Of a DNA stretch of 64,000 nt, positions 1-64,000 are shown one piece after another. Below the pieces are notes generated by a model. It was not told where the DNA came from, searched no databases, and was given only the letters and a program-made list of their open reading frames with translations. Positions within the stretch are counted from its first letter, which is position 1, and each line of letters starts with the position of its first letter. A program made the position numbers and the translations under genes. Source of the DNA: Alphaproteobacteria bacterium (GTDB lineage Bacteria; Pseudomonadota; Alphaproteobacteria; Micropepsales; Micropepsaceae); NCBI GenBank assembly GCA_947467345.1, contig CANIHD010000002.1:116899-180898 (forward strand), read 5' to 3'.

Positions 1-640
1 GGAAGGCGTGAGCGAGAACCGCGAATCGAACGCGTGGGTCGCGGACTACACGAATCCCATTTTGCAGCCATGGACGCGTGAGGCGCTGAAGAAAAACGCC
101 GATGGCGAAGAGGCCGGCATCGCACACATGTCGTTTCAGCAGAACTGCAAGCCATCCGGCGTGCCGCAGATTCTCAACCTTCGCTACAACGTGCAACTTC
201 TGCAGTCGGCGGATGTAGTGATGATTCTCTATGAGAACAATCAACAGGTGCGGCGCGTCTATATGAACCAGGCGCATCCGAAAAATCTGAAACCAAGCTG
301 GTACGGTCATTCCGTGGGCCATTACGAAGGCGATATGCTGGTGGTCGATACGGTCGGGCAATTGGAAATCACAGAGCTCGACCGCTTCGGAACGCTGCAC
401 AGCGATCAGCTCCATGTGGTGGAGCGCTATCGCGTGACCGGGCCGGACAGCATGGAAGTGATATTCACCGTAGACGATCCCAAGGCGTTCACCATGCCGT
501 GGCGCGGCAAAGGCACGTATGACCGCACGCATCTGCAAGAAGGCTTTGCCTTCCCGGAATATATTTGTCCTGAGAATAACCGCGCGACCAATCTCACCCA
601 GAAATTCGACATACCCACGGATGTGACGGCGGATTTTTGA
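1..640 (+). CDS. hypothetical protein (family seen in soil bacteria, 'LTNPILQPW...KPSWYGxSVGHYEGDTLVVDT' type), 5' end truncated by window
   Basis: ORF open to the window edge; motifs YTNPILQPWT, KPSWYGHSVGHYEGDMLVVDTVG, LHVVERYR; stop TGA at 638-640. Confidence 0.6.
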   Translation, partial: EGVSENRESNAWVADYTNPILQPWTREALKKNADGEEAGIAHMSFQQNCKPSGVPQILNLRYNVQLLQSADVVMILYENNQQVRRVYMNQAHPKNLKPSWYGHSVGHYEGDMLVVDTVGQLEITELDRFGTLHSDQLHVVERYRVTGPDSMEVIFTVDDPKAFTMPWRGKGTYDRTHLQEGFAFPEYICPENNRATNLTQKFDIPTDVTADF

Positions 641-2044
641 TTATTTGGACAGCGTCGTCAGAAGATCGGCGGCGAAGATGGAGAGCGTGTCGTCGCGCGC
701 GCCCATGACGACAATACGGTCGCCGGGCTGTGCCAGAGCGAGAAGTTTCTCGCCGCATTGCGCGCGCGTCTCGAACGCATAGGCATCGCGGCCGGAATTT
801 TTCACGCCCGCAATGATATCCGCGCTACTGACTGAGCGGTCCACCGTGCCGCCGAAATAGACCGGATCGGGCATGATCAGTACATCGTCCGCCCGCATGT
901 TTTCCGCGAAGCAGGCAATGAACGCGTCTTTCATCAGCTTCAACGGACCGAAGCCATGCGGCTGAAACATCAGAAGCAATCGCCCTGGGAAATCATGCAG
1001 TGTCGCCATTGTGGCTGAAATCTTGTCCGGGTTGTGCGCGAAATCGTCGATTACCGTGACGCTGTTCGCTGTGCCGACATATTCCAGACGGCGGCGAATG
1101 CCGGTGAAGCGCTCCAGCGCGCGCGCAGCATCTGCCGGCGCCACTCCGCAGGCGGATGCGGCAGCCAAGGCAGCAAGCGCATTGGCCACGTTGTGACGGC
1201 CGGGCACCTGCATACGGACGGGAATATCGGCACCGCCGCTGCGCAGCATGAAACCTATTCCGTCCTGCGCGGGCGTGATGTCGACGGCTAGAAAATCGGC
1301 GCGTGAATCGTGCAGGCTATAGGTGCGTTTTTTATCCGGCGGTAGCGCCGCGGCTAGGGAAGCAGTCTCATCATTGTCGAGGTTGAGAATGGCGAAGCGC
1401 GATTTGCCGACAAAGCCGCGGAACAAAGCGCGCAATTCTTCCAGCGATTTGTGGTCCAGCGCTATATTGTTCACCACCGCCACATTGGGCGTGTAAAGCG
1501 CGATGGAGCCGTCGCTTTCGTCGACCTCGCTCACGAATATCTCCCCCGCGCCCACCAGCGAACTGGCAAAGGGCGTATCATCGCCGACGAAATTCTTCAT
1601 CACGGCACCGTTCATGACGGTGGGCAGCTTTCCCGTGTCATGCAGGATCCAGCCGATCATGCCGGTGGTGGTTGATTTTCCGCTGGTGCCCGCGATGCCA
1701 ATGCTTGTGGGCGCCGCGTTGAACAATTCCGCCAGAAGATCGGCGCGGCGGAGGAGTGGCGCACCGATGCGCCGGGCCGCTTGCACGTCGGGGATCGTCT
1801 CTTCAACGGCGGTGGAGATCACCACGGGAATTTCGGGATCGGTCACGCCGCTGCCATCCTGAGGAAAGAGGGCGACGCCGCTGGCGCGCAGAAATGCGAA
1901 TTTCGCTGCCGTGCGGCCCTGGTCGAGTGAGCGGTCCGAGCCGCCGACTGCGATACCTTTGCCCCGAATGATCAGGGCCAGAGGCAGCATGCCGCTGCCG
2001 CCAATGCCGCAGAAGAAATAGGCTTTGTGGTGAGTCATCGGCAA
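641..2044 (-). CDS. Mur ligase family protein (MurC/Mpl-like UDP-N-acetylmuramate ligase)
   Basis: N-terminal GIGGSGM, ATP loop [11 protein letters not shown], DxFAHNPDK C-terminal region. Confidence 0.8.
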
Positions 2045-2094
2045 AAGCTATAAGCCGGGCCTAGTATGACACGCAAACGGCGTTTCTCCGGAAG

Positions 2095-2922
2095 ATGACC
2101 AAAATCGGAATCGTTGCTCCCGCCTCGCGTCTCGATCCCAAAATCGCGGCGCGCGTGTCCGAATTTGCGGCTAAGCACGCGGGACTTGAGCTTCGCTTCC
2201 ATCCGCAATGTTTTCTTTCCCACGGCCATTTCGCCGGCGATGACGCGGCGCGTGCCGACGCTTTTGTGGATTATGCAAACGCCCCCGATCTGGACGCCAT
2301 TTGGTTCGCGCGTGGCGGCTATGGCTCGGGGCGCATCGCGGCACGCGTGCTTCCTAAGCTTGCGTTAGAAGCGCGCAAGAAAAAATTTCTCGGCTATAGC
2401 GACAACGGCACGCTGCTGGCGGCGCTCTACGCCAATGGCTTCAAAGGCGCTGCACACGGGCCGATGCCATCGGACATCGCCCGCGAGGACGGTGAAGTGG
2501 CCATTTCCCGCGCACTCGATTTTCTGACGGACGGCGCGTCGTCGGGACTGGAGCCTGCCGTTCAAAGCGGCGTTCGAACGGCCGCGTTCAACATCACCAT
2601 TCTCAGCCATCTTATAGGAACGCCGTTCCTGCCGAATCTCGCTGGCCATGTCGTGATGCTCGAAGAGGTGGCCGAAGCGATGTACCGCATCGACAGGGCG
2701 ATGCTTCACATCACCAGCAATCCTGATATGCGCCGCGTTGCCGGCATCATGCTCGGGCGCTGCAGCGCGATTCCGGAAAACGATCCCGCCTTCGAACAGA
2801 GCGAAGAAGATGTGGTGAAACATTGGTGCCATGTTTCGCACATCCCCTATCTTGGCCGCGCCGATATCGGTCACGACAGTCACAATAAGATCGTACCGTT
2901 CGGACGCCCGTTATTTTCCTAG
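2095..2922 (+). CDS. LD-carboxypeptidase (LdcA-like, S66 family)
   Basis: KIGIVAPAS N-terminus, FARGGYGSGRI, GYSDNGTLLAALYANG, C-terminal GRADIGHDSHNKIVPFG. Confidence 0.85.
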   Translation: MTKIGIVAPASRLDPKIAARVSEFAAKHAGLELRFHPQCFLSHGHFAGDDAARADAFVDYANAPDLDAIWFARGGYGSGRIAARVLPKLALEARKKKFLGYSDNGTLLAALYANGFKGAAHGPMPSDIAREDGEVAISRALDFLTDGASSGLEPAVQSGVRTAAFNITILSHLIGTPFLPNLAGHVVMLEEVAEAMYRIDRAMLHITSNPDMRRVAGIMLGRCSAIPENDPAFEQSEEDVVKHWCHVSHIPYLGRADIGHDSHNKIVPFGRPLFS

Positions 2923-3510
2923 TCGCGCGAGAGTTTGCCCCGGTTGCCGATCCGCCAGTACCACGTAACGGAGCGGGCTATTGAACATTCCGGTGAAGGG
3001 GTAGCAGGTCACCAGCGCGAGCCGCGAACCGCTGGGGCCTCCATCATGCGGATCAAGCCCCGACGCATCTGCATGTACAATGCGCGTCTCCACCACGCGA
3101 AATTCGGTGCGCCCGCCGTTCGCATTGGTCGCCTCGATCATATCGCCCGGCTTAAGGCGGCCAAGTTCGCGAAAATGCGTATCGCGATGGGCGACGACAA
3201 TGGACGTGCCGTTACTACCAATGTCGGCGGTGCCCGCCATGCGACCGGGACCGAATGCCATAGCCTCGCCGCTGGCATTGTTCAGAACCACGGCGCGAAG
3301 ATCGAGCTTGGGAATATCGATCTTCGCCACCGGGGTTATGTCGGCCCACGGCCAGGGCTTCGCCGTTTTGTCGCCGGCCTGCGCGCGGTCCCAGGCGCGT
3401 TCCAGAAGCACCTGGGCCAAAGCTGCCTTGGCCGGAATGTACAAAGCCTGGCCGATGAGAAAGGCGCCGACACCGGCAATGCTCAGCGCTAAGAGGCGAA
3501 TTTTCTTCAC
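2911..3510 (-). CDS. class GN sortase
   Basis: Single N-terminal TM, VVAHRDTHF (catalytic His), LVTCYPF (catalytic Cys), SPLRYVV (Arg); 4-bp ATGA overlap with upstream VIT/VWA target gene. Confidence 0.85.
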   Translation of the reverse strand: MKKIRLLALSIAGVGAFLIGQALYIPAKAALAQVLLERAWDRAQAGDKTAKPWPWADITPVAKIDIPKLDLRAVVLNNASGEAMAFGPGRMAGTADIGSNGTSIVVAHRDTHFRELGRLKPGDMIEATNANGGRTEFRVVETRIVHADASGLDPHDGGPSGSRLALVTCYPFTGMFNSPLRYVVLADRQPGQTLARLGK

Positions 3511-5738
3511 GACTGCACCTTGGCGTCGCGCCGCGCGACCAACGCGGCAACGACGAGAAGGATGAGCCCAGCAAGCATCATCAGATTTGCGGATGTGCCG
3601 CCCGCAGCCAGCACCAGTTCGGACTCTTCCGGCGACACCGCCGAAGGCGGTGCGTTGTTCATTGCAAGCTGCGTCAGCAATTCAGCCGGAACGGCGGCTT
3701 CTTGCATGCGCGGTGCACGCGGGCCTTCTTCATTGAAGACTTTGTCGAAGTCCCAACCCGCCGGAAGATTCAGCGGCACGCGACCCGTCGTGATGCCCAC
3801 GCCTTCAGGGCGGCTGGGCGTGACATCCACCGCGACGAGGCTGGTCAAACGGCTTGTCAGATGATGATTGAGAGCGACATCGAGAACCGCCTTGTCGATC
3901 ACGTCAGCATCGACGCCGTAGACGCGGCTTTCATCAAGCGAAGCAATTTTGTTGCGCGCCCATAATTTCTCGATTCCCGTCGCCGCTCGCGCGCTTGAGA
4001 GGCTCAGACTTGCGCGCCATTCCCGGCCTGCAATATTGCCGGTGAGTTGAAGATCGCCATTGATACTCGGCGCCATCAGCGTGAGCACGACGGGTTCGCC
4101 CGCATAAAGGTCGGGAATGGGATTCGGCCAGGCTTCGCTGCCGGCCGGGTTCGGCCAATTCGCGACAAGCCCTGTCATGGCCGGGCGTTCGATCTTCGCG
4201 AACAATTCGTTCATCCGCGGCACGGTTTGGTCCGCATCGCTGACATAGGTGTAGGTGCCGCGTCCCGCACGCGCCGCGCCCGACATGAAGAAGGAATTGG
4301 GCGCCGAACCGATACCGACGGTGAAGAGACGCGAACGTCCAAGCCGTTCGTTGATCGCCTTGAACAATTGCTCTTCATTGCCGACCGAGCCGTCGGTCAG
4401 GAAGATCACTTGCCGCAGACGTGTTGCATCGGTCGGTGTGGGATCGGTCAGTGCCGCCTGCAAAGCCGGCAACATTTCCGTGCCGCCATTGGCTTCGAGA
4501 CTGTCGACAAACCGCTTGGCGCGCAGGAGGTTTGCTTCATTGGCAGCGACCGGCGCTTGGAACAGAAGCTCCATCGTGTCGTCAAAGCGAATGACATTGA
4601 AACGGTCTTCCGGCTTCATCCGTTCAAGACCGAGCAGCAGGCCAGCTTTCGCTTGGCGCATGGAATCGCCGGCCATTGAGCCGGAATTGTCGATCACGAA
4701 AATGGTTTCGCGCGGCAGAGCAGGTGCCGAAATATCCGACACCGGCGGAACCACCAGCGCGAGCAAATAATCCTTATCGCCGATCCGTTCCTTGAGGACC
4801 GAGATTTGCGGCGCGGCATTCGGAACCGGCGCAAAGTGAAGCGCAAAATCGCGGTCGGACGGGACATTGCCATTCGCCAGCGTAATCGACGCCGAATTGT
4901 TGCCGTCGCGCGTGACCGCGATTTGATGCGTCTCGCTCTCAACAGCCCCGAGCGCAAAGCCCGCTTCCAGCGCGACATGAATGCTGACCGGATTCACCGG
5001 CCCCAATTCGGGGCGCAGCACCGGCGAAGAAAGGCGCTGGCGATCCGGCACCGGATCGGAGACGCGGACATTCGCGCCACCATCGCCAAGTCCCACCAAA
5101 TTTAGGATATTCGGTTTCGGATTATAACGCGGCGCCACCACCAGCGGCACGCGTAGATCGTACCGCCCGTGATCGAAGCGCAACGTCTCCTGGTATTCGA
5201 TCTGCACGACAATGGTTTCGTGTGGGCCGATATTGGCGACCTGGTTGGTGAACATGTTCGGGCGTTCTTGCTCGACCAGGCTGGCTTTTTTGCTTTCCGC
5301 TTTCGCGGCTTCGTAGATGCGCCGCGCTTCCTGGCGTTCTTTGATGTCGCCCTCGATGAAGCGCTCGCCGATCTGCATTTTCAGAGTGTCCACTGCGGCT
5401 GTTTCAGGCAGCGGGAAGAGATAGACGCCTTCAACCCAACCTTCGGCCGGGTTCTCGAAACGCTGGGTCACGCGTATGCGCGCGACAGGGCCGGCGATGT
5501 CCACGTCGAAATCGGTCACAACGCTGGGCGCCGGGAGAAAGCAGCCCGGAACGCGCGTGCGCAGCAGCAGGGTTCCAGTGCCGGCTTCGCCTCGTCGCAT
5601 CAGCCCATCCGGGCAATTTGTCTCTTGCGCGCGGACAGAGCTGGCGGGAACGGCGAGAAGAAGCGCCGTCGCGCTCGCTGCGAACATAGATTTCAACGAA
5701 ATTCTTGAGGCTGCGCTGTGCGCCGGCGAACGCTGCAT
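3507..5738 (-). CDS. marine-proteobacterial-type sortase target protein (VIT + VWA domains)
   Basis: VIT-like DFDVDIAGPVARIRVTQRFENPAEGWVEGVYLFPLPE; MIDAS FVIDNSGSMAG; C-terminal TM LMMLAGLILLVVAALVARR; adjacent to sortase. Confidence 0.85.
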   Translation of the reverse strand: MQRSPAHSAASRISLKSMFAASATALLLAVPASSVRAQETNCPDGLMRRGEAGTGTLLLRTRVPGCFLPAPSVVTDFDVDIAGPVARIRVTQRFENPAEGWVEGVYLFPLPETAAVDTLKMQIGERFIEGDIKERQEARRIYEAAKAESKKASLVEQERPNMFTNQVANIGPHETIVVQIEYQETLRFDHGRYDLRVPLVVAPRYNPKPNILNLVGLGDGGANVRVSDPVPDRQRLSSPVLRPELGPVNPVSIHVALEAGFALGAVESETHQIAVTRDGNNSASITLANGNVPSDRDFALHFAPVPNAAPQISVLKERIGDKDYLLALVVPPVSDISAPALPRETIFVIDNSGSMAGDSMRQAKAGLLLGLERMKPEDRFNVIRFDDTMELLFQAPVAANEANLLRAKRFVDSLEANGGTEMLPALQAALTDPTPTDATRLRQVIFLTDGSVGNEEQLFKAINERLGRSRLFTVGIGSAPNSFFMSGAARAGRGTYTYVSDADQTVPRMNELFAKIERPAMTGLVANWPNPAGSEAWPNPIPDLYAGEPVVLTLMAPSINGDLQLTGNIAGREWRASLSLSSARAATGIEKLWARNKIASLDESRVYGVDADVIDKAVLDVALNHHLTSRLTSLVAVDVTPSRPEGVGITTGRVPLNLPAGWDFDKVFNEEGPRAPRMQEAAVPAELLTQLAMNNAPPSAVSPEESELVLAAGGTSANLMMLAGLILLVVAALVARRDAKVQS

Positions 5739-5854
5739 GGATTTCCCCGAAGGTTGACAGTTGGATTGCCAACATCAGGCGCCGCGATTGCGGCCCCATG
5801 TTTCCCGGAGCAAGGCGGAGCGTGATTTTTTTGCGGCGGGATTGTGTTCGCGCG

Positions 5855-6937
5855 CTAAAGCTTCAGCGGTTGCAAATAGCCGGTGAGCTCCAGATAGCCA
5901 TGTCCGCCTTCGGTGCGCACCGCGCCTTCCCAATAGACAGGCCCGCCGGCGCGGCGGCTGTCCAATTCCTGATCGTCAAAGAGCGGCGTGATGCGCCACT
6001 GGCGCGGGCCTGAGGCGAGGTCCACCGACAGATCGCGCTCCACCGGATAGGCGGCGCCGGTGCGCGGCGAACGCCATTGGCGCCGCGTGGCAAAGCGGAC
6101 GTCCTCATGCGCGAAACGCTCCACCGCACCGTCGCCATGGCGGAGCGATCCGCCGGCCCAGATCGGCGCCCCGCTTGCATCGCGTATTTGGAACGCCATC
6201 AGCGCTCCACCGTCGTCGAGATTGATACCGAGCCAATCCCAGCCGACCGCGCGCGGATCGAGAAGGGTGGACGACCATTCGCGGTCCATCCAGGCGCTGC
6301 CGGTCACCGCCACGCTGCTCCGGCCGCGTTTCAAACTTCCCGTCACCGTCAAATGCGGCAGGCTGTAATAATGGCTGGCCTGGGCCGGATCAGGCCCCTT
6401 TTGGCTATAGCCTTCGTCGCCTTGCAGCAGGATCTCTTGCGTCGCCTTTATGTTGAGATCGAGCGCGAATTCCGCCCCGCCGGTTTTCGCGGCAAAGCTG
6501 CCATCGGCGCGCCGCGTCAGGCTCCAATCGTCGATGCGGATGTCGGCGTCGGTTTCGGAAGCGGAGGCTAGTCCAAATCCCGCGCGCGCGGCGCGCTGAT
6601 CGTGCAGAAGATGACCGACCGCAGGGTCCGAAAGCGCGGCATGGGCGAAGAGGATTTGTTTCGGCGCGAAGGCGCTGGGGTTGCGCTGATCGACGGAAGG
6701 GCGCGAGCGGAAAAATGTCACCTGGAATCCAAGGTCGCGCCCGTCCGGCGTTTTCAGCCAACCGGTGATGTACCACCACTCGGTCCGAAAATCGGGATGG
6801 GTACCGTGGTCGCGCGGGAAGGCGAGCGCAACGCCGGGGCGCACCTCGGGATAGACAGGCAGAAGCGGCGCATCCGCAGCGGTCGCGGCGGTGGCGAACA
6901 ACGCGAACAGGAGAAAGACGAAGCGCCGCATCACCAA
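5855..6937 (-). CDS. lipocalin-like / AttH-type (carotenoid 1,2-hydratase-like fold) secreted protein
   Basis: Signal peptide; PRDHGTHPDFRTEWWYITGWL, FQVTFFRSR, SAWMDREWSS; overlaps FtsX-type permease gene. Confidence 0.8.
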   Translation of the reverse strand: MVMRRFVFLLFALFATAATAADAPLLPVYPEVRPGVALAFPRDHGTHPDFRTEWWYITGWLKTPDGRDLGFQVTFFRSRPSVDQRNPSAFAPKQILFAHAALSDPAVGHLLHDQRAARAGFGLASASETDADIRIDDWSLTRRADGSFAAKTGGAEFALDLNIKATQEILLQGDEGYSQKGPDPAQASHYYSLPHLTVTGSLKRGRSSVAVTGSAWMDREWSSTLLDPRAVGWDWLGINLDDGGALMAFQIRDASGAPIWAGGSLRHGDGAVERFAHEDVRFATRRQWRSPRTGAAYPVERDLSVDLASGPRQWRITPLFDDQELDSRRAGGPVYWEGAVRTEGGHGYLELTGYLQPLKL

Positions 6938-9495
6938 TCCTCGCGCACGGCACGCACCGCGTCGATGCCGAGCGCCCGGCGCCCGGCCAGCAACGCCGTT
7001 CCCGACGCCGCTACAACCAGCGCCACGATAACGATGGCGAAAAGCTCAAACGGCAATTTCGTATCCATCGTCCAATGGAAGGATTGCGGATTCACCACAT
7101 GAATCAGCACCTGGCTGATCGCGATGCCGAGGCCGATACCGGCCGTGACGCCGACAATACCGAGAAGCGCGCCTTCGCCCACCAGCATCAGCGTGATCTG
7201 GCGCTTTTTCACGCCGATATGGCGCAGCATGCCGAATTCCTTGGTGCGCGCCAAAGTTTGCGCCGAAAAACTCGCCGCGACACCGGCAAGACCGACAAGC
7301 AGCGCGATCGCTTCCAGTAGATAGGTCACGGTGAAGCTGCGATCGAAGACGCGGAGCGCGCTCGCGCGAATTTCGCGCGGCTCAATGAAGAAAAAGCGCT
7401 GCGCCAGATTGGGCGGCGCCTTCGCACGCAAGGCGGCTGCAACATCCTCGGCGCGCGCACCAGGCGCCAGAGTTATGGCGCCTTCGTTGCGCAAGACATC
7501 GCCGGTCAGACGTGTGTAGTCGCGATTGTCCATGGCGATGGCGCCGTGTTGACGGCCATAGTCCCGCCACTCGCCGGCAATGAAGAAGCGCGGCGCGGGT
7601 GCGCCGTTTGTGGTCGCCAGCGGCAAGGTCATGAGATCGCCAGGGCGCTGCTTGTAAAGGCGCATCGCTGCTTCCGAGAGCCATATCGGCGTGGCGCCTT
7701 GCGGGACGGGAAGCGAACGCCCGAGCAAAGCCAGGCTGCGTTCCGGATTGGCGAGGTCCATATCGCGCGCCACCAATCCCACCTGCGGACGGTTGGGTGA
7801 AAGAAGAATCGGCGACACCTTGCCGAAATGGATTTCGGCGAGTCCTGTTGCGGTGGCCATCGCTTGCTGGACATCCGGTGGAATGCCGCCATTGCTCCCG
7901 CCCTCGATGCGCAAATAGAGGTCCGATGGCAGCACTGCGGTCAGCCAATCTTCCACCGAGCCGCGAAAGCTCGACACCATCACCGCCATGGCGATGACCA
8001 GGCTGGTGCTGGCAACGATGCCGCACAGCGCAATGGCCGCTTGCGAGGGCGCCCCCCAAAGGCGCTTCAGCGCCAAGTCCAGGGGCAGCGCCAAACCTGC
8101 GCGCCGTTGTAGCGGCGCCAGCAGAAGGCGCGCCAGAAGCGGCATGCCGGCAATGCCACCCGCGAGCAGCAACCCGATGGAGAGATAGCCGAAGAGCGGC
8201 AGCTCATTGATGGCGGGCATTAGCGCTGCTCCCACGCCTGTGGCCAATAAGACGATGGCCGCGCGGGAATCCGGCACGGTATTGGGGTCGGTCGTGTCGC
8301 CGAGATTCTTTAGGGCGACCGCCGGCTGCGCCCGTGCCGCTTCCATTGCAGGCAAGGCACTTCCCGCCAAAGCTGCCGCGAGTCCGAGCACCAGAAACAC
8401 GGCGCCCGCGCCGGGCGTCACCGCAAGCTCCGGTGTGGCACCGTTGAAATAGCCCGCACCGAGATCGCCGCCCAGAAGGCGAAGCGCGCCTTGGGCGAGC
8501 GCGAAGCCGAGCGCAAGACCGGAAATAGCGCCGATCAGCCCAACCACGCCGCCTTCGATGACCACCTGCAGCACCAGCGCACGGCGGCGTACACCGAGAA
8601 CGCGCAGAAGCGCGAATTGCGGACGCCGCCGCGCCACCGAAAGCGACTGCGCCGAATATACGAGAAAGGCGCCGCTGAGGAGCGCCACCAACGCGAGCAT
8701 GTCGAGATTGACGCGGTAGGCGCGCGACAAGCCATCGCCGCGCTGTGCTTCGCTTTCGGCGTCGGAAATTTCGGCACCGGCGGGAAGAACTTTCGAAATC
8801 GCATCGCGCACGCGCGCGGCATCAACGCCATTCGCCAATTTGAGATCGACGCGATGGAGGCGTCCCAATCGCCCAAAGCGCCACTGCGCTTCCGCGATGT
8901 CGAGCACCGCGAGGCGCTGCCCCTCGGCGGCCGCCGGCAGCGTGCCGGCAATGACGTAGCTTCCGGTGCGCCCACCGACATCGAGAACGATGGAATCGCC
9001 GATCGCGAGATGCGCCACATCGAGCGCGGCTTGCGAGAGAAAAATTGCAGATGGATCGAACGGGTCGCTGCTGCCTGCGCTTTGCCCCAACAGGCTGGGC
9101 GTGACATTCGCCGCACGGAAAATGTCGATCCCCAGCAGCGTCATTCCATTGTCCGGGCCACCGTTGCCGCGCGTTCCGGCAAGCCGCGCTTGCATTTCGA
9201 ATACGGGACTGGCGCCGGCGATGCCTTCCAGACGCGCCAATGTCGGATAAAGTGCCTCGTCGAATCCGAGCGGTGTGGTGGATTGCACCTGCAAATCCGC
9301 GTCGCCATTCACCGTGCGAATGGCGCGCGCGAATTCGTTCAGCGCCGACGCATTGATGAGATGCACCGCGAAACCGAGGGCGACACCGACTGCGATGACG
9401 ATGGCCGTAACGATGACGCGGCCGGGATAGGCGCGCCATTCGCCGAAGATCATCCAGCGCATCGCTTGGCGGCTGATGGCGCCCGCATCAGTCAC
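6931..9495 (-). CDS. ABC transporter permease (FtsX/MacB-like, two FtsX domains)
   Basis: 854 aa with repeated TM clusters; next to ABC ATPase with 8-bp overlap. Confidence 0.85.
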   Translation of the reverse strand: MTDAGAISRQAMRWMIFGEWRAYPGRVIVTAIVIAVGVALGFAVHLINASALNEFARAIRTVNGDADLQVQSTTPLGFDEALYPTLARLEGIAGASPVFEMQARLAGTRGNGGPDNGMTLLGIDIFRAANVTPSLLGQSAGSSDPFDPSAIFLSQAALDVAHLAIGDSIVLDVGGRTGSYVIAGTLPAAAEGQRLAVLDIAEAQWRFGRLGRLHRVDLKLANGVDAARVRDAISKVLPAGAEISDAESEAQRGDGLSRAYRVNLDMLALVALLSGAFLVYSAQSLSVARRRPQFALLRVLGVRRRALVLQVVIEGGVVGLIGAISGLALGFALAQGALRLLGGDLGAGYFNGATPELAVTPGAGAVFLVLGLAAALAGSALPAMEAARAQPAVALKNLGDTTDPNTVPDSRAAIVLLATGVGAALMPAINELPLFGYLSIGLLLAGGIAGMPLLARLLLAPLQRRAGLALPLDLALKRLWGAPSQAAIALCGIVASTSLVIAMAVMVSSFRGSVEDWLTAVLPSDLYLRIEGGSNGGIPPDVQQAMATATGLAEIHFGKVSPILLSPNRPQVGLVARDMDLANPERSLALLGRSLPVPQGATPIWLSEAAMRLYKQRPGDLMTLPLATTNGAPAPRFFIAGEWRDYGRQHGAIAMDNRDYTRLTGDVLRNEGAITLAPGARAEDVAAALRAKAPPNLAQRFFFIEPREIRASALRVFDRSFTVTYLLEAIALLVGLAGVAASFSAQTLARTKEFGMLRHIGVKKRQITLMLVGEGALLGIVGVTAGIGLGIAISQVLIHVVNPQSFHWTMDTKLPFELFAIVIVALVVAASGTALLAGRRALGIDAVRAVREDW

Positions 9496-10189
9496 GTTGC
9501 GTCAGGCCCTTTGAAGTGAGCTGCAAAATCTTATCGGCCACGGCGGCGGCGCGGTTCGAATGGGTCACCAGCAAAACGCCGGCGCCGGATTCGCGCACCT
9601 CATTGGCGAAGAGATCGAGAATGCGCGTCGCCGTTTCGGGATCGAGATTGCCGGTCGGCTCGTCGGCAAGGATCAGTTTCGGCCGGTGAATGAGCGCGCG
9701 CGCAATCGCCACGCGCTGCAATTCGCCGCCCGAAAGTTGGCGCGGATAGACATGATCCGAACCCTTCAAGCCGACATGCGCCAGCATCTCGCCTGCGCGG
9801 CGCGTCGCGTCATGTGCGGGCAGATTTTGTAAGATAAGCGGCAGCGCCACGTTCTGTGCCAAATTCAGATGGGGCAGAATGTGAAAGGCCTGGAACACGA
9901 AGCCGACGCGGTCGCGCCGGAGCGTGGTGCGCGCATCGTCGTCGAGGGTGTCCAGCGCAACGCCGTCAATGGCGATGCTGCCGGAATCGGCTACGTCCAG
10001 CCCGGCGACGAGGTTGAGCAGCGTCGACTTGCCGACGCCGGACTCGCCCATGACGGCGACGAACTCGCCGGCTTTCAGCGAAAAATCCAGGCCGTCGAAC
10101 AGCACCCGTCCGCCCGGAACCGATTTCCGGAGGGCCTGTAAAGACAGCAAGGAGGGGGGATTTGCCGGCGCACTCTGCATCGGACGCAC
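9488..10189 (-). CDS. ABC transporter ATP-binding protein (LolD-like)
   Basis: Walker A GESGVGKSTLL, signature LSGGELQRVAIARAL, Walker B LILADEPTGNLD. Confidence 0.92.
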   Translation of the reverse strand: MRPMQSAPANPPSLLSLQALRKSVPGGRVLFDGLDFSLKAGEFVAVMGESGVGKSTLLNLVAGLDVADSGSIAIDGVALDTLDDDARTTLRRDRVGFVFQAFHILPHLNLAQNVALPLILQNLPAHDATRRAGEMLAHVGLKGSDHVYPRQLSGGELQRVAIARALIHRPKLILADEPTGNLDPETATRILDLFANEVRESGAGVLLVTHSNRAAAVADKILQLTSKGLTQRD

Positions 10190-10320
10190 TCTATAGAGCG
10201 CGTCCGGTGCTGGACAGGACCCGCCTTTGGACCCCGCCTGGATCGGCTTAGGCTTCTATTGTAGCGTTTCGCGGCAAACGCGAGGGCACTAGACCCGGCG
10301 ATGCGGGGAGGGCCTGAAGG

Positions 10321-11331
10321 ATGCAACGCGTATTGCACATCCTGGCGGTTGCGTTGCTGGGCATTCTGGCGGCGCGCAGCGCTGCGGCTGCCGAAAACGC
10401 GGCCGATTTTTTCCGTGGCAAGACCGTCACCTATATCGTTTCAGCGGAGCCGGGCGGCGGCTACGACACCTACGGGCGGCTGCTCGCGCGCTATATGCAG
10501 AAATATCTGCCGGGTACGCGTTTCGTGGTCCGCAATGTCACTGGCGCCGGCAACATCATCGGCGCCAACACGATCTTCGTGGCGCGCCCCGATGGACTGA
10601 CCATCGGCAGTTTCAACACCGGGCTCGTTTACGGTCAGCTTCTCGGCCTGCAAGGAATCCGCTTTAAGCTGAATGAGATGACGTGGATCGGCAAAATGGC
10701 GGAGGAGGGGCGCACCATCGTGCTCTCGAAACGCTCCGGGCTGGACGATGTGCAGGACGTCATCAACGCCAAGGAAACATTGCGCTTCGCTTCCGCCAGT
10801 CTTGGCACAGCGAACCATATGGAATTGTTGATTTTGAAAGAGGCGCTGAAGCTGAATATTCGCCTTGTCCCCGGTATGTCTGGCGGCGACACCGAACTCA
10901 GCATGTTGCGCGGCGACGTGGCGGGCGCGTTGAATGCCGCGAGTTCGCACGATGCTTTCGTCAAACGCGGCGACGGCAAATATGTTCTGGCCATTACGGG
11001 CGATGGCAATGACGTTCCGAACGTGCCGCAGGCGCATGATCTGGTGCGCGATCCGGCGCAATTGCGCCTTCTCCGATTGATGGAAACTGTTGCCGAGTTG
11101 GGGCGCCTTACCGCCGGGCCGCCGGGCATTCTGGCCGAGCGCGTAGAGATGCTCCGCAATGCTTACATGAAAGCCGTGGCGGATCCCGAATTGCTGGCGC
11201 ACGCGAAACAAATCAACATTCCCATTCAGCCGGCGCGCGGCGACGACGTCGCGGTGAAGATTCGTGCAGCTCTGGCGCAGCCGCCGGACGTGGTGGCGCA
11301 TTTGAAACGCGTCGTCGGCGGCGCGGAATAG
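10321..11331 (+). CDS. tripartite tricarboxylate transporter (TctC/Bug) family substrate-binding protein
   Basis: Signal peptide; FRGKTVTYIVSAEPGGGYDTYGRLLARYMQKYLPG; TGAGNIIGAN. Confidence 0.75.
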   Translation: MQRVLHILAVALLGILAARSAAAAENAADFFRGKTVTYIVSAEPGGGYDTYGRLLARYMQKYLPGTRFVVRNVTGAGNIIGANTIFVARPDGLTIGSFNTGLVYGQLLGLQGIRFKLNEMTWIGKMAEEGRTIVLSKRSGLDDVQDVINAKETLRFASASLGTANHMELLILKEALKLNIRLVPGMSGGDTELSMLRGDVAGALNAASSHDAFVKRGDGKYVLAITGDGNDVPNVPQAHDLVRDPAQLRLLRLMETVAELGRLTAGPPGILAERVEMLRNAYMKAVADPELLAHAKQINIPIQPARGDDVAVKIRAALAQPPDVVAHLKRVVGGAE

Positions 11332-11342
11332 AGGAAAAAAGT

Positions 11343-12386
11343 ATGCTCATCTCGCGCTCGTCTATGGCGTGTGTCGCCATTGCTCTTGGTGCGTTGATCG
11401 GTCTCGGTGCGGCGCAATCTGCGGTCGGCACGCAATATCGCGCTGTCTATGGCTGGGAGAAAATGCCGGCGGGCCGCAAGCTTGGCGTCGTGACGGGTGT
11501 CATTCCCGATCCCGACGGCAAGCACATGTGGGTTCTTGACCGCTGCGGCGCGAACAATTGTGCCGGCACAAACATCGATCCCATTCTCAAATTCGATCTC
11601 GACGGCAATCTGGTGAAGAGCTTCGGCGGCGGCATCTTCGCCTGGCCGCATGGTTTCTTCCGCGACGCGGACGGTAATTTCTGGGTGACGGAAGGCTCGC
11701 CTGCCACCGACGCGCGTGGCGAAGCGGGGCGCAAGCTAGGCAAAGGCCATGAGGTTTTCAAACTGAGCCCCGAAGGAAAAGTGCTGATGACGCTCGGCAC
11801 GGCGGGCGTCGCGGGCAGCGACGCCACCCATTTCAACGGCCCCTCCGGCGTGGCCGTGGCGAAGAATGGCGACATCTGGATTGTCGATGGCCATCGCGAC
11901 GGCAACAACCGCATGGTGCGTTTCTCCAAGGATGGCCGCTTCATCAAATCATGGGGCGGGGGACCCGACGCGACGAGCGCGGCGCCTGGCCTCTTCAACG
12001 ATCCGCATCACATCACCATCGATTCGGAAGGGCGACTCTTCGTTTCCGACCGCGAGAACAACCGAATTGAGATTTTCGATGGCGAGGGAAATTTCCTGAC
12101 CGAATGGAAACAATTCGGCCGCCCCAGCGCGATCTATATCGACAAGAACGACACGATCTATGTCGCCGACGGCATGTCGGGCGCCGAACATAATCTCGGC
12201 TGGAATCGCGCGATCCGCATCGGCGATGCCAAGACCGGCCGTGTCGATACGCTCATTCCCGACAATCAGGAATACGGACGTGGACAAAGCGGCGTGGAGT
12301 TTCTCGCCACCGATCCGGCGGGGAATATTTATGCCGGCGAAGTCACCCATCAGCGTTTGGTGAAGTATATTCCGACCAAGCCGTAA
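11343..12386 (+). CDS. secreted NHL-repeat / 6-bladed beta-propeller protein (peptidyl-hydroxyglycine lyase-like)
   Basis: Repeated blade motifs: DGNFWVTEGS, GDIWIVDGHRDGNNRMVRFSKDGRF, GRLFVSDRENNRIEIFDGEGNF. Confidence 0.8.
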   Translation: MLISRSSMACVAIALGALIGLGAAQSAVGTQYRAVYGWEKMPAGRKLGVVTGVIPDPDGKHMWVLDRCGANNCAGTNIDPILKFDLDGNLVKSFGGGIFAWPHGFFRDADGNFWVTEGSPATDARGEAGRKLGKGHEVFKLSPEGKVLMTLGTAGVAGSDATHFNGPSGVAVAKNGDIWIVDGHRDGNNRMVRFSKDGRFIKSWGGGPDATSAAPGLFNDPHHITIDSEGRLFVSDRENNRIEIFDGEGNFLTEWKQFGRPSAIYIDKNDTIYVADGMSGAEHNLGWNRAIRIGDAKTGRVDTLIPDNQEYGRGQSGVEFLATDPAGNIYAGEVTHQRLVKYIPTKP

Positions 12387-12488
12387 CTAAGTCGTTGCCG
12401 TATGGCCTGTGGACCAGTCAAAATACGGCCATATTCAACGGATATTTGCGCTAATGCCGTCGATGCGCTGCGGAGGCGCGAGCTTGAA

Positions 12489-13457
12489 ATGAAATCTCTT
12501 CTATCGGTCCTTCGCGTGTTGCCGATTTTTGTTCTGTCGGCTTGTGCAACAACCGACGCCTCCAATGACAGTGACAAACCGATTGTCGAACTTCGGACGA
12601 ATTGTACGCGCGCCGAATCTGTTGAAATCGATATAGGGAAATTCTCCACGAATCCTGAACCCTATATAGGCCGATGCGTTCACGCACGTGGGATTATTGC
12701 CGATCGGAGCTTCTTCCCAAGCTTGCAAGTGATGTACAATTCCCGAATTCCACCTGAGCGAAAAATTGCCATCTCTGGTGACAATGAAACGCTCTGGGGA
12801 ATGCGCAAATTTGTCGACATCGTGGCATTCGCTTACTCGTGCCAGGAGCTTGGTCGCTCGGCGCAAGCGAAAGCAGATCGGCAAGACGCTGATTTAAGCG
12901 CACGCGGCGAGGAAGCTGGAACACTGGTCTTCATAGCCGGTAATTGCCATTACTTTAGCAGTCCGGTTCTTCATGTTTCGGAAAGGGCACCAGTGGAAGG
13001 AGAGCCCGTTCGGCTGACCGGCGCATCCACCGGTCGATCATTTGGAAACTTAATTGAAATACAGACCACTTCGCCCTCTGCTCGCACAATCCGCGATCAC
13101 ATTCAGACACGCCTCGATTTTATCCGCGCCCGAGATTTTGATGGATTGAAGAATTTCATGCGTGCGGACGGCTTGTCGGAAGAAGACGCACAGGAAGCAA
13201 TTAGATACCTCGTTCTGGAAAACGATGCGCCCTTTGCCTTCCTTGCAGGGGTTTCGACGCCACCGGTGGTGCGCTATTTTGGTATCAAAGGTGAGCCTCG
13301 TAGCGCTCGAAATTTTGATAGCTATCGGTGTGTTTGCAAGACCGCTGATTGCGAAGGTCTATGGCCGATCAGTTCGTTGGACACGGAGAAAAGGCCCGAA
13401 TGGCCTTATTCCTGCAGGCATGTACGAGGCATAGAAGGTGACGTTTATCTCGACTAG
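12489..13457 (+). CDS. hypothetical lipoprotein
   Basis: Start chosen at Met30 of the ORF (MKSLLSVLRVLPIFVLSAC); lipobox VLSAC; no recognised domain. Confidence 0.6.
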   Translation: MKSLLSVLRVLPIFVLSACATTDASNDSDKPIVELRTNCTRAESVEIDIGKFSTNPEPYIGRCVHARGIIADRSFFPSLQVMYNSRIPPERKIAISGDNETLWGMRKFVDIVAFAYSCQELGRSAQAKADRQDADLSARGEEAGTLVFIAGNCHYFSSPVLHVSERAPVEGEPVRLTGASTGRSFGNLIEIQTTSPSARTIRDHIQTRLDFIRARDFDGLKNFMRADGLSEEDAQEAIRYLVLENDAPFAFLAGVSTPPVVRYFGIKGEPRSARNFDSYRCVCKTADCEGLWPISSLDTEKRPEWPYSCRHVRGIEGDVYLD

Positions 13458-13477
13458 GCCCTGTAAGATCCGTTAGA

Positions 13478-14575
13478 TTAGCGCCGAGGCGCGCCGTTGG
13501 TCGGCGCCCATTTCTGCACGCGTTTTCCGTTGTCGACTTCGGTTGTGTAGAGATTGCCGCGTGAATCGGCGGCGATATTGTGCACCCAGTGCAGCTGCCC
13601 GGCCATGCGCCCGGGATGGCCGAACGTGCTCATCACCACGCCGTCGCTGCGGCGGATCACGCGCATCTCGTTATTGGTGCCGTCCACCATGATCAAATAG
13701 GTCTGATTGGCGTCAGGCCACAACACCATGTCCCACGCTGAGCCCGATCCTTGCGTCGTCGGCGCATAGATGAATTCGCGCACATAGGTACCGTCGCGGC
13801 GAAACACCTGCACGCGATTGTTGGAGCGATCGCAGATATATACCATTCCGTCATTCGCCAGCTTCACGCAATGCACCGGATTGGCGAATTGCTGCGAGGC
13901 GGGGTTGAACAAAGGCACCATAGCGTCGCTTGGCACTTTGCCATAGGCACCCCAATGGCGCTTGTAAGCGCCGGTGGCGTTATCGAATACGATGACGCGG
14001 TGATTGCCGTAGCCGTCGGCGACGAACAACTCATTTGCCGCTTGATCGATGGCGAAATCCGCCGGGCGTCCGAACCGTTTCGTATCGGCGCTTCCGGTGC
14101 CCGCGCCTGATGAACCGATCTGCAGCAGAAAACGTCCTTCGGGCGAGAACTTCAAAGCCTGCCCGTCATTCATACCGTTACCGCCGATCCAGACATTGCC
14201 TTGATGATCGATGCGGATGCCGTGCTCATTTTGTGGCCATTGAAAGCCGGTGCCGGGTCCGCCCCACGAACGCACAACATTGCCTTCGGAATCGAACACG
14301 ATCACTGGCGGCGCCGGCACGCAGCATTTGGAGCGGGGTGGCGTCAGCGTTGCGCCTTTTTCATCATCGGTGAGCGAGCCGGGGCGCTGGATGATCCAGA
14401 CATTGTCTTGTGCATCGGTGGCGACGCCCGCGATCTGGCCCAAAATCCAATTGTTCGGCAGCGTCTTCGGCCATGTCGGCACCACGGCGAATTCCGGTCC
14501 CTCGGCGAACGCGCCTGTTGCACATGCGAGCAGAAAACCCAGACTTGCAGCGAAGAGTTTGGTGCGCATCCCCAT
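13478..14575 (-). CDS. secreted NHL-repeat / 6-bladed beta-propeller protein
   Basis: Signal peptide; NELFVADGYGNHRVIVFD, GMVYICDRSNNRVQVFRRDGTYVREF blades. Confidence 0.8.
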   Translation of the reverse strand: MGMRTKLFAASLGFLLACATGAFAEGPEFAVVPTWPKTLPNNWILGQIAGVATDAQDNVWIIQRPGSLTDDEKGATLTPPRSKCCVPAPPVIVFDSEGNVVRSWGGPGTGFQWPQNEHGIRIDHQGNVWIGGNGMNDGQALKFSPEGRFLLQIGSSGAGTGSADTKRFGRPADFAIDQAANELFVADGYGNHRVIVFDNATGAYKRHWGAYGKVPSDAMVPLFNPASQQFANPVHCVKLANDGMVYICDRSNNRVQVFRRDGTYVREFIYAPTTQGSGSAWDMVLWPDANQTYLIMVDGTNNEMRVIRRSDGVVMSTFGHPGRMAGQLHWVHNIAADSRGNLYTTEVDNGKRVQKWAPTNGAPRR

Positions 14576-14708
14576 TACCTCTTTTTATTTCTGGAGCGAT
14601 GGTCGCATGCGCCAATCCTCGTTGCCAAGCGGCGAAACTCGTCCGACAATCCGCGAAACGATCTCGCGCCTGCGAGACAGAAACGCATCGCTTCGGCCGG
14701 GGGGCAGC

Positions 14709-16487
14709 ATGGGCATTTCTCGTAGAGACATAATCAAAACCACCGCCATCGCGGGCGCCGGCGCTGTTGCCGGTGGTGTGATCGGCGCGCGCGTGGCAGC
14801 ACAGCCGGCAGGCCCAGCGCCGCTGACATGGGATCGTGAGGCCGATGTCGTTGTTATCGGCTCGGGCGCAACCGGATTGACGGCCGCTTTGCGCGCCCGC
14901 CAAGCCGGCGCGTCGGTGATTGTTGTCGAGGTGAACAGCGATATTGGCGGCCACGCCATTTGCAGCGGCGCCAATCTTCCCCTTGGCGGCGGTACGAGTT
15001 TTCAGAAACGCGCCGGCATCGAAGATTCCGCCGATCTGGTGTTTCGCGATCTCACCGATTGGTCGATCGTTCAACCGAATGGTTTTCCCGATTACCGTTA
15101 CAATGACCGCGAAATCATTCGCGCCTTTGCCGACAATTGCGCCCCGACCTTCGAATGGCTGGTCGGCCTCGGCGTCAAATTCATTAAGGACACGCCGGAT
15201 GGGCGTGCGGGCAGCTCGCACGGCAATTCGGTGCCGCGGCAAATGCATGTCGCGATTCAGCATTATCCCCGTGTGCAGACCGGCACGCCAATGCCGCAAG
15301 AAGAACAAATGACGTTCCAATCCGGCAACGGGTTGATGCGCCCCATAGAAGAGGGCGCGCGCAAAGCCGGCGTCGAAATTCTTCTCGAACACCGCATGAC
15401 CGCGCTGCATCGTGAAAGTCCTCATGCCGGGCGGATTCTTGGTATCGCCGCGGAGCATAACGGCGCGAAGCTGAACATCCGCGCCCGCAAGGCGGTGGTG
15501 CTGGGCACTGGCGGCTCAACAGGCAACGTCAATTTCCGGCGTATGTTCGATCCGCGTTTGACGGAGGAATATTGCGGCCTCGCCGGTATGCCGTGGTCGG
15601 ATCAGGACGCCAGCGGCGAGCTTGCCGGCATGGCGGTCGGCGCCGCGCTGTGGGGCCTTTACAACCAAACGGCTGAGCTAGGTTCCGTTCTCACAAAAGC
15701 CGGCAGCATCGGCTGCCAATATGGCTACGTGAATCTCACCTGGTACCCGGGTAGCCGCGTGTTCGACAAAGCGGGCTCGCAAGGGCTGGAAGTCGCCGAT
15801 TGGCAAAACGTCATCATGGTCAACATGCTCGGCAAGCGCTTTTATGACGAAACCGGAGATGATTTCACCGGCAACCAATACAATCAGGTCAAGAATTACG
15901 TTCAGGATTCATACCTGAATGCGAAGAACATGCCTTTCAACCCGAACAATTTTCTCAACGCAGCGATGGCGGGTATCGGCGATGGCCATAATGGCGGCGG
16001 ACCGATCTGGGCGATATTCGATGCCGATGCCGCGGCGCGCGAGAAATGGAATCCCACGCCGCCTTTCGTCGATGTCGCGAACGGATTTTTCTTCAGCGCC
16101 GACAGCGTTGCCGATCTCGCTGGCAAGATCGCGATGAAATATCAGCGCGTGCCGATGCCGCCCGCCGATCTGGAGGCGACGGTGGCGCGCTACAATTCCT
16201 TCGTCGATATCGGCGTCGATGCCGATTTTGGCAAGCCGGCACCCAAATACAAAATCGCTACGCCGCCATTCTATGCCGCGTGGTCGACACCGGTGCTGCA
16301 CGACACGCGCGCCGGACTTCGCATCAATGCCAAATGCCAGGTGGTGGATATGAACGGCGCGGTCATTCCCGGCCTCTATTGCGGCGGGGAATCAGCGGGC
16401 GGTTTCAGCATGCACGGCTTGGCGCGCGCCACCTGCCAAGGCTTCATCGCCGGTGCCGAAGCTGCAGCGGAAACCGTTTCCGCCTAA
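14709..16487 (+). CDS. Tat-exported FAD-dependent oxidoreductase (fumarate reductase/flavocytochrome flavoprotein-like)
   Basis: Start at ATG 14709; twin-arginine SRRDIIKTTAIAGAGAV; FAD motif VVVIGSGATGLTAALRARQAG; C-terminal GLYCGGESAGGFSMHGLARATCQGFIAG. Confidence 0.85.
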   Translation: MGISRRDIIKTTAIAGAGAVAGGVIGARVAAQPAGPAPLTWDREADVVVIGSGATGLTAALRARQAGASVIVVEVNSDIGGHAICSGANLPLGGGTSFQKRAGIEDSADLVFRDLTDWSIVQPNGFPDYRYNDREIIRAFADNCAPTFEWLVGLGVKFIKDTPDGRAGSSHGNSVPRQMHVAIQHYPRVQTGTPMPQEEQMTFQSGNGLMRPIEEGARKAGVEILLEHRMTALHRESPHAGRILGIAAEHNGAKLNIRARKAVVLGTGGSTGNVNFRRMFDPRLTEEYCGLAGMPWSDQDASGELAGMAVGAALWGLYNQTAELGSVLTKAGSIGCQYGYVNLTWYPGSRVFDKAGSQGLEVADWQNVIMVNMLGKRFYDETGDDFTGNQYNQVKNYVQDSYLNAKNMPFNPNNFLNAAMAGIGDGHNGGGPIWAIFDADAAAREKWNPTPPFVDVANGFFFSADSVADLAGKIAMKYQRVPMPPADLEATVARYNSFVDIGVDADFGKPAPKYKIATPPFYAAWSTPVLHDTRAGLRINAKCQVVDMNGAVIPGLYCGGESAGGFSMHGLARATCQGFIAGAEAAAETVSA

Positions 16488-16496
16488 CCCAAAAGA

Positions 16497-16535
16497 AAAC
16501 GGCCGGGCGCGCGATGCACCCGGCCGTTTAAAAAA
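16497..16535. terminator. bidirectional rho-independent terminator
   Basis: AAACGGCCGGG-(11 nt)-CCCGGCCGTTT between convergent genes, flanked by A-run and T/A-run. Confidence 0.8.
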
Positions 16536-16553
16536 CCGAAACGCGAGGTTGAG

Positions 16554-17144
16554 TTAACCGCCGCCGGCCGGCGTGTTGCCGCGCGCGCGCGTGACGCCGT
16601 CGTCATTGTAACGGATGACCATGCCCTTATCGTCCAGCACCTGTAGCGAGACCTGGAACGCCGCGGGAGGCGGTGAACTTCCGGGCACGGTTGCCTCAAG
16701 CAAATAAAGGCGCTTGTCCTGCATGTGCATCACGCTCTGCGAGAAATATTTCTTGCCATCGGGCATGTTGATCTGCAGCTGGTGGCCGTCGATCTTGTCG
16801 ATATGCGCATAAGCGTCGAACACGATCTTCCCGGCGAGGTGTGCATCCCGTGAGAGATGCGCCACATGCGCATTCGCGCCCTTCAAATCGTTATATTCAG
16901 GCGAGCTGTTATAATTGATCACCGTCACCGTATAGACGCTGTCGCCGCGCGTTGAGGTGTACTTCTTCGCCGGAACCGAGAAGCCGTATTCGGTCTCAAA
17001 CATGATGTTTTCGACCTTCGGCTCACTCGGCAGATTGACGTAGAATTTCTCAGTCTTGTCGGTGTAGCCAATCCAATCCTGGGCGTAGGCGGCGCCCGCA
17101 CAGAGAACCGCGAGCGACAGAACCGCAAACATCTTCAGGCGCAT
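16554..17144 (-). CDS. secreted hypothetical protein, QDWI-family paralog 1
   Basis: Signal peptide ending AYA; QDWIGYTDKTEKFYVNLPSEPKVE; shared core with two upstream genes. Confidence 0.75.
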   Translation of the reverse strand: MRLKMFAVLSLAVLCAGAAYAQDWIGYTDKTEKFYVNLPSEPKVENIMFETEYGFSVPAKKYTSTRGDSVYTVTVINYNSSPEYNDLKGANAHVAHLSRDAHLAGKIVFDAYAHIDKIDGHQLQINMPDGKKYFSQSVMHMQDKRLYLLEATVPGSSPPPAAFQVSLQVLDDKGMVIRYNDDGVTRARGNTPAGGG

Positions 17145-17187
17145 GATACTTCCCTTTCGAAGAGTGGCCGGTTCACCGGCCTGGCAA

Positions 17188-17217
17188 TTTTATCGTTCGT
17201 CACTTTTATCGTTCGTC
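17188..17217. repeat. 14-bp direct repeat TTTTATCGTTCGTC x2 (2-nt spacer)
   Basis: 17188-17201 and 17204-17217 identical, in the gap between paralogs 1 and 2. Confidence 0.8.
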
Positions 17218-17220
17218 CAA

Positions 17221-17856
17221 TTAACGTCCGGCTGCGGCCGGTGCTGCTGGGGCGGGCACTGCTGCTGCAGCAGGAGCGCCGCCACCACGGCCGGCGCGGG
17301 TCACGCCATCTGCCTGATAGCGAATGGGGCGTCCTTCATCGTCCAGAATTTGCAGCGAGACTTGGAAGGCCGCCGGTGGCGGCTGGCCGGGCGGCGTGCG
17401 CGCTTCCAGAATATAGAGCCGCTTATCCTGCTTATGCATATGGATTTCGGCCCAGTATTTGTGCCCATCCGCTTCGTTGATCTGGATCTGCAGCCCGTCG
17501 ATCATGTCGATCTGCGCGAAAGCGTCGTAAACGATTTTGCCTTCGTGGGTTTCGCGGATGTTATGCGCGGCAAAAGCCACCGAGCCCAGCGCATCCATCA
17601 CTTCAGGCGTCTTGGCGTAATTCACCACGGTCACGGAGTACGACGCTTCACCCCGCGTTGCGGTGAACTTCTTGGCCGAGACTGTGAAGCCATATTCAGA
17701 TTCATAGGGGAATTCTTCGACCTTTGGCTGCGCTGGAAAATTGACGAAGAATTTCTCCGTCCGTTCGGTGAAGTCGATCCAATCCTGCGCATAGGCTGCG
17801 CCGGCAAACATGACAAGCGCCGCGGCGGCGGCCAGCTTGAACATATGCATGAACAA
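17221..17856 (-). CDS. secreted hypothetical protein, QDWI-family paralog 2
   Basis: QDWIDFTERTEKFFVNFPAQPKVE; FDAFAQID, KRLYILEA, PPPAAFQVSLQILDDEG shared; Ala/Pro-rich tail. Confidence 0.75.
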   Translation of the reverse strand: MFMHMFKLAAAAALVMFAGAAYAQDWIDFTERTEKFFVNFPAQPKVEEFPYESEYGFTVSAKKFTATRGEASYSVTVVNYAKTPEVMDALGSVAFAAHNIRETHEGKIVYDAFAQIDMIDGLQIQINEADGHKYWAEIHMHKQDKRLYILEARTPPGQPPPAAFQVSLQILDDEGRPIRYQADGVTRAGRGGGAPAAAAVPAPAAPAAAGR

Positions 17857-17901
17857 CCCCTCCCGAATGGGCCCAACCGATGGGCTGCATTCATTTTTTG
17901 A

Positions 17902-18486
17902 CTATTGAGCGCCTGCCGCGCCGCGCAAGACGCGGGTCCGGTTTCCGTCGGCGTCGATATTGTAGCGAACGCCGCGCCCCTCTTCGTCGAGGATCGACAG
18001 CGAGGCTTGGAACAGAGCCGGCGGCGGTTGTCCCGCCGCGACATCGGCTTCGAGAACATAGAGCCGGCTCTTGTGCAGATGGATCGCGATAAAGAGGCGG
18101 CGTTTGTCAGGCCGCGTGAATTGCAGCTGATGCCCCTCGATGCGGTCGATCTGAGCAAACGCATCATAGGTAAGTTCGCTGCCCTTCTCACGCTCGCGGA
18201 AGAGGTGCGCCAAATAAGCGTAAGAGCCGCGCACGTCAGTGACTTCGGCGTCGAGATAATTCCACACCGTCACGTAGTAATGATTGTTGCGTTGGTTGGC
18301 GGTGTATTTCTTGCCGGTCAGCATGGCGCCGTATTCCGACTCCATGGTCACGTCTTCGATCTTCGGTTGTTCCGGAAGATTGACCGAGAACATTTCGGCT
18401 TTATCGGTGAATTCGATCCAATCCTGCGCGAATGCGGCGGTGGTCAGTGCCACCAAGGCTGCCAAGACGATTCCAACGCGGTGCAT
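17902..18486 (-). CDS. secreted hypothetical protein, QDWI-family paralog 3
   Basis: QDWIEFTDKAEMFSVNLPEQPKIE; TYDAFAQIDRIEGHQLQ; SRLYVLEADVAAGQPPPALFQASLSILDEEG. Confidence 0.75.
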   Translation of the reverse strand: MHRVGIVLAALVALTTAAFAQDWIEFTDKAEMFSVNLPEQPKIEDVTMESEYGAMLTGKKYTANQRNNHYYVTVWNYLDAEVTDVRGSYAYLAHLFREREKGSELTYDAFAQIDRIEGHQLQFTRPDKRRLFIAIHLHKSRLYVLEADVAAGQPPPALFQASLSILDEEGRGVRYNIDADGNRTRVLRGAAGAQ

Positions 18487-18639
18487 TATTCCCTCCTGAA
18501 GCTATTTTCCTGGAATTCTTTTGCAGGACAATGCCACGAAACTCGGCCCTTGTCGTCCCTTTCAAGCCTCTGTGAAGGCTGGGATTCCTGTCCTGGTACA
18601 GTTTCGACACAACCGCTGGAAGGCGTTAGCCCGATAATA

Positions 18640-19755
18640 TTAGAACGTCACCACCGAGCGGATCGAGTGCCCCTCATGCATCAGGTCGAAGGCGGTGTTG
18701 ATCTCGTCCAGCTTCATAGTGTGGGTGATCAGATCGTCGATATTGATCTTGCCCTCCATGTACCAATCGACTATCCGCGGCACGTCCGTGCGGCCGCGCG
18801 CGCCGCCAAAGGCGGTGCCCTTCCAAACCCGGCCGGTCACCAGCTGGAAGGGGCGGGTGGCGATTTCCTTGCCCGCCTCGGCGACGCCGATGACGATCGA
18901 TTCTCCCCAGCCGCGATGGCAGCATTCCAGCGCCTGCCGCATGACCGAAACATTGCCGGTGGCGTCGAAGGAGAAATCCGCGCCGCCGCCGGTGAGATCG
19001 ACCACCGCCTGCACCACCTTGTCGTGACCAACCTCATTCGGATTGACGAAATGCGTCATACCGAATTTCTCGGCAATCGCCCGTTTAGACGGGTTGATAT
19101 CGATGCCGATGATCTTGTCGGCGCCGACCATACGGGCGCCCTGAATGACGTTCAGGCCGATGCCGCCAAGACCGAACACCGCCACATTGGCGCCCGGCCA
19201 CACTTTGGCGGTGTAAATGACGGCGCCAATGCCGGTGGTGACGCCACAGCCGATATAGCAAACCTTATCGAACGGCGCGTCGGAGCGGATTTTCGCCAAG
19301 GCGATCTCCGGCAGCACGATATAGTTCGAGAAGGTCGAACAACCCATATAGTGGAAGAGGGGATTGCCGTTGTGATGAAAGCGGCTGGTGCCGTCCGGCA
19401 TCAGGCCTTGGCCCTGGGTGCTGCGAATGGCGGTGCAGAGGTTCGAGCGGTGCGACAGGCAGGTTTTGCACTGGCGGCATTCCGGTGTGTAGAGGGGGAT
19501 CACATGGTCGCCCGCCTTCAGCGACGTGACCCCGGCCCCGACCTCGCGCACGATACCTGCACCTTCGTGACCTAAGATGACCGGAAATTTGCCTTCGGAG
19601 TCCAGGCCGGAAAGCGTGTAGGCGTCGGTGTGACAGACGCCGGTGGCCATGATTTCGACCAGCACCTCGCCCTCTCTGGGACCGTCTAAAGACACCATTT
19701 CGATGGTGAGGGGCTTGTTCGCCGCCCATGCGACGGCGGCGCGGGTCTGGATCAT
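18640..19755 (-). CDS. frmA: S-(hydroxymethyl)glutathione dehydrogenase / class III alcohol dehydrogenase
   Basis: [20 protein letters not shown], zinc-site [54 protein letters not shown]; start at [10 protein letters not shown] preferred. Confidence 0.9.
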
Positions 19756-19884
19756 GTCAGTCTCCACTCAATACAGGTGGCTTTGTTCCCGACTCTTGGC
19801 GCCAAGGAAAGGCCAAAGAGCGGGCTTGGCGCGCTGTTCACCGTGGACCTATGCTCGGGCAGCCCATCGGCCTGGAGAAGCTCC

Positions 19885-21807
19885 ATGTCCAAACCGCCCA
19901 AGATCAAACGCCGCCAATTCCTAGCCGGTGCCGCCGCGGCAGGGCCTGCCATTGCCTTGGCTGCCAGCGGCACCCGCGCCGTCGCACAAACCTCCAGCGT
20001 CCCTCCCGTTCCGCCGGATGAGTCGCAGGCCCCGACTACCACCGAGCCCATTCACGGCAAGGCCGGCTCCGACTTCATGGTCGATGTCATCAAGTCGCTG
20101 GATATCGAATATGTCGCCTCGGTCGCGGCGTCGACATTCCGGGGCCTGCACGAATCCTTTCTGAATTATGGCCAGAACACGAAGCCGGAATTCATCACCG
20201 CGCTGCACGAGGACGTCGCGGTCGGTATCGCGCATGGCTACGCCAAGGTGGCCAAGAAACCGATGATCGCCATGGTGCATGGCACGGTCGGTCTGCAGCA
20301 TTGCGCGATGTCGATCTACAACGCCTATGCCGACCGGGTACCTATCATCATTCTCTCCGGAAACATCGCCAACAGCGTTACGCGCATGCCCAATGTGGAA
20401 TGGAATCACAGCGCGCTCGATCAGAACGCGATGGTGCGCGATTTCACCAAATGGGACGATCAGCCAGCGTCGCTGCAGGCCTTTTCCGATTCCATGCTGC
20501 GTGCCTATACGCTGGCCACCACGGTGCCGATGGCGCCGGTGCTGATCACCGCCGATGCCGATTTGCAGGAAGATGCGATTCCGGATGGCATGGAGGCGCG
20601 TCTTTCCATCCCACGCTTACGCGCACGGGCGCAACCCATGGGCGATTCCGGCGCCGTGCGGGAAGCCGCGAAGCTTTTGGTCGAAGCCGAATATCCCGTC
20701 ATCTATTGCAACCGCTATGGCCGCACCGAAAAGGCGCCGGCGCTGCTGATCGAGTTGGCGGAGCTGCTCAACGCCGCCGTGGTCGATCCGCATATGCGGA
20801 TGAATTTTCCCAACCGGCACAAATTCAACCACAGCATGCGGCGCGAACTGGCGCTGGCGGCGGCGGATGTTATTTTGGCGCTGGAGCCGATCGAGCTTTG
20901 GGGGCTCACCAACACCGTGGCTGATGTGGACCTTCGCCCCAATCGCGCCATGCGGCGCAATCCCAATCTTAAAATCATTCACATCGGCAGCGAAGCGCTG
21001 ATGATGAAATCGAACTACGGCGACGTGCAGCGTTTCGCCTCGGTCGAATTGTCGATTCCGGGGGACGCCGAAGCCACCATGCCGTCACTGATCGAAGCGG
21101 TGCGCGCTGAACTTTCCCCGGTGCGGCGCGCGTCCAATGAAGTGCGCGGCCTCATGCTCGCCGAGCAAAGCGCGGGGTTGATGGACGCGGCACGGCGCGA
21201 GGCGGCTTTTGCCTGGGACGCAAGCCCGATTTCGAGCGCGCGGCTTTCCATGGAATTGTGGGACCAGATCAAAACCGACGATTGGATGATGCCGACCGAA
21301 ACACAGCTGATGTCGGACTGGCCGTATCGTTTGTGGGATATCACCAAACCCTATCAGACCATGGGCGGATCGGGTGCGCAGGGTGTCGGCTACAACACCC
21401 CGGCGGCCATCGGCGCCGCGCTCGCTAACAAACCGCATGGGCGGCTGACAATCGCGATTGCCGGGGACGGCGATTTCAACATGGCGCCGGCTTCCGCTAT
21501 TTGGACCGCCGCGCATCACCAAATTCCGATGCTGATAATCGTGCGCAACAACCGCGCTTTTCATCAGGAGGTGATGTACGTGCAGAATATGGCGGTGCGG
21601 CGCAACCGCGACCCGGCGAATTGCTTCATCGGCACAACCATTCGTGAGCCCAATATAGACCACGCGCAGATCGCGCGCGGCTATGGGCTTTATGCCGAAG
21701 GGCCGATCGAGAATCCGAATGAACTGGGACCGGCGATACGGCGCGCGCTCGCGGTGGTGCGCCGGGGCGAGCCGGCGCTGCTCGATGTCATTGCGCAGCC
21801 CCGGTGA
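19885..21807 (+). CDS. ThDP-dependent enzyme (acetolactate synthase-like fold) with predicted Tat signal
   Basis: Start at ATG 19885 (GGAGAAG upstream); KIKRRQFLAGAAAAGPAIALAA; catalytic-Glu region LHEDVAVGIAHGYAK; ThDP motif GDGDFNM...IIVRNN. Confidence 0.85.
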   Translation: MSKPPKIKRRQFLAGAAAAGPAIALAASGTRAVAQTSSVPPVPPDESQAPTTTEPIHGKAGSDFMVDVIKSLDIEYVASVAASTFRGLHESFLNYGQNTKPEFITALHEDVAVGIAHGYAKVAKKPMIAMVHGTVGLQHCAMSIYNAYADRVPIIILSGNIANSVTRMPNVEWNHSALDQNAMVRDFTKWDDQPASLQAFSDSMLRAYTLATTVPMAPVLITADADLQEDAIPDGMEARLSIPRLRARAQPMGDSGAVREAAKLLVEAEYPVIYCNRYGRTEKAPALLIELAELLNAAVVDPHMRMNFPNRHKFNHSMRRELALAAADVILALEPIELWGLTNTVADVDLRPNRAMRRNPNLKIIHIGSEALMMKSNYGDVQRFASVELSIPGDAEATMPSLIEAVRAELSPVRRASNEVRGLMLAEQSAGLMDAARREAAFAWDASPISSARLSMELWDQIKTDDWMMPTETQLMSDWPYRLWDITKPYQTMGGSGAQGVGYNTPAAIGAALANKPHGRLTIAIAGDGDFNMAPASAIWTAAHHQIPMLIIVRNNRAFHQEVMYVQNMAVRRNRDPANCFIGTTIREPNIDHAQIARGYGLYAEGPIENPNELGPAIRRALAVVRRGEPALLDVIAQPR

Positions 21808-21814
21808 GCGAACC

Positions 21815-22159
21815 ATGAAACATGTCCTGCTCGCGTTTCTGCTTGCCGCCACGCCTTCAGTGGCATTCGCACAAAATGCGGAAACTGAAAATGCCGAAAA
21901 TGGCAAACGCATATTCGAAAATTTCGGCTGCGCCGGCTGTCACGGCTACGAAGGCCAGGGTTCGCGCGATGGCGCGCGCCTCAACCCGGCACCGAGCATC
22001 GAAGTGATGCTGCTGCAATTGCGTCAGCCGCGCGATCTGATGCCGCGCTATCAGGAAAGCCTGATCTCGAATCGCGATGCTGCCGATTTGCATGCCTATC
22101 TCGCGAGTTTTCCTCCGGCGCCTGATCCGAAAACGATCCGTCTACTGACGGAGAATTGA
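21815..22159 (+). CDS. small periplasmic c-type cytochrome
   Basis: Signal peptide MKHVLLAFLLAATPSVAFA; heme motif CAGCH at 21929-21943; later Met (LMPRY); 7 bp downstream of the ThDP gene stop. Confidence 0.85.
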   Translation: MKHVLLAFLLAATPSVAFAQNAETENAENGKRIFENFGCAGCHGYEGQGSRDGARLNPAPSIEVMLLQLRQPRDLMPRYQESLISNRDAADLHAYLASFPPAPDPKTIRLLTEN

Positions 22160-22197
22160 GACAACGGCGCGCATTTATTATTTGCGGTTAGCGGAAC

Positions 22198-22661
22198 TCA
22201 GCTAACAGTCTTGATAAAAAAGAACGCCTTGATTGCGAACCGTTGGCGGAAATAGAAGCGATGTGCGTCCACGCGCCATGACGCTGAGGCCAACATCACC
22301 TCGTTGCATGAGAGTGAACGCGCCTTCGCTTCAAGTGCCTTGACTATGGTTGCGCCATATCCTTTCGAACGGTGTCCAGCGGCTGTGACAAGATCATCGA
22401 TCTCGAAGCGACGCCCGCAATAGGTCGTGAGAAAACTCCGCCAGATTGCGATCGAGCGAACTTCATTCTCGTCCATGAGTTGAATCACGGCTGCGCCGTC
22501 TTCTCCTATCCGGCGCATGAGGGTGACGTATTCGCCCTCAATCTGCGTGCGGACTTCGCGGTGGAACGCTTCCCCCTGGCGCAGGGCGTCGTCAATCCCC
22601 GCCTCCAGAAGCGGAACAGGGTTCCCGTTGCGTCGATCCGATCAATGAATAATGGGTGCAT
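22198..22661 (-). pseudogene. GNAT family N-acetyltransferase, frameshifted
   Basis: Frame A: MHPLFIDRIDATGT from ATG 22661 with AGGAGAG upstream; frame B: PLLEAGIDDALRQGEAFHREVRTQIEGEYVTLMRRIGEDG...IDDLVTAAGHRSKGYG; no start codon in frame B before its stop. Confidence 0.6.
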
Positions 22662-22787
22662 GGGCTCTCTCCTCTTAGGGTAGCCCAGGCGCGCGGCAGC
22701 TGTGGCCCCGCTCCCCGGTGGTGTCCCACCTTCATCGCCAGTTGCGCGGGGCGACATATATAGCAGATAGACACCGCCCAAACAAAA

Positions 22788-22813
22788 GACCCGGCCGCGT
22801 GAGCGACCGGGTC
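22788..22813 (-). terminator. rho-independent terminator for the MBL gene
   Basis: GACCCGG-(12 nt)-CCGGGTC; followed on the minus strand by TTTTGTTTGGG. Confidence 0.75.
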
Positions 22814-22855
22814 GTATTTATGCGCGGGTGATGCTTAAAAAACTGTCGGAAAAAC

Positions 22856-23770
22856 CTATTTCAACGAGCGATACACCACGCGAACGAAATTTCCTGCTTG
22901 TTGCGGCGTGACGCCGAGTTTCGCGTCGTTGTCTGCATTGGGCCGCGCTGCGACCGCTTCGTCTTCGCTCTTTCCTTCGGCGATCAGCTTCGCGATGCGC
23001 TCGCGCGCCTGAACCAGAACTTGCCGATACTCGACCACTCGATCTTTGCTGCCGAGCGGCCCATGCCCCGGCACCACTTTGCTGTTGTCGTTTCCAGCGG
23101 CGAGAATGACATCGACGCCCTCGATCATGCGATCAATGCCGCCGCCATAGGGCACGTCGATATTGGGATAGCGGCCCAAGGTGACGATATCGCCGGTCAC
23201 GAGCACATTCGCATCGCGGAAATAGACGTAGGAATCGCCATCGGTGTGCCCAACCACATGTTTGACTTCGGCCACACGCCCGCCTTGGCGGATCATGACG
23301 CCGGCATTGTTATAGGTTTGCTTCGGCAATCCCGCTTCGGGATAAGCCGCCATGACATTGCCGGTGAGACCGTTGGTCGTGCCGGCGGCGAGGCGCGTCT
23401 TCACGGCTTCGTGCGCCACGATGTTGGCGCCGCGCGCGGCGAAGAATGCATTGCCGCCCGTGTGATCGCGGTGGAAATGGGTGAGGATGATGTGGCGCAC
23501 CGGGCGCGGCGAAATCGCCTCGACAGCGGCCGCGAGTTTGTCGTTCATCTCGGCGAACTGGGTGTCGATCATGATGAGGCCATCATTGCCGACCGCGACC
23601 ACCACGTTGGCGCCTTCGCCTTGAAGCAAATAGGTCTGGCTGCCCAGATTGGTTGTCTTCACTTCCGCGGCCGCGAAATTGGGCGCCGGATTTCCCGGCT
23701 GGAATTGTTGCGCGGCACCGAGAAGCACTGTGGAGACGCCCGCAAACACCGCTATCGCAAACCGATTCAT
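22856..23770 (-). CDS. secreted MBL-fold metallo-hydrolase
   Basis: Signal peptide MNRFAIAVFAGVSTVLLGAAQ; LTHFHRDHTGG; VVGHTDGDSYVYF; VVPGHGP. Confidence 0.85.
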   Translation of the reverse strand: MNRFAIAVFAGVSTVLLGAAQQFQPGNPAPNFAAAEVKTTNLGSQTYLLQGEGANVVVAVGNDGLIMIDTQFAEMNDKLAAAVEAISPRPVRHIILTHFHRDHTGGNAFFAARGANIVAHEAVKTRLAAGTTNGLTGNVMAAYPEAGLPKQTYNNAGVMIRQGGRVAEVKHVVGHTDGDSYVYFRDANVLVTGDIVTLGRYPNIDVPYGGGIDRMIEGVDVILAAGNDNSKVVPGHGPLGSKDRVVEYRQVLVQARERIAKLIAEGKSEDEAVAARPNADNDAKLGVTPQQAGNFVRVVYRSLK

Positions 23771-23940
23771 GCGCATTTCCCCTATTCTTTTTCTCAAGCG
23801 AAACCTGTCATAAAATTTATTCGATTGCACGGGTCCGGTTTCTTCCCGCTCAGGCGGGCTCGCTTGGAACAGAGATTGCTGCTTAGGTCCGGGTAATTGT
23901 TTCGATTCCTGTCGCCCTACCGCAAAAGGCAGTCCCCCGC

Positions 23941-24831
23941 ATGCAAGCGCTTTTCGTCGGCCAGACCTATATCGACGTCACCTTCGTTGCCGATCACATC
24001 CCCACCGGGGATGAAAAGGACGTGGCCAAGGACTACGCCATTTCCTTCGGCGGCAATGCCGTGACCGCGGCGTTCTGCTGCGCCAAGCTGGGCATCGCGC
24101 CGGACCTGCTCTGTTCGGTCGCGGATGACTGGCTGGGGCGCATGTTCCAGGACATGGCGCTGCAATACAAAGTGCCGATTCACGCCCGCAAGGTGAAACG
24201 CTCGTCACTCTCTTTCGTCATGCCGCATGGCCATCAGCGCGCCATTTTACGTATGCGCGACGATGACTATTTGCATCCTTTTCCACCGCTCAATCTCGGC
24301 GAATGCCGGGCGCTGCATCTGGATGGTCACCAGGTGGACGCGGCGCTGCACTATGCGAAGGTCTGCCGCGACGCGAATATTCTCACCTCGCTCGACGGCG
24401 GTGCGGTACGCACAAACACGCTGGAACTGTTGTCATTGATTGATGTCGCGGTGATTTCCGAACGCTTTTGCGAACAATTGAAAGTGAGCCCGCAAGGCGC
24501 GCTCGATCTGCTCAAGACCAAAGGCTGCAAGATCGGCGCGGTCACCATGGGTGAGCGCGGCGTCATTTGGTATGACGAGAAAGGCGAGGTGAAAACCATG
24601 CCGGCGCTTCCCGTTCCTTCGTCTGCCGTGATCGATACCAACGGCGCGGGCGATGTTTTCCACGGCGCCTATATGTATGCCTATCTTTCGGATCCTGCCG
24701 CCGATTGGGAAATGCGCTTTCGTTTTGCGCGCGGCGCCAGCGCCCATGCTGTGCAATATCTCGGCAATGAGGCGAAGCTTCCGACGCTTGACGACATCAA
24801 AGCCGTGGAGGCGAAATACCCGTCGCCGTAA
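23941..24831 (+). CDS. PfkB family carbohydrate kinase
   Basis: SFGGNAVTAAFCCAKLG; DTNGAGDVFHGAYMYA PfkB signature. Confidence 0.9.
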   Translation: MQALFVGQTYIDVTFVADHIPTGDEKDVAKDYAISFGGNAVTAAFCCAKLGIAPDLLCSVADDWLGRMFQDMALQYKVPIHARKVKRSSLSFVMPHGHQRAILRMRDDDYLHPFPPLNLGECRALHLDGHQVDAALHYAKVCRDANILTSLDGGAVRTNTLELLSLIDVAVISERFCEQLKVSPQGALDLLKTKGCKIGAVTMGERGVIWYDEKGEVKTMPALPVPSSAVIDTNGAGDVFHGAYMYAYLSDPAADWEMRFRFARGASAHAVQYLGNEAKLPTLDDIKAVEAKYPSP

Positions 24832-25978
24832 AACGGTCGAGCCGGAACGCGCTGAGATCGAGGCGCGAACGGCCATCCACGATCAGCTCCGCAACGGCTT
24901 CGCCCAAAGCAGCGGAATGTTTGAAGCCGTGACCGGAACAGGCCGACACGATCAGCACTTGCTCGTTGCCGGGCATTGTATCGACCACGAAACCGGCATC
25001 TTGCGTAACGGTGTAAAGGCACGGAACCGCGCGGACGCAGCGTAGCGAAACGTTTTTTAAGAATGGGGCGACATGGCGCTCGTGCATATGCGCGATCTCT
25101 TCTTCTGAAACGTGGCGATTCACATCATCGGCTGATGTCGTCACAACATATTGCTCACCGGCGATTTTGATGGCGTGTTCGCCGTCAATAGCCGGAAAGC
25201 CATAAATTCCGTGTGTCGCGTTCGGAATTTGCCAAATGAAGATCGGGAAGTTGCCGGGTTGGAATGGCGCTGCCGGTCCGTCCACTTCGAACCAGAACAT
25301 CACCTGGCGATAGACGCGGAATACATCCTCGCAGGCGACGCCCAAAAGATCTGAAATCCAGGGACCGGCACTTACAACCACGCGCTCCGCGTGGAATGTG
25401 CCGCCATCTGTTTTTACATCCGTGCCGTCGATGTCGAGCACCCGCGTTGACTCGCGAATCTCGACGCCGTGCATGCGCGCGAGGTCAAGCTGAACCTCCA
25501 CACAAGTTTCGGGACGAAGGAAGCTGGCCTCGTATTCGTAATAGCCGATCTCGTCGTCGCGGGGATTGAAGGCCGTGAAGCGACGGCGGATGTCGCGCGC
25601 GTCGAGAATCTCGTGGCGAATATCGTAGCGCTTAGCGGCTTTGATCGTCTGCTCGAGAAAATTCGCAACGTGCAGTGGCGCCGCGTCCTTATGGCCGCCG
25701 ATCACCAGCCCGCCGGTGCGCGTCATCAGTGCGCGGCCCGTCTCGCGCTCCAGCTCGCGCCAGATGTCGTGTGAGCGCAGCGCCAGCGGCGTGAAATGCG
25801 CGCCTTCGCCGATGGCAAGGCGCGTGATGCGGCTCTGCCCATGCGAAGAGCCAAAGCCGTGCGGGGGCGCGAACCGATCGATCCCGAGCACGCGTTTGCC
25901 GCGTTTGGCCAATTGATAAAGTGCGGCGGCGCCCATCGCGCCCAGCCCTACAACAATAACGTCGTAGGGGGCGCTCAC
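24797..25978 (-). CDS. N-methyl-L-tryptophan oxidase-like FAD-dependent oxidoreductase
   Basis: YDVIVVGLGAMGAAALYQLAKRGKRVLGIDRF, PHGFGSSHGQSRITRLAI, SACSGHGFKHSAALGE; likely GTG start at 25978. Confidence 0.85.
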   Translation of the reverse strand: MSAPYDVIVVGLGAMGAAALYQLAKRGKRVLGIDRFAPPHGFGSSHGQSRITRLAIGEGAHFTPLALRSHDIWRELERETGRALMTRTGGLVIGGHKDAAPLHVANFLEQTIKAAKRYDIRHEILDARDIRRRFTAFNPRDDEIGYYEYEASFLRPETCVEVQLDLARMHGVEIRESTRVLDIDGTDVKTDGGTFHAERVVVSAGPWISDLLGVACEDVFRVYRQVMFWFEVDGPAAPFQPGNFPIFIWQIPNATHGIYGFPAIDGEHAIKIAGEQYVVTTSADDVNRHVSEEEIAHMHERHVAPFLKNVSLRCVRAVPCLYTVTQDAGFVVDTMPGNEQVLIVSACSGHGFKHSAALGEAVAELIVDGRSRLDLSAFRLDRFTATGISPPRL

Positions 25979-25997
25979 GGGCACCGGCGCCGGAAAA

Positions 25998-28900
25998 TTA
26001 TTCGGCCGGCGCTGGGCTGGCTTCAATCGCGCGCTTGTCGCGGGAGAAATCGTGGGCAATCAGCACATAGAAGCCCGGCACGATGAAGAGCGTGAACAGC
26101 GTGCCGATGGAGATGCCGCTGGCGATCACGAGGCCCATGCTGAAGCGCGCCGAGGCGCCGGCGCCGCTGGCGAAGATCAGCGGCATGACGCCCAGCACCA
26201 TGGCGGCGGTGGTCATCAGAATCGGGCGCAGGCGCACGCCGGCCGCTTCGACCACGGCTTCGCGCTTGGAGTATTGTGAATCGCGTTGCAAGCGGTTGGC
26301 CACGTCCACAATCAGAATGCCGTGCTTGGAAATCAGGCCGATGAGAGTGACCAATCCGACCTGGGTGTAGATGTTCAGCGTCGCACCAATGATGCCGAAG
26401 CCGCCCAGCATGTAGATGAAGATCAGCGCGCCAGTGATGGCAGGCGGCACCGACATCAGAATGACCAGCGGATCGCGGAAGCTTTCATAGAGCGCGGCCA
26501 ACACCAGGAAGATGATGACGACGGCGAACAAAATGACCGTGGCAAAGCCGCTGGATTCCTGGACGTATTGGCGCGATTGGCCGGCGTAATCCACCGAATA
26601 GCCTTCCGGCAGCACGCGCGCCGCGATCTCGTTGAGCTTCGCCAGCGCATCGCCCTGGCTGAACCCAGACACACCGCCAATAGTCGCAGCATTCAGTTGC
26701 TGGAAGCGCGACAGTGACTGCGGGATCGTCTTGTTCTCTATGCGCGCAATCGTTGACAGCGGCACCAGGCTGCCGTCGCCGACACGAATGTAATATTCGA
26801 GAAGCTGGTTTGCATTGAGGCGATGCGGCTGATCCGCCTGCGCCATAACGCGATAACCGCGCCCATCCTGGCTGAAATAGTTCACATAGCCGCCGCCCAA
26901 CATCGATGAGAGCTGGCTACCAATATCGGCCATGGTCATGCCGAGCGCCGCTGCCTTGTCGCGGTCGATTTCGATCACCGATTGCGGCCGGTCGATCTTC
27001 AAATCGGTCTGCGAGAAGTAGAACAGCTGCGGGACTTTTTTCACCTCAGCGTCGAATGTCTGCACAACCTCGTAGAGACGATCGAAACTTTCGGTCGTGG
27101 TGATGACAAAGGAAACCGGAAATCCGTCGGGGCCCGGCAGAGGCGGCAGCGGGAAGGCGCCTAAATTCAAACCGGCAACACCCGAGAGATCGCCTGTCAC
27201 GGCGCCGGCAACCTGCATAGCGGTTTGATCGCGGTCGGCCCACGTCTTCAACACAAGTCCGGTGAAAAACTGTCCGTTGAAGAACGCTTGGAACACGCCG
27301 TCGACTTCCGGATGTTTCTTGAGCTTGTCGTAGATCGAAGTGCCATAGAGGACATATTGCGCCGGCGTCGCATTTGATGCGCCTTGGCCGCCGACAAAGA
27401 TGAAGCCTTGGTCTTCTTGCGGCGCCAGTTCGCGCTGCAGGAATGGGCTGTACAGCATCAGACTGATGCCACCGATCACGAGGAACGCGAAAGTAGCGAT
27501 GACGGCGGGCGTGCCGAGCGCGCTGTTCAGCCGGCGGCTATAGCCGTGACGCAGCCGGTCGAACCGCGTGTCGACAAAAGACGTGATCCGATGTTCCCAG
27601 CCGGATTCACCTTGGCCATGCGGTCTCAGCATGCGTGCGGCCATCATGGGCGAAAGGGTCAACGCTACGATGGTGGAGACCATGATGGTGCCGACCAGCG
27701 TGAACGCGAATTCAGTGAACAATGCGCCCGTCAAACCACCCTGGAAGGCGATTGGCACATAGACCGCGATGAGCACGATCAGCATGGCGATGATGGGTCC
27801 GGAAAGTTCGCGCGCGCCCTGAATCGCGGCATCGAAGGGTTTCATCCCTTCATTGATGTAGCGGTGAATATTCTCGACCACAATGATGGCGTCGTCGACC
27901 ACGAGACCGATGGCGAGCACCATGGCCAACAGGGTCAAGAGGTTGATGGAATATCCCATCGCCAACATCATGATGAAGGCGCCGATCAGCGACAAAGGAA
28001 TCGCGACGATCGGGATGGTGACGGCGCGCACCGAACCGAGGAACGCGAACACCACCAACATGACGATGATGAGCGTTTCAAAAATGGTGGAGATAACTTC
28101 GTAGATGGCCGCGTTCACGAAATTCGCGGCATTGAAAACGATGCGCCCTTCCAGGCCTTGCGGCAGGTTGGCCTGAATTTGCGGAAATAGAGCTTCAATC
28201 CGCCCGCCGACATCGAGCAGGCTGGCGTCCGGCGCAATGTTCACCGCGATAACAATGGCGTCGCGGCCGTTGAACCGCACCTCGGAGCCGTAATCTTCCG
28301 ACCCCAGCACGACTTCGGCGATATCGCCGAGACGTACAACAGAGGTGCCGTCTTGCTTCACGACGAGATTTTTGAATTCGTCGAGCGTGTGAAGACTCGT
28401 GGACGCGACAAGGTTCACCTGCACCATCTGGCCCTTGGTGCTGCCGATGCCGGAGATGAAGTCGTTGGTGGCCAGCGCGCGGGTCACGTCGTCGGCAGTG
28501 AGATTGAATGAGGCGAGGCGCTGCGGGTCGAGCCAGGCGCGCAGAGCGAAATTGCGCGCGCCGATAATCTCGGCGTTCTTAACGCCGGGCACCGCTTGAA
28601 TCTGCGGCTGCACCACGCGGACCAGATAGTCCGTCATCTGGTTGCCCTGCAGCGTTTCGCTGAAGAAGCCCATGTAAAGCGACGCCACGTTCTGGCCCAC
28701 CTGAACGCTAATGACCGGCTTCTGCGCTTGCGCGGGCAGGCGGTCCACGACGGAATCGATCTTGGAACTGATTTCCGCCATGGCGGCGTTGTAATCGTAG
28801 TTCAGGCGCAAGCGCGCCGTGATGGAGCTCGTGCCGGCGGCGCTGGACGAGGTCATGTAGTCAATGCCGTTGGCCTGCGCGACGGCCGCTTCCAGCGGTG

Positions 28901-29096
28901 TCGTGATGAAGCTCGCCACCACGTCCGGGTCAGCGCCGAAATAGGCGGTGTTCACCGTCACCACGGCGTTTTCCGTGCGCGGGAATTGCAGCACCGGAAT
29001 GGACATGCCTGCGCGAACACCGACCACCAGGATCATCAGGCTGACCACGGTCGCCAGAATCGGACGTTTGATAAAGAGATCGGTGAAATTACTCAT
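25998..29096 (-). CDS. efflux RND transporter permease
   Basis: 1032 aa; FIKRPILATVVSLMILVVGV, VLAIGLVVDDAIIVVENIHR, GLISKHGILIVDVANRL. Confidence 0.93.
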   Translation of the reverse strand: MSNFTDLFIKRPILATVVSLMILVVGVRAGMSIPVLQFPRTENAVVTVNTAYFGADPDVVASFITTPLEAAVAQANGIDYMTSSSAAGTSSITARLRLNYDYNAAMAEISSKIDSVVDRLPAQAQKPVISVQVGQNVASLYMGFFSETLQGNQMTDYLVRVVQPQIQAVPGVKNAEIIGARNFALRAWLDPQRLASFNLTADDVTRALATNDFISGIGSTKGQMVQVNLVASTSLHTLDEFKNLVVKQDGTSVVRLGDIAEVVLGSEDYGSEVRFNGRDAIVIAVNIAPDASLLDVGGRIEALFPQIQANLPQGLEGRIVFNAANFVNAAIYEVISTIFETLIIVMLVVFAFLGSVRAVTIPIVAIPLSLIGAFIMMLAMGYSINLLTLLAMVLAIGLVVDDAIIVVENIHRYINEGMKPFDAAIQGARELSGPIIAMLIVLIAVYVPIAFQGGLTGALFTEFAFTLVGTIMVSTIVALTLSPMMAARMLRPHGQGESGWEHRITSFVDTRFDRLRHGYSRRLNSALGTPAVIATFAFLVIGGISLMLYSPFLQRELAPQEDQGFIFVGGQGASNATPAQYVLYGTSIYDKLKKHPEVDGVFQAFFNGQFFTGLVLKTWADRDQTAMQVAGAVTGDLSGVAGLNLGAFPLPPLPGPDGFPVSFVITTTESFDRLYEVVQTFDAEVKKVPQLFYFSQTDLKIDRPQSVIEIDRDKAAALGMTMADIGSQLSSMLGGGYVNYFSQDGRGYRVMAQADQPHRLNANQLLEYYIRVGDGSLVPLSTIARIENKTIPQSLSRFQQLNAATIGGVSGFSQGDALAKLNEIAARVLPEGYSVDYAGQSRQYVQESSGFATVILFAVVIIFLVLAALYESFRDPLVILMSVPPAITGALIFIYMLGGFGIIGATLNIYTQVGLVTLIGLISKHGILIVDVANRLQRDSQYSKREAVVEAAGVRLRPILMTTAAMVLGVMPLIFASGAGASARFSMGLVIASGISIGTLFTLFIVPGFYVLIAHDFSRDKRAIEASPAPAE

Positions 29097-29196
29097 GGCA
29101 AATGCCTTCGACGCCGCGCTTTGGGCGTTCCTTCTGCCGCCGGCCCTTGAACGGAGCTCGCGCGGAAAACTCGGATTAAACTAACGTTCGGCCAAT

Positions 29197-30396
29197 TTAA
29201 CGTTCAGTTGGGGCCGGGTTGGGATCGTTCGAGGGTTGAACCTCGTTGTTGATCTGAACCGTGGCACCGTTTTGCAATTTGAACTGTCCGGCGCTGACCA
29301 GCGTGTCGCCTTCTTTCACGCCGGTGAGAATGGCGATCTGATCGCCACGCGTTTCACCGGTGGTTACGAAGGCTTGTGTCGCCACCAGAGTTTCTTTCCC
29401 GTCGGTCACCTTCTTCTCAACTTTGAAGACGGTGTTCCCATACGGGTTGAACGTGACGACGGTCTGCGGAACCGTTATGTAAGTGGCCGGCATGCCGGTT
29501 TCGATATGCGCGGTTGCGTACATGCCTGGCAGCAATTTTCCATCGGCATTGGCGAGCGTCGCGCGAATGGCCGCAGCGCGCGTGCCCGGGTTCACCTTCG
29601 GATCGATGGTTTCGATCTTGCCCATGAAGACGTCGTTGGGATGCGAATCCACCCGCACTTCGATGGCTTGCCCAACCTGGAGACGCTCCAGCATTTGTTG
29701 CGGCACCGTGAAATCGAGATTGATTGGGTCGAGTACTTGCAGCGTTGCGATAATCGCGCCCGGATTCACATATTGTCCGGTGTTCACGTTGCGAATGCCG
29801 AGACGGCCGGCGAAGGGCGCACGCACCATTTTCTTTTCGATCAAGGCTGCCTGCTCGGCAACGGCGGCGCGCGCGGATTTCAAACTGGCCGCCGCAGTGT
29901 CGACTTCGGCGCGGCTGATGCCCTGAATATCCCAGAGCTTCGTTGCGCGCGCGTTGGTGGTCTCCGCCAATTCGGCACTGGCTTGCAGCGTTGCGAGGCG
30001 GGCGGTTTCGTCGGTCGAGCGCAGGCGGATCAAAGGTTGTCCGGCGCGCACTTCGCCGCCCGATTCGTAATATACCTGATCCACCACGCCGGCGACTTCC
30101 GCAGCCAAATCGGCGCCGCGCGTCGCAGTCAGCGAACCGATGACCTCGACTTGTGGCTGCCAGGCTTGGTTGCTTGCCGTGATGGTCGAGACGGCAGGCG
30201 CGGGCTGCGCCGGGAAGCCGCGCATCAGCATCATGCCAAGCGGAAACACCAAGATGAACGCCGCCACGATCAGAACGATCGGAACGATGATGACAAGGCG
30301 GCGCGTGGTCAAAGAGCGGCGGCGCCACCACGAAGGTTTGCGCTCGGTCTGGTTCCACTGCACGCGGTCAGTACCGCGGTTTACTTTCGCATCCAT
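29197..30396 (-). CDS. efflux RND transporter periplasmic adaptor subunit
   Basis: Start at MDAKVNRGTD; VEVIGSLTATRGADLAAEVAGVVDQVYYESGGEVRAGQPL; APFAGRLGIRNVNTGQYVNPG. Confidence 0.92.
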   Translation of the reverse strand: MDAKVNRGTDRVQWNQTERKPSWWRRRSLTTRRLVIIVPIVLIVAAFILVFPLGMMLMRGFPAQPAPAVSTITASNQAWQPQVEVIGSLTATRGADLAAEVAGVVDQVYYESGGEVRAGQPLIRLRSTDETARLATLQASAELAETTNARATKLWDIQGISRAEVDTAAASLKSARAAVAEQAALIEKKMVRAPFAGRLGIRNVNTGQYVNPGAIIATLQVLDPINLDFTVPQQMLERLQVGQAIEVRVDSHPNDVFMGKIETIDPKVNPGTRAAAIRATLANADGKLLPGMYATAHIETGMPATYITVPQTVVTFNPYGNTVFKVEKKVTDGKETLVATQAFVTTGETRGDQIAILTGVKEGDTLVSAGQFKLQNGATVQINNEVQPSNDPNPAPTER

Positions 30397-30406
30397 GATC
30401 GTACCT

Positions 30407-31906
30407 TTACGGGATCGCGCGGGCCAACGGATATTCTGGGACGTCGTCTTCAATGTCGTTTCTGTTCCACCAACCGCCGCCAAGCGCCTGATACAGCGCC
30501 ACCGTGTCGGCATAGCGTGTCGCTTGCGCCTGCACCAAAGCGATGCGCGCCTGCTGATAGGTGCGTTGCGCATCCAGAAGCGGCAGATAGGCAATCGCTC
30601 CGGCGCGGAAACGTTCGGTGGTGATGTCTAGATTTTGGAAAGCCGTGCGTTCGGCGATCAGCTGCACGCGCAATGTCTCGGCGTCGAGCCGCAGCGCGTT
30701 CAGCACGTTGGCGACGTTCGCAAAAGCCGCCAGCACAGTGCTGCGATATTGCGCGCCAGCGCGTTCATAGGCGTAAACCGCCGCCTGACGCTGATGCGCC
30801 AATTGTCCGCCGCGGAAGATCGGCGCGGTCAAGCCGCCGACCAGGCTCCATGCAAATGTATCGGGCGAGAAAAACCCGCCGCCGTCCGAATTGGTAGCGC
30901 TGCCGCCGTTCGCGCTCAGCGTGAATTGCGGAAGCATGTTCGCCGTGGCGACGCCCACATTCGCGCTCGCTTGATGCAGGAGCGCTTGCGACGCGCGGAT
31001 ATCTGGGCGTTGTTCCACCAGCTTGGAGGGGAGCGAAAGCGGCAGGTTTTGCGGCAATTTCAGATCGGTAAGCACAACGCTGGGGACCATGTTTTCCGCC
31101 GGAAAATGGCCCAGCAGCACGGTCAGCTGTGTTTGAATCTGGGTCAGCTGCTTCTGCAGATTGGGCAGGCTGGCTTGCGTTTGCGTCAATTGCGCCTGCT
31201 GCGCCAGCACGTCGCCACGCGCTACGGCGCCGAGTTCGAATTGCTGATTGATCAAATCATAGGCTTGGGTCTGCAGCGTGATGATTTCCTGCACCGCTAC
31301 GATCTGAGCGCGTAACGACGCTTCCTGAATCGCGGCCGTGAGGACATTGGAAATCAGCGTCAAATAGGTCGCTTCCAATTGAAAGCGCTGATTCTCGCTC
31401 AGGGCGTTCGACGCTTCGATGGAGCGGCTTACGCTGCCAAAGGCATCGACCAGATACGAAACGCCGACCGAGGCATTGTACAAAGTCAGATTGTCGCCGC
31501 CGTTCTGGTTCGACGTTCTTTGCTGCGTAACGTTGCTGTTCAGATTCACCTGCGGAAACAGCGAACCTTGCGAGGCCAGGAAATTTTCGTGCGACTGGCG
31601 CAAAGCTGCCTGTGCTGCGTCCAGATCGGGATTGGCCTTCAGCGCCTGGTCGACCAGAGTATTGAACACGTCGGAGTTGAATTCCCGCCACCATTGGGCC
31701 GGGACGTCGGTATCCTTGAGAAAACGCTGAGCGTCGCCGCCCGGGATCTCGGCCGACGCCGTCTCAGCCGGCAAGGGCTCAGGCGTGTATTCGGTCACGG
31801 TGGGCGCGGCTGGAACCTGGAAGTCGGGTCCGACGGCGCAGCCCGCCAGTAGGAGGACGGTTGCCGACGCGCTGGCAAGGAAAGGAAGACGTCTTGAGAT
31901 GTTCAC
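30407..31906 (-). CDS. efflux transporter outer membrane subunit (NodT family)
   Basis: LLLAGCAVGPDFQVP lipobox; QWWREFNSDVFNTLVDQALKANPDLDAAQAALRQS. Confidence 0.92.
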   Translation of the reverse strand: MNISRRLPFLASASATVLLLAGCAVGPDFQVPAAPTVTEYTPEPLPAETASAEIPGGDAQRFLKDTDVPAQWWREFNSDVFNTLVDQALKANPDLDAAQAALRQSHENFLASQGSLFPQVNLNSNVTQQRTSNQNGGDNLTLYNASVGVSYLVDAFGSVSRSIEASNALSENQRFQLEATYLTLISNVLTAAIQEASLRAQIVAVQEIITLQTQAYDLINQQFELGAVARGDVLAQQAQLTQTQASLPNLQKQLTQIQTQLTVLLGHFPAENMVPSVVLTDLKLPQNLPLSLPSKLVEQRPDIRASQALLHQASANVGVATANMLPQFTLSANGGSATNSDGGGFFSPDTFAWSLVGGLTAPIFRGGQLAHQRQAAVYAYERAGAQYRSTVLAAFANVANVLNALRLDAETLRVQLIAERTAFQNLDITTERFRAGAIAYLPLLDAQRTYQQARIALVQAQATRYADTVALYQALGGGWWNRNDIEDDVPEYPLARAIP

Positions 31907-32007
31907 TGTGATCCCCGGCTTGAGATTCGACCGCTACCTGACCGCCGTCGTGTACGCCGTTGCGGCGATTAGGCGAAGCGTCGCGTGCGCCCTGTCGTCG
32001 AATTTGG

Positions 32008-32036
32008 AAACTAGACAGTTCCGTATTTTCTGTCAA
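32008..32036 (-). promoter_or_regulatory. predicted sigma70-like promoter for the RND operon with overlapping inverted repeat (candidate TetR operator)
   Basis: Minus strand TTGACA-17 nt-TAGTTT; GACAG-N11-CTGTC (32014-32034) fills the spacer. Confidence 0.55.
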
Positions 32037-32124
32037 GATTACAAAATGAACGCACAGTGAGATGCGAAGGACGGAATACAAGGGACGAGCGTAAGGAAGG
32101 AAGCCGGCAATTAGCGAACCTCTG

Positions 32125-32808
32125 TTGCAGGAATATGTCGAGGCTGAGGATATCGGCCTTGCTTATGTGCCGCCGCGCCGCGGACGGCCGCGGCAAATTT
32201 GCGAAGCGGACCGGCGCCAAATCCTACTGGATGCCGCTGCGAGCGCCTTTGTCGATTCGGGCTATGCCGCCGCGAGCATGGATGACGTCGCCCGCCGGGC
32301 CGGCATGTCCAAGAAAACCCTCTATCAAATATTCGACACCAAAGAATCGCTGCTCGCAGCGGTCATCGCTGGCCGCCGGATGGAATTCGCCGCCGCCATG
32401 GGTGATGGCGAACCCTCTGAAGATGCGCTGCCGGAAGAGGTTCTCCACGAATATCTTATGAAATTGGCGCGTTTTCTTTTAGCGCCGCGTCAGGCCGCGT
32501 TTTACCGCCTGGTGATTTCCGAGGCGCAGCGCACACCCGAAATCGCTCGTGCCTTCCATCAGGAGGGGGCCGACAAATCCTGCTGCGTCTTGCGCGGCTG
32601 GTTGGCGCGCATGGATGCGAAAGGCGTCTTGCGCATTCCAGATCCGGAAATCGCGGCTGGCATGCTGCTGTCGATGGTGGTGGCCGATTTGCATATGGGT
32701 GCGCTTGTCGATGACGCCGCACCGGCCGAAGGCTATCTCGATGCCCGCGTTCGCTACGCCGTCACTCTCTTTCTCGGCGGCGCGCGGCCGCGCAATACGA
32801 GTACCTAA
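32125..32808 (+). CDS. TetR/AcrR family transcriptional regulator
   Basis: RRQILLDAAASAFVDSGYAAASMDDVARRAGMSKKTLYQIFDTKESLLAAV; divergent from the RND operon. Confidence 0.9.
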   Translation: MQEYVEAEDIGLAYVPPRRGRPRQICEADRRQILLDAAASAFVDSGYAAASMDDVARRAGMSKKTLYQIFDTKESLLAAVIAGRRMEFAAAMGDGEPSEDALPEEVLHEYLMKLARFLLAPRQAAFYRLVISEAQRTPEIARAFHQEGADKSCCVLRGWLARMDAKGVLRIPDPEIAAGMLLSMVVADLHMGALVDDAAPAEGYLDARVRYAVTLFLGGARPRNTST

Positions 32809-32914
32809 GCCGGAGGGCTTGATGGCACTTCCGTAAATGCCGGCAAATGATTGTCACGCTGGCGTGTTATAGAATCGCGCAGGAGCTTCGATACGAAGCA
32901 GGAGACAGCCAATA

Positions 32915-34198
32915 TTGCGCGCCGACTGGTCCCGTTCGCTTCTTTTTATTACCTCGATCGGAACCGTGGCTCTTCTGGCGGATGCGGCGCTGGATGGGTG
33001 GAGACCCTTCCCGCTCGCCGCGGCGGCGCTTTTTCTGGCGGTCGGTCTCATAGCTGCCGCAACACGAAAAGCCCGTAAGGCTGAGACGCCGATTGCCGTT
33101 GCTTCCGGCCCAGCCTCATCCTTGCCTCCCGCCGCCCGCAATGTTCTGGAAGCTTTGCACGAGCCGCTTATCCTTTTGGATGGGAGTGGGCGTGTGATGC
33201 TCGCAAACGTCTCTGCCGCCGCCATTGTCGGACCCGACCCGGAGCGCAAGCACATCTCGGCGGTCTTGCGCACACCAGAGCTCCTGGAAGCCATTGAACG
33301 CGTTTTGGCCGGCGGAGAGGCTGAAGATGTCGGCTTTTCCTTTGTTGTGCCGCTGGAGCGCCATTACCGCGCTTATGTCGTCGCCACTAAAATGCGTGAA
33401 GGCGCGCCGCTCCTCGTCGTGCAGCTCCACGATCTGACCGCGATCCGCCGCGCCGAAGAAATGCGGGTCGATTTCATCGCCAATGCCAGCCATGAGCTGC
33501 GCACGCCGCTTGCCGCTGTGTCGGGCTTCATCGACACGTTGCGCGGCCATGCCAAAGACGACGCTACGGCGCGCGAGCGCTTTCTCGGTATCATGGCGGT
33601 CGAGGCAGCGCGCATGCGGCGCTTGATCGACGATCTTCTGTCGCTGACTCGAATCGAGTTGAACGAGCACAACCCGCCTTCGGGCACGGTGGACCTTCGC
33701 CAGATTGTGCGCGACGCGGCCGCGGCTTTATCGCCGCTGGCGCAAGCCGATTCGATCACCATCCGCACGGAAGGCGACACGCCCTTGCGCGTGACGGGCG
33801 ACCGCGACGAGCTGATCCAGGTGTTTCAGAATCTCATTCACAACGCGATCAAATATGGCCACGAAGGCAGCACGGTAACGATCCGCTTCGGCACGCTGCC
33901 GCCGGCGCGGCGCGGCGGCCCCGAGCAGGTTTTTGCGGCCGTTCAAGACGAAGGCGATGGATTGGCGCGCGAAATTATTCCCCGCCTGACCGAACGTTTT
34001 TACCGCGTCGACGTGAAGCGCAGCCGCGAACGCGGCGGCACCGGTCTTGGCCTCGCCATCGTCAAACACATTCTCAACCGCCATCACGGTAGGCTTCAAA
34101 TCGAGAGCACGCTCGGCGTCGGCAGTATTTTCACCGTGCATTTGCCGGCGGCGGTGGAAGCTTCAGCAATGGACCCGGGTGTCACCAAAATGTCATAA
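32915..34198 (+). CDS. phoR: phosphate regulon sensor histidine kinase PhoR-like
   Basis: PAS-like region, FIANASHELRTPLAAVSGFIDTLRGHAKDD, QNLIHNAIKYG, GTGLGLAIVKHIL; followed by phoU and phoB; TTG start. Confidence 0.85.
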   Translation: MRADWSRSLLFITSIGTVALLADAALDGWRPFPLAAAALFLAVGLIAAATRKARKAETPIAVASGPASSLPPAARNVLEALHEPLILLDGSGRVMLANVSAAAIVGPDPERKHISAVLRTPELLEAIERVLAGGEAEDVGFSFVVPLERHYRAYVVATKMREGAPLLVVQLHDLTAIRRAEEMRVDFIANASHELRTPLAAVSGFIDTLRGHAKDDATARERFLGIMAVEAARMRRLIDDLLSLTRIELNEHNPPSGTVDLRQIVRDAAAALSPLAQADSITIRTEGDTPLRVTGDRDELIQVFQNLIHNAIKYGHEGSTVTIRFGTLPPARRGGPEQVFAAVQDEGDGLAREIIPRLTERFYRVDVKRSRERGGTGLGLAIVKHILNRHHGRLQIESTLGVGSIFTVHLPAAVEASAMDPGVTKMS

Positions 34199-34208
34199 TT
34201 CCGTCATG
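34179..34208 (+). promoter_or_regulatory. Pho-box-like triple direct repeat upstream of phoU
   Basis: GTGTCAC-CAAA-ATGTCAT-AATT-CCGTCAT: three heptamers at 11-nt spacing overlapping the phoR 3' end. Confidence 0.65.
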
Positions 34209-34256
34209 GAGCTTTGACCGAAGCATCGTCTGGTCCCCCCGCAAGAAAGTGATGTC

Positions 34257-34985
34257 ATGAGCGAGCATATCGTCAGATCCTTCTCCGAACAGTTGGAAGC
34301 GCTGAACAACGGCGTGGCCCAAATGGGTGGTTTGGTGGAGACGCAATTCGCCAATGCCATCGAGGCTATCGCCAAGCGCGACGGCAAGCTGGCCGAGGGT
34401 GCTATCGGCATCGACGAACGTGTCGACAAGCTGCAGCACGTTGTCGAAGAGCAGGCTTTGCGGGTTCTCGCCTTGCGCCAACCGATGGCGGTCGATCTGC
34501 GCGCCACGCTGGCGGCTATCAAGATTGCGTCGGAGCTGGAGCGTATCGGCGATTACGGCAAGAATATCGGCAAGCGCGCGCTGATCCTGAATAGCGAGCC
34601 GCCGATCCGTCTTACGCAATCGCTGGCGCGGATGGGGCGTCAGGCGCTCAGCCAGCTCAAAGCTGTGCTCGACGCTTATTCCAATCGCGATGCCGCAGCG
34701 GCACAGGCCGTCTGGCTGCACGACGAAGAGATCGACGAACTTTACAACAGCCTGTTCCGCGAACTCCTCACCTACATGATGGAAGATCCGCGCACGATCG
34801 GGCTGTGCACGCATCTTCTCTTCATCGCCAAGAATATCGAACGGGCAGGGGACCACGCGACCAACATTGCGGAGACCGTGTATCTGATGGTCACGGGCAA
34901 TCGCTTGCAGGTCGAGCGGCCGAAAGCCGATTATACCGCGGGCGCCGCCTTGCCGCCCGATCCGAAAAGTGGGGCCGGGGCTTGA
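34257..34985 (+). CDS. phoU: phosphate signaling complex protein PhoU
   Basis: FSEQLEALNNGVAQMGGLVE..., ELERIGDYGKNI, KNIERAGDHATNIAETVYLMVTG. Confidence 0.93.
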   Translation: MSEHIVRSFSEQLEALNNGVAQMGGLVETQFANAIEAIAKRDGKLAEGAIGIDERVDKLQHVVEEQALRVLALRQPMAVDLRATLAAIKIASELERIGDYGKNIGKRALILNSEPPIRLTQSLARMGRQALSQLKAVLDAYSNRDAAAAQAVWLHDEEIDELYNSLFRELLTYMMEDPRTIGLCTHLLFIAKNIERAGDHATNIAETVYLMVTGNRLQVERPKADYTAGAALPPDPKSGAGA

Positions 34986-35710
34986 ACGGACATTCTGAAC
35001 GCACCGTATTGATTGTCGAAGACGAGGAAGCGCTCGCAACATTGCTGCGATACAATCTGGAGCGCGAAGGCTATCGCGTTTTTGAATCGCGCGACGGCGA
35101 AGACGCGCTTCTTCTGGCGGATGAGAACAAGCCCGACCTCGTCCTTCTCGATTGGATGCTGCCGAAACTCTCCGGCATCGAGATTTGTCGGCGCCTGCGC
35201 GGGCGCGGTCATATGCGGAACGTTCCCATTGTCATGCTGACCGCGCGCGGCGAAGAGACGGATCGCATTCGCGGCCTCGACACCGGCGCCGACGACTACA
35301 TCGTCAAACCGTTTTCGATGAACGAACTTCTTGCCCGCGTGCGTGCCGTGATGCGCCGCGTGCGGCCGGCTCTAGTTGAAGATTTGCTCGAGATCGGCGA
35401 AATCAGCATCGACCGCGGCAATCACCGCGTGCGCCGGGGCGAGCGCGACATCCATCTTGGCCCCACCGAATACAGATTGCTGGATCAGCTGATGCAGCAT
35501 CCGGGGCGCGTTTTCAGCCGCGAACAATTGTTGGATACGGTGTGGGGTTCGGACATCTATGTCGAAGCGCGTACCGTCGATGTTCATGTCGGGCGCTTGC
35601 GCAAGGCGCTCAACAATACGGGCGAGCGCGATCCTATTCGCACCGTGCGCTCGGCCGGCTATTCCTTCGACGAGACCTTCGCCAAATCCGATGCGCGGAT
35701 GATCGGGTAA
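34982..35710 (+). CDS. phoB: phosphate regulon response regulator PhoB
   Basis: TTG start overlapping the phoU stop; TVLIVEDEEALATLLRYNLEREGY, DLVLLDWMLPKLSGIE; C-terminal winged helix VFSREQLLDTVWGSDIYVEARTVDVHVGRLRKAL. Confidence 0.92.
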   Translation: MNGHSERTVLIVEDEEALATLLRYNLEREGYRVFESRDGEDALLLADENKPDLVLLDWMLPKLSGIEICRRLRGRGHMRNVPIVMLTARGEETDRIRGLDTGADDYIVKPFSMNELLARVRAVMRRVRPALVEDLLEIGEISIDRGNHRVRRGERDIHLGPTEYRLLDQLMQHPGRVFSREQLLDTVWGSDIYVEARTVDVHVGRLRKALNNTGERDPIRTVRSAGYSFDETFAKSDARMIG

Positions 35711-35731
35711 AAGCGCGCTTACTTCATTTAA

Positions 35732-36154
35732 TTAATGACGTGTTTGATCTGATCGCATGATCAAAATGCGGTCGGCTGTACCTGCCAAGATCGCCTCGAA
35801 CTCCGCGATTTGCTCCTTTGTAGCCCCTAGGCCCGCGAGGTGCGGGGCAGAAAGCGCAATGCCGCGTAAATATTCGCGAAGTTGATCTTCCAGCCTCCCA
35901 TGAACGAACACGTCATAGCCCAATTGAGGGGCGCAATCGTAGATCCGTTCCTTTTTACGGAGCTTCGACCGCTCAGTATAGCGAGCGTGCATGTCCTTGG
36001 GCATGACGACGGGCACGTATCGAAGTTTGCATTCCAGCGCCGCTAAACTCGATGCCGCAAACGCGTCATTGAGAAACGGTTCAACGCATCGGCGAACTTG
36101 AAATAACGCGGCGCTTGCGGGTTGAAACACTTCGGCCGAGGCCCAAAACTCCAT
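35732..36154 (-). CDS. hypothetical protein
   Basis: 140-aa ORF between phoB and gcrA; no recognised domain. Confidence 0.45.
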   Translation of the reverse strand: MEFWASAEVFQPASAALFQVRRCVEPFLNDAFAASSLAALECKLRYVPVVMPKDMHARYTERSKLRKKERIYDCAPQLGYDVFVHGRLEDQLREYLRGIALSAPHLAGLGATKEQIAEFEAILAGTADRILIMRSDQTRH

Positions 36155-36232
36155 CGCACCGTCACTTCCGAGCCAACGGCAATAAACTTATGCGCGCTTC
36201 CGAAGGCTCACACGCCCATTCCCGTCACGAGA

Positions 36233-36670
36233 TCAGTGCGCGACCCGGCGCTGGCGGGCGGCCGGCGGCTGGTAGGCCTTGCGGGCATGCGCCTCGCAAT
36301 AGGGCGAGCCGGACTTGGGCTTGTGGCCGCAGAAATGAAATTCATTCTCGGAAGGATCCCCGATCGGCCAGCGGCACATGCGGTCGTTGATGGTCAGCAC
36401 GGTGGCGAAATGGCCGTCGTCGAGGACAATGGGTTCTTCTTCGACGATCTCTGGCGCCGGAGCGGCGACGCGCACCACCGATTTGTGGATGACGCTGCGG
36501 GGACGTTCGCTCCTCGCGGGACCTGCCCGTCCGGCCAAACCCAGCCGATGGACCTTGCCGATGACGGCATTGCGGGTGACGCCGCCCAGCGCCCGGGCGA
36601 TCTGACTGGCGCTCAGGCCTTCGCTCCAGAGCGATTTGAGTTGCTCCACCCGTTCATCTGTCCAGCCCAT
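36233..36670 (-). CDS. gcrA: GcrA family cell cycle regulator
   Basis: MGWTDERVEQLKSLWSEGLSASQIARALGGVTRNAVIGKVHRLGLAGR; C-terminal CRWPIGDPSENEFHFCGHKPKSGSPYCEAHARKAYQP. Confidence 0.93.
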   Translation of the reverse strand: MGWTDERVEQLKSLWSEGLSASQIARALGGVTRNAVIGKVHRLGLAGRAGPARSERPRSVIHKSVVRVAAPAPEIVEEEPIVLDDGHFATVLTINDRMCRWPIGDPSENEFHFCGHKPKSGSPYCEAHARKAYQPPAARQRRVAH

Positions 36671-36859
36671 GACCATCCCCGGGGTATCTTCTACAAGATA
36701 TCGTACCCCACAGAGGCGGCTGTACAAGCGCTCAGGCGATGCCCCAAGCCCTTGTCCACAATAACCTGGACGGCGGGGTGTCCTTGACCCCTATGATCCA
36801 AGGGCAGATAAGACGCGTTCGATTTTTTTCCGGGGGCGAGGGGCCCGGACCGGGAGGCT

Positions 36860-38050
36860 GTGGTGATTCCGCCGATTCTGCCCACCTATAACCGCGCGGA
36901 CGTCGCTTTCGTCCGTGGCGAGGGCGCTTACCTGTTCGACGAGAAGGGACGGCGCTATCTCGATTTCGGCTCCGGCATCGCCGTCAATTCGCTCGGTCAT
37001 GCGCATCCGGAACTTGTTGCGGTGTTGCGCGAACAGGCCGGCAAGCTGTGGCACACCTCCAATCTCTATCGCGTGCCGGGCCAGGAAATTCTCGCGCGCA
37101 AGCTGATCGATCTCACCTTTGCCGACACGGTGTTCTTCACGAACTCCGGTGCCGAGGCGATGGAATGCGCGATCAAGATGGCGCGCAAATTTCACGCCGC
37201 AAGCAATGCGCCGGAACGTTTTCGTCTGATCACGTTCGAAGGCGCGTTTCACGGCCGCACACTGGCCACCATCGCGGCCGGCGGTTCGCCGAAATATCTC
37301 GATGGCTTCGGCCCGAAGATGGACGGCTTCGATCAAGTGCCGTTCGGCGATTTCGATGCGGCGCAACGCGCCATCGGTTCTGAAACCGCAGGCATATTGA
37401 TCGAACCCATCCAGGGTGAAGTCGGCATACGCGTGCCGCCGCCGGGATTCCTGAAGCGCTTGCGCGAACTTTGCGATGCGCGCGGGCTTCTTTTGATTTT
37501 CGACGAAGTGCAAAGCGGTGCGGGACGCACGGGCAAACTCTTTGCCTATGAAGAGTCCGGCATCGCGCCCGACATCATGGCGATTGCCAAAGGCATTGGC
37601 GGCGGCTTTCCCGTGGGCGCCTGTCTCGCCACTGAGCGGGCGGCAAAAGGCATGACGCCGGGCACGCATGGCTCGACCTATGGCGGCAACCCGCTGGCAA
37701 TGGCCGTGGGCGCCGCCGTTGTCGATATTATCTCGGCGCCTGCGTTTCTTGCGCATGTCCGCGCTATGGGCGCTCATTTTCAACAGCATTTGGCAATGCT
37801 TTTGTCCGAACATGCGGGTGTGATTGCTGAAGTGCGCGGGCAGGGGCTTTTGCTCGGGATTAAATTGCATGTGCCGGCGCCGGCCTTCGTCGCCAAGCTG
37901 CGGGAAAACGGAATGATTGCCGTCGGTGCCACTGAAAATGTCGTGCGGCTTTTGCCGCCGCTGATCGTGGACGAAAATCATCTGCACGAGGCAACTGCAT
38001 TGATCGGCCAAACCTGCGCCGCATTCGAGACGGAGAGGCAGGCCGTATGA
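36860..38050 (+). CDS. argD: acetylornithine/succinyldiaminopimelate aminotransferase
   Basis: [81 protein letters not shown]; followed by argF. Confidence 0.92.
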
Positions 38051-39015
38051 CGTCCGTTAAGGCGCTCAGGCCTGCTTCATCGAAGCCGGCCGCCCCCCGC
38101 CATTTTCTAGACCTCAGTGAATTCGACGGTGCCACGTTAAAAGGGTTGATCGATGCGGCGGTGCGCCGCAAGAAAGCGCGCGCCGGAATGTCGCGCGGTG
38201 CGCTCGATAAAGACGCGCCGCTCGACGGCAAAATGCTGGCGCTGATTTTCGAGAAGCCTTCGACGCGCACGCGCATTTCATTCGATGTCGGCATGCAGGA
38301 ACTCGGCGGGCGCACGCTCGTGCTCACGGGACAGGAAATGCAGCTTGGACGCGGCGAGACGATCGCCGACACCGCGCGTGTTCTGTCGCGCTATGTCGAT
38401 GCGGTGATGATCCGTACGCTCAGTCACGACACGCTGAATGAGCTGGCGGAGAACGCTTCCATTCCGGTGATCAACGGGCTGACGAAGCTTTCGCATCCCT
38501 GCCAGGTGATGGCGGATGTGATGACGTTTGAAGAGAAGAAGGGTTCGATCCGCGGCCGCACTGTCGCGTGGACAGGCGATGCCAACAACGTCATGGCGTC
38601 GTGGGTGCATGCTGCCGCCCGCTTCGAATTCCGCTTGCGTGTCGCTACACCGGCGGAGCTTGCGCCTCGCCCCGCCATAAAATCCTGGGCCGCGAAATCG
38701 GGAGCCGATATTCGCTTTATCCGCGACGCCGAAGAAGCGGTGGACGGCGCCGATGTCGTGGTCACCGATGCTTGGGTGTCGATGGGCGATAAGGAAGTCA
38801 CCAAACGGCATAATGCGTTGCAGCCTTATCAGGTGAACAGCGCGCTGATGGCGCGTGCCGCCAAGGACGCTATCTTCATGCATTGTCTGCCCGCCCATCG
38901 CGGCGAGGAAGTGACCGACGAGATCATCGACGGTCCGCAATCGGTCGTGTTCGACGAAGCCGAAAACCGCATGCACATCCAGAAAGCCATTCTGGAATGG
39001 TGCCTGAGTGAATGA
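38047..39015 (+). CDS. argF: ornithine carbamoyltransferase
   Basis: [55 protein letters not shown]. Confidence 0.95.
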
Positions 39016-39067
39016 TCCAGTGAATGATCCAGTGAATGAACCGGTGAATGAACCGGTGAACGATCCG
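39008..39067 (+). repeat. 12-bp degenerate tandem repeat (GTGAATGATCCA / GTGAATGAACCG), 5 units, at the hslO 5' end
   Basis: Units begin at 39008, 39020, 39032, 39044, 39056; encodes [20 protein letters not shown]. Confidence 0.9.
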
Positions 39068-39982
39068 GGAGAATATACGCCCGCGCCGCCTGCCGATTTC
39101 GTGCTGCCGTTCGATCTTCCGAAGGCTGATTTGCGCGGACGGTTGGTGCGCCTCGATGCGGTTTCGACGCGCGCTCTTTCCGCTCATCCTTTGCCGGAAG
39201 ACGCCCAGCGCGTGCTGGCCGAAGCTTTGGTGCTCGCAGGCTTGCTCGGTTCGGCATTGAAGCTGGAAGGGCGCCTCAGCGTGCAAACCAAAGGCGACGG
39301 ACCGCTTACGATGGCGGTAGCCGATTATTTCGCCGGCGGCGGTTTGCGCGGTTATGGGCGCCTCGACGAAGAGCGTTTCAACGCGCTGGAGAAGAAAAAC
39401 GATTTCAGCGCGCTGGTCGGCAACGGCGCCTTAGCGATCACGATCGAACCGACGCCTGGCGCGCCCGCCTATCAGGGACTTGTTTCGCTGTCGCCGAAGA
39501 GTCTTTCCGCATCCGCCGAAACCTATTTCATGCAGTCCGAGCAGCTTCCCACCATCATCACCCTGGCGGCGGGTTTCATTTATCAATCAGGTGTCGGCTA
39601 CGGCTGGCGCGCCGCCGGGTTGATGGTGCAAGCCGTGCCCGGCAAGACGGAAGACAGCGTTCGCCACGGCGACAATTGGCAGCGCATTTCCATGTTTCTG
39701 GAAACGCTGACGGCGCTGGAATTGCTGGATACGTCGCTCTCGGCGGAATCGCTGCTGTGGCGCCTGTTTCACGAGGACGAAATCCGCGTTCATCCGGCGA
39801 AGGAATTGCATTTCCAATGCACCTGCAGCGCCGACAAAGTGTTGCCGGTTTTGCAATCCTATCCTGTCGAAGAGCGCCCAAGTCTGGCGGATGAAGACGG
39901 CGTTATTCGCACGCGTTGCGAATTTTGCGGCACGGAATATAAATTTCCACTTTCAGAAATCGATTCCCAACCAGCAGATTGA
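39008..39982 (+). CDS. hslO: Hsp33 family redox chaperone
   Basis: CXC...CXXC zinc motif [12 protein letters not shown]...[10 protein letters not shown]; exact start ambiguous among five in-frame GTG codons. Confidence 0.9.
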
Positions 39983-39986
39983 GTTC

Positions 39987-41141
39987 TTAGCTCGCGGCAG
40001 CTAGCCCGACGCGGCGCAGGAACGCGGTGCAGGATTCCAATTGCTCCTGCGTCACGAACTCGTTTTCGCGATGCGCTTGCGCCACCGAGCCGGGGCCGCA
40101 CACCACTGCCGGAATGCCCGATTGCTGAAACAGTCCCGCCTCGGTGCCATAGGCGACGACATGCACGTCATTGGCGCCGCTCAGCTGGCAAGCAAGCCGC
40201 ACCGCCGGTGAGTTTGTGTCGCGCACCAGGCCGGGATAGCTCGCATGGACATGGTGATGAAAGCCTGCTTCCGGCGCCCCGGAGCGGTATTTCGGCAGGA
40301 TTACATTTTCCGCGTTGCTCACCACGCGCTCTACGATACGCGACGGATCGCGATCTGGCAGGCAGCGATATTCCCAGGTGACAAGCGCGTCACGCGCCAG
40401 AACATTTACCGCCGTTCCGCCGCCCACCATATTGGCTTGCAGCGTCGAGTAAGGAGGATCGAAATGCTCGTCTTGGTCTTGGCGCAAGCTTTCGCCGATG
40501 GCGCCCAACGCCGCGATGAATTCGCCCGCCATCATGACGGCGCTTGCGCCCTTGGCGGGATTGCTGGAGTGGGCGTCGCGTCCCTTTACGTGCGTTTCAA
40601 TAACGGCGCCGGCCTTGTGCGCACCGACGACTTTCATTTCGGTGGGCTCGCCGATGATGGCCAGTGCGGGCTTGATGCCTTCCAATGCGAGATCGTCCAG
40701 CAATCCCCGCACGCCGATGCAGCCGACCTCCTCGTCATAGGAGAGCGCAAAATGCAGCGGGCGTTTCAAATTCAGCCGCGCGAATTCGGGCACCAGTGAC
40801 AGCGCCACAGCAAGAAAGCCCTTCATGTCGCAGGCGCCGCGCCCGAAGAGTTTGTCGTCGCGCATGACCGCGTGAAACGGATTGGTGGCCCAATCCTGTC
40901 CGTCGACCGGCACGACATCGGTATGGCCTGACAGCACATAACCGCCATTGATATTGGGCCCCAGCGTCGCAAAGAGATTTGCTTTGCCGCCATTGGAATC
41001 GTGGGTCAGGCGGACATGGGCGCCGGCGCCCAGTAAGAATGCCTCGGCGTAAGCAATCAATTCCAGATTCGAGTTTCGGCTGGTGGTGTCGAAGCCGATC
41101 AGGTGCCCCGCGATGGTCATGAAATCCGGAGCGAGAGCCAT
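39987..41141 (-). CDS. argE: acetylornithine deacetylase
   Basis: LSGHTDVVPVDGQDW, GRGACDMKGFLAVAL, FALSYDEEVGCIGVRGLL, CGPGSVAQAHRENEFV. Confidence 0.9.
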   Translation of the reverse strand: MALAPDFMTIAGHLIGFDTTSRNSNLELIAYAEAFLLGAGAHVRLTHDSNGGKANLFATLGPNINGGYVLSGHTDVVPVDGQDWATNPFHAVMRDDKLFGRGACDMKGFLAVALSLVPEFARLNLKRPLHFALSYDEEVGCIGVRGLLDDLALEGIKPALAIIGEPTEMKVVGAHKAGAVIETHVKGRDAHSSNPAKGASAVMMAGEFIAALGAIGESLRQDQDEHFDPPYSTLQANMVGGGTAVNVLARDALVTWEYRCLPDRDPSRIVERVVSNAENVILPKYRSGAPEAGFHHHVHASYPGLVRDTNSPAVRLACQLSGANDVHVVAYGTEAGLFQQSGIPAVVCGPGSVAQAHRENEFVTQEQLESCTAFLRRVGLAAAS

Positions 41142-41143
41142 GG

Positions 41144-41800
41144 TCAGCTCTGCACGGAAACGGGATTGCCGATGATATTCAGGAATTCGCGGCGCGTATT
41201 TGCATCTTCGCGGAACGCGCCTAATAAGGTCGAGGTCACCATGCTGACACCGGATTTATGCACGCCTCGCGTGGTCATGCATTGGTGGGTCGCCTCGATC
41301 ACCACCGCCACGCCTTTGGGCTCCAGCACGTTCTGAATCGTTTTGGCGATCTGCGCGTTCAATTTTTCCTGAACCTGGAGGCGTCTTGCATAGGCATCGA
41401 CCACGCGGGCCAATTTGGAAATCCCGACCACTTTGCGGTTGGGAAGATAGCCGACATGGGCGCGCCCGATGATCGGCGCCAAATGGTGCTCGCAATGCGA
41501 TTCAAAACGAATGTCTCGTAAGACCACCATCTCGTCATAGCCTTCGACTTCCTCGAAGGTGCGTGAGAGATAAAGCTCGGGGTCTTCCTTGTAACCCGAG
41601 AACCAATCCTCGAAGGCGCGCGCCACGCGCTTTGGCGTGTCGATAAGCCCTTCGCGATTGGGGTCGTCGCTGGTCCAGCGCAAGAGCACGCGAACGGCCT
41701 TCTCCACTTCCTCGCGCGTGGGCATGGGTTCTGGAACGGGAGCGGGGGCCGGAGCCGGTGCTTTCGCGACGCGCAAATGCCTCTTGGGGCCACTGGCCAT
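41144..41800 (-). CDS. folE: GTP cyclohydrolase I
   Basis: [52 protein letters not shown]. Confidence 0.95.
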
Positions 41801-41873
41801 TTTTGTCTCCGATCAGGCGGTGATCTTACGACCCCGACAGGGGGGCGGATCAAGCATTCGTTCGGTAACGTTG

Positions 41874-42278
41874 TCAGTGAATTTGGCGGGATTCGTAGGG
41901 GCTTTCGAGCGCAAATAAGGGGATTCCGATGTCGAAGCTCTCGCCCGTGCTGGAGCGCATCTTGTAACTGCCGGTCATAAGGCCCGACGGTGTTTCCAGC
42001 GGGACGCCGCTTGTATAGTGAAAGGAATTGCCGGGCGCGATGGTTGGCTGCTCACCGATCACGCCGGGGCCGCTGACTTCGCGGGTGCGGCCATGCGAAT
42101 CCGTGATCTTCCACAGCCGCGAGATCAATTGCACCGGCTCGCCGCCGCGGTTCTCGATGGTGACCTTATAGGCCCACACATAGCGGATTTCCGCCGGCAC
42201 CGATTGGTCTTCGAGAAAGTTCGGCTCGACAGCAACGCGAATATTGCGCGTGATTTCTTCGTACATAAAAAACACCAA
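41874..42278 (-). CDS. apaG: ApaG protein
   Basis: YKVTIENRGGEPVQLISRLWKITDSHGRTREVSGPGVIGEQPTIAPGNSFHYTSGVPLETPSGLMTGSY. Confidence 0.93.
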   Translation of the reverse strand: MVFFMYEEITRNIRVAVEPNFLEDQSVPAEIRYVWAYKVTIENRGGEPVQLISRLWKITDSHGRTREVSGPGVIGEQPTIAPGNSFHYTSGVPLETPSGLMTGSYKMRSSTGESFDIGIPLFALESPYESRQIH

Positions 42279-42365
42279 TTCTCCGCCGCGAAATTTTCCG
42301 GCATATGTGAATCATTACGGATTGTAGGGACTCGTCAGGTCCCATGTCTCGGCAAGTCGGACGGA

Positions 42366-43571
42366 TTAGGCGCGGATATTGTTGATGCGCTGAAGCGCCT
42401 GCGCCAAGTCCTCGCAAATATCCTCGGCGTCCTCAAGTCCAACGGCGATGCGCAGCATGCCGTCGGCGATGCCGGCTGCGGCGCGCGCTTCCGGCGTGAG
42501 GCGCTGATGCGTCGTGGTCGCCGGATGCGTGAGGAGGCTTTTCGCGTCGCCAAGATTGTTCGACACGTCAACGAGTTTCAGCGCGTTGGCAACAGCGAAG
42601 GCCGCTTCCTTGCCGCCTTTGACTTCGAACGTCACCACGCCGCCGCCGCCCGACATCTGCTTCTTGGCCAATGCATACTGCTGATGATCCGTGCGGAAGG
42701 GATAGCACACGCGCGAAACATTGCGTTGCCCGGACAGAAAATCGGAGATGGTCGTGGCATTGGCGCAATGCGCACGCATGCGCAAATCCAGCGTTTCCAG
42801 GCTCTTCAAATGCAGCCACGCATTGAACGGGCTCATCGATGGGCCGGTGTTGCGCAAGAAAATCTGCAAATGATCGTTCAAGAAATCCTCTTTACAGAGA
42901 ATAATCCCGCCCAGTGCGCGGCCCTGGCCATCGATGAACTTCGTCGAGGAGTGAATCACCACATCCGCGCCAAACGACATCGGCTGCTGCAGCGCCGGTG
43001 AAGCCCAGGCGTTATCGACCATCACGAGAACGCCATGCTCATGCGCGATGTCCGATACGGCTTTCAGATCGACGATTTCCAAGATCGGATTGGACGGCGT
43101 CTCCAGAAACGCGACCTTGGTTTCTTTGCGGATCGCTTTGCGCCACGCGTCCGGATCGGTGCCGTTCACCAGCGTTACAGTGATGCCGTAACGCGAGAGG
43201 ATATCTTCCAGCACATAGCGGATGGCGCCGAACAGTGCCCTTGATGCCACCACATGATCGCCCTGCCGGAGGCAGCACAACAGCGACGCGGATACAGCCG
43301 CCATGCCGCTGGCGGTGGCGCGGCCCACCGGCGCGCCTTCCATCAGCGCGACCCGTTCCTCGAACATGGTCACGGTCGGGTTGGCGTAGCGCGAATAGGT
43401 GTAGCCGGGCGCGCCTTTGAAGCGGGCTTCGGCTTCCTCCGGGCCTTCATAGGCATAGCCGGAGGTCATAAACAGGGCTTCGCTGGTTTCCTGAAATGGC
43501 GTGCGCTGCTGCCCGCCGCGAACGGCCTGCGTCTGCCGCCGCCAGGCTTTGCCGTCTTTATTCGTCGCCAT
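42366..43571 (-). CDS. metZ: O-succinylhomoserine sulfhydrylase
   Basis: PLP-dependent Cys/Met-metabolism enzyme: YSRYANPTVTMFEERVALMEG, HSSTKFIDGQGRALGG, SLLTHPATTTHQRL; start MATNKDGKAWRR. Confidence 0.9.
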   Translation of the reverse strand: MATNKDGKAWRRQTQAVRGGQQRTPFQETSEALFMTSGYAYEGPEEAEARFKGAPGYTYSRYANPTVTMFEERVALMEGAPVGRATASGMAAVSASLLCCLRQGDHVVASRALFGAIRYVLEDILSRYGITVTLVNGTDPDAWRKAIRKETKVAFLETPSNPILEIVDLKAVSDIAHEHGVLVMVDNAWASPALQQPMSFGADVVIHSSTKFIDGQGRALGGIILCKEDFLNDHLQIFLRNTGPSMSPFNAWLHLKSLETLDLRMRAHCANATTISDFLSGQRNVSRVCYPFRTDHQQYALAKKQMSGGGGVVTFEVKGGKEAAFAVANALKLVDVSNNLGDAKSLLTHPATTTHQRLTPEARAAAGIADGMLRIAVGLEDAEDICEDLAQALQRINNIRA

Positions 43572-43596
43572 TGATCGAAATCCCGAATTTCTTAAA

Positions 43597-43720
43597 CCGG
43601 GCCAAGCGATAGGCGCGGGGCCTTTGCCCGTCAAGCGAGGTGGCTTTGGCCCCGAAAAAGCGCTGGCTCTGGCCGGTCCGAAAGCTCAGCATACGGTAAA
43701 GATTCTGTCGAGTGCTGAGC
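43597..43720 (-). promoter_or_regulatory. structured leader region upstream of metZ (two hairpins, possible pseudoknot)
   Basis: CGGGGCC/GGCCCCG stem (43616-43654) and perfect GCTCAGCA/TGCTGAGC stem (43684-43720) in the metZ/sixA divergent region. Confidence 0.35.
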
Positions 43721-43756
43721 CCGTTTGGGTGAGGCCGACAATGGCTGGGACCTGAA

Positions 43757-44305
43757 TTGCGGCTTCTGCTTTTACGTCACGCAAAATCGGCATGGGATGT
43801 CGGCAAGTCCGTCGGCGATCATGACCGGCCGCTCAATCGGCGGGGGCGCCTCGCTGCGCCGCTGATGGCGTCCTATATGCGTGACAAAGGATTAATCCCG
43901 GACATTGCCCTGTGCTCCACCGCTACGCGCACGCGCGAGACGCTCGATCTGGCGCTGCCGTTTTTCGCGCCGCGTCCTACAGTTCGATATGCCCGCACGC
44001 TCTATTTGGCGGAATGGTCCGCGCTTCTGAATGCCGTCCGCGAATTGCCGCAAGCCAACAAGACTGCGCTGCTGATCGGTCACAATCCTGGCATCGAACA
44101 ATTGGCAGTTGCGCTCGCCTTCCATCCCAAGACCGCGGCGGAACGCGCGCGCAGCGAGGCGCTGGTGGAGAAATTCCCCACCGCAGCTTTGGCAGTTCTC
44201 GAGTTCGAGGGTTCAGATTGGTCCGTGGTTAAAGCAGGCGCAGGACGCTTGCTCGATTATGTTCGCCCCAAGGATTTGCAGCCGGACGCCGGACACGAGG
44301 AGTGA
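43757..44305 (+). CDS. SixA-like histidine phosphatase family protein
   Basis: LRLLLLRHAKSAWDVGKSVGDHDRPLNRRGRLAAPLMASYM; LLIGHNPGIEQLA. Confidence 0.88.
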   Translation: MRLLLLRHAKSAWDVGKSVGDHDRPLNRRGRLAAPLMASYMRDKGLIPDIALCSTATRTRETLDLALPFFAPRPTVRYARTLYLAEWSALLNAVRELPQANKTALLIGHNPGIEQLAVALAFHPKTAAERARSEALVEKFPTAALAVLEFEGSDWSVVKAGAGRLLDYVRPKDLQPDAGHEE

Positions 44306-45096
44306 GCACGCGCCGTGAACGTACTGCGCTGGTCACCGGCGCGTCGGCGGGCATTGGCGTGGCGCTCGCGCACGAATTTGCGCGTAATGGATTCGATCTC
44401 GTGCTTACCGCGCGGCGTACGGAACGATTGGTCGCGCTCGCGAATAAGGTCCAAGCCAAGCATCAGGTGAACACGCATGTCGTCACCGCCGATCTCGCTG
44501 ATCCCGCCACGCCGGCGCGGATGGTCGAGGCTTTCGTCCGAGATGGCGTTCGCATCGACGTGCTGGTCAACAATGCAGGCTACGCGCTCGCCGGCGGATT
44601 TCGCGATAGTTCGTGGGAAGCGCAGCGTGATTGTCTGCAGGTTTTGGTCAATGCGCCGTGCGAATTGGCGCATCGCCTCGTGCCCGCCATGCAGGCGCAA
44701 AACTATGGCCGCATAATGAATGTTGCTTCGGTAGCCGGTCTTCTGCCGGGCTCGTTGAGCCATTCGCTCTACGGCGCCGCCAAAGCTTTTCTCATTGGGT
44801 TCTCGCAGGCTTTGCACGCGGAGTATTCGGGCACAGGCATTCATGTTTCCGCGCTGTGCCCCGGTCTCACCCATAGCGAGTTTCATGACGTCAACGGTTC
44901 GCGCGAGAACATGCGCCGCGTCCCGAAATTTCTTTGGCTCACGCCGGAGCGCGTGGCGGCAGAGGGTTATGCTGCCCTCGAAACCAATCGCGTGTTGTGC
45001 GTGCCGGGACTGCAATACAAAACAATCACGGCTTTGGTGCGTCTCTTGCCGCGCCGCGCGGCGCATGATTTGGCCGGAAAATTCAGACGGCGTTAG
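44302..45096 (+). CDS. SDR family NAD(P)-dependent oxidoreductase
   Basis: ALVTGASAGIGVALAHEFARNG, NNAGYAL, YGAAKAF; 4-bp overlap with the upstream gene. Confidence 0.9.
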   Translation: MSTRRERTALVTGASAGIGVALAHEFARNGFDLVLTARRTERLVALANKVQAKHQVNTHVVTADLADPATPARMVEAFVRDGVRIDVLVNNAGYALAGGFRDSSWEAQRDCLQVLVNAPCELAHRLVPAMQAQNYGRIMNVASVAGLLPGSLSHSLYGAAKAFLIGFSQALHAEYSGTGIHVSALCPGLTHSEFHDVNGSRENMRRVPKFLWLTPERVAAEGYAALETNRVLCVPGLQYKTITALVRLLPRRAAHDLAGKFRRR

Positions 45097-45178
45097 CGTC
45101 CTTAGAGACGCGCCTTCGGCGCTCTTCAGGATGAAGGATGCGGTTTCGAACCGGGAAGTATTATTCTTCAATCCAAAT

Positions 45179-45275
45179 GTCATGGCCCGCAATAGCGGGC
45201 CATCCAGAGGACGCTTGCGCCACTACTCACGCGGACGCGTGAGTGCTGGATGGCCCGGTCAAGCCGGGCCATGAC
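45179..45275. repeat. composite palindromic (REP/BIME-like) element
   Basis: GTCATGGCCCGC-AATAG-CGGGCCATCCAG ... CTGGATGGCCCGG-TCAAG-CCGGGCCATGAC; inner perfect ACTCACGCG-GA-CGCGTGAGT (45225-45244). Confidence 0.85.
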
Positions 45276-45335
45276 AGAAGGGCCTCGCGATGAGGTGAGA
45301 GGGGCTCTTTAAGGATGACTGTCGTAAAGACGGCG

Positions 45336-45890
45336 TTAGCGCGAGAGGTTCGGCCGGTCGGTTTCGGCCAATGCCAATTTTTTCCAGCCATAAGCGACTT
45401 CCGGCACTGGCATGCCCATCATCGCCGTGGTGCGCTCGGCGACGAGTTTTCCACCCATGGCTTCATAGAAGAAGCGCGCCGGATTCTTGGCATGCGCCCA
45501 GATGATACAGGTCTGCTGTCCGCTTTCCAAAAGCGCGCCGAACGCGCCATTTAAAAGTCTGCGGCCAAAGCCGGCGCCCATATGCATCGGATCGACATAG
45601 AGCGTGTAGACTTCGCTGTCGAAGCCCAGAGCGCGGTCGCGCGCGCGGCCGAAGCTGGTCATGGCGACAACCTGATCTTGATCGTTGACCGCGACATAGA
45701 CCAATTCACGCACGCCCGCAGCAATCACGCTGCGCCAGCGCGCGGCCTGTCCTTCGGTGGTCATGCTGAGAAGAACGCGTCCCGGCAATACGGCGGGGTA
45801 GGTGTCGCGCCATGCATCGACATAGATGCGCGCGATGGCATCGGCGTCGGCTGGCCGGGCTTTGCGGACGCTGAGGACCGATTTTCCCAT
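45336..45890 (-). CDS. GNAT family N-acetyltransferase
   Basis: VRKARPADADAIARIYVDAWRDTYPAVLPG; YVDPMHMGAGFGRRLL; NPARFFYEAMGGKLV. Confidence 0.85.
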   Translation of the reverse strand: MGKSVLSVRKARPADADAIARIYVDAWRDTYPAVLPGRVLLSMTTEGQAARWRSVIAAGVRELVYVAVNDQDQVVAMTSFGRARDRALGFDSEVYTLYVDPMHMGAGFGRRLLNGAFGALLESGQQTCIIWAHAKNPARFFYEAMGGKLVAERTTAMMGMPVPEVAYGWKKLALAETDRPNLSR

Positions 45891-46002
45891 GAACAAAGCT
45901 TCGCCGCCCTCGTGGTTCGGAGCAAGCGAAATCACAACTTGACCCGTGACAAGTTGAAGCCCCGGCGTCGGGCGACAGGCGTGATTCGTAAGAAAGGCAG
46001 CG

Positions 46003-47520
46003 TTAAGGCGCGGTAGTGTTGTTTGACGCCGCGGCGTTCCGCGACTGCCGTGCTGCCGCCATCTCAGCATCCATCGCGGTGTGCGCTGTCATATCCGGCA
46101 TATCGGTTTGCGTGATGTCGTCATCAAGAATTTGCACTTTTCCGCCCTCATTGAAGGCGGGCCACATGGGCAAACCGGCTCCGTTGGGATCGCCGTGCTT
46201 GACGAAGTTCGTCCAATAGGCGCGGATCTCTTCGCCGAGATGAATATGGCGCTTGGCGGCGGCAGGCCATTCCACCACACGGTGCAATATCGCGGGCGGA
46301 TAACCGAAGACGTAAATCAGCTCCGCGCCGTGTCCCGCGCCGGTGCGCGGAAAAGGCCCGAACGGCGGCACCTGCGTGAAATGGTAAAAATAGGTTTTGC
46401 TTGTCGCGTGCTGCGCGTGAAGGCGCGCCCATGTGTACATGGGCCATTTGTACGGCATTTCCATTTCGTCGCCGTTGTATCCGAGAAGCAGCGGCACGTC
46501 CTGTTCTTGTCCGGCGGAATAAAGATCGTAGGCATCGGCGGGAACGATATCGCCATCGACAACCGGGCGGCTGCGATACGGCACGGTGAGAAGTTTCTCC
46601 GCCGGAATTGCGCGCAACTCCGCCAGCGTTTTCGCGCCCATCGCGGCGGCAAATTCCGTCCCCGCGCGTTCCGCCGTTTGCAGAGTCATCAGGCCCCATT
46701 CCGTATCGCTGGGCGCGAAGGCGCCGCCGCTATGGGCGATGACGCGATGAAACAGCCCGCGTGCGCGAGGGGATGCCATCAAATTGCTCTCCTGATGCGC
46801 GCCTGCCGATTGCCCGAAAATGGTGATATTGTCGGGATCGCCGCCAAACGCGGCGATGTTGCGCTTCACCCATGAGAGTGCCGCGATCTCATCTTTCAAT
46901 TGGTAATTGCCGGACGTGCCGGATTCGCGGGTGAGTTCGGGAAGTGCCAGTGAACCTAAAACGCCGAGCCGATAATTCAGCGTGACGATAATGACGCCGT
47001 CGCGAACGAGCTGATCGCCCCAATAGAGCCGCGCAGATCCCGATCCCGTCACATTGCCGCCGCCGAAGAGGTAGACCATCACGGCAAGTTTTTCGGTCGC
47101 GGATTTCGCCGGTGTCCACACGTTGAGATAGAGGCAATCTTCGCTCATCGGCTCCGGCATGAATCCCGGAATCGTGGAGCCTTCCTGCATGCACACGCGC
47201 TTGAACGCTTCGGCGCGCAGCACGCCCGCCCATGGCTTAGCGGCTTGCGGCGCGCGCCAGCGCAAATCGCCAAGCGGCGGCGCCGCATAGGGAATGCCAC
47301 GATAGAGCGTGAACCCATCGCCGAGCATGCCTTGCACCATTCCGGTTTCGATGCGGACGGGCTCCGCATATTGCCAAGGCGGCGGAGGGAAAAGCACATA
47401 GAGAATGGCAACGCCAAGCGCACTGCCGCAGACAAATCCGATGGCACCCAAGCCAAAAAAGATGCGGCGGGGACGCGTGGCTGTGGCGAAAGCGATGACG
47501 CGGCGCAACCATGGCGGCAT
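46003..47520 (-). CDS. type-B carboxylesterase family protein
   Basis: YRGIPYAAPPLGDLRWRAPQ, EDCLYLNVWTP, VKRNIAAFGGDPDNITIFGQSAGA. Confidence 0.9.
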   Translation of the reverse strand: MPPWLRRVIAFATATRPRRIFFGLGAIGFVCGSALGVAILYVLFPPPPWQYAEPVRIETGMVQGMLGDGFTLYRGIPYAAPPLGDLRWRAPQAAKPWAGVLRAEAFKRVCMQEGSTIPGFMPEPMSEDCLYLNVWTPAKSATEKLAVMVYLFGGGNVTGSGSARLYWGDQLVRDGVIIVTLNYRLGVLGSLALPELTRESGTSGNYQLKDEIAALSWVKRNIAAFGGDPDNITIFGQSAGAHQESNLMASPRARGLFHRVIAHSGGAFAPSDTEWGLMTLQTAERAGTEFAAAMGAKTLAELRAIPAEKLLTVPYRSRPVVDGDIVPADAYDLYSAGQEQDVPLLLGYNGDEMEMPYKWPMYTWARLHAQHATSKTYFYHFTQVPPFGPFPRTGAGHGAELIYVFGYPPAILHRVVEWPAAAKRHIHLGEEIRAYWTNFVKHGDPNGAGLPMWPAFNEGGKVQILDDDITQTDMPDMTAHTAMDAEMAAARQSRNAAASNNTTAP

Positions 47521-47592
47521 GAAAAATTCCCCCGAGCCCGCGCGTTTCGCGTCGGTGTGCAAGCCTAAACCAAATCGGCTCGCCAAAACACG

Positions 47593-48372
47593 TTACAGCA
47601 GAGATAGCGGCCCACATATCCAGGTGGCGAATATGCCCAAGGCCAGGAAGGGCCCGAACGGCAGCATGGTGGTATTTGAAATTTTCTCGCCGCGCATGGC
47701 CATGACGAGCACGGCGAGCAGGCCCGTCAGAGCGCTGTAAAGCGCGACGGAAGGAAGCGCGAGCGGGCCCATCCATGCACCGGCGGCGCTGAAAAGCTTG
47801 ACGTCGCCGCCGCCCAGCCCGTCGCGCCCGCGCCACATACGGTAGGAGAAGGCGAGAAGAAATGCGCCGCCCCAGCCCAAAACCGCGCCGGTCACATGCA
47901 TCGGCCACGCGCCGTCGCCGCGCCAAAACCCTAACGCAATGCCGGCAAGAAGAAGCGGTAGCGTCAGAGCATCAGGCAGCAAATAGGTGCGAAAATCGAT
48001 GGCCGCCAATAGCAACAGCACCCAGCCCAACGCAGCGGTGATCCACATGAGATGGGGTGGCACCATGAAGGCCGATGCCAGCGCGACCGCGACAGCGCCG
48101 AGTTCGACGGCAAGATGCAAAGGCGGGATTTTCGCTCCGCAATAGGCGCAGCGCCCGCGCGATTTGATGAAGCTGATAATCGGAATGAGCGATGAGGCGC
48201 TCAGCGTATGTCCGCAAGAGTCACAGCGCGATCGTCCGTGTACGATCGTTTCGCCGGAGCCCCAGCGCATCGCGACGAGACCGAGAAAGCTTCCGATGAT
48301 CGGGCTTATGACGATCAGCGCTGCGATCCGGAGAACATCGTAGCTGGTGTAAGCGGTGAAAAGATTTTCCAC
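47593..48372 (-). CDS. A24 family prepilin peptidase
   Basis: RSRCDSCGHTLSASSLIPIISFIKSRGRCAYCGAKI zinc motif; AAIDFRTYLLPDALTLPL and GGGDVKLFSAAGAWMG aspartate motifs; GTG start. Confidence 0.9.
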   Translation of the reverse strand: MENLFTAYTSYDVLRIAALIVISPIIGSFLGLVAMRWGSGETIVHGRSRCDSCGHTLSASSLIPIISFIKSRGRCAYCGAKIPPLHLAVELGAVAVALASAFMVPPHLMWITAALGWVLLLLAAIDFRTYLLPDALTLPLLLAGIALGFWRGDGAWPMHVTGAVLGWGGAFLLAFSYRMWRGRDGLGGGDVKLFSAAGAWMGPLALPSVALYSALTGLLAVLVMAMRGEKISNTTMLPFGPFLALGIFATWICGPLSLL

Positions 48373-48379
48373 GCGATCT

Positions 48380-49966
48380 CTAACGCCGCAAAATGCCGCC
48401 GAGCGTGCCGCGCACAATGGCCCGCCCGATGGTGCTGCCGGTTCTCCCGCCTAAGGATTTGCCGAGATCGGCGGCGATCTGGCCTGCCACGCGGTTTGTA
48501 ACCGAGCGGGTGACTTCGCGCGCGATCACCTGGCCCGTGGAAAGCCGCTTGCCCCGGGGACGCGTGGTCCCGAACAATCCGCCCAGCACCGCGCCTATAC
48601 TCCAGCCGCCGCCATCACCTTCTTCTGCAGGGGCGGGCGCTTGCGCCTGTGTCTGCGCGGGAGCCGCTGCACTTGCCGATTTGGTGCGGCCTTGCAGCAC
48701 CTCGTACGCCGATTCCGCGTCCAGCAAAGTGTCGTATTTTCCCTTCACGGGGCTGGCGGCGATCAGCGCCTTGCGCGCCTCGGGCGAGATGGGGCCGAGC
48801 TGTGCCGATGGCGGGCAGATCATCGCGCGGTCCACCATGCAGGGCGTGCCGTTGCCTTCTAAAAACGAAAGCAGCGCTTCACCTTTGCCGAGCTCCATGA
48901 TGACGCGCGCGGTGTCGAGCTTGGGATTCGGCCGGAACGTGTCGGCCGCGGCTTTCACCGCTTTCTGATCGCGCGGCGTGAAGGCGCGCAAAGCGTGCTG
49001 AACGCGGTTACCGAGCTGCGCCAAAATTTTGTCCGGTACATCGAGCGGATTCTGCGTCACGAAATAAACGCCGACGCCTTTCGAGCGGATCAAGCGGACG
49101 ACCTGTTCGATCTTGTCCATCATCGCCTTGGGCGCATCGTTGAAGAGAAGATGGGCCTCGTCGAAAAAGAACACGAGCTTCGGTTTGTCGACGTCGCCGA
49201 CTTCCGGCATTTCCTCGAACAACTCCGAAAGGAGCCAGAGCAGGAACGTCGCGTAGAGGCGCGGATTCTCCATCAATTTGTCGGCGGCGAGAATATTGAT
49301 GTAGCCGCGCCCGTCGCGGTCGGTGCGGAGGAAATCCTTTAGCGCCAGCGCTGGCTCACCGAAGAAATTCGTGCCGCCTTGATTTTCGAGGACGAGAATC
49401 TGGCGCTGAATGGTGCCGATGGTCGCTTTCGAAACATTGCCGTAGGCGGTTGTCAGTTCAGCGGCATGCTCGGCGATGAAGCCCAGCATGGCTCGCAAAT
49501 CTTTCAGGTCGAGAAGCAGAAGGCCCTGTTCATCGGCCACGCGGAACGCGATGTTGAGCGCGCCTTCCTGCACGTTGTTCAAATCCATCAGACGCGCAAG
49601 AAGAAGTGGCCCCATTTCGGAAATCGTGGCGCGAATGGGATGGCCCTGCTGGCCAAACAAATCCCAGAACATCGCGGGGAAACGGTCGGGCTCGTAAGTA
49701 TAGCCCATGCCAGCGGCGCGCGCGGTCAGCGCCTCTTTAGCTTCGCCCGGTGCCGCGATGCCGGAGAGATCGCCTTTAATGTCGGCGGCGAACACCGGCA
49801 CGCCCGCACGCGAAAATCCTTCCGCCAAAACTTGCAACGTGACGGTTTTGCCGGTGCCGGTCGCACCGGTGACCAGTCCGTGCCGATTGGCAAGGCGCAG
49901 CAACAAATATTCCGGCGTCTCGCCTTTGCCGACGAAAATTCCGTCGGCGCGATCAAGGCCGGTCAT
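48380..49966 (-). CDS. HerA-like/DUF853 family ATPase
   Basis: RHGLVTGATGTGKTVTLQVLAEGFSRAGVPVFAADIKGDLSG; KLVFFFDEAHLLFNDAP; GVYFVTQNPLDVPDKILAQLGNRVQHALRAFTP. Confidence 0.9.
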   Translation of the reverse strand: MTGLDRADGIFVGKGETPEYLLLRLANRHGLVTGATGTGKTVTLQVLAEGFSRAGVPVFAADIKGDLSGIAAPGEAKEALTARAAGMGYTYEPDRFPAMFWDLFGQQGHPIRATISEMGPLLLARLMDLNNVQEGALNIAFRVADEQGLLLLDLKDLRAMLGFIAEHAAELTTAYGNVSKATIGTIQRQILVLENQGGTNFFGEPALALKDFLRTDRDGRGYINILAADKLMENPRLYATFLLWLLSELFEEMPEVGDVDKPKLVFFFDEAHLLFNDAPKAMMDKIEQVVRLIRSKGVGVYFVTQNPLDVPDKILAQLGNRVQHALRAFTPRDQKAVKAAADTFRPNPKLDTARVIMELGKGEALLSFLEGNGTPCMVDRAMICPPSAQLGPISPEARKALIAASPVKGKYDTLLDAESAYEVLQGRTKSASAAAPAQTQAQAPAPAEEGDGGGWSIGAVLGGLFGTTRPRGKRLSTGQVIAREVTRSVTNRVAGQIAADLGKSLGGRTGSTIGRAIVRGTLGGILRR

Positions 49967-50188
49967 GAGCGCGCAGCTCTCGCCACGTTCAGCACGGCAG
50001 CAAACACCACAGCCAATGCAACCGCGATGGAGAGGTGGCCAGTCGCTGACCCAATGGCCGCTCCCAGACCTACGCACAGACCAAAAAAGCCCGTTTTATT
50101 ACTCATCACTGGCTCCCGCACTTCGTGCCCATCATAGCATGATGCGCGGCTGACGCATCGTCACTTTCTAAAATGAGACTCGCGCAAT

Positions 50189-51460
50189 TTACTCCGCCGA
50201 TCGGAATGAACGCGGCGGCACAAATATGAACAGGCTCACCAAAATACTGAGCAGCAAAAGCGCGCTCAGCGACAGCGACCAATGAATACCGATCATGCTG
50301 CCGACAATACCGATGGTCACGCCGCTAAAGGCGCGCAAGCCGAAAGCCGCCATGCCGTAGAGGCCGATGACGCGGCCGCGTATGGCGGCAGGCGCGTCGA
50401 GCTGCACAAGGCTTTGCGCCATGGAGTTGAACGACAATTCCAGAAAGCCCGCACAGAACAGAAGCATCACCGCCAGCATATAGGACGTGGAAAGTGCGAA
50501 CCCGGTAATGGCGCAGCACCACAGCAAGGCGCAAATATAGGCCGTGCGTGGATGCGGATGAAATCCGCGCGTTTCCAACAGCAGTCCGGCGGAAAGCGCG
50601 CCCGCTGCGTCGGCGGCCAGAAGCGCGCTGTAAGCAATGCCGGGATCGCCGTGGCCGAGGTCGTGCGCGAATTCCGGCATTTGTGGCTGATAGCCATTGG
50701 CCACGATCAGAGACGCACAGCCCGACAGCAAAATCATCGACACAATAGTGCGCTGGCCCGCGACGGCGCGAATGGTCGCCGCGATATCGGCGAAGCCGCG
50801 TAAGCGAACCGGCGCCGGGCCCGTATCCTTGGGGCGGAAACGCGGACCATAGGGCGCGCGCCACAGCCATAGAATCAGCGGCACGTAGATCAGCGTGTTC
50901 AGCATCAGCCCGTAGGCGGGCCCGAACGCGAGCAGAATGCCGGCGCCTACCACCGGCCCGGCGAGCAAGCCGAGATAGCGGCAGGTCGCCATCAGGCGCA
51001 CGGCGCTCGGAAGTTCGGTGGGCCCGACAATGTCGTGGATGAGCACCATGCTGGGCGCGGTCCAGAACACGCCGGCGCAGCCATGGATGAGAAGAAGCAC
51101 CGCCGCGTGCCACATCTGCAGCGAGCCGGTGAAGAACAACACCGCCCAGCCGAGCGAGCACAGCATGAAGAGGCCCATGCCGATTTGCACTAGGCGGCGC
51201 GGATCGAAGCGGTCGGCGAGCACGCCCACCGACGTCGAGAGCAGAAGGAAAGGCAGCCAGTGCGAAACCATCGCGAAGCCGCCCAAAGCCGGCGAATGGA
51301 ACTCCTGAAACGCGATCCAATAGCTGATCACATGTTCGATGCTGTCGGCCATCATCGCCAGCGCATTGCCGGCGAGATAGACGCGGTAGGCTGGATGGCG
51401 CAGCGACGCGAAGGAGCGCGCTCTTTGTTGAGGAGCGGGCGCCGAGGATGGAGAACTCAT
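50189..51460 (-). CDS. MFS transporter
   Basis: Many TM segments; VGVLADRFDPRRLVQIGM. Confidence 0.85.
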   Translation of the reverse strand: MSSPSSAPAPQQRARSFASLRHPAYRVYLAGNALAMMADSIEHVISYWIAFQEFHSPALGGFAMVSHWLPFLLLSTSVGVLADRFDPRRLVQIGMGLFMLCSLGWAVLFFTGSLQMWHAAVLLLIHGCAGVFWTAPSMVLIHDIVGPTELPSAVRLMATCRYLGLLAGPVVGAGILLAFGPAYGLMLNTLIYVPLILWLWRAPYGPRFRPKDTGPAPVRLRGFADIAATIRAVAGQRTIVSMILLSGCASLIVANGYQPQMPEFAHDLGHGDPGIAYSALLAADAAGALSAGLLLETRGFHPHPRTAYICALLWCCAITGFALSTSYMLAVMLLFCAGFLELSFNSMAQSLVQLDAPAAIRGRVIGLYGMAAFGLRAFSGVTIGIVGSMIGIHWSLSLSALLLLSILVSLFIFVPPRSFRSAE

Positions 51461-51486
51461 GAGGATCGCCGATGCTGGTCAGATAT

Positions 51487-51560
51487 TGGAGCGGGCGAAG
51501 GGAATCGAACCCTCGTATGAAGCTTGGGAAGCTTCCGTTCTACCATTGAACTACGCCCGC
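51487..51560 (-). tRNA. tRNA-Gly(TCC), CCA encoded
   Basis: GCGGGCG TA GTTCAATGGTAGAAC GGAAGC TTCCCAA GCTTC ATACGAGGGTTCGATTCCCTT CGCCCGC TCCA; cloverleaf by eye. Confidence 0.95.
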
Positions 51561-51773
51561 CAGCGCCGGCTTCGATAGCATGGGCGCACGCGGCTGCGAA
51601 AGGCTTTGGACCGTTACATGGGGTTATAGTTAGTGCCTTTTCGATGGCGCGTTGGTGATGGTGGGGCGCCCTGCAAACAGCCCCTCCACCTCGACGCCGT
51701 GGTGTCCCGCTCCTACACTTGTGGGAAGCGCGGGTGTTCAGTCCGGCACATAAATCGAAAGAGGAGGGGCAGC

Positions 51774-52277
51774 ATGTTTATGAAAATCCATCATCTCGCC
51801 ATCGTGGCAGCGGCAGCGACAATGATTTTGGCGCCGCTTCCGGCGGCGGCGCAGCCGCTGACGCTGAAGAGCGTTTCTGTCGCGCAGGCCTTTCGCATTG
51901 TCGAGGCCGCGCGCGCCAAATGCCGCGAGCAGAATTTCGGCGAGATTACGGTTGCTGTGGTTGATCGCGCCGGCGATCCCAAGCTGGTGCTCGCCGCCGA
52001 CAATTCCAATCCGCATAATGTCGATCTGGCGCGGCGCAAGGCTTACACGGCGCGCACCTTCCGAATGACGACGACCGCCTGGACCGCGCGCAGCGCGCCG
52101 GGGCAAGAGCAAAACGGCCAACGCCAATTGCTTGACGTCATTCCGCTCGGTGGCGGCGTTCCGGTGATGTCAGGTCAGGACGTGATCGGTGGAGTCGGCG
52201 TCTCGGGTTCCACCGGCGGCCAGCTCGGCGATGAATCCTGCGCCAAGGCCGGCGCCGATGCGGTGGCGAACCAATAG
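51774..52277 (+). CDS. secreted heme-binding (GlcG/HbpS) family protein
   Basis: Signal peptide; RAKCREQNFGEITVAVVDRAGDPKLVLAADNSNPHNVDLARRKAYTA; IPLGGGVPVMSGQDVIGGVGVSGSTGGQ. Confidence 0.88.
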   Translation: MFMKIHHLAIVAAAATMILAPLPAAAQPLTLKSVSVAQAFRIVEAARAKCREQNFGEITVAVVDRAGDPKLVLAADNSNPHNVDLARRKAYTARTFRMTTTAWTARSAPGQEQNGQRQLLDVIPLGGGVPVMSGQDVIGGVGVSGSTGGQLGDESCAKAGADAVANQ

Positions 52278-52508
52278 GGCGCAACCAGAACCTTGCCCCT
52301 AAAACGCGGAAGCGGCCGATCCCCCCGGACTCGGCCGCCTCACGCTCGCCCCTCGGTACCCTGACAGGACGCGCATCCCCCCTAAGAATGGGCGCGGAGC
52401 TTCACCCGATCCATCTGAACGTGCAATGGAATTTCATGCCGTCACGCGAAAAACGGCGCGTGCTGTGTAGTGAAAGCCACACTTGGTTGTGTGCGAGAGG
52501 GGGAAACT

Positions 52509-52527
52509 CTTAACGAGCGGCGTTAAG
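52509..52527 (-). terminator. weak hairpin at the 3' end of dcd
   Basis: CTTAAC-GAGCGGC-GTTAAG overlapping the dcd stop; no strong U-tract. Confidence 0.3.
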
Positions 52528-53695
52528 GCAGCCGGAAATGCTTAGAGAGCTTCAGCCCCTGCCGCTGATAGTTCGAACCAAGCGAGGCGCCATAAACTTG
52601 CGGCGGCGTGTCTGTTAGTCGCTCGAAGACGAGGCGGCCAATCGTTTGTCCGTGCTCGAGCACGAAGGGAACTTCGTGCGAACGCACTTCCAGAACCGCG
52701 CGCGCGCCGCGTCCGAAGCCGGATTCATGACCGAATCCAGGATCGAAGAAACCCGCGTAATGAACCCGGAATTCGCCGACCAGTGGATTGAACGGAACCA
52801 TCTCGGCCGCGAAGTCGGGCGGAATGGAAACGGCCTCGCGCGAGGCTAGAATGTAGAATTCGTCCGGGTCCAGAATGATCTCGGCGCCTTTGCGGGCGTG
52901 GATGGGATCCCAAAAATCCAAGGGGTCGAGGGCCCCCACTTTGTCGATATCGACCACACCGGCGTGGCGGCGCGCCCGCCAACCCACCTGCCGCGTCAGG
53001 GCCTCGCCTTGCAGGTCCACGGTCAGCGCCAAGCCGCCTTCAATGTCCGCCGGCCCGTCCACCAACCCGACCTCGTCGTGCAGCCGCTTGAGCTGTGTGT
53101 CCGAGAATCCGGGCGAGCCGTGGCGCAGGCGCAGCTGGTTCAGCCGCGACCCTTTGCGCACCAGAATGGGGAAGGTGCGCGGGCTGATTTCGGCGTAAAG
53201 CGGGCCCTGATAACCCTCTTCCACCCGGTCGAAGGATTGGGCGTGATCGGCTATCAGGCGCGTGAAGACGTCGAGCCGTCCGGTCGAACTCTTCGGGTTT
53301 GCCACCCCGGACACGCGGTGCGACAGCTCCAGCCGTTCCAGGAGCGGCACGACATAGACGCAGCCCGTCTCCAGCACGGCACCGGCTCGCAAATCGATTT
53401 CGTGGATGGCGATGTCTTCGAGCCGGTCGGCGACGCGCTTGTCCTTGCCCGGCAGGAAGCTGGCGCGCACCCGATAGGCCACGGAGCCGAGGCGCAAGTC
53501 GATGCTGGCAGGCTGAATCTGCGCGTCGGTGATCTCCTCGGCGGCCAGGATCTCGCGGCGCGCGCGGATCAGGCGTCTGAGGACATGGCTGGGCAATATG
53601 CCGGTGGAGAAGCGGCCATAGGGGCTCGTATTGCCGGATTCGCCGGGGGCATCGTCAAAAGGAAGGCTGTCGGATGTCATCGCAATCTGGCCCAT
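52523..53695 (-). CDS. dcd: 2'-deoxycytidine 5'-triphosphate deaminase (long form)
   Basis: ILAAEEITDAQIQPASIDLRLGSVAYRVRASFLPG; GVANPKSSTGRLDVFTRLI; GLALTVDLQG. Confidence 0.88.
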   Translation of the reverse strand: MGQIAMTSDSLPFDDAPGESGNTSPYGRFSTGILPSHVLRRLIRARREILAAEEITDAQIQPASIDLRLGSVAYRVRASFLPGKDKRVADRLEDIAIHEIDLRAGAVLETGCVYVVPLLERLELSHRVSGVANPKSSTGRLDVFTRLIADHAQSFDRVEEGYQGPLYAEISPRTFPILVRKGSRLNQLRLRHGSPGFSDTQLKRLHDEVGLVDGPADIEGGLALTVDLQGEALTRQVGWRARRHAGVVDIDKVGALDPLDFWDPIHARKGAEIILDPDEFYILASREAVSIPPDFAAEMVPFNPLVGEFRVHYAGFFDPGFGHESGFGRGARAVLEVRSHEVPFVLEHGQTIGRLVFERLTDTPPQVYGASLGSNYQRQGLKLSKHFRLP

Positions 53696-53781
53696 GGACC
53701 TTCATAAGCGCCTAGGGCGGGCCTTAGTAGGACCCCAATCATTCCATCCAAAGGAATCTCGGTGAAGGGGCAGCTCGGAAG

Positions 53782-55931
53782 CTAGGCCGCGATATCCGGA
53801 TAAAGCTGCTTCAGCGCATCGCGGGTGCGGTGATGCTGGGAAAGCAGGTCCTTCGCCGCTTGCCCCAGAATGGCGGGAGTCCCCCGTCGCGAACCGCTTG
53901 CGCCAGGAGCCGGGCCGCCGATGTCAGCGCCGTGAGGCCCAGGCCGCCCGCGGCGCCCGCGATATCCTGCGCCAGCCTCGCGGCTTGCGGCCATTCCTGT
54001 GCCGTCAGGGCTGTGTCCAGGGCTTTGGCCTGCTCCTCGGCCGTGGCCATGTAAGACTGCAAAATGTCGATAAGGGTCTTGAGCCCGAGCGATTTTTCGA
54101 GGTCCGCGAACACCTTGGCGTCGATGGCCGCCTCGGCGCGCTCTTCGTCTTGCGCTATTTTCGTCGCGTCGCTGGTGCCGACTGTCGCGGCAATGGCCTC
54201 ATACAAAGCATTCGTATTGGTCGGCCAGCGCAGCGTGTGCTCGGCACCGCTGGAGCGTCGTTCGTCCGGACGTGCCAACGCCAGAATGGGCGTGTGATGT
54301 CCCGGCATGGCGGCCAACCCGTCGGCATATTCGCCTTCCGTGATGATAAGCGAGAATTTGCGCCGTCCGCACAGACGCGCCGCAGCCTGCAGGTTTTCAG
54401 CGAAGGCGACATGATTGCCGAACGGCGCCAACACATGTTCCAGCGACGTCGCCAATTCAGAATTGCCGACGAAGCAAAGAATGGACAATCCGCTTGGCGC
54501 AGTGGCGTTCTCGGAAGGGTCCAGCGCGCCGATCACTTCCATCGCCAGAGCCGGGACGGTGAACCAGAACGTGGCGCCAGCGCCCGGTTCGCTGTCGACG
54601 CCGATGTCGCCTCTCAGACTTTCGACAAGACGCTTCGCGACGGCGAGGCCCACGCCGGCGCCGTTGTGGCGGCGGGCATAGGAATCGTCGGCCTTGGCGA
54701 AGGGTAGGAATATTTTCGTGGCCAGATGGCTGGGAACGCCAGGTCCGGTGTCGATGACGCGAAAACGAATATGCGCTTTGCCGGCTTCGTCGATTTCCGG
54801 ATCGACCAGAATTTCGATGCTGCCGCGTTCAGTGAATTTGATGGCGTTGCCGGCGAGCTTCAGCAGCACGCGGCGCAAGATGCGCGGATCAGCGGCGGCG
54901 TGCGGCAGGCCGGGAGAGATATTCACCGAAAGGCGCAACTGCTTTTCCCACGCATTCGGTTGCAAGAGGCGGCTCACGGTGCGCGCGGCCAGCCCAGCGT
55001 CGCAGCCGTCTTCGGGCATGGTCTGCGGATCCACCGCTTCGTCGCCTTGCACGGCGAGCGCGATGATGTCGTCGAGCAGGATTTTCAATCCGCGTCCTGC
55101 TTCCAGAAGAACATTCACATGGTCGCGCTGCGCCTTTTCCAGTTCGGCGCGTTCGAGCAATTGCGCCATGCCCAATATGGCATTCAACGGCGTCCGCACT
55201 TCGTGGCTGATGCTCGCAATGAAGGCAGACTTGGAGCGTTCGCTGGCATGGGCGAGATCGCGCGAGCTTTCAGCGATAGCTTTTTCCGCCGACAATGTTG
55301 TGATGAGGAGCGCTTTGTCGTGTCGAAGGCGGATGCTTTCATCGATGAGATCGCCCACCGTGCCGCAATAATTATAGAGCACGCCGGCGAAGAGCAGGAT
55401 CAGCACAACGGTTAGCTGCGCGTAGACGCCGCCATAGAGAAAGAGAAGTACGATCAGCGGCAACAACGATGCCGTTGCGTGCGCGACATAGGCAGGGCGA
55501 TAGACGCCGCGCGCGACGAACTCCGTCGCCGTCATGCCGAGAAAGGCCAGAACCAAAAAAGCCTGGGCTGGAAATTCGTTTGGTTCGAACCAGATCACCG
55601 CGCCGAAGCCCCATATGGCGCCCGTCACGCCTGAAAGGATGGCGAAGCGCCGCGCCCAAATGAGGGGGTCGCCTTTGCGGTCGCTTTCGTCGAACCCCGT
55701 CTTGAGCCGGTTTGACGCGACGCTGGCGAAAATCAGCAACACCAAAGGCAACGCGACCACCCAAGGCGTGCCTTCATCGCGAATTAGGGTGGCCGCCATG
55801 CAGAGCGCGGCGAAGGGCAGAAATAGAAAATGCTGACCGAGCGTGTAAACAATATCGACGCGGCCGCGCAGCAGCGCCACTTCGCGCTGCCGGACACTGT
55901 CTGCCGCGGCGGCTTCCAACGACAAATCCAC
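53782..55931 (-). CDS. membrane hybrid histidine kinase with degenerate REC and Hpt domains; apparent frameshift near 53881-53885
   Basis: IASISHEVRTPLNAILGMAQLLERAE, LAGNAIKFTERGS, VIDTGPGVP, NGAGVGLAVAKRLVESLRG; C-terminus continues in the 53782-53994 frame (TPAILGQAAKDLLSQHHRTRDALKQLYPDIAA). Confidence 0.75.
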
Positions 55932-56072
55932 GCTCCACTACCCGCGCTTTTCGCGCCCCTTATGAGCAAGAGCGTAGCTTTCCCCGCCTTTCGAGACGTT
56001 TAACGTATGGACAGGCTGTCATCGGCGTTGCGGGCCGCTTCCCATCCGTGAAAACCCACAATAGAAGAACCT

Positions 56073-57680
56073 ATGAGCGAGAATTCCGATACTGCCCAAC
56101 CCCGCGCCTGGCCCTTCGAAGAGGCGCGCAAAGTCGTTGCCCGCATTGAGCGCAAGGCCAAAGCCGGCCGCCCCGTTAAGGATGTGTTGTTCGAGACGGG
56201 CTACGGCCCCTCGGGCCTTCCGCATATCGGCACCTTCGGCGAGGTCGCCCGCACCACCTGGGTGCGCCGCGCTTTTGAAAAGATTTCTGGCGTGCCGACG
56301 CGGCTCTTTGCGTTCTCGGACGACATGGATGGTTTGCGTAAAGTGCCGGACAATGTTCCAAATCAGGACATGCTGCGGCCCTTCCTCGGCAAGCCGCTAA
56401 CCGCGATCCCCGATCCCTTCGGGACACATGAAAGCTTCGGCGCGCATAACAATGCGCGGCTGCGCGCGTTTCTCGACCGCTTCGGCTTCGCTTACGAATT
56501 CAAAAGCGCCACCGAGTGTTATCGCAGCGGCGTGTTCGATTCCGCATTGCTCACGGTCCTGAAAAATTACGAAGCGGTGCGCGATGTGGTGATGCCCACG
56601 CTTGGGCCGGATCGGCGTGCGACCTACAGCCCGTTTCTGCCGTTGTCGCCGAAAACCGGTGAGGTGCTGCAAGTGCCGCTGGTGTCGTGGGATGTCGATG
56701 CCGGAACGGTCGTCTATCTCGAAGACGGAAAACATGTCGAAGTCCCGGTCACCGGCGGCCATTGCAAGTTGCAATGGAAGGCCGATTGGGCCATGCGCTG
56801 GTTCGCGCTCGGCATCGACTATGAAATGTCGGGCAAGGATTTGATCCCGTCGGTGGAATTGTCGAACAAGATCGTCAAGGTCCTGGGGGGCGATCCACCC
56901 GATGGCTTCAATTACGAACTTTTTCTCGACGAGCAAGGGCAGAAGATTTCGAAATCGAAAGGCAATGGGCTTTCAGTCGACGAATGGCTTGCGTATGGGC
57001 CCGAAGAGAGCCTGGCGCTGTTCATGTTCCAAAAGCCTCGCGCGGCCAAGCGCCTGTATTTCGATGTCATTCCGAAGGCAACCGACGAATACATCGCGCA
57101 TCTCGCGCAATTCCACCGCGACGCGAATACGCCGGATGCCGCGTTCGAAAACCCTGCTTGGTATATTCATGGTGGAAAGCCGCCGGCCGAAGACTATCCG
57201 ATCAGCTTCGCGCTGTTGCTGAATCTCGTCAGCGCTTCGGGCGCGCAGTCGCGTGACGTGCTCTGGGGTTTCATCCGCGCTTACGCGCCGGAGGCGAACC
57301 CGGGAACAAACGCCGGGCTCGACCGCTTGGTCGGCTTCGCCTTGCGCTATTATGAGGACTTTGTCCGTCCACAGAAGAAATACCGCGAACCCACCGAGAA
57401 AGAGCGTGCGGCGCTCGTTGCACTCGCCGATGCGTTGGAATCTCTCGGCCAGGAGCGCAATGCCGAAACCGTGCAGAATGTCGTCTACGAGATTGGCAAG
57501 GCCCATGCCATCGAGCCCTTACGTGATTGGTTCAAAGCGATTTACGAGGTGGCGATGGGGCAACCGCAGGGCCCGCGATTCGGCTCTTTCGCCGCCTTGT
57601 TCGGCTGCGAGGAAACCGCGGTTCTGATCCGGCGCGCACTGGCAGGTGCGTTTCTGCCTTCTAGCGAAAATGTTTCATAG
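56073..57680 (+). CDS. lysK: lysine--tRNA ligase, class I
   Basis: [19 protein letters not shown] (HIGH-type), [11 protein letters not shown] (KMSKS), [20 protein letters not shown]. Confidence 0.93.
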
Positions 57681-58467
57681 AGCGCGGGTTCGCATTGCTT
57701 TACCGCTGAAGGCGTTTTCGTTGGCGTTACTATGCGCCTTGCTTGCCTGGCCTGCGGCGTCCGCGGAATCGGCGCGCGATCTCTATGTGCGCGGCGACTA
57801 TGCCGCTGCTATGCGCGAAGGCGAGGCGCAAAATACCGGCGCGGCGCTTGCCGAGGCGGCACGGGCCGCGATCGCAGATGCTCAGCTACGCGACACACCA
57901 TGTTTGGACTGTTTGCAACGCGCCGAGAATCTCGCGCGCCGCGCGGTGGCGCTCGATACGAACAACGCCGATGCGCTCGTGCTCTTTGCGGTCTCGCTCG
58001 GGTTGCAGGCGCGCGTTGTGGGCATGGTGCGCGCCAAATTGAATCGCTATCCCGAACAGGCGAAGGACGCGCTGGAAAATGCTGTTAGGCTGGCACCGCG
58101 CGACGGCTCCGCACTTGCCGCGATGGGCGGCTGGCATGTCGAAGTTGTGCGCAATGGCGGCATTCTCGGCAGCGTGCTGTACGGCGCCAAAATTGAGACG
58201 GGCAAGAAACTCTTCCAGCAAGGCATCATGGCCGATCTGGGGAACTTGGTGTTGCCCTATCAATTTGCGCTTTCACTGGCTGGCTAAGACGAAGCCGGCA
58301 ATCGCGGCGAGATTGCGCAATTGTTGGAAGCGGCAGCGGGCGGCACGCCGCGAACCGCTTACGCGTCAGCGCTCAAAGCGAGGGCAAGCGAATTGGCGCA
58401 AGTCCTGAAAGACGGGAGTTCGCGTGACTTCGCGGCGCTCGTGAGAAAATATCAGGGTTATCCGTGA
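57670..58467 (+). pseudogene. secreted TPR-like protein interrupted by an in-frame TAA (58285-58287)
   Basis: Signal peptide; ENLARRAVALDTNNADALVLFAVSLGLQ, ALENAVRLAPRDGSALAAMGGWH; same frame continues DEAGNRGEIAQLLEAAAGGTPRTAYASALKARASELAQVLKDG...KYQGYP*, ending with GTGA overlap onto the next gene. Confidence 0.6.
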
Positions 58468-58808
58468 GCAAAATCTACAAAATATTCCGGCTTGCCGAAT
58501 GGGAAGCGGCGTTGACCGATGGGGTCTTTCTTGGCTCCGCCGACGATCTGCGCGACGGATTTATCCATTTTTCCACGCGCGAGCAGGTGCCGGCTACCAT
58601 CGCAAAATATTTCCCCGACGAAACGACGCTGGTGATTGCCGCCGTAAACGAGGCCGATTGCGGCGATCTGTTGAAATGGGAAATCTCGCGGGGTGGCGCG
58701 TCGTTTCCGCATCTCTACGCGGAATTGCCGCTCGGGCTGATCGACAGCACGCTCTTCGTTCATCGCGAAGAAGGTACCGCTTTCGCCTGGCCGGATGAGG
58801 AAATCTAG
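58464..58808 (+). CDS. DUF952 domain-containing protein
   Basis: IYKIFRLAEWEAALTDGVFLGSADDLRDGFIHFSTREQVPATIAKYF; HLYAELPLGLI; GTG start. Confidence 0.9.
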   Translation: MSKIYKIFRLAEWEAALTDGVFLGSADDLRDGFIHFSTREQVPATIAKYFPDETTLVIAAVNEADCGDLLKWEISRGGASFPHLYAELPLGLIDSTLFVHREEGTAFAWPDEEI

Positions 58809-58818
58809 GCGACGAATC

Positions 58819-58971
58819 CCCCCTCCGTTCGCCAATGGCGAACACCTCCCCCGTGAACACGGGGGAGGAAAAGATGCTTGAACGCTGTAACGGCGGTAAA
58901 GGCTGCACCTTCTCTTTCCTCCCCCCCTTGCGGGGGAGGTCCTCTGCAAAGCAGAGGGGAGGGGGCGCGAA
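58819..58971. repeat. tandem-hairpin palindromic element (REP/MITE-like)
   Basis: Four stem-loops: 58827-58843, 58845-58868, 58918-58939, 58941-58957, in a convergent gap. Confidence 0.8.
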
Positions 58972-58987
58972 ATATAGAGAGGGTTTT

Positions 58988-60100
58988 TTAGCTCTTAGCC
59001 ATCGCGTCCAACGAAGCAAGAACCGCGTCGCCCATCGCTTTGGTGCCGACTTGCGTCTTGCCCGGCTGCATGATGTCCCCGGTGCGCAGACCATTGTTCA
59101 GCACGGCCTCGACGGCGCGTTCCAGAAGCGAGGCGTCCTCAACGCGCGCGAAGGAATAGCGCAGGCACATCGCAAAGGAGAGGATCGACGCCAGCGGATT
59201 GGCGAGGCCCTTGCCGGCGATGTCCGGCGCTGAACCGTGGATGGGTTCGTAAAAGCCGCGCTGTTTGCCGGTTTTCGGATCTTTCGCGCCCAGCGACGCC
59301 GACGGCAGCATGCCGATCGAGCCGGTGGCCTGCGCCGCTTCGTCGGAGAGGACGTCGCCGAACAGATTGTCGGTGACGATGACATCGAACTGCTTGGGTC
59401 GGCGTACCAGCTGCATGGCGCAGTTATCGGCGAGGATATGTGTGAGGTTCACGTCGGGGAATTCCTTGTCGTGAATCGTTTGCACGACTTCGCGCCACAA
59501 CACGCCCGATACCATCACGTTGGATTTTTCGGCCGACGCGACATTGTTGCTGCGCAGGCGCGCTAGTGCGAACGCGACTCGGGCGATGCGTTCGATTTCG
59601 CTGGTCGTGTAGACCTGCGTATCCACGGCGCGTCGCTCGCCATTCGGTAGCGTCGTGATTTCCTTCGGCTCGCCGAAATAGACGCCGCCGGTCAGTTCGC
59701 GCACGATCAGAATGTCGAGGCCCGAAACGACTTCCGGGCGCAGAGTGGAGGCATCTTTCAACGCATCGAAACAGATGGCGGGACGCAAATTCGCGAAAAG
59801 CTCAAGTTCTTTGCGCAGGCGCAGCAGCGCGCGTTCCGGCTTCTTGTCGAACGGGTTGGCATCCCATTTCGGTCCGCCAACGGCGCCGAACAAAATCGCG
59901 TCAGCGTCGAGCGCCAACTGCATGGTCGCTTTCGAAACCGGGGCGCCTTCCGCTTCCAGCGCCGCGCCGCCCACAAGAGCGCGTTCGGCGGTGTAAGCAA
60001 AGCCGCGATGCTTTTGAAACCAGTTCAGCACGCGTTCGACTTCGGCCGTCACTTCAGGGCCGATGCCGTCACCGGGAAGAAGTAGGAGCTTGTAAGTCAT
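58988..60100 (-). CDS. leuB: 3-isopropylmalate dehydrogenase
   Basis: [95 protein letters not shown]. Confidence 0.96.
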
Positions 60101-60172
60101 GTCAGCCTCAAATCTCCTCGCATGCGGAGGAGAAAATGGAAGGGTGGATCAGGTGGGCGAATTCTCTGCGGC

Positions 60173-60772
60173 CTATAGCCAGGGCTGGCTTTGCTTCCGC
60201 GCCGTTTCGAAATCCGCGATCTTCTTGTCGTTGCGTAAAGTCAGCGCGATGTCGTCCCAACCGTTGAGCATGCACTGCTTCTTGAACGCGTCGATATCGA
60301 AATGGAGCGTGCTGCCGTCTGGCCGCGTGATTGATTGCGCCTCGAGATCGATGCTGAGAACGGCGCCGCTCTCCGCATCGGCCATCAGCACATCGACGTC
60401 GTTTTGCGGCAGCGTGATCAGCAGCACGCCGTTCTTGGACGCGTTGTTGAAGAAGATGTCGGCAAAGGACGGCGCGATCACTGAGCGAATACCGAAATCG
60501 AGCAGCGCCCATACGGCGTGCTCGCGCGACGAGCCGCAGCCGAAATTTTCGCCGGCGATAAGCACCTTGGCGGAGCTGTAGGCCGGCTTGTTCAGCACGA
60601 AATTCGGATTGATGCTGCCATCAGGGTTGGTGCGCTTTTCGTGGAAGAGGGCTTTGCCCAATCCCGTGCGCACGATGGTTTTCAAATATTGCTTGGGGAT
60701 GATCGCGTCGGTATCGACGTTGACCATCGGCAGCGGCGCCGCGACGCCGCTCAGTTTTGTGAAAGCTTCCAT
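60173..60772 (-). CDS. leuD: 3-isopropylmalate dehydratase small subunit
   Basis: [61 protein letters not shown]. Confidence 0.95.
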
Positions 60773-60858
60773 GGCGGCGGAACCTAATGGGTGAAGCGGT
60801 GCGCCTCAAGCGCCGAATCGAGGGGGCAGGGCGGGCGGAATGACGCCCTCGCGCGCGC

Positions 60859-61218
60859 CTAATCCCGGCTAAGCCCTTGAACGGCCAATTCTTCCAGATA
60901 GGCAGGCCATTTTTCGTCTTGGGTTTGGCCGAGTTCCCTGAGGAGGCTCCAAGAATAGAGGCCGGTGTCGTGGCCGTCTTCGAACACGATGCGGACGGCG
61001 TAATTGCCCACCGGCTCCAGGCGCAGGATCGTCACGTGCCGCTTGCCGCCGACGGTGAGGCGCGGGCCGCCCCCATGCCCCTTCACCTCGGCACTGGGCG
61101 ATTCTACCCGCAGATACTCCGCAGCCAAGGCATAGCGCTCATCATTGTCGAAGCTGATGGTGAGCGTGTCCCGCGCCGGATTCAGGCGCAGCTCGGTCGG
61201 CCACGCCGGCGTTGTCAC
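60859..61218 (-). CDS. DUF971 (gamma-butyrobetaine hydroxylase-like N-terminal) domain protein
   Basis: [64 protein letters not shown]. Confidence 0.88.
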
Positions 61219-61412
61219 CGCATCTCGCTTTCGTCCAGCGTGCGGGCCTCATCCACCAGCATGATGGGAATGCCGTCGCGGATAGGGTAGGCGAGGCCCG
61301 CTTTCTTGCTGATGAGCTCACCCTTGGCGCGGTCGAAAATCAGCGGGCCTTTGGTTGCAGGGCACACCAGGATCTCCAGCAATTTCGGATCGATATCCAT
61401 GTCGTTCCCCAT
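61215..61412 (-). CDS. Trm112 family protein
   Basis: [50 protein letters not shown]. Confidence 0.93.
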
Positions 61413-62084
61413 TCAGTTGATTTGATCGGAGCCTGGTACGCCAGGCGCCGGGCCGGCATTGGCCATTTCGAGAAGTAGAATCAGCGCTTCGCCGCGTTCC
61501 TTCAGCGTTTGCGCTTCCAGAAGAGCCTGCTTCTCCGGCGGGCTGAACGGGCACAGCATGCTGAGTGCATTCACCAAAGCTTCCGCCGGCGCGCCTTCGA
61601 TCGTCGCCCAGTCGGTCCGCATATCGCGCGATTGCAGATAGGGCATAAGCGCCGCGATTAAACGTTCGCGCGGCAAATCCGGCGCGTCGTCTTCCACGAA
61701 ATCATCGCCAAAACCAGCATAATCCGCCACCACCTGTCGATAGGGCGTGCCTTTGTCGCGTTCGGTTGCAACCTTGAAACGCGTGATGCCGGCGAGTGTG
61801 ATCAGATAGCGCCCATCGTCGGTTTCGGAATATTCGACAATGCGTCCCAAGCAGCCGACCTCGGCCAGCGCCGGTACGGAAAGATCTTCATCGCCGAGTC
61901 TCGGTTGAATCATGCCGATGACGCGAAGTCCGCTCATGGCGGTGTCTATCATCGCCAGATAGCGCGGCTCGAAAATGTTCAGCGGCAGGCGCGCGCGCGG
62001 CAGCATCACAACGCCGTTGAGCGGAAACACCGGAATGACCGATAGCAGATCGGCGGCGCTGCGATATCGGCGCGGCGCGCTCAT
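61413..62084 (-). CDS. LON peptidase substrate-binding domain-containing protein
   Basis: IPVFPLNGVVMLPRARLPLNIFEPRYLAMI; GCLGRIVEYSETDDGRYLITLAGITRF. Confidence 0.93.
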   Translation of the reverse strand: MSAPRRYRSAADLLSVIPVFPLNGVVMLPRARLPLNIFEPRYLAMIDTAMSGLRVIGMIQPRLGDEDLSVPALAEVGCLGRIVEYSETDDGRYLITLAGITRFKVATERDKGTPYRQVVADYAGFGDDFVEDDAPDLPRERLIAALMPYLQSRDMRTDWATIEGAPAEALVNALSMLCPFSPPEKQALLEAQTLKERGEALILLLEMANAGPAPGVPGSDQIN

Positions 62085-62088
62085 GCGT

Positions 62089-63135
62089 TCACGAGAACAG
62101 AATGGAGGAAAGCCGCCGGCGTGCCGTGATCGTGCGCGGATCGGTTGGGCCCATGGCCTCGAACAGAGTCACAAGCTGCTTGCGCGCGGCGTCGTCGTTC
62201 CATTTGCGGTCACGCTTTATGATGTCCAGCAATTCGTCCAGCGCGCCATCGCGATTGCCGCTTGCGTCATAGGCCAGCGCGAGGTCGTAACGCGTTTGAA
62301 GATCGGCTGGGTTGGAGGTCAACTTGGCTGCAAGGGCGGCGAGATCGCCGGCGACACCCGCAGTTTTCTCCCGCAATTCCAGTTCGGCCTGCACCGCGCG
62401 CACGGCTTCGTCATTGGCGCCGTCCGGTCGCGCCAGAAGCAATGTCTTCTTGCTGCGCTCAAGATCGCCCGATTGCAGATAGCAACGCGCCAGGCCCGCG
62501 GCAGCTTTCGGATTGCCGGGGTCTTCCTGCAAGATCTGGCCGTAGATCTGCGCCGCTTGGGCGAGATCCCCGGCTTTGAAGGCCTCGTCTGCGATTGCCA
62601 GTGCCTCGTCGAGTCCGGCGCCCGGATCGCCGCCGCCGATCAGCGTGGCGACAAAGGTTTTCAACTGGCTGTCCGGAATGGCCCCCATGAAGCCGTCCAC
62701 CGGCTGGCCGTTTTTGAAGGCGTAGACGGTGGGAATGGATTGGATGCGCAATTGCTGCGCGATCTCCGGATTCTCGTCGATATTGATTTTGACCAGCCGG
62801 ACCGCGCCCTTGGCCTCGGCGACCACGCGCTCAAGGGCGGGTGTCAGCGTCTTGCAGGGGCCGCACCAGGGCGCCCAGAAATCGACCAAAACAGGGGTCT
62901 GCAGCGAGGCTTCCAGCACGTCGGCGGTGAAGTTCTGCAAATTCGAATCTTTGACATAGGGATTGGCGGCGCCCTCAGGGCCCGGCGCAACTGCGCCGGA
63001 TGCGGCGTCAGTGGGCGTAGCTGCAGCAGCAGGCTTCGTGGTCGGGAGCGGACGGCCGGACAAATCAATCAGAGGCATGACAAGACCTTGTGCAAATCCC
63101 TCGCCTCGCGTGCCGTCCAGATCGGATGATGCCAC
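62089..63135 (-). CDS. thioredoxin / YbbN-like co-chaperone (TPR tail)
   Basis: PVLVDFWAPWCGPCKTLTPALERVV; IQSIPTVYAFKNGQPVDGF; TPR-like C-terminus. Confidence 0.92.
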   Translation of the reverse strand: MASSDLDGTRGEGFAQGLVMPLIDLSGRPLPTTKPAAAATPTDAASGAVAPGPEGAANPYVKDSNLQNFTADVLEASLQTPVLVDFWAPWCGPCKTLTPALERVVAEAKGAVRLVKINIDENPEIAQQLRIQSIPTVYAFKNGQPVDGFMGAIPDSQLKTFVATLIGGGDPGAGLDEALAIADEAFKAGDLAQAAQIYGQILQEDPGNPKAAAGLARCYLQSGDLERSKKTLLLARPDGANDEAVRAVQAELELREKTAGVAGDLAALAAKLTSNPADLQTRYDLALAYDASGNRDGALDELLDIIKRDRKWNDDAARKQLVTLFEAMGPTDPRTITARRRLSSILFS

Positions 63136-63271
63136 AAGGAAAGGTGGCCGCGGAGCAGCCGGGATGGAGCAAATTCATCCTCAAAATGGGCGTGGAGCGG
63201 TCAAAAGCCAAGGCCGAATCTGGAGCCTTTTTCAGGAAGCCCCGAGACTGTCGGCAGGTCTTTGAAGAAAG

Positions 63272-63309
63272 CGCTCCGTTTCTCGCGGTTTCGCGCGAGA
63301 AACGGAGCG
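63272..63309. repeat. 16-bp perfect inverted repeat with 6-nt loop (possible terminator)
   Basis: CGCTCCGTTTCTCGCG-GTTTCG-CGCGAGAAACGGAGCG just 3' of the glycine-zipper gene. Confidence 0.75.
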
Positions 63310-63317
63310 GAATACTC

Positions 63318-63812
63318 TCAGTTGCTTACAATCGCCCAGGTGCCGTCGGGCTGCCGGCAGGCACGGCCGGTTGCCGTTTCCAGGCGGCCTTGGACGAAGA
63401 CTTGCTGGCTGTAAGTGGCACAGCGGAAACCGTAGGGGTCGTCGTAATAGTCCCCGACATTGAAGAACCCGTAAGTTCCGGTGTTCTGATTGCGCCAATC
63501 ATAGCGGCGGTTCGGCGTCCCGGAATTGAGCCCGTCGTAATAGGTGCGATAGGCGTAAGAGCGGTCGTCGCAGCTCATGCTCTGGGTCAACGCAGCGCCT
63601 GCCGCGCCGCCCACAATCACGCCCGCGATTGTGGCCGTGCCTCTGCCGTTACCAGCGACATTCCCGAGCAGTCCGCCAATCAGGGCTCCCGCAAGCACGC
63701 CCGCAGGGTCCGTGGTCTGACGGCACTGGGTATAAAAGGAATCATCACGATAGGTGTAGTTCTGGCCGTATTGCTGCTGCCACCATTGATTGGGATTGCC
63801 GCCGCCCGGCAT
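63318..63812 (-). CDS. glycine-zipper domain protein; 5' extent uncertain
   Basis: DPAGVLAGALIGGLLGNVAGNGRGTATIAGVIVGGAAGAALTQSM; open frame extends upstream of Met to about 63950 without an obvious start. Confidence 0.65.
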   Translation of the reverse strand: MPGGGNPNQWWQQQYGQNYTYRDDSFYTQCRQTTDPAGVLAGALIGGLLGNVAGNGRGTATIAGVIVGGAAGAALTQSMSCDDRSYAYRTYYDGLNSGTPNRRYDWRNQNTGTYGFFNVGDYYDDPYGFRCATYSQQVFVQGRLETATGRACRQPDGTWAIVSN

Positions 63813-64000
63813 TGGTCTCGGCGGAATTGTCAGGTTAACTAGCTCGGTCGAAGGAAATTTTTGATCTGAAAATTCACGCAGCAGCAGCGGACGCGGCGAT
63901 CCATCCGTCCATGGCGCTGGCCCGGAAGGTGCGGAGCGTGGATCGTGAAATCAGATGTCGTTGAACGTTGAAGAGATTGTAGACGGTACCGTGGATGGAC

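Follow-up and report, generated by a model that had tools for sequence, protein, structure and literature searches.

A putative Tat-exported thiamine diphosphate enzyme conserved with a cytochrome c partner

Thiamine diphosphate (ThDP) enzymes are textbook cytoplasmic catalysts. In the 64,000-nucleotide stretch of alphaproteobacterial DNA analyzed here (the window), a ThDP enzyme gene that begins with a candidate twin-arginine (Tat) signal peptide lies directly upstream of a gene for a secreted cytochrome c, which raises the question of whether the two products form a respiratory unit outside the inner membrane. Were a conserved and widespread group of these enzymes exported and linked to a cytochrome c, keto-acid chemistry would shift to the periplasm; the pairing suggests an undescribed route by which electrons enter respiration on the outer side of the inner membrane.

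Organization of the two-gene unit

An earlier note on this DNA had described an ATG with a ribosome-binding site, a twin-arginine start, an intact ThDP GDG...NN motif with its Glu region, and, 7 bp past the ThDP stop, a CAGCH-containing cytochrome c with a signal peptide. Each of these features is borne out at the positions collected in Table 1. GGAG precedes the ATG at 19885 at the usual spacing, the stop codon occupies 21805–21807, and the cytochrome gene starts at 21815. The ThDP protein contains the three domains of the ThDP decarboxylase superfamily (TPP_enzyme_N, residues 61–182; TPP_enzyme_M, 258–398; TPP_enzyme_C, 479–635), all above their Pfam cut-offs, together with the cofactor Glu (E109) and the conserved D528-G529-D530 and N555-N556. 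The downstream protein is a class I-type cytochrome c with a hydrophobic leader as secretion signal, a CxxCH motif, a candidate axial Met, and a Cytochrom_C/CBB3 profile match. Differences of the ThDP gene from a 65%-identical congeneric gene amount to 0.24, 0.21, and 0.52 at the three codon positions, as expected for a gene under purifying selection.

The N-terminus of the ThDP protein, MSKPPKIKRRQFLAGAAAAGPAIALAASGTRAVAQ, has the standard Tat layout, in which KRRQFLAG (RRxFL) is followed by a hydrophobic stretch and an AxA-like cleavage site; residues 1–37 are of low confidence in the AlphaFold model. Genes for TatC, for proteins of cytochrome c assembly, and for a heme-copper oxidase (COX1) are present in the same genome. 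Throughout this work the Tat designation refers to the motif, the hydrophobic stretch that follows it, and their conservation, and is thus a motif test and not the output of a predictor. On this basis we infer that the ThDP enzyme is exported.

Table 1. Coordinates of the ThDP–cytochrome c unit within the window
Feature	Position	Strand	Evidence
Exported-type ThDP-dependent enzyme gene, 640 aa; PYR, middle, and PP domains	19885..21807	+	Pfam PF02776/PF00205/PF02775 above cut-offs; AlphaFold pLDDT 86; fold matches BFD/AHAS/GCL/BAL
Candidate Tat signal peptide KRRQFLAG..., predicted cleavage between AVA and Q	19885..19986	+	Sequence; motif in 119/120 close homologs, lacking in distant homologs
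Glu109, cofactor-activating Glu of ThDP enzymes	20209..20211	+	83/84 exported homologs; aligns with BFD cofactor Glu
His132, place of benzoylformate decarboxylase His70	20278..20280	+	84/84 homologs; profile alignment to BFD
ThDP/Mg motif (G)DGD...NN, residues 528–556	21466..21552	+	D528, G529, N555, N556 invariant in 84
Glu562 at NN+6, presumed place of pyruvate decarboxylase catalytic Glu	21568..21570	+	84/84 exported homologs; Asp in this genome's three cytosolic homologs
Mono-heme class I-type cytochrome c with signal peptide, 114 aa	21815..22159	+	Pfam PF00034/PF13442; partner at 107/117 homologous loci
Heme-binding motif CAGCH	21929..21943	+	CxxCH in 107/107 partner cytochromes (built into search pattern)
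MPRY, candidate axial Met ligand; family consensus MPPY	22040..22051	+	MP in 107/107 (demanded by collecting pattern)

Conservation and co-divergence of the pair

Six short peptides were used to scan 85,462 species genomes, which yielded 174 confirmed relatives of the ThDP protein. The best 80 loci among them share 45–61% identity with it and come from Acidobacteria and Alpha-, Beta-, Gamma-, and Deltaproteobacteria. A Tat motif was scored as RRx[FLIVMYA] followed by a hydrophobic stretch before the ThDP core, and a partner cytochrome as a reading frame with CxxCH...MP no more than 700 bp after the ThDP stop. Among non-redundant homologs of 41% identity or more, 119 of 120 have the Tat motif; the remaining one (L066) is truncated where its contig ends. 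Among the close homologs with enough downstream sequence, 107 of 117 are followed by a cytochrome c of the same type, whose CxxCH lies a median of 137 bp past the ThDP stop. The same cytochrome pattern occurs elsewhere in those loci at a rate of about 0.004 per 700-bp window, which rules out pairing by chance. The earlier note had named homologs consistently lacking both signal and partner as the result that would overturn its proposal and had suggested a search for co-occurrence across genomes; the opposite of the former was found, and the two genes do co-occur. These genomic patterns strongly support the proposal that the ThDP enzyme is exported and coupled to a cytochrome c, and the pair is a conserved system.

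Approximately 8% of the homologs have no cytochrome nearby, which counts against this interpretation. At L062, L071, and additionally L172 (seen in L174), the same strand carries no cytochrome, but one of the same kind lies convergently downstream; at L018, L029, L076, L128, L135, L145, and additionally L171, none was found in the available sequence. No fused ThDP–cytochrome genes were seen. At six loci (L019, L024, L042, L045, L088, and L092) the partner is a two-domain cytochrome with two CxxCH motifs and not a mono-heme protein; at L092, the two motifs are deduced from two Cytochrome_CBB3 stretches.

Distant homologs present a different picture. Those with at most 37% identity show neither the Tat motif (0/18) nor the cytochrome (0/16 testable), and both are likewise missing from L163 (42% identity) and from other non-exported homologs at 31–39%. 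The cytosolic homologs of 31–42% identity that reside in the same genomes (L005–L007, L163–L167, L169, and L170) belong to the same superfamily branch and contain the same core catalytic residues, but differ from the exported group in lacking both signal and partner. The window's own genome contains three further ThDP copies in tandem (49–52% identity) and three distant copies (34–37%) on another contig; each of the tandem copies has its own cytochrome c downstream. Six congeneric genomes have several ThDP copies apiece. Tandem arrays in congeneric genomes comprise four ThDP–cytochrome pairs at L150 (G005:C132) and three at L089 (G000:C1:109001-129000).

In a tree of 99 genes, built by a quick search under one substitution model, a single branch with an SH-aLRT value of 100 separates the exported group from the rest. 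Pairwise distances between ThDP proteins correlate with those between their cytochromes (107 pairs, r 0.53; 1000 shuffles gave no value above 0.13). Species history alone could produce this value, and the test was therefore repeated with 29 pairs that are nearly all from the window's genus and mostly paralogs. The Mantel r rose to 0.75 (highest of 2000 shuffles, 0.20), and the ThDP protein and its cytochrome had a nearest neighbor in common in 22 of these 29 pairs. The pairs have thus duplicated and diverged as units. Such co-divergence fits a specific partner and is no proof of contact; part of it stems from the duplication history that both genes share, regardless of any interaction.

These findings bear on whether the ThDP protein leaves the cytoplasm at all. 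The twin arginines and hydrophobic stretch could form a membrane anchor, or the protein could remain cytoplasmic, as do other enzymes of this fold, and the Tat assignment is made at the level of a motif. We consider this very unlikely in light of the near-universal RRxFL and hydrophobic stretch among the close homologs, the single origin of the exported group, and a cytochrome partner that must be periplasmic. In this fold, ThDP enzymes assemble as dimers or tetramers that bind the cofactor at their interface. Export by Tat would therefore require that the assembled oligomer be carried across the membrane or that the oligomer form outside, a point against the exported, cytochrome-coupled enzyme that we favor.

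Active site and comparison with known families

Residues H108, H132, H139, D528, G529, N555, N556, E562, and M564 are invariant in the 84 exported sequences compared, and E109 is conserved in all but one. Profile alignment to benzoylformate decarboxylase (BFD) equates E109 with the cofactor Glu and H132 with His70. For the BFD triad Ser26/His70/His281, Ser83 and His132 align and no clear counterpart of His281 is apparent, at an overall identity of about 20%. The loop after NN reads xYHQExM instead. E562 lies six residues past NN at what we take to be the place of the pyruvate decarboxylase (PDC) catalytic Glu (Zymomonas Glu473); the three cytosolic homologs encoded in this genome have Asp there. 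Some positions that are otherwise conserved in the family differ in the window copy (e.g., N80V, S84T, and E110D), which keeps the catalytic residues. It reads GDGD where many relatives have xDGD. In most exported homologs, including L003 and L004, the first Gly is replaced (NDGD, PDGD, or SDGD), with the metal-binding Asp and NN retained.

The middle domain reads (V/I)AD-R-x-A-R-T at 274–281 and G-L-E-x-x-D-F-W at 332–343. The FAD loops of acetohydroxyacid synthase (AHAS) and pyruvate oxidase (GxG and GARFDDR-like) were not seen in this domain when it was compared by eye with these motifs, and by this judgment the enzyme is probably flavin-free.

BFD, AHAS, glyoxylate carboligase, and benzaldehyde lyase match the AlphaFold model to a similar degree; therefore, the fold does not tell the reaction. 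Among NCBIfam models, the best match is NF006203 (PRK08327, thiamine pyrophosphate-requiring protein), a family with no assigned function, which covers the whole core at 240 bits, under its cut-off of 456. The BFD model NF005485 scores 144.8 bits (cut-off 493), acetolactate synthase models at most 124 bits, and pyruvate oxidase 77.5 bits (cut-offs at least 363), so that none of the models listed exceeds its cut-off. BFD and its relatives (4q9d, 1bfd), the best profile and fold matches, have in common with the window protein the three-domain fold, the cofactor Glu, the His70-like His132, and the GDG/NN motif, but they are cytoplasmic and have no cytochrome partner.

The mixture of fold matches accommodates a reaction without decarboxylation, in which addition of the ylide to an aldehyde, or its cleavage of an acyloin or diketone, produces an enamine that the cytochrome oxidizes. 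Benzaldehyde lyase, glyoxylate carboligase, and 2-hydroxyacyl-CoA lyase appear among the matches besides the decarboxylases, and genes for Mo-dependent aldehyde oxidoreductase-type enzymes and aromatic monooxygenases are found near some loci. An exported dehydrogenase of aldehydes or acyloins is nevertheless fairly unlikely, inasmuch as the best profile matches are benzoylformate decarboxylases and His132 and Glu562 suit the decarboxylation of 2-oxo acids.

In its proposed job, the window enzyme resembles pyruvate oxidase and pyruvate:quinone oxidoreductase (LpPOX, PoxB), in which oxidative decarboxylation by ThDP feeds the respiratory chain. PoxB, however, is a peripheral flavoprotein on the cytoplasmic side with a quinone acceptor, whereas the window enzyme has a Tat signal, a cytochrome c partner, and no FAD loops that we could see. 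Methanol dehydrogenase with cytochrome cL exemplifies periplasmic oxidation of a substrate with a cytochrome c as acceptor. To our knowledge, periplasmic cytochrome c-linked dehydrogenases use PQQ, flavin, Mo, or Cu, and none uses ThDP. D-malate:cytochrome c oxidoreductase likewise oxidizes its substrate in the periplasm and reduces a cytochrome c (PMC12294151). The likeness of the window pair to such systems lies in conserved pairing and co-divergence. Searches of an open-access library yielded no account of an exported ThDP enzyme or of one paired with a cytochrome c; this absence carries little weight, because that library leaves out preprints and the majority of subscription papers; the main text of a survey of Tat substrates in P. 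aeruginosa does not mention thiamine (PMC6085387).

Proposed electron route and genomic neighborhood

We propose, with a probability of roughly 55%, that the pair comprises a periplasmic, flavin-free ThDP oxidoreductase, probably a decarboxylating 2-oxo acid dehydrogenase, and a dedicated cytochrome c that receives its electrons. The two genes would then specify one extracytoplasmic redox unit. The ThDP enzyme would fold with its cofactor in the cytoplasm prior to export by Tat, while the cytochrome would be exported by Sec and acquire heme in the periplasm. The ThDP ylide would attack the carbonyl of the substrate, most likely a 2-oxo acid because of the BFD- and PDC-like residues, and departure of CO2 would generate the Breslow (enamine) intermediate. 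The dedicated cytochrome c, and not bound FAD, may oxidize this intermediate one electron at a time and would in turn feed the terminal oxidase. Decarboxylating dehydrogenation, the class of substrate, and the transfer of electrons all belong to this model, which raises the chemical question of whether heme c can oxidize a Breslow intermediate directly. We know of no physiological reaction in which a ThDP intermediate reduces heme c directly, and this weighs against the model.

If the model is correct, ThDP joins the cofactors known to feed cytochrome c. We give even odds to the broader idea of a new class of respiratory dehydrogenases, in which Tat-exported, flavin-free ThDP enzymes oxidize 2-oxo acids or related carbonyls outside the inner membrane and pass electrons from the enamine directly to dedicated cytochromes c, with several paralogous pairs per genome in the window's genus. 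Because the pair is carried by Acidobacteria and Proteobacteria that are common in soil and fresh water, its substrate may be relevant to the turnover of carbon. Cultured carriers include Limnohabitans sp. 15K (L083) and Caballeronia zhejiangensis, which has a plasmid copy (L092).

Alternatively, the cytochrome could work with another enzyme, and the BFD-like His and PDC-like Glu also suit non-oxidative decarboxylation; together with the oxidation of aldehydes or acyloins, this is the chief rival of the model. The ThDP protein would then be an exported decarboxylase or carboligase, and the cytochrome would accept electrons from a different enzyme that oxidizes the aldehyde product, or would share only regulation. 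Consistent with this possibility, the active-site residues are those of non-oxidative enzymes and no flavin site is apparent. Against it, no third gene was found to be conserved with the pair at the loci of relatives: most of them lack nearby homologs of the genes that surround the pair in the window, namely those for the alcohol dehydrogenase, the Tat flavoprotein, the metallo-hydrolase, and the secreted paralogs. Pairwise co-divergence also favors a direct partner. We therefore regard a non-oxidative enzyme as unlikely and retain the decarboxylating dehydrogenase as the preferred reading.

Among scanned neighbor proteins in other genomes, TctC receptors account for 17 of 89 and FAD monooxygenases for 9 of 89; MFS transporters and UbiD also occur, and on a Caballeronia plasmid the pair adjoins a ring-hydroxylating dioxygenase cluster. 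These neighbors point loosely to metabolism of organic or aromatic acids, but none of them accompanies the majority of pairs. This is only a hint, because the scanned neighbors had been chosen beforehand for having homologs at other loci and these lineages are rich in TctC genes.

Several genes beside the pair in the window were considered individually. A class III alcohol dehydrogenase (18640–19767), transcribed divergently, would suggest a link to formaldehyde; it was rejected as a conserved element, having no homolog near any relative examined. A secreted metallo-beta-lactamase-fold hydrolase (22856–23830, minus strand) is closest to zinc metallohydrolases of the quinoprotein relay system, below cut-off. 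Three tandem paralogs (16554–17144, 17221–17856, and 17902–18486, within 16554–18486, minus strand) encode proteins of about 195–210 amino acids with signal peptides and the motif QDWI.(Y/F)T(D/E)(K/R)...; they have no Pfam match and no homolog near other ThDP loci. On the plus strand, 14724–16487 encodes a Tat-signal flavoprotein (SRRDIIKTTAIAGAG) of the flavocytochrome c/ketosteroid dehydrogenase-like FAD_binding_2 family, which scores under every listed NCBIfam cut-off. The flavoprotein and the secreted paralogs were dismissed as partners since neither is conserved nearby, save for one flavoprotein fragment by L168.

Two secreted NHL-repeat propellers (11343–12386, plus strand; 13478–14575, minus strand) are weakly ScyF-like, and the ThDP enzyme is reminiscent of ScyA of the scytonemin pathway. 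A scytonemin-like pathway was rejected, as the NHL proteins reach only 71 and 94 bits against ScyF (cut-off 350). A few other ThDP loci (L054, L175, L101, and L031) have related NHL genes nearby.
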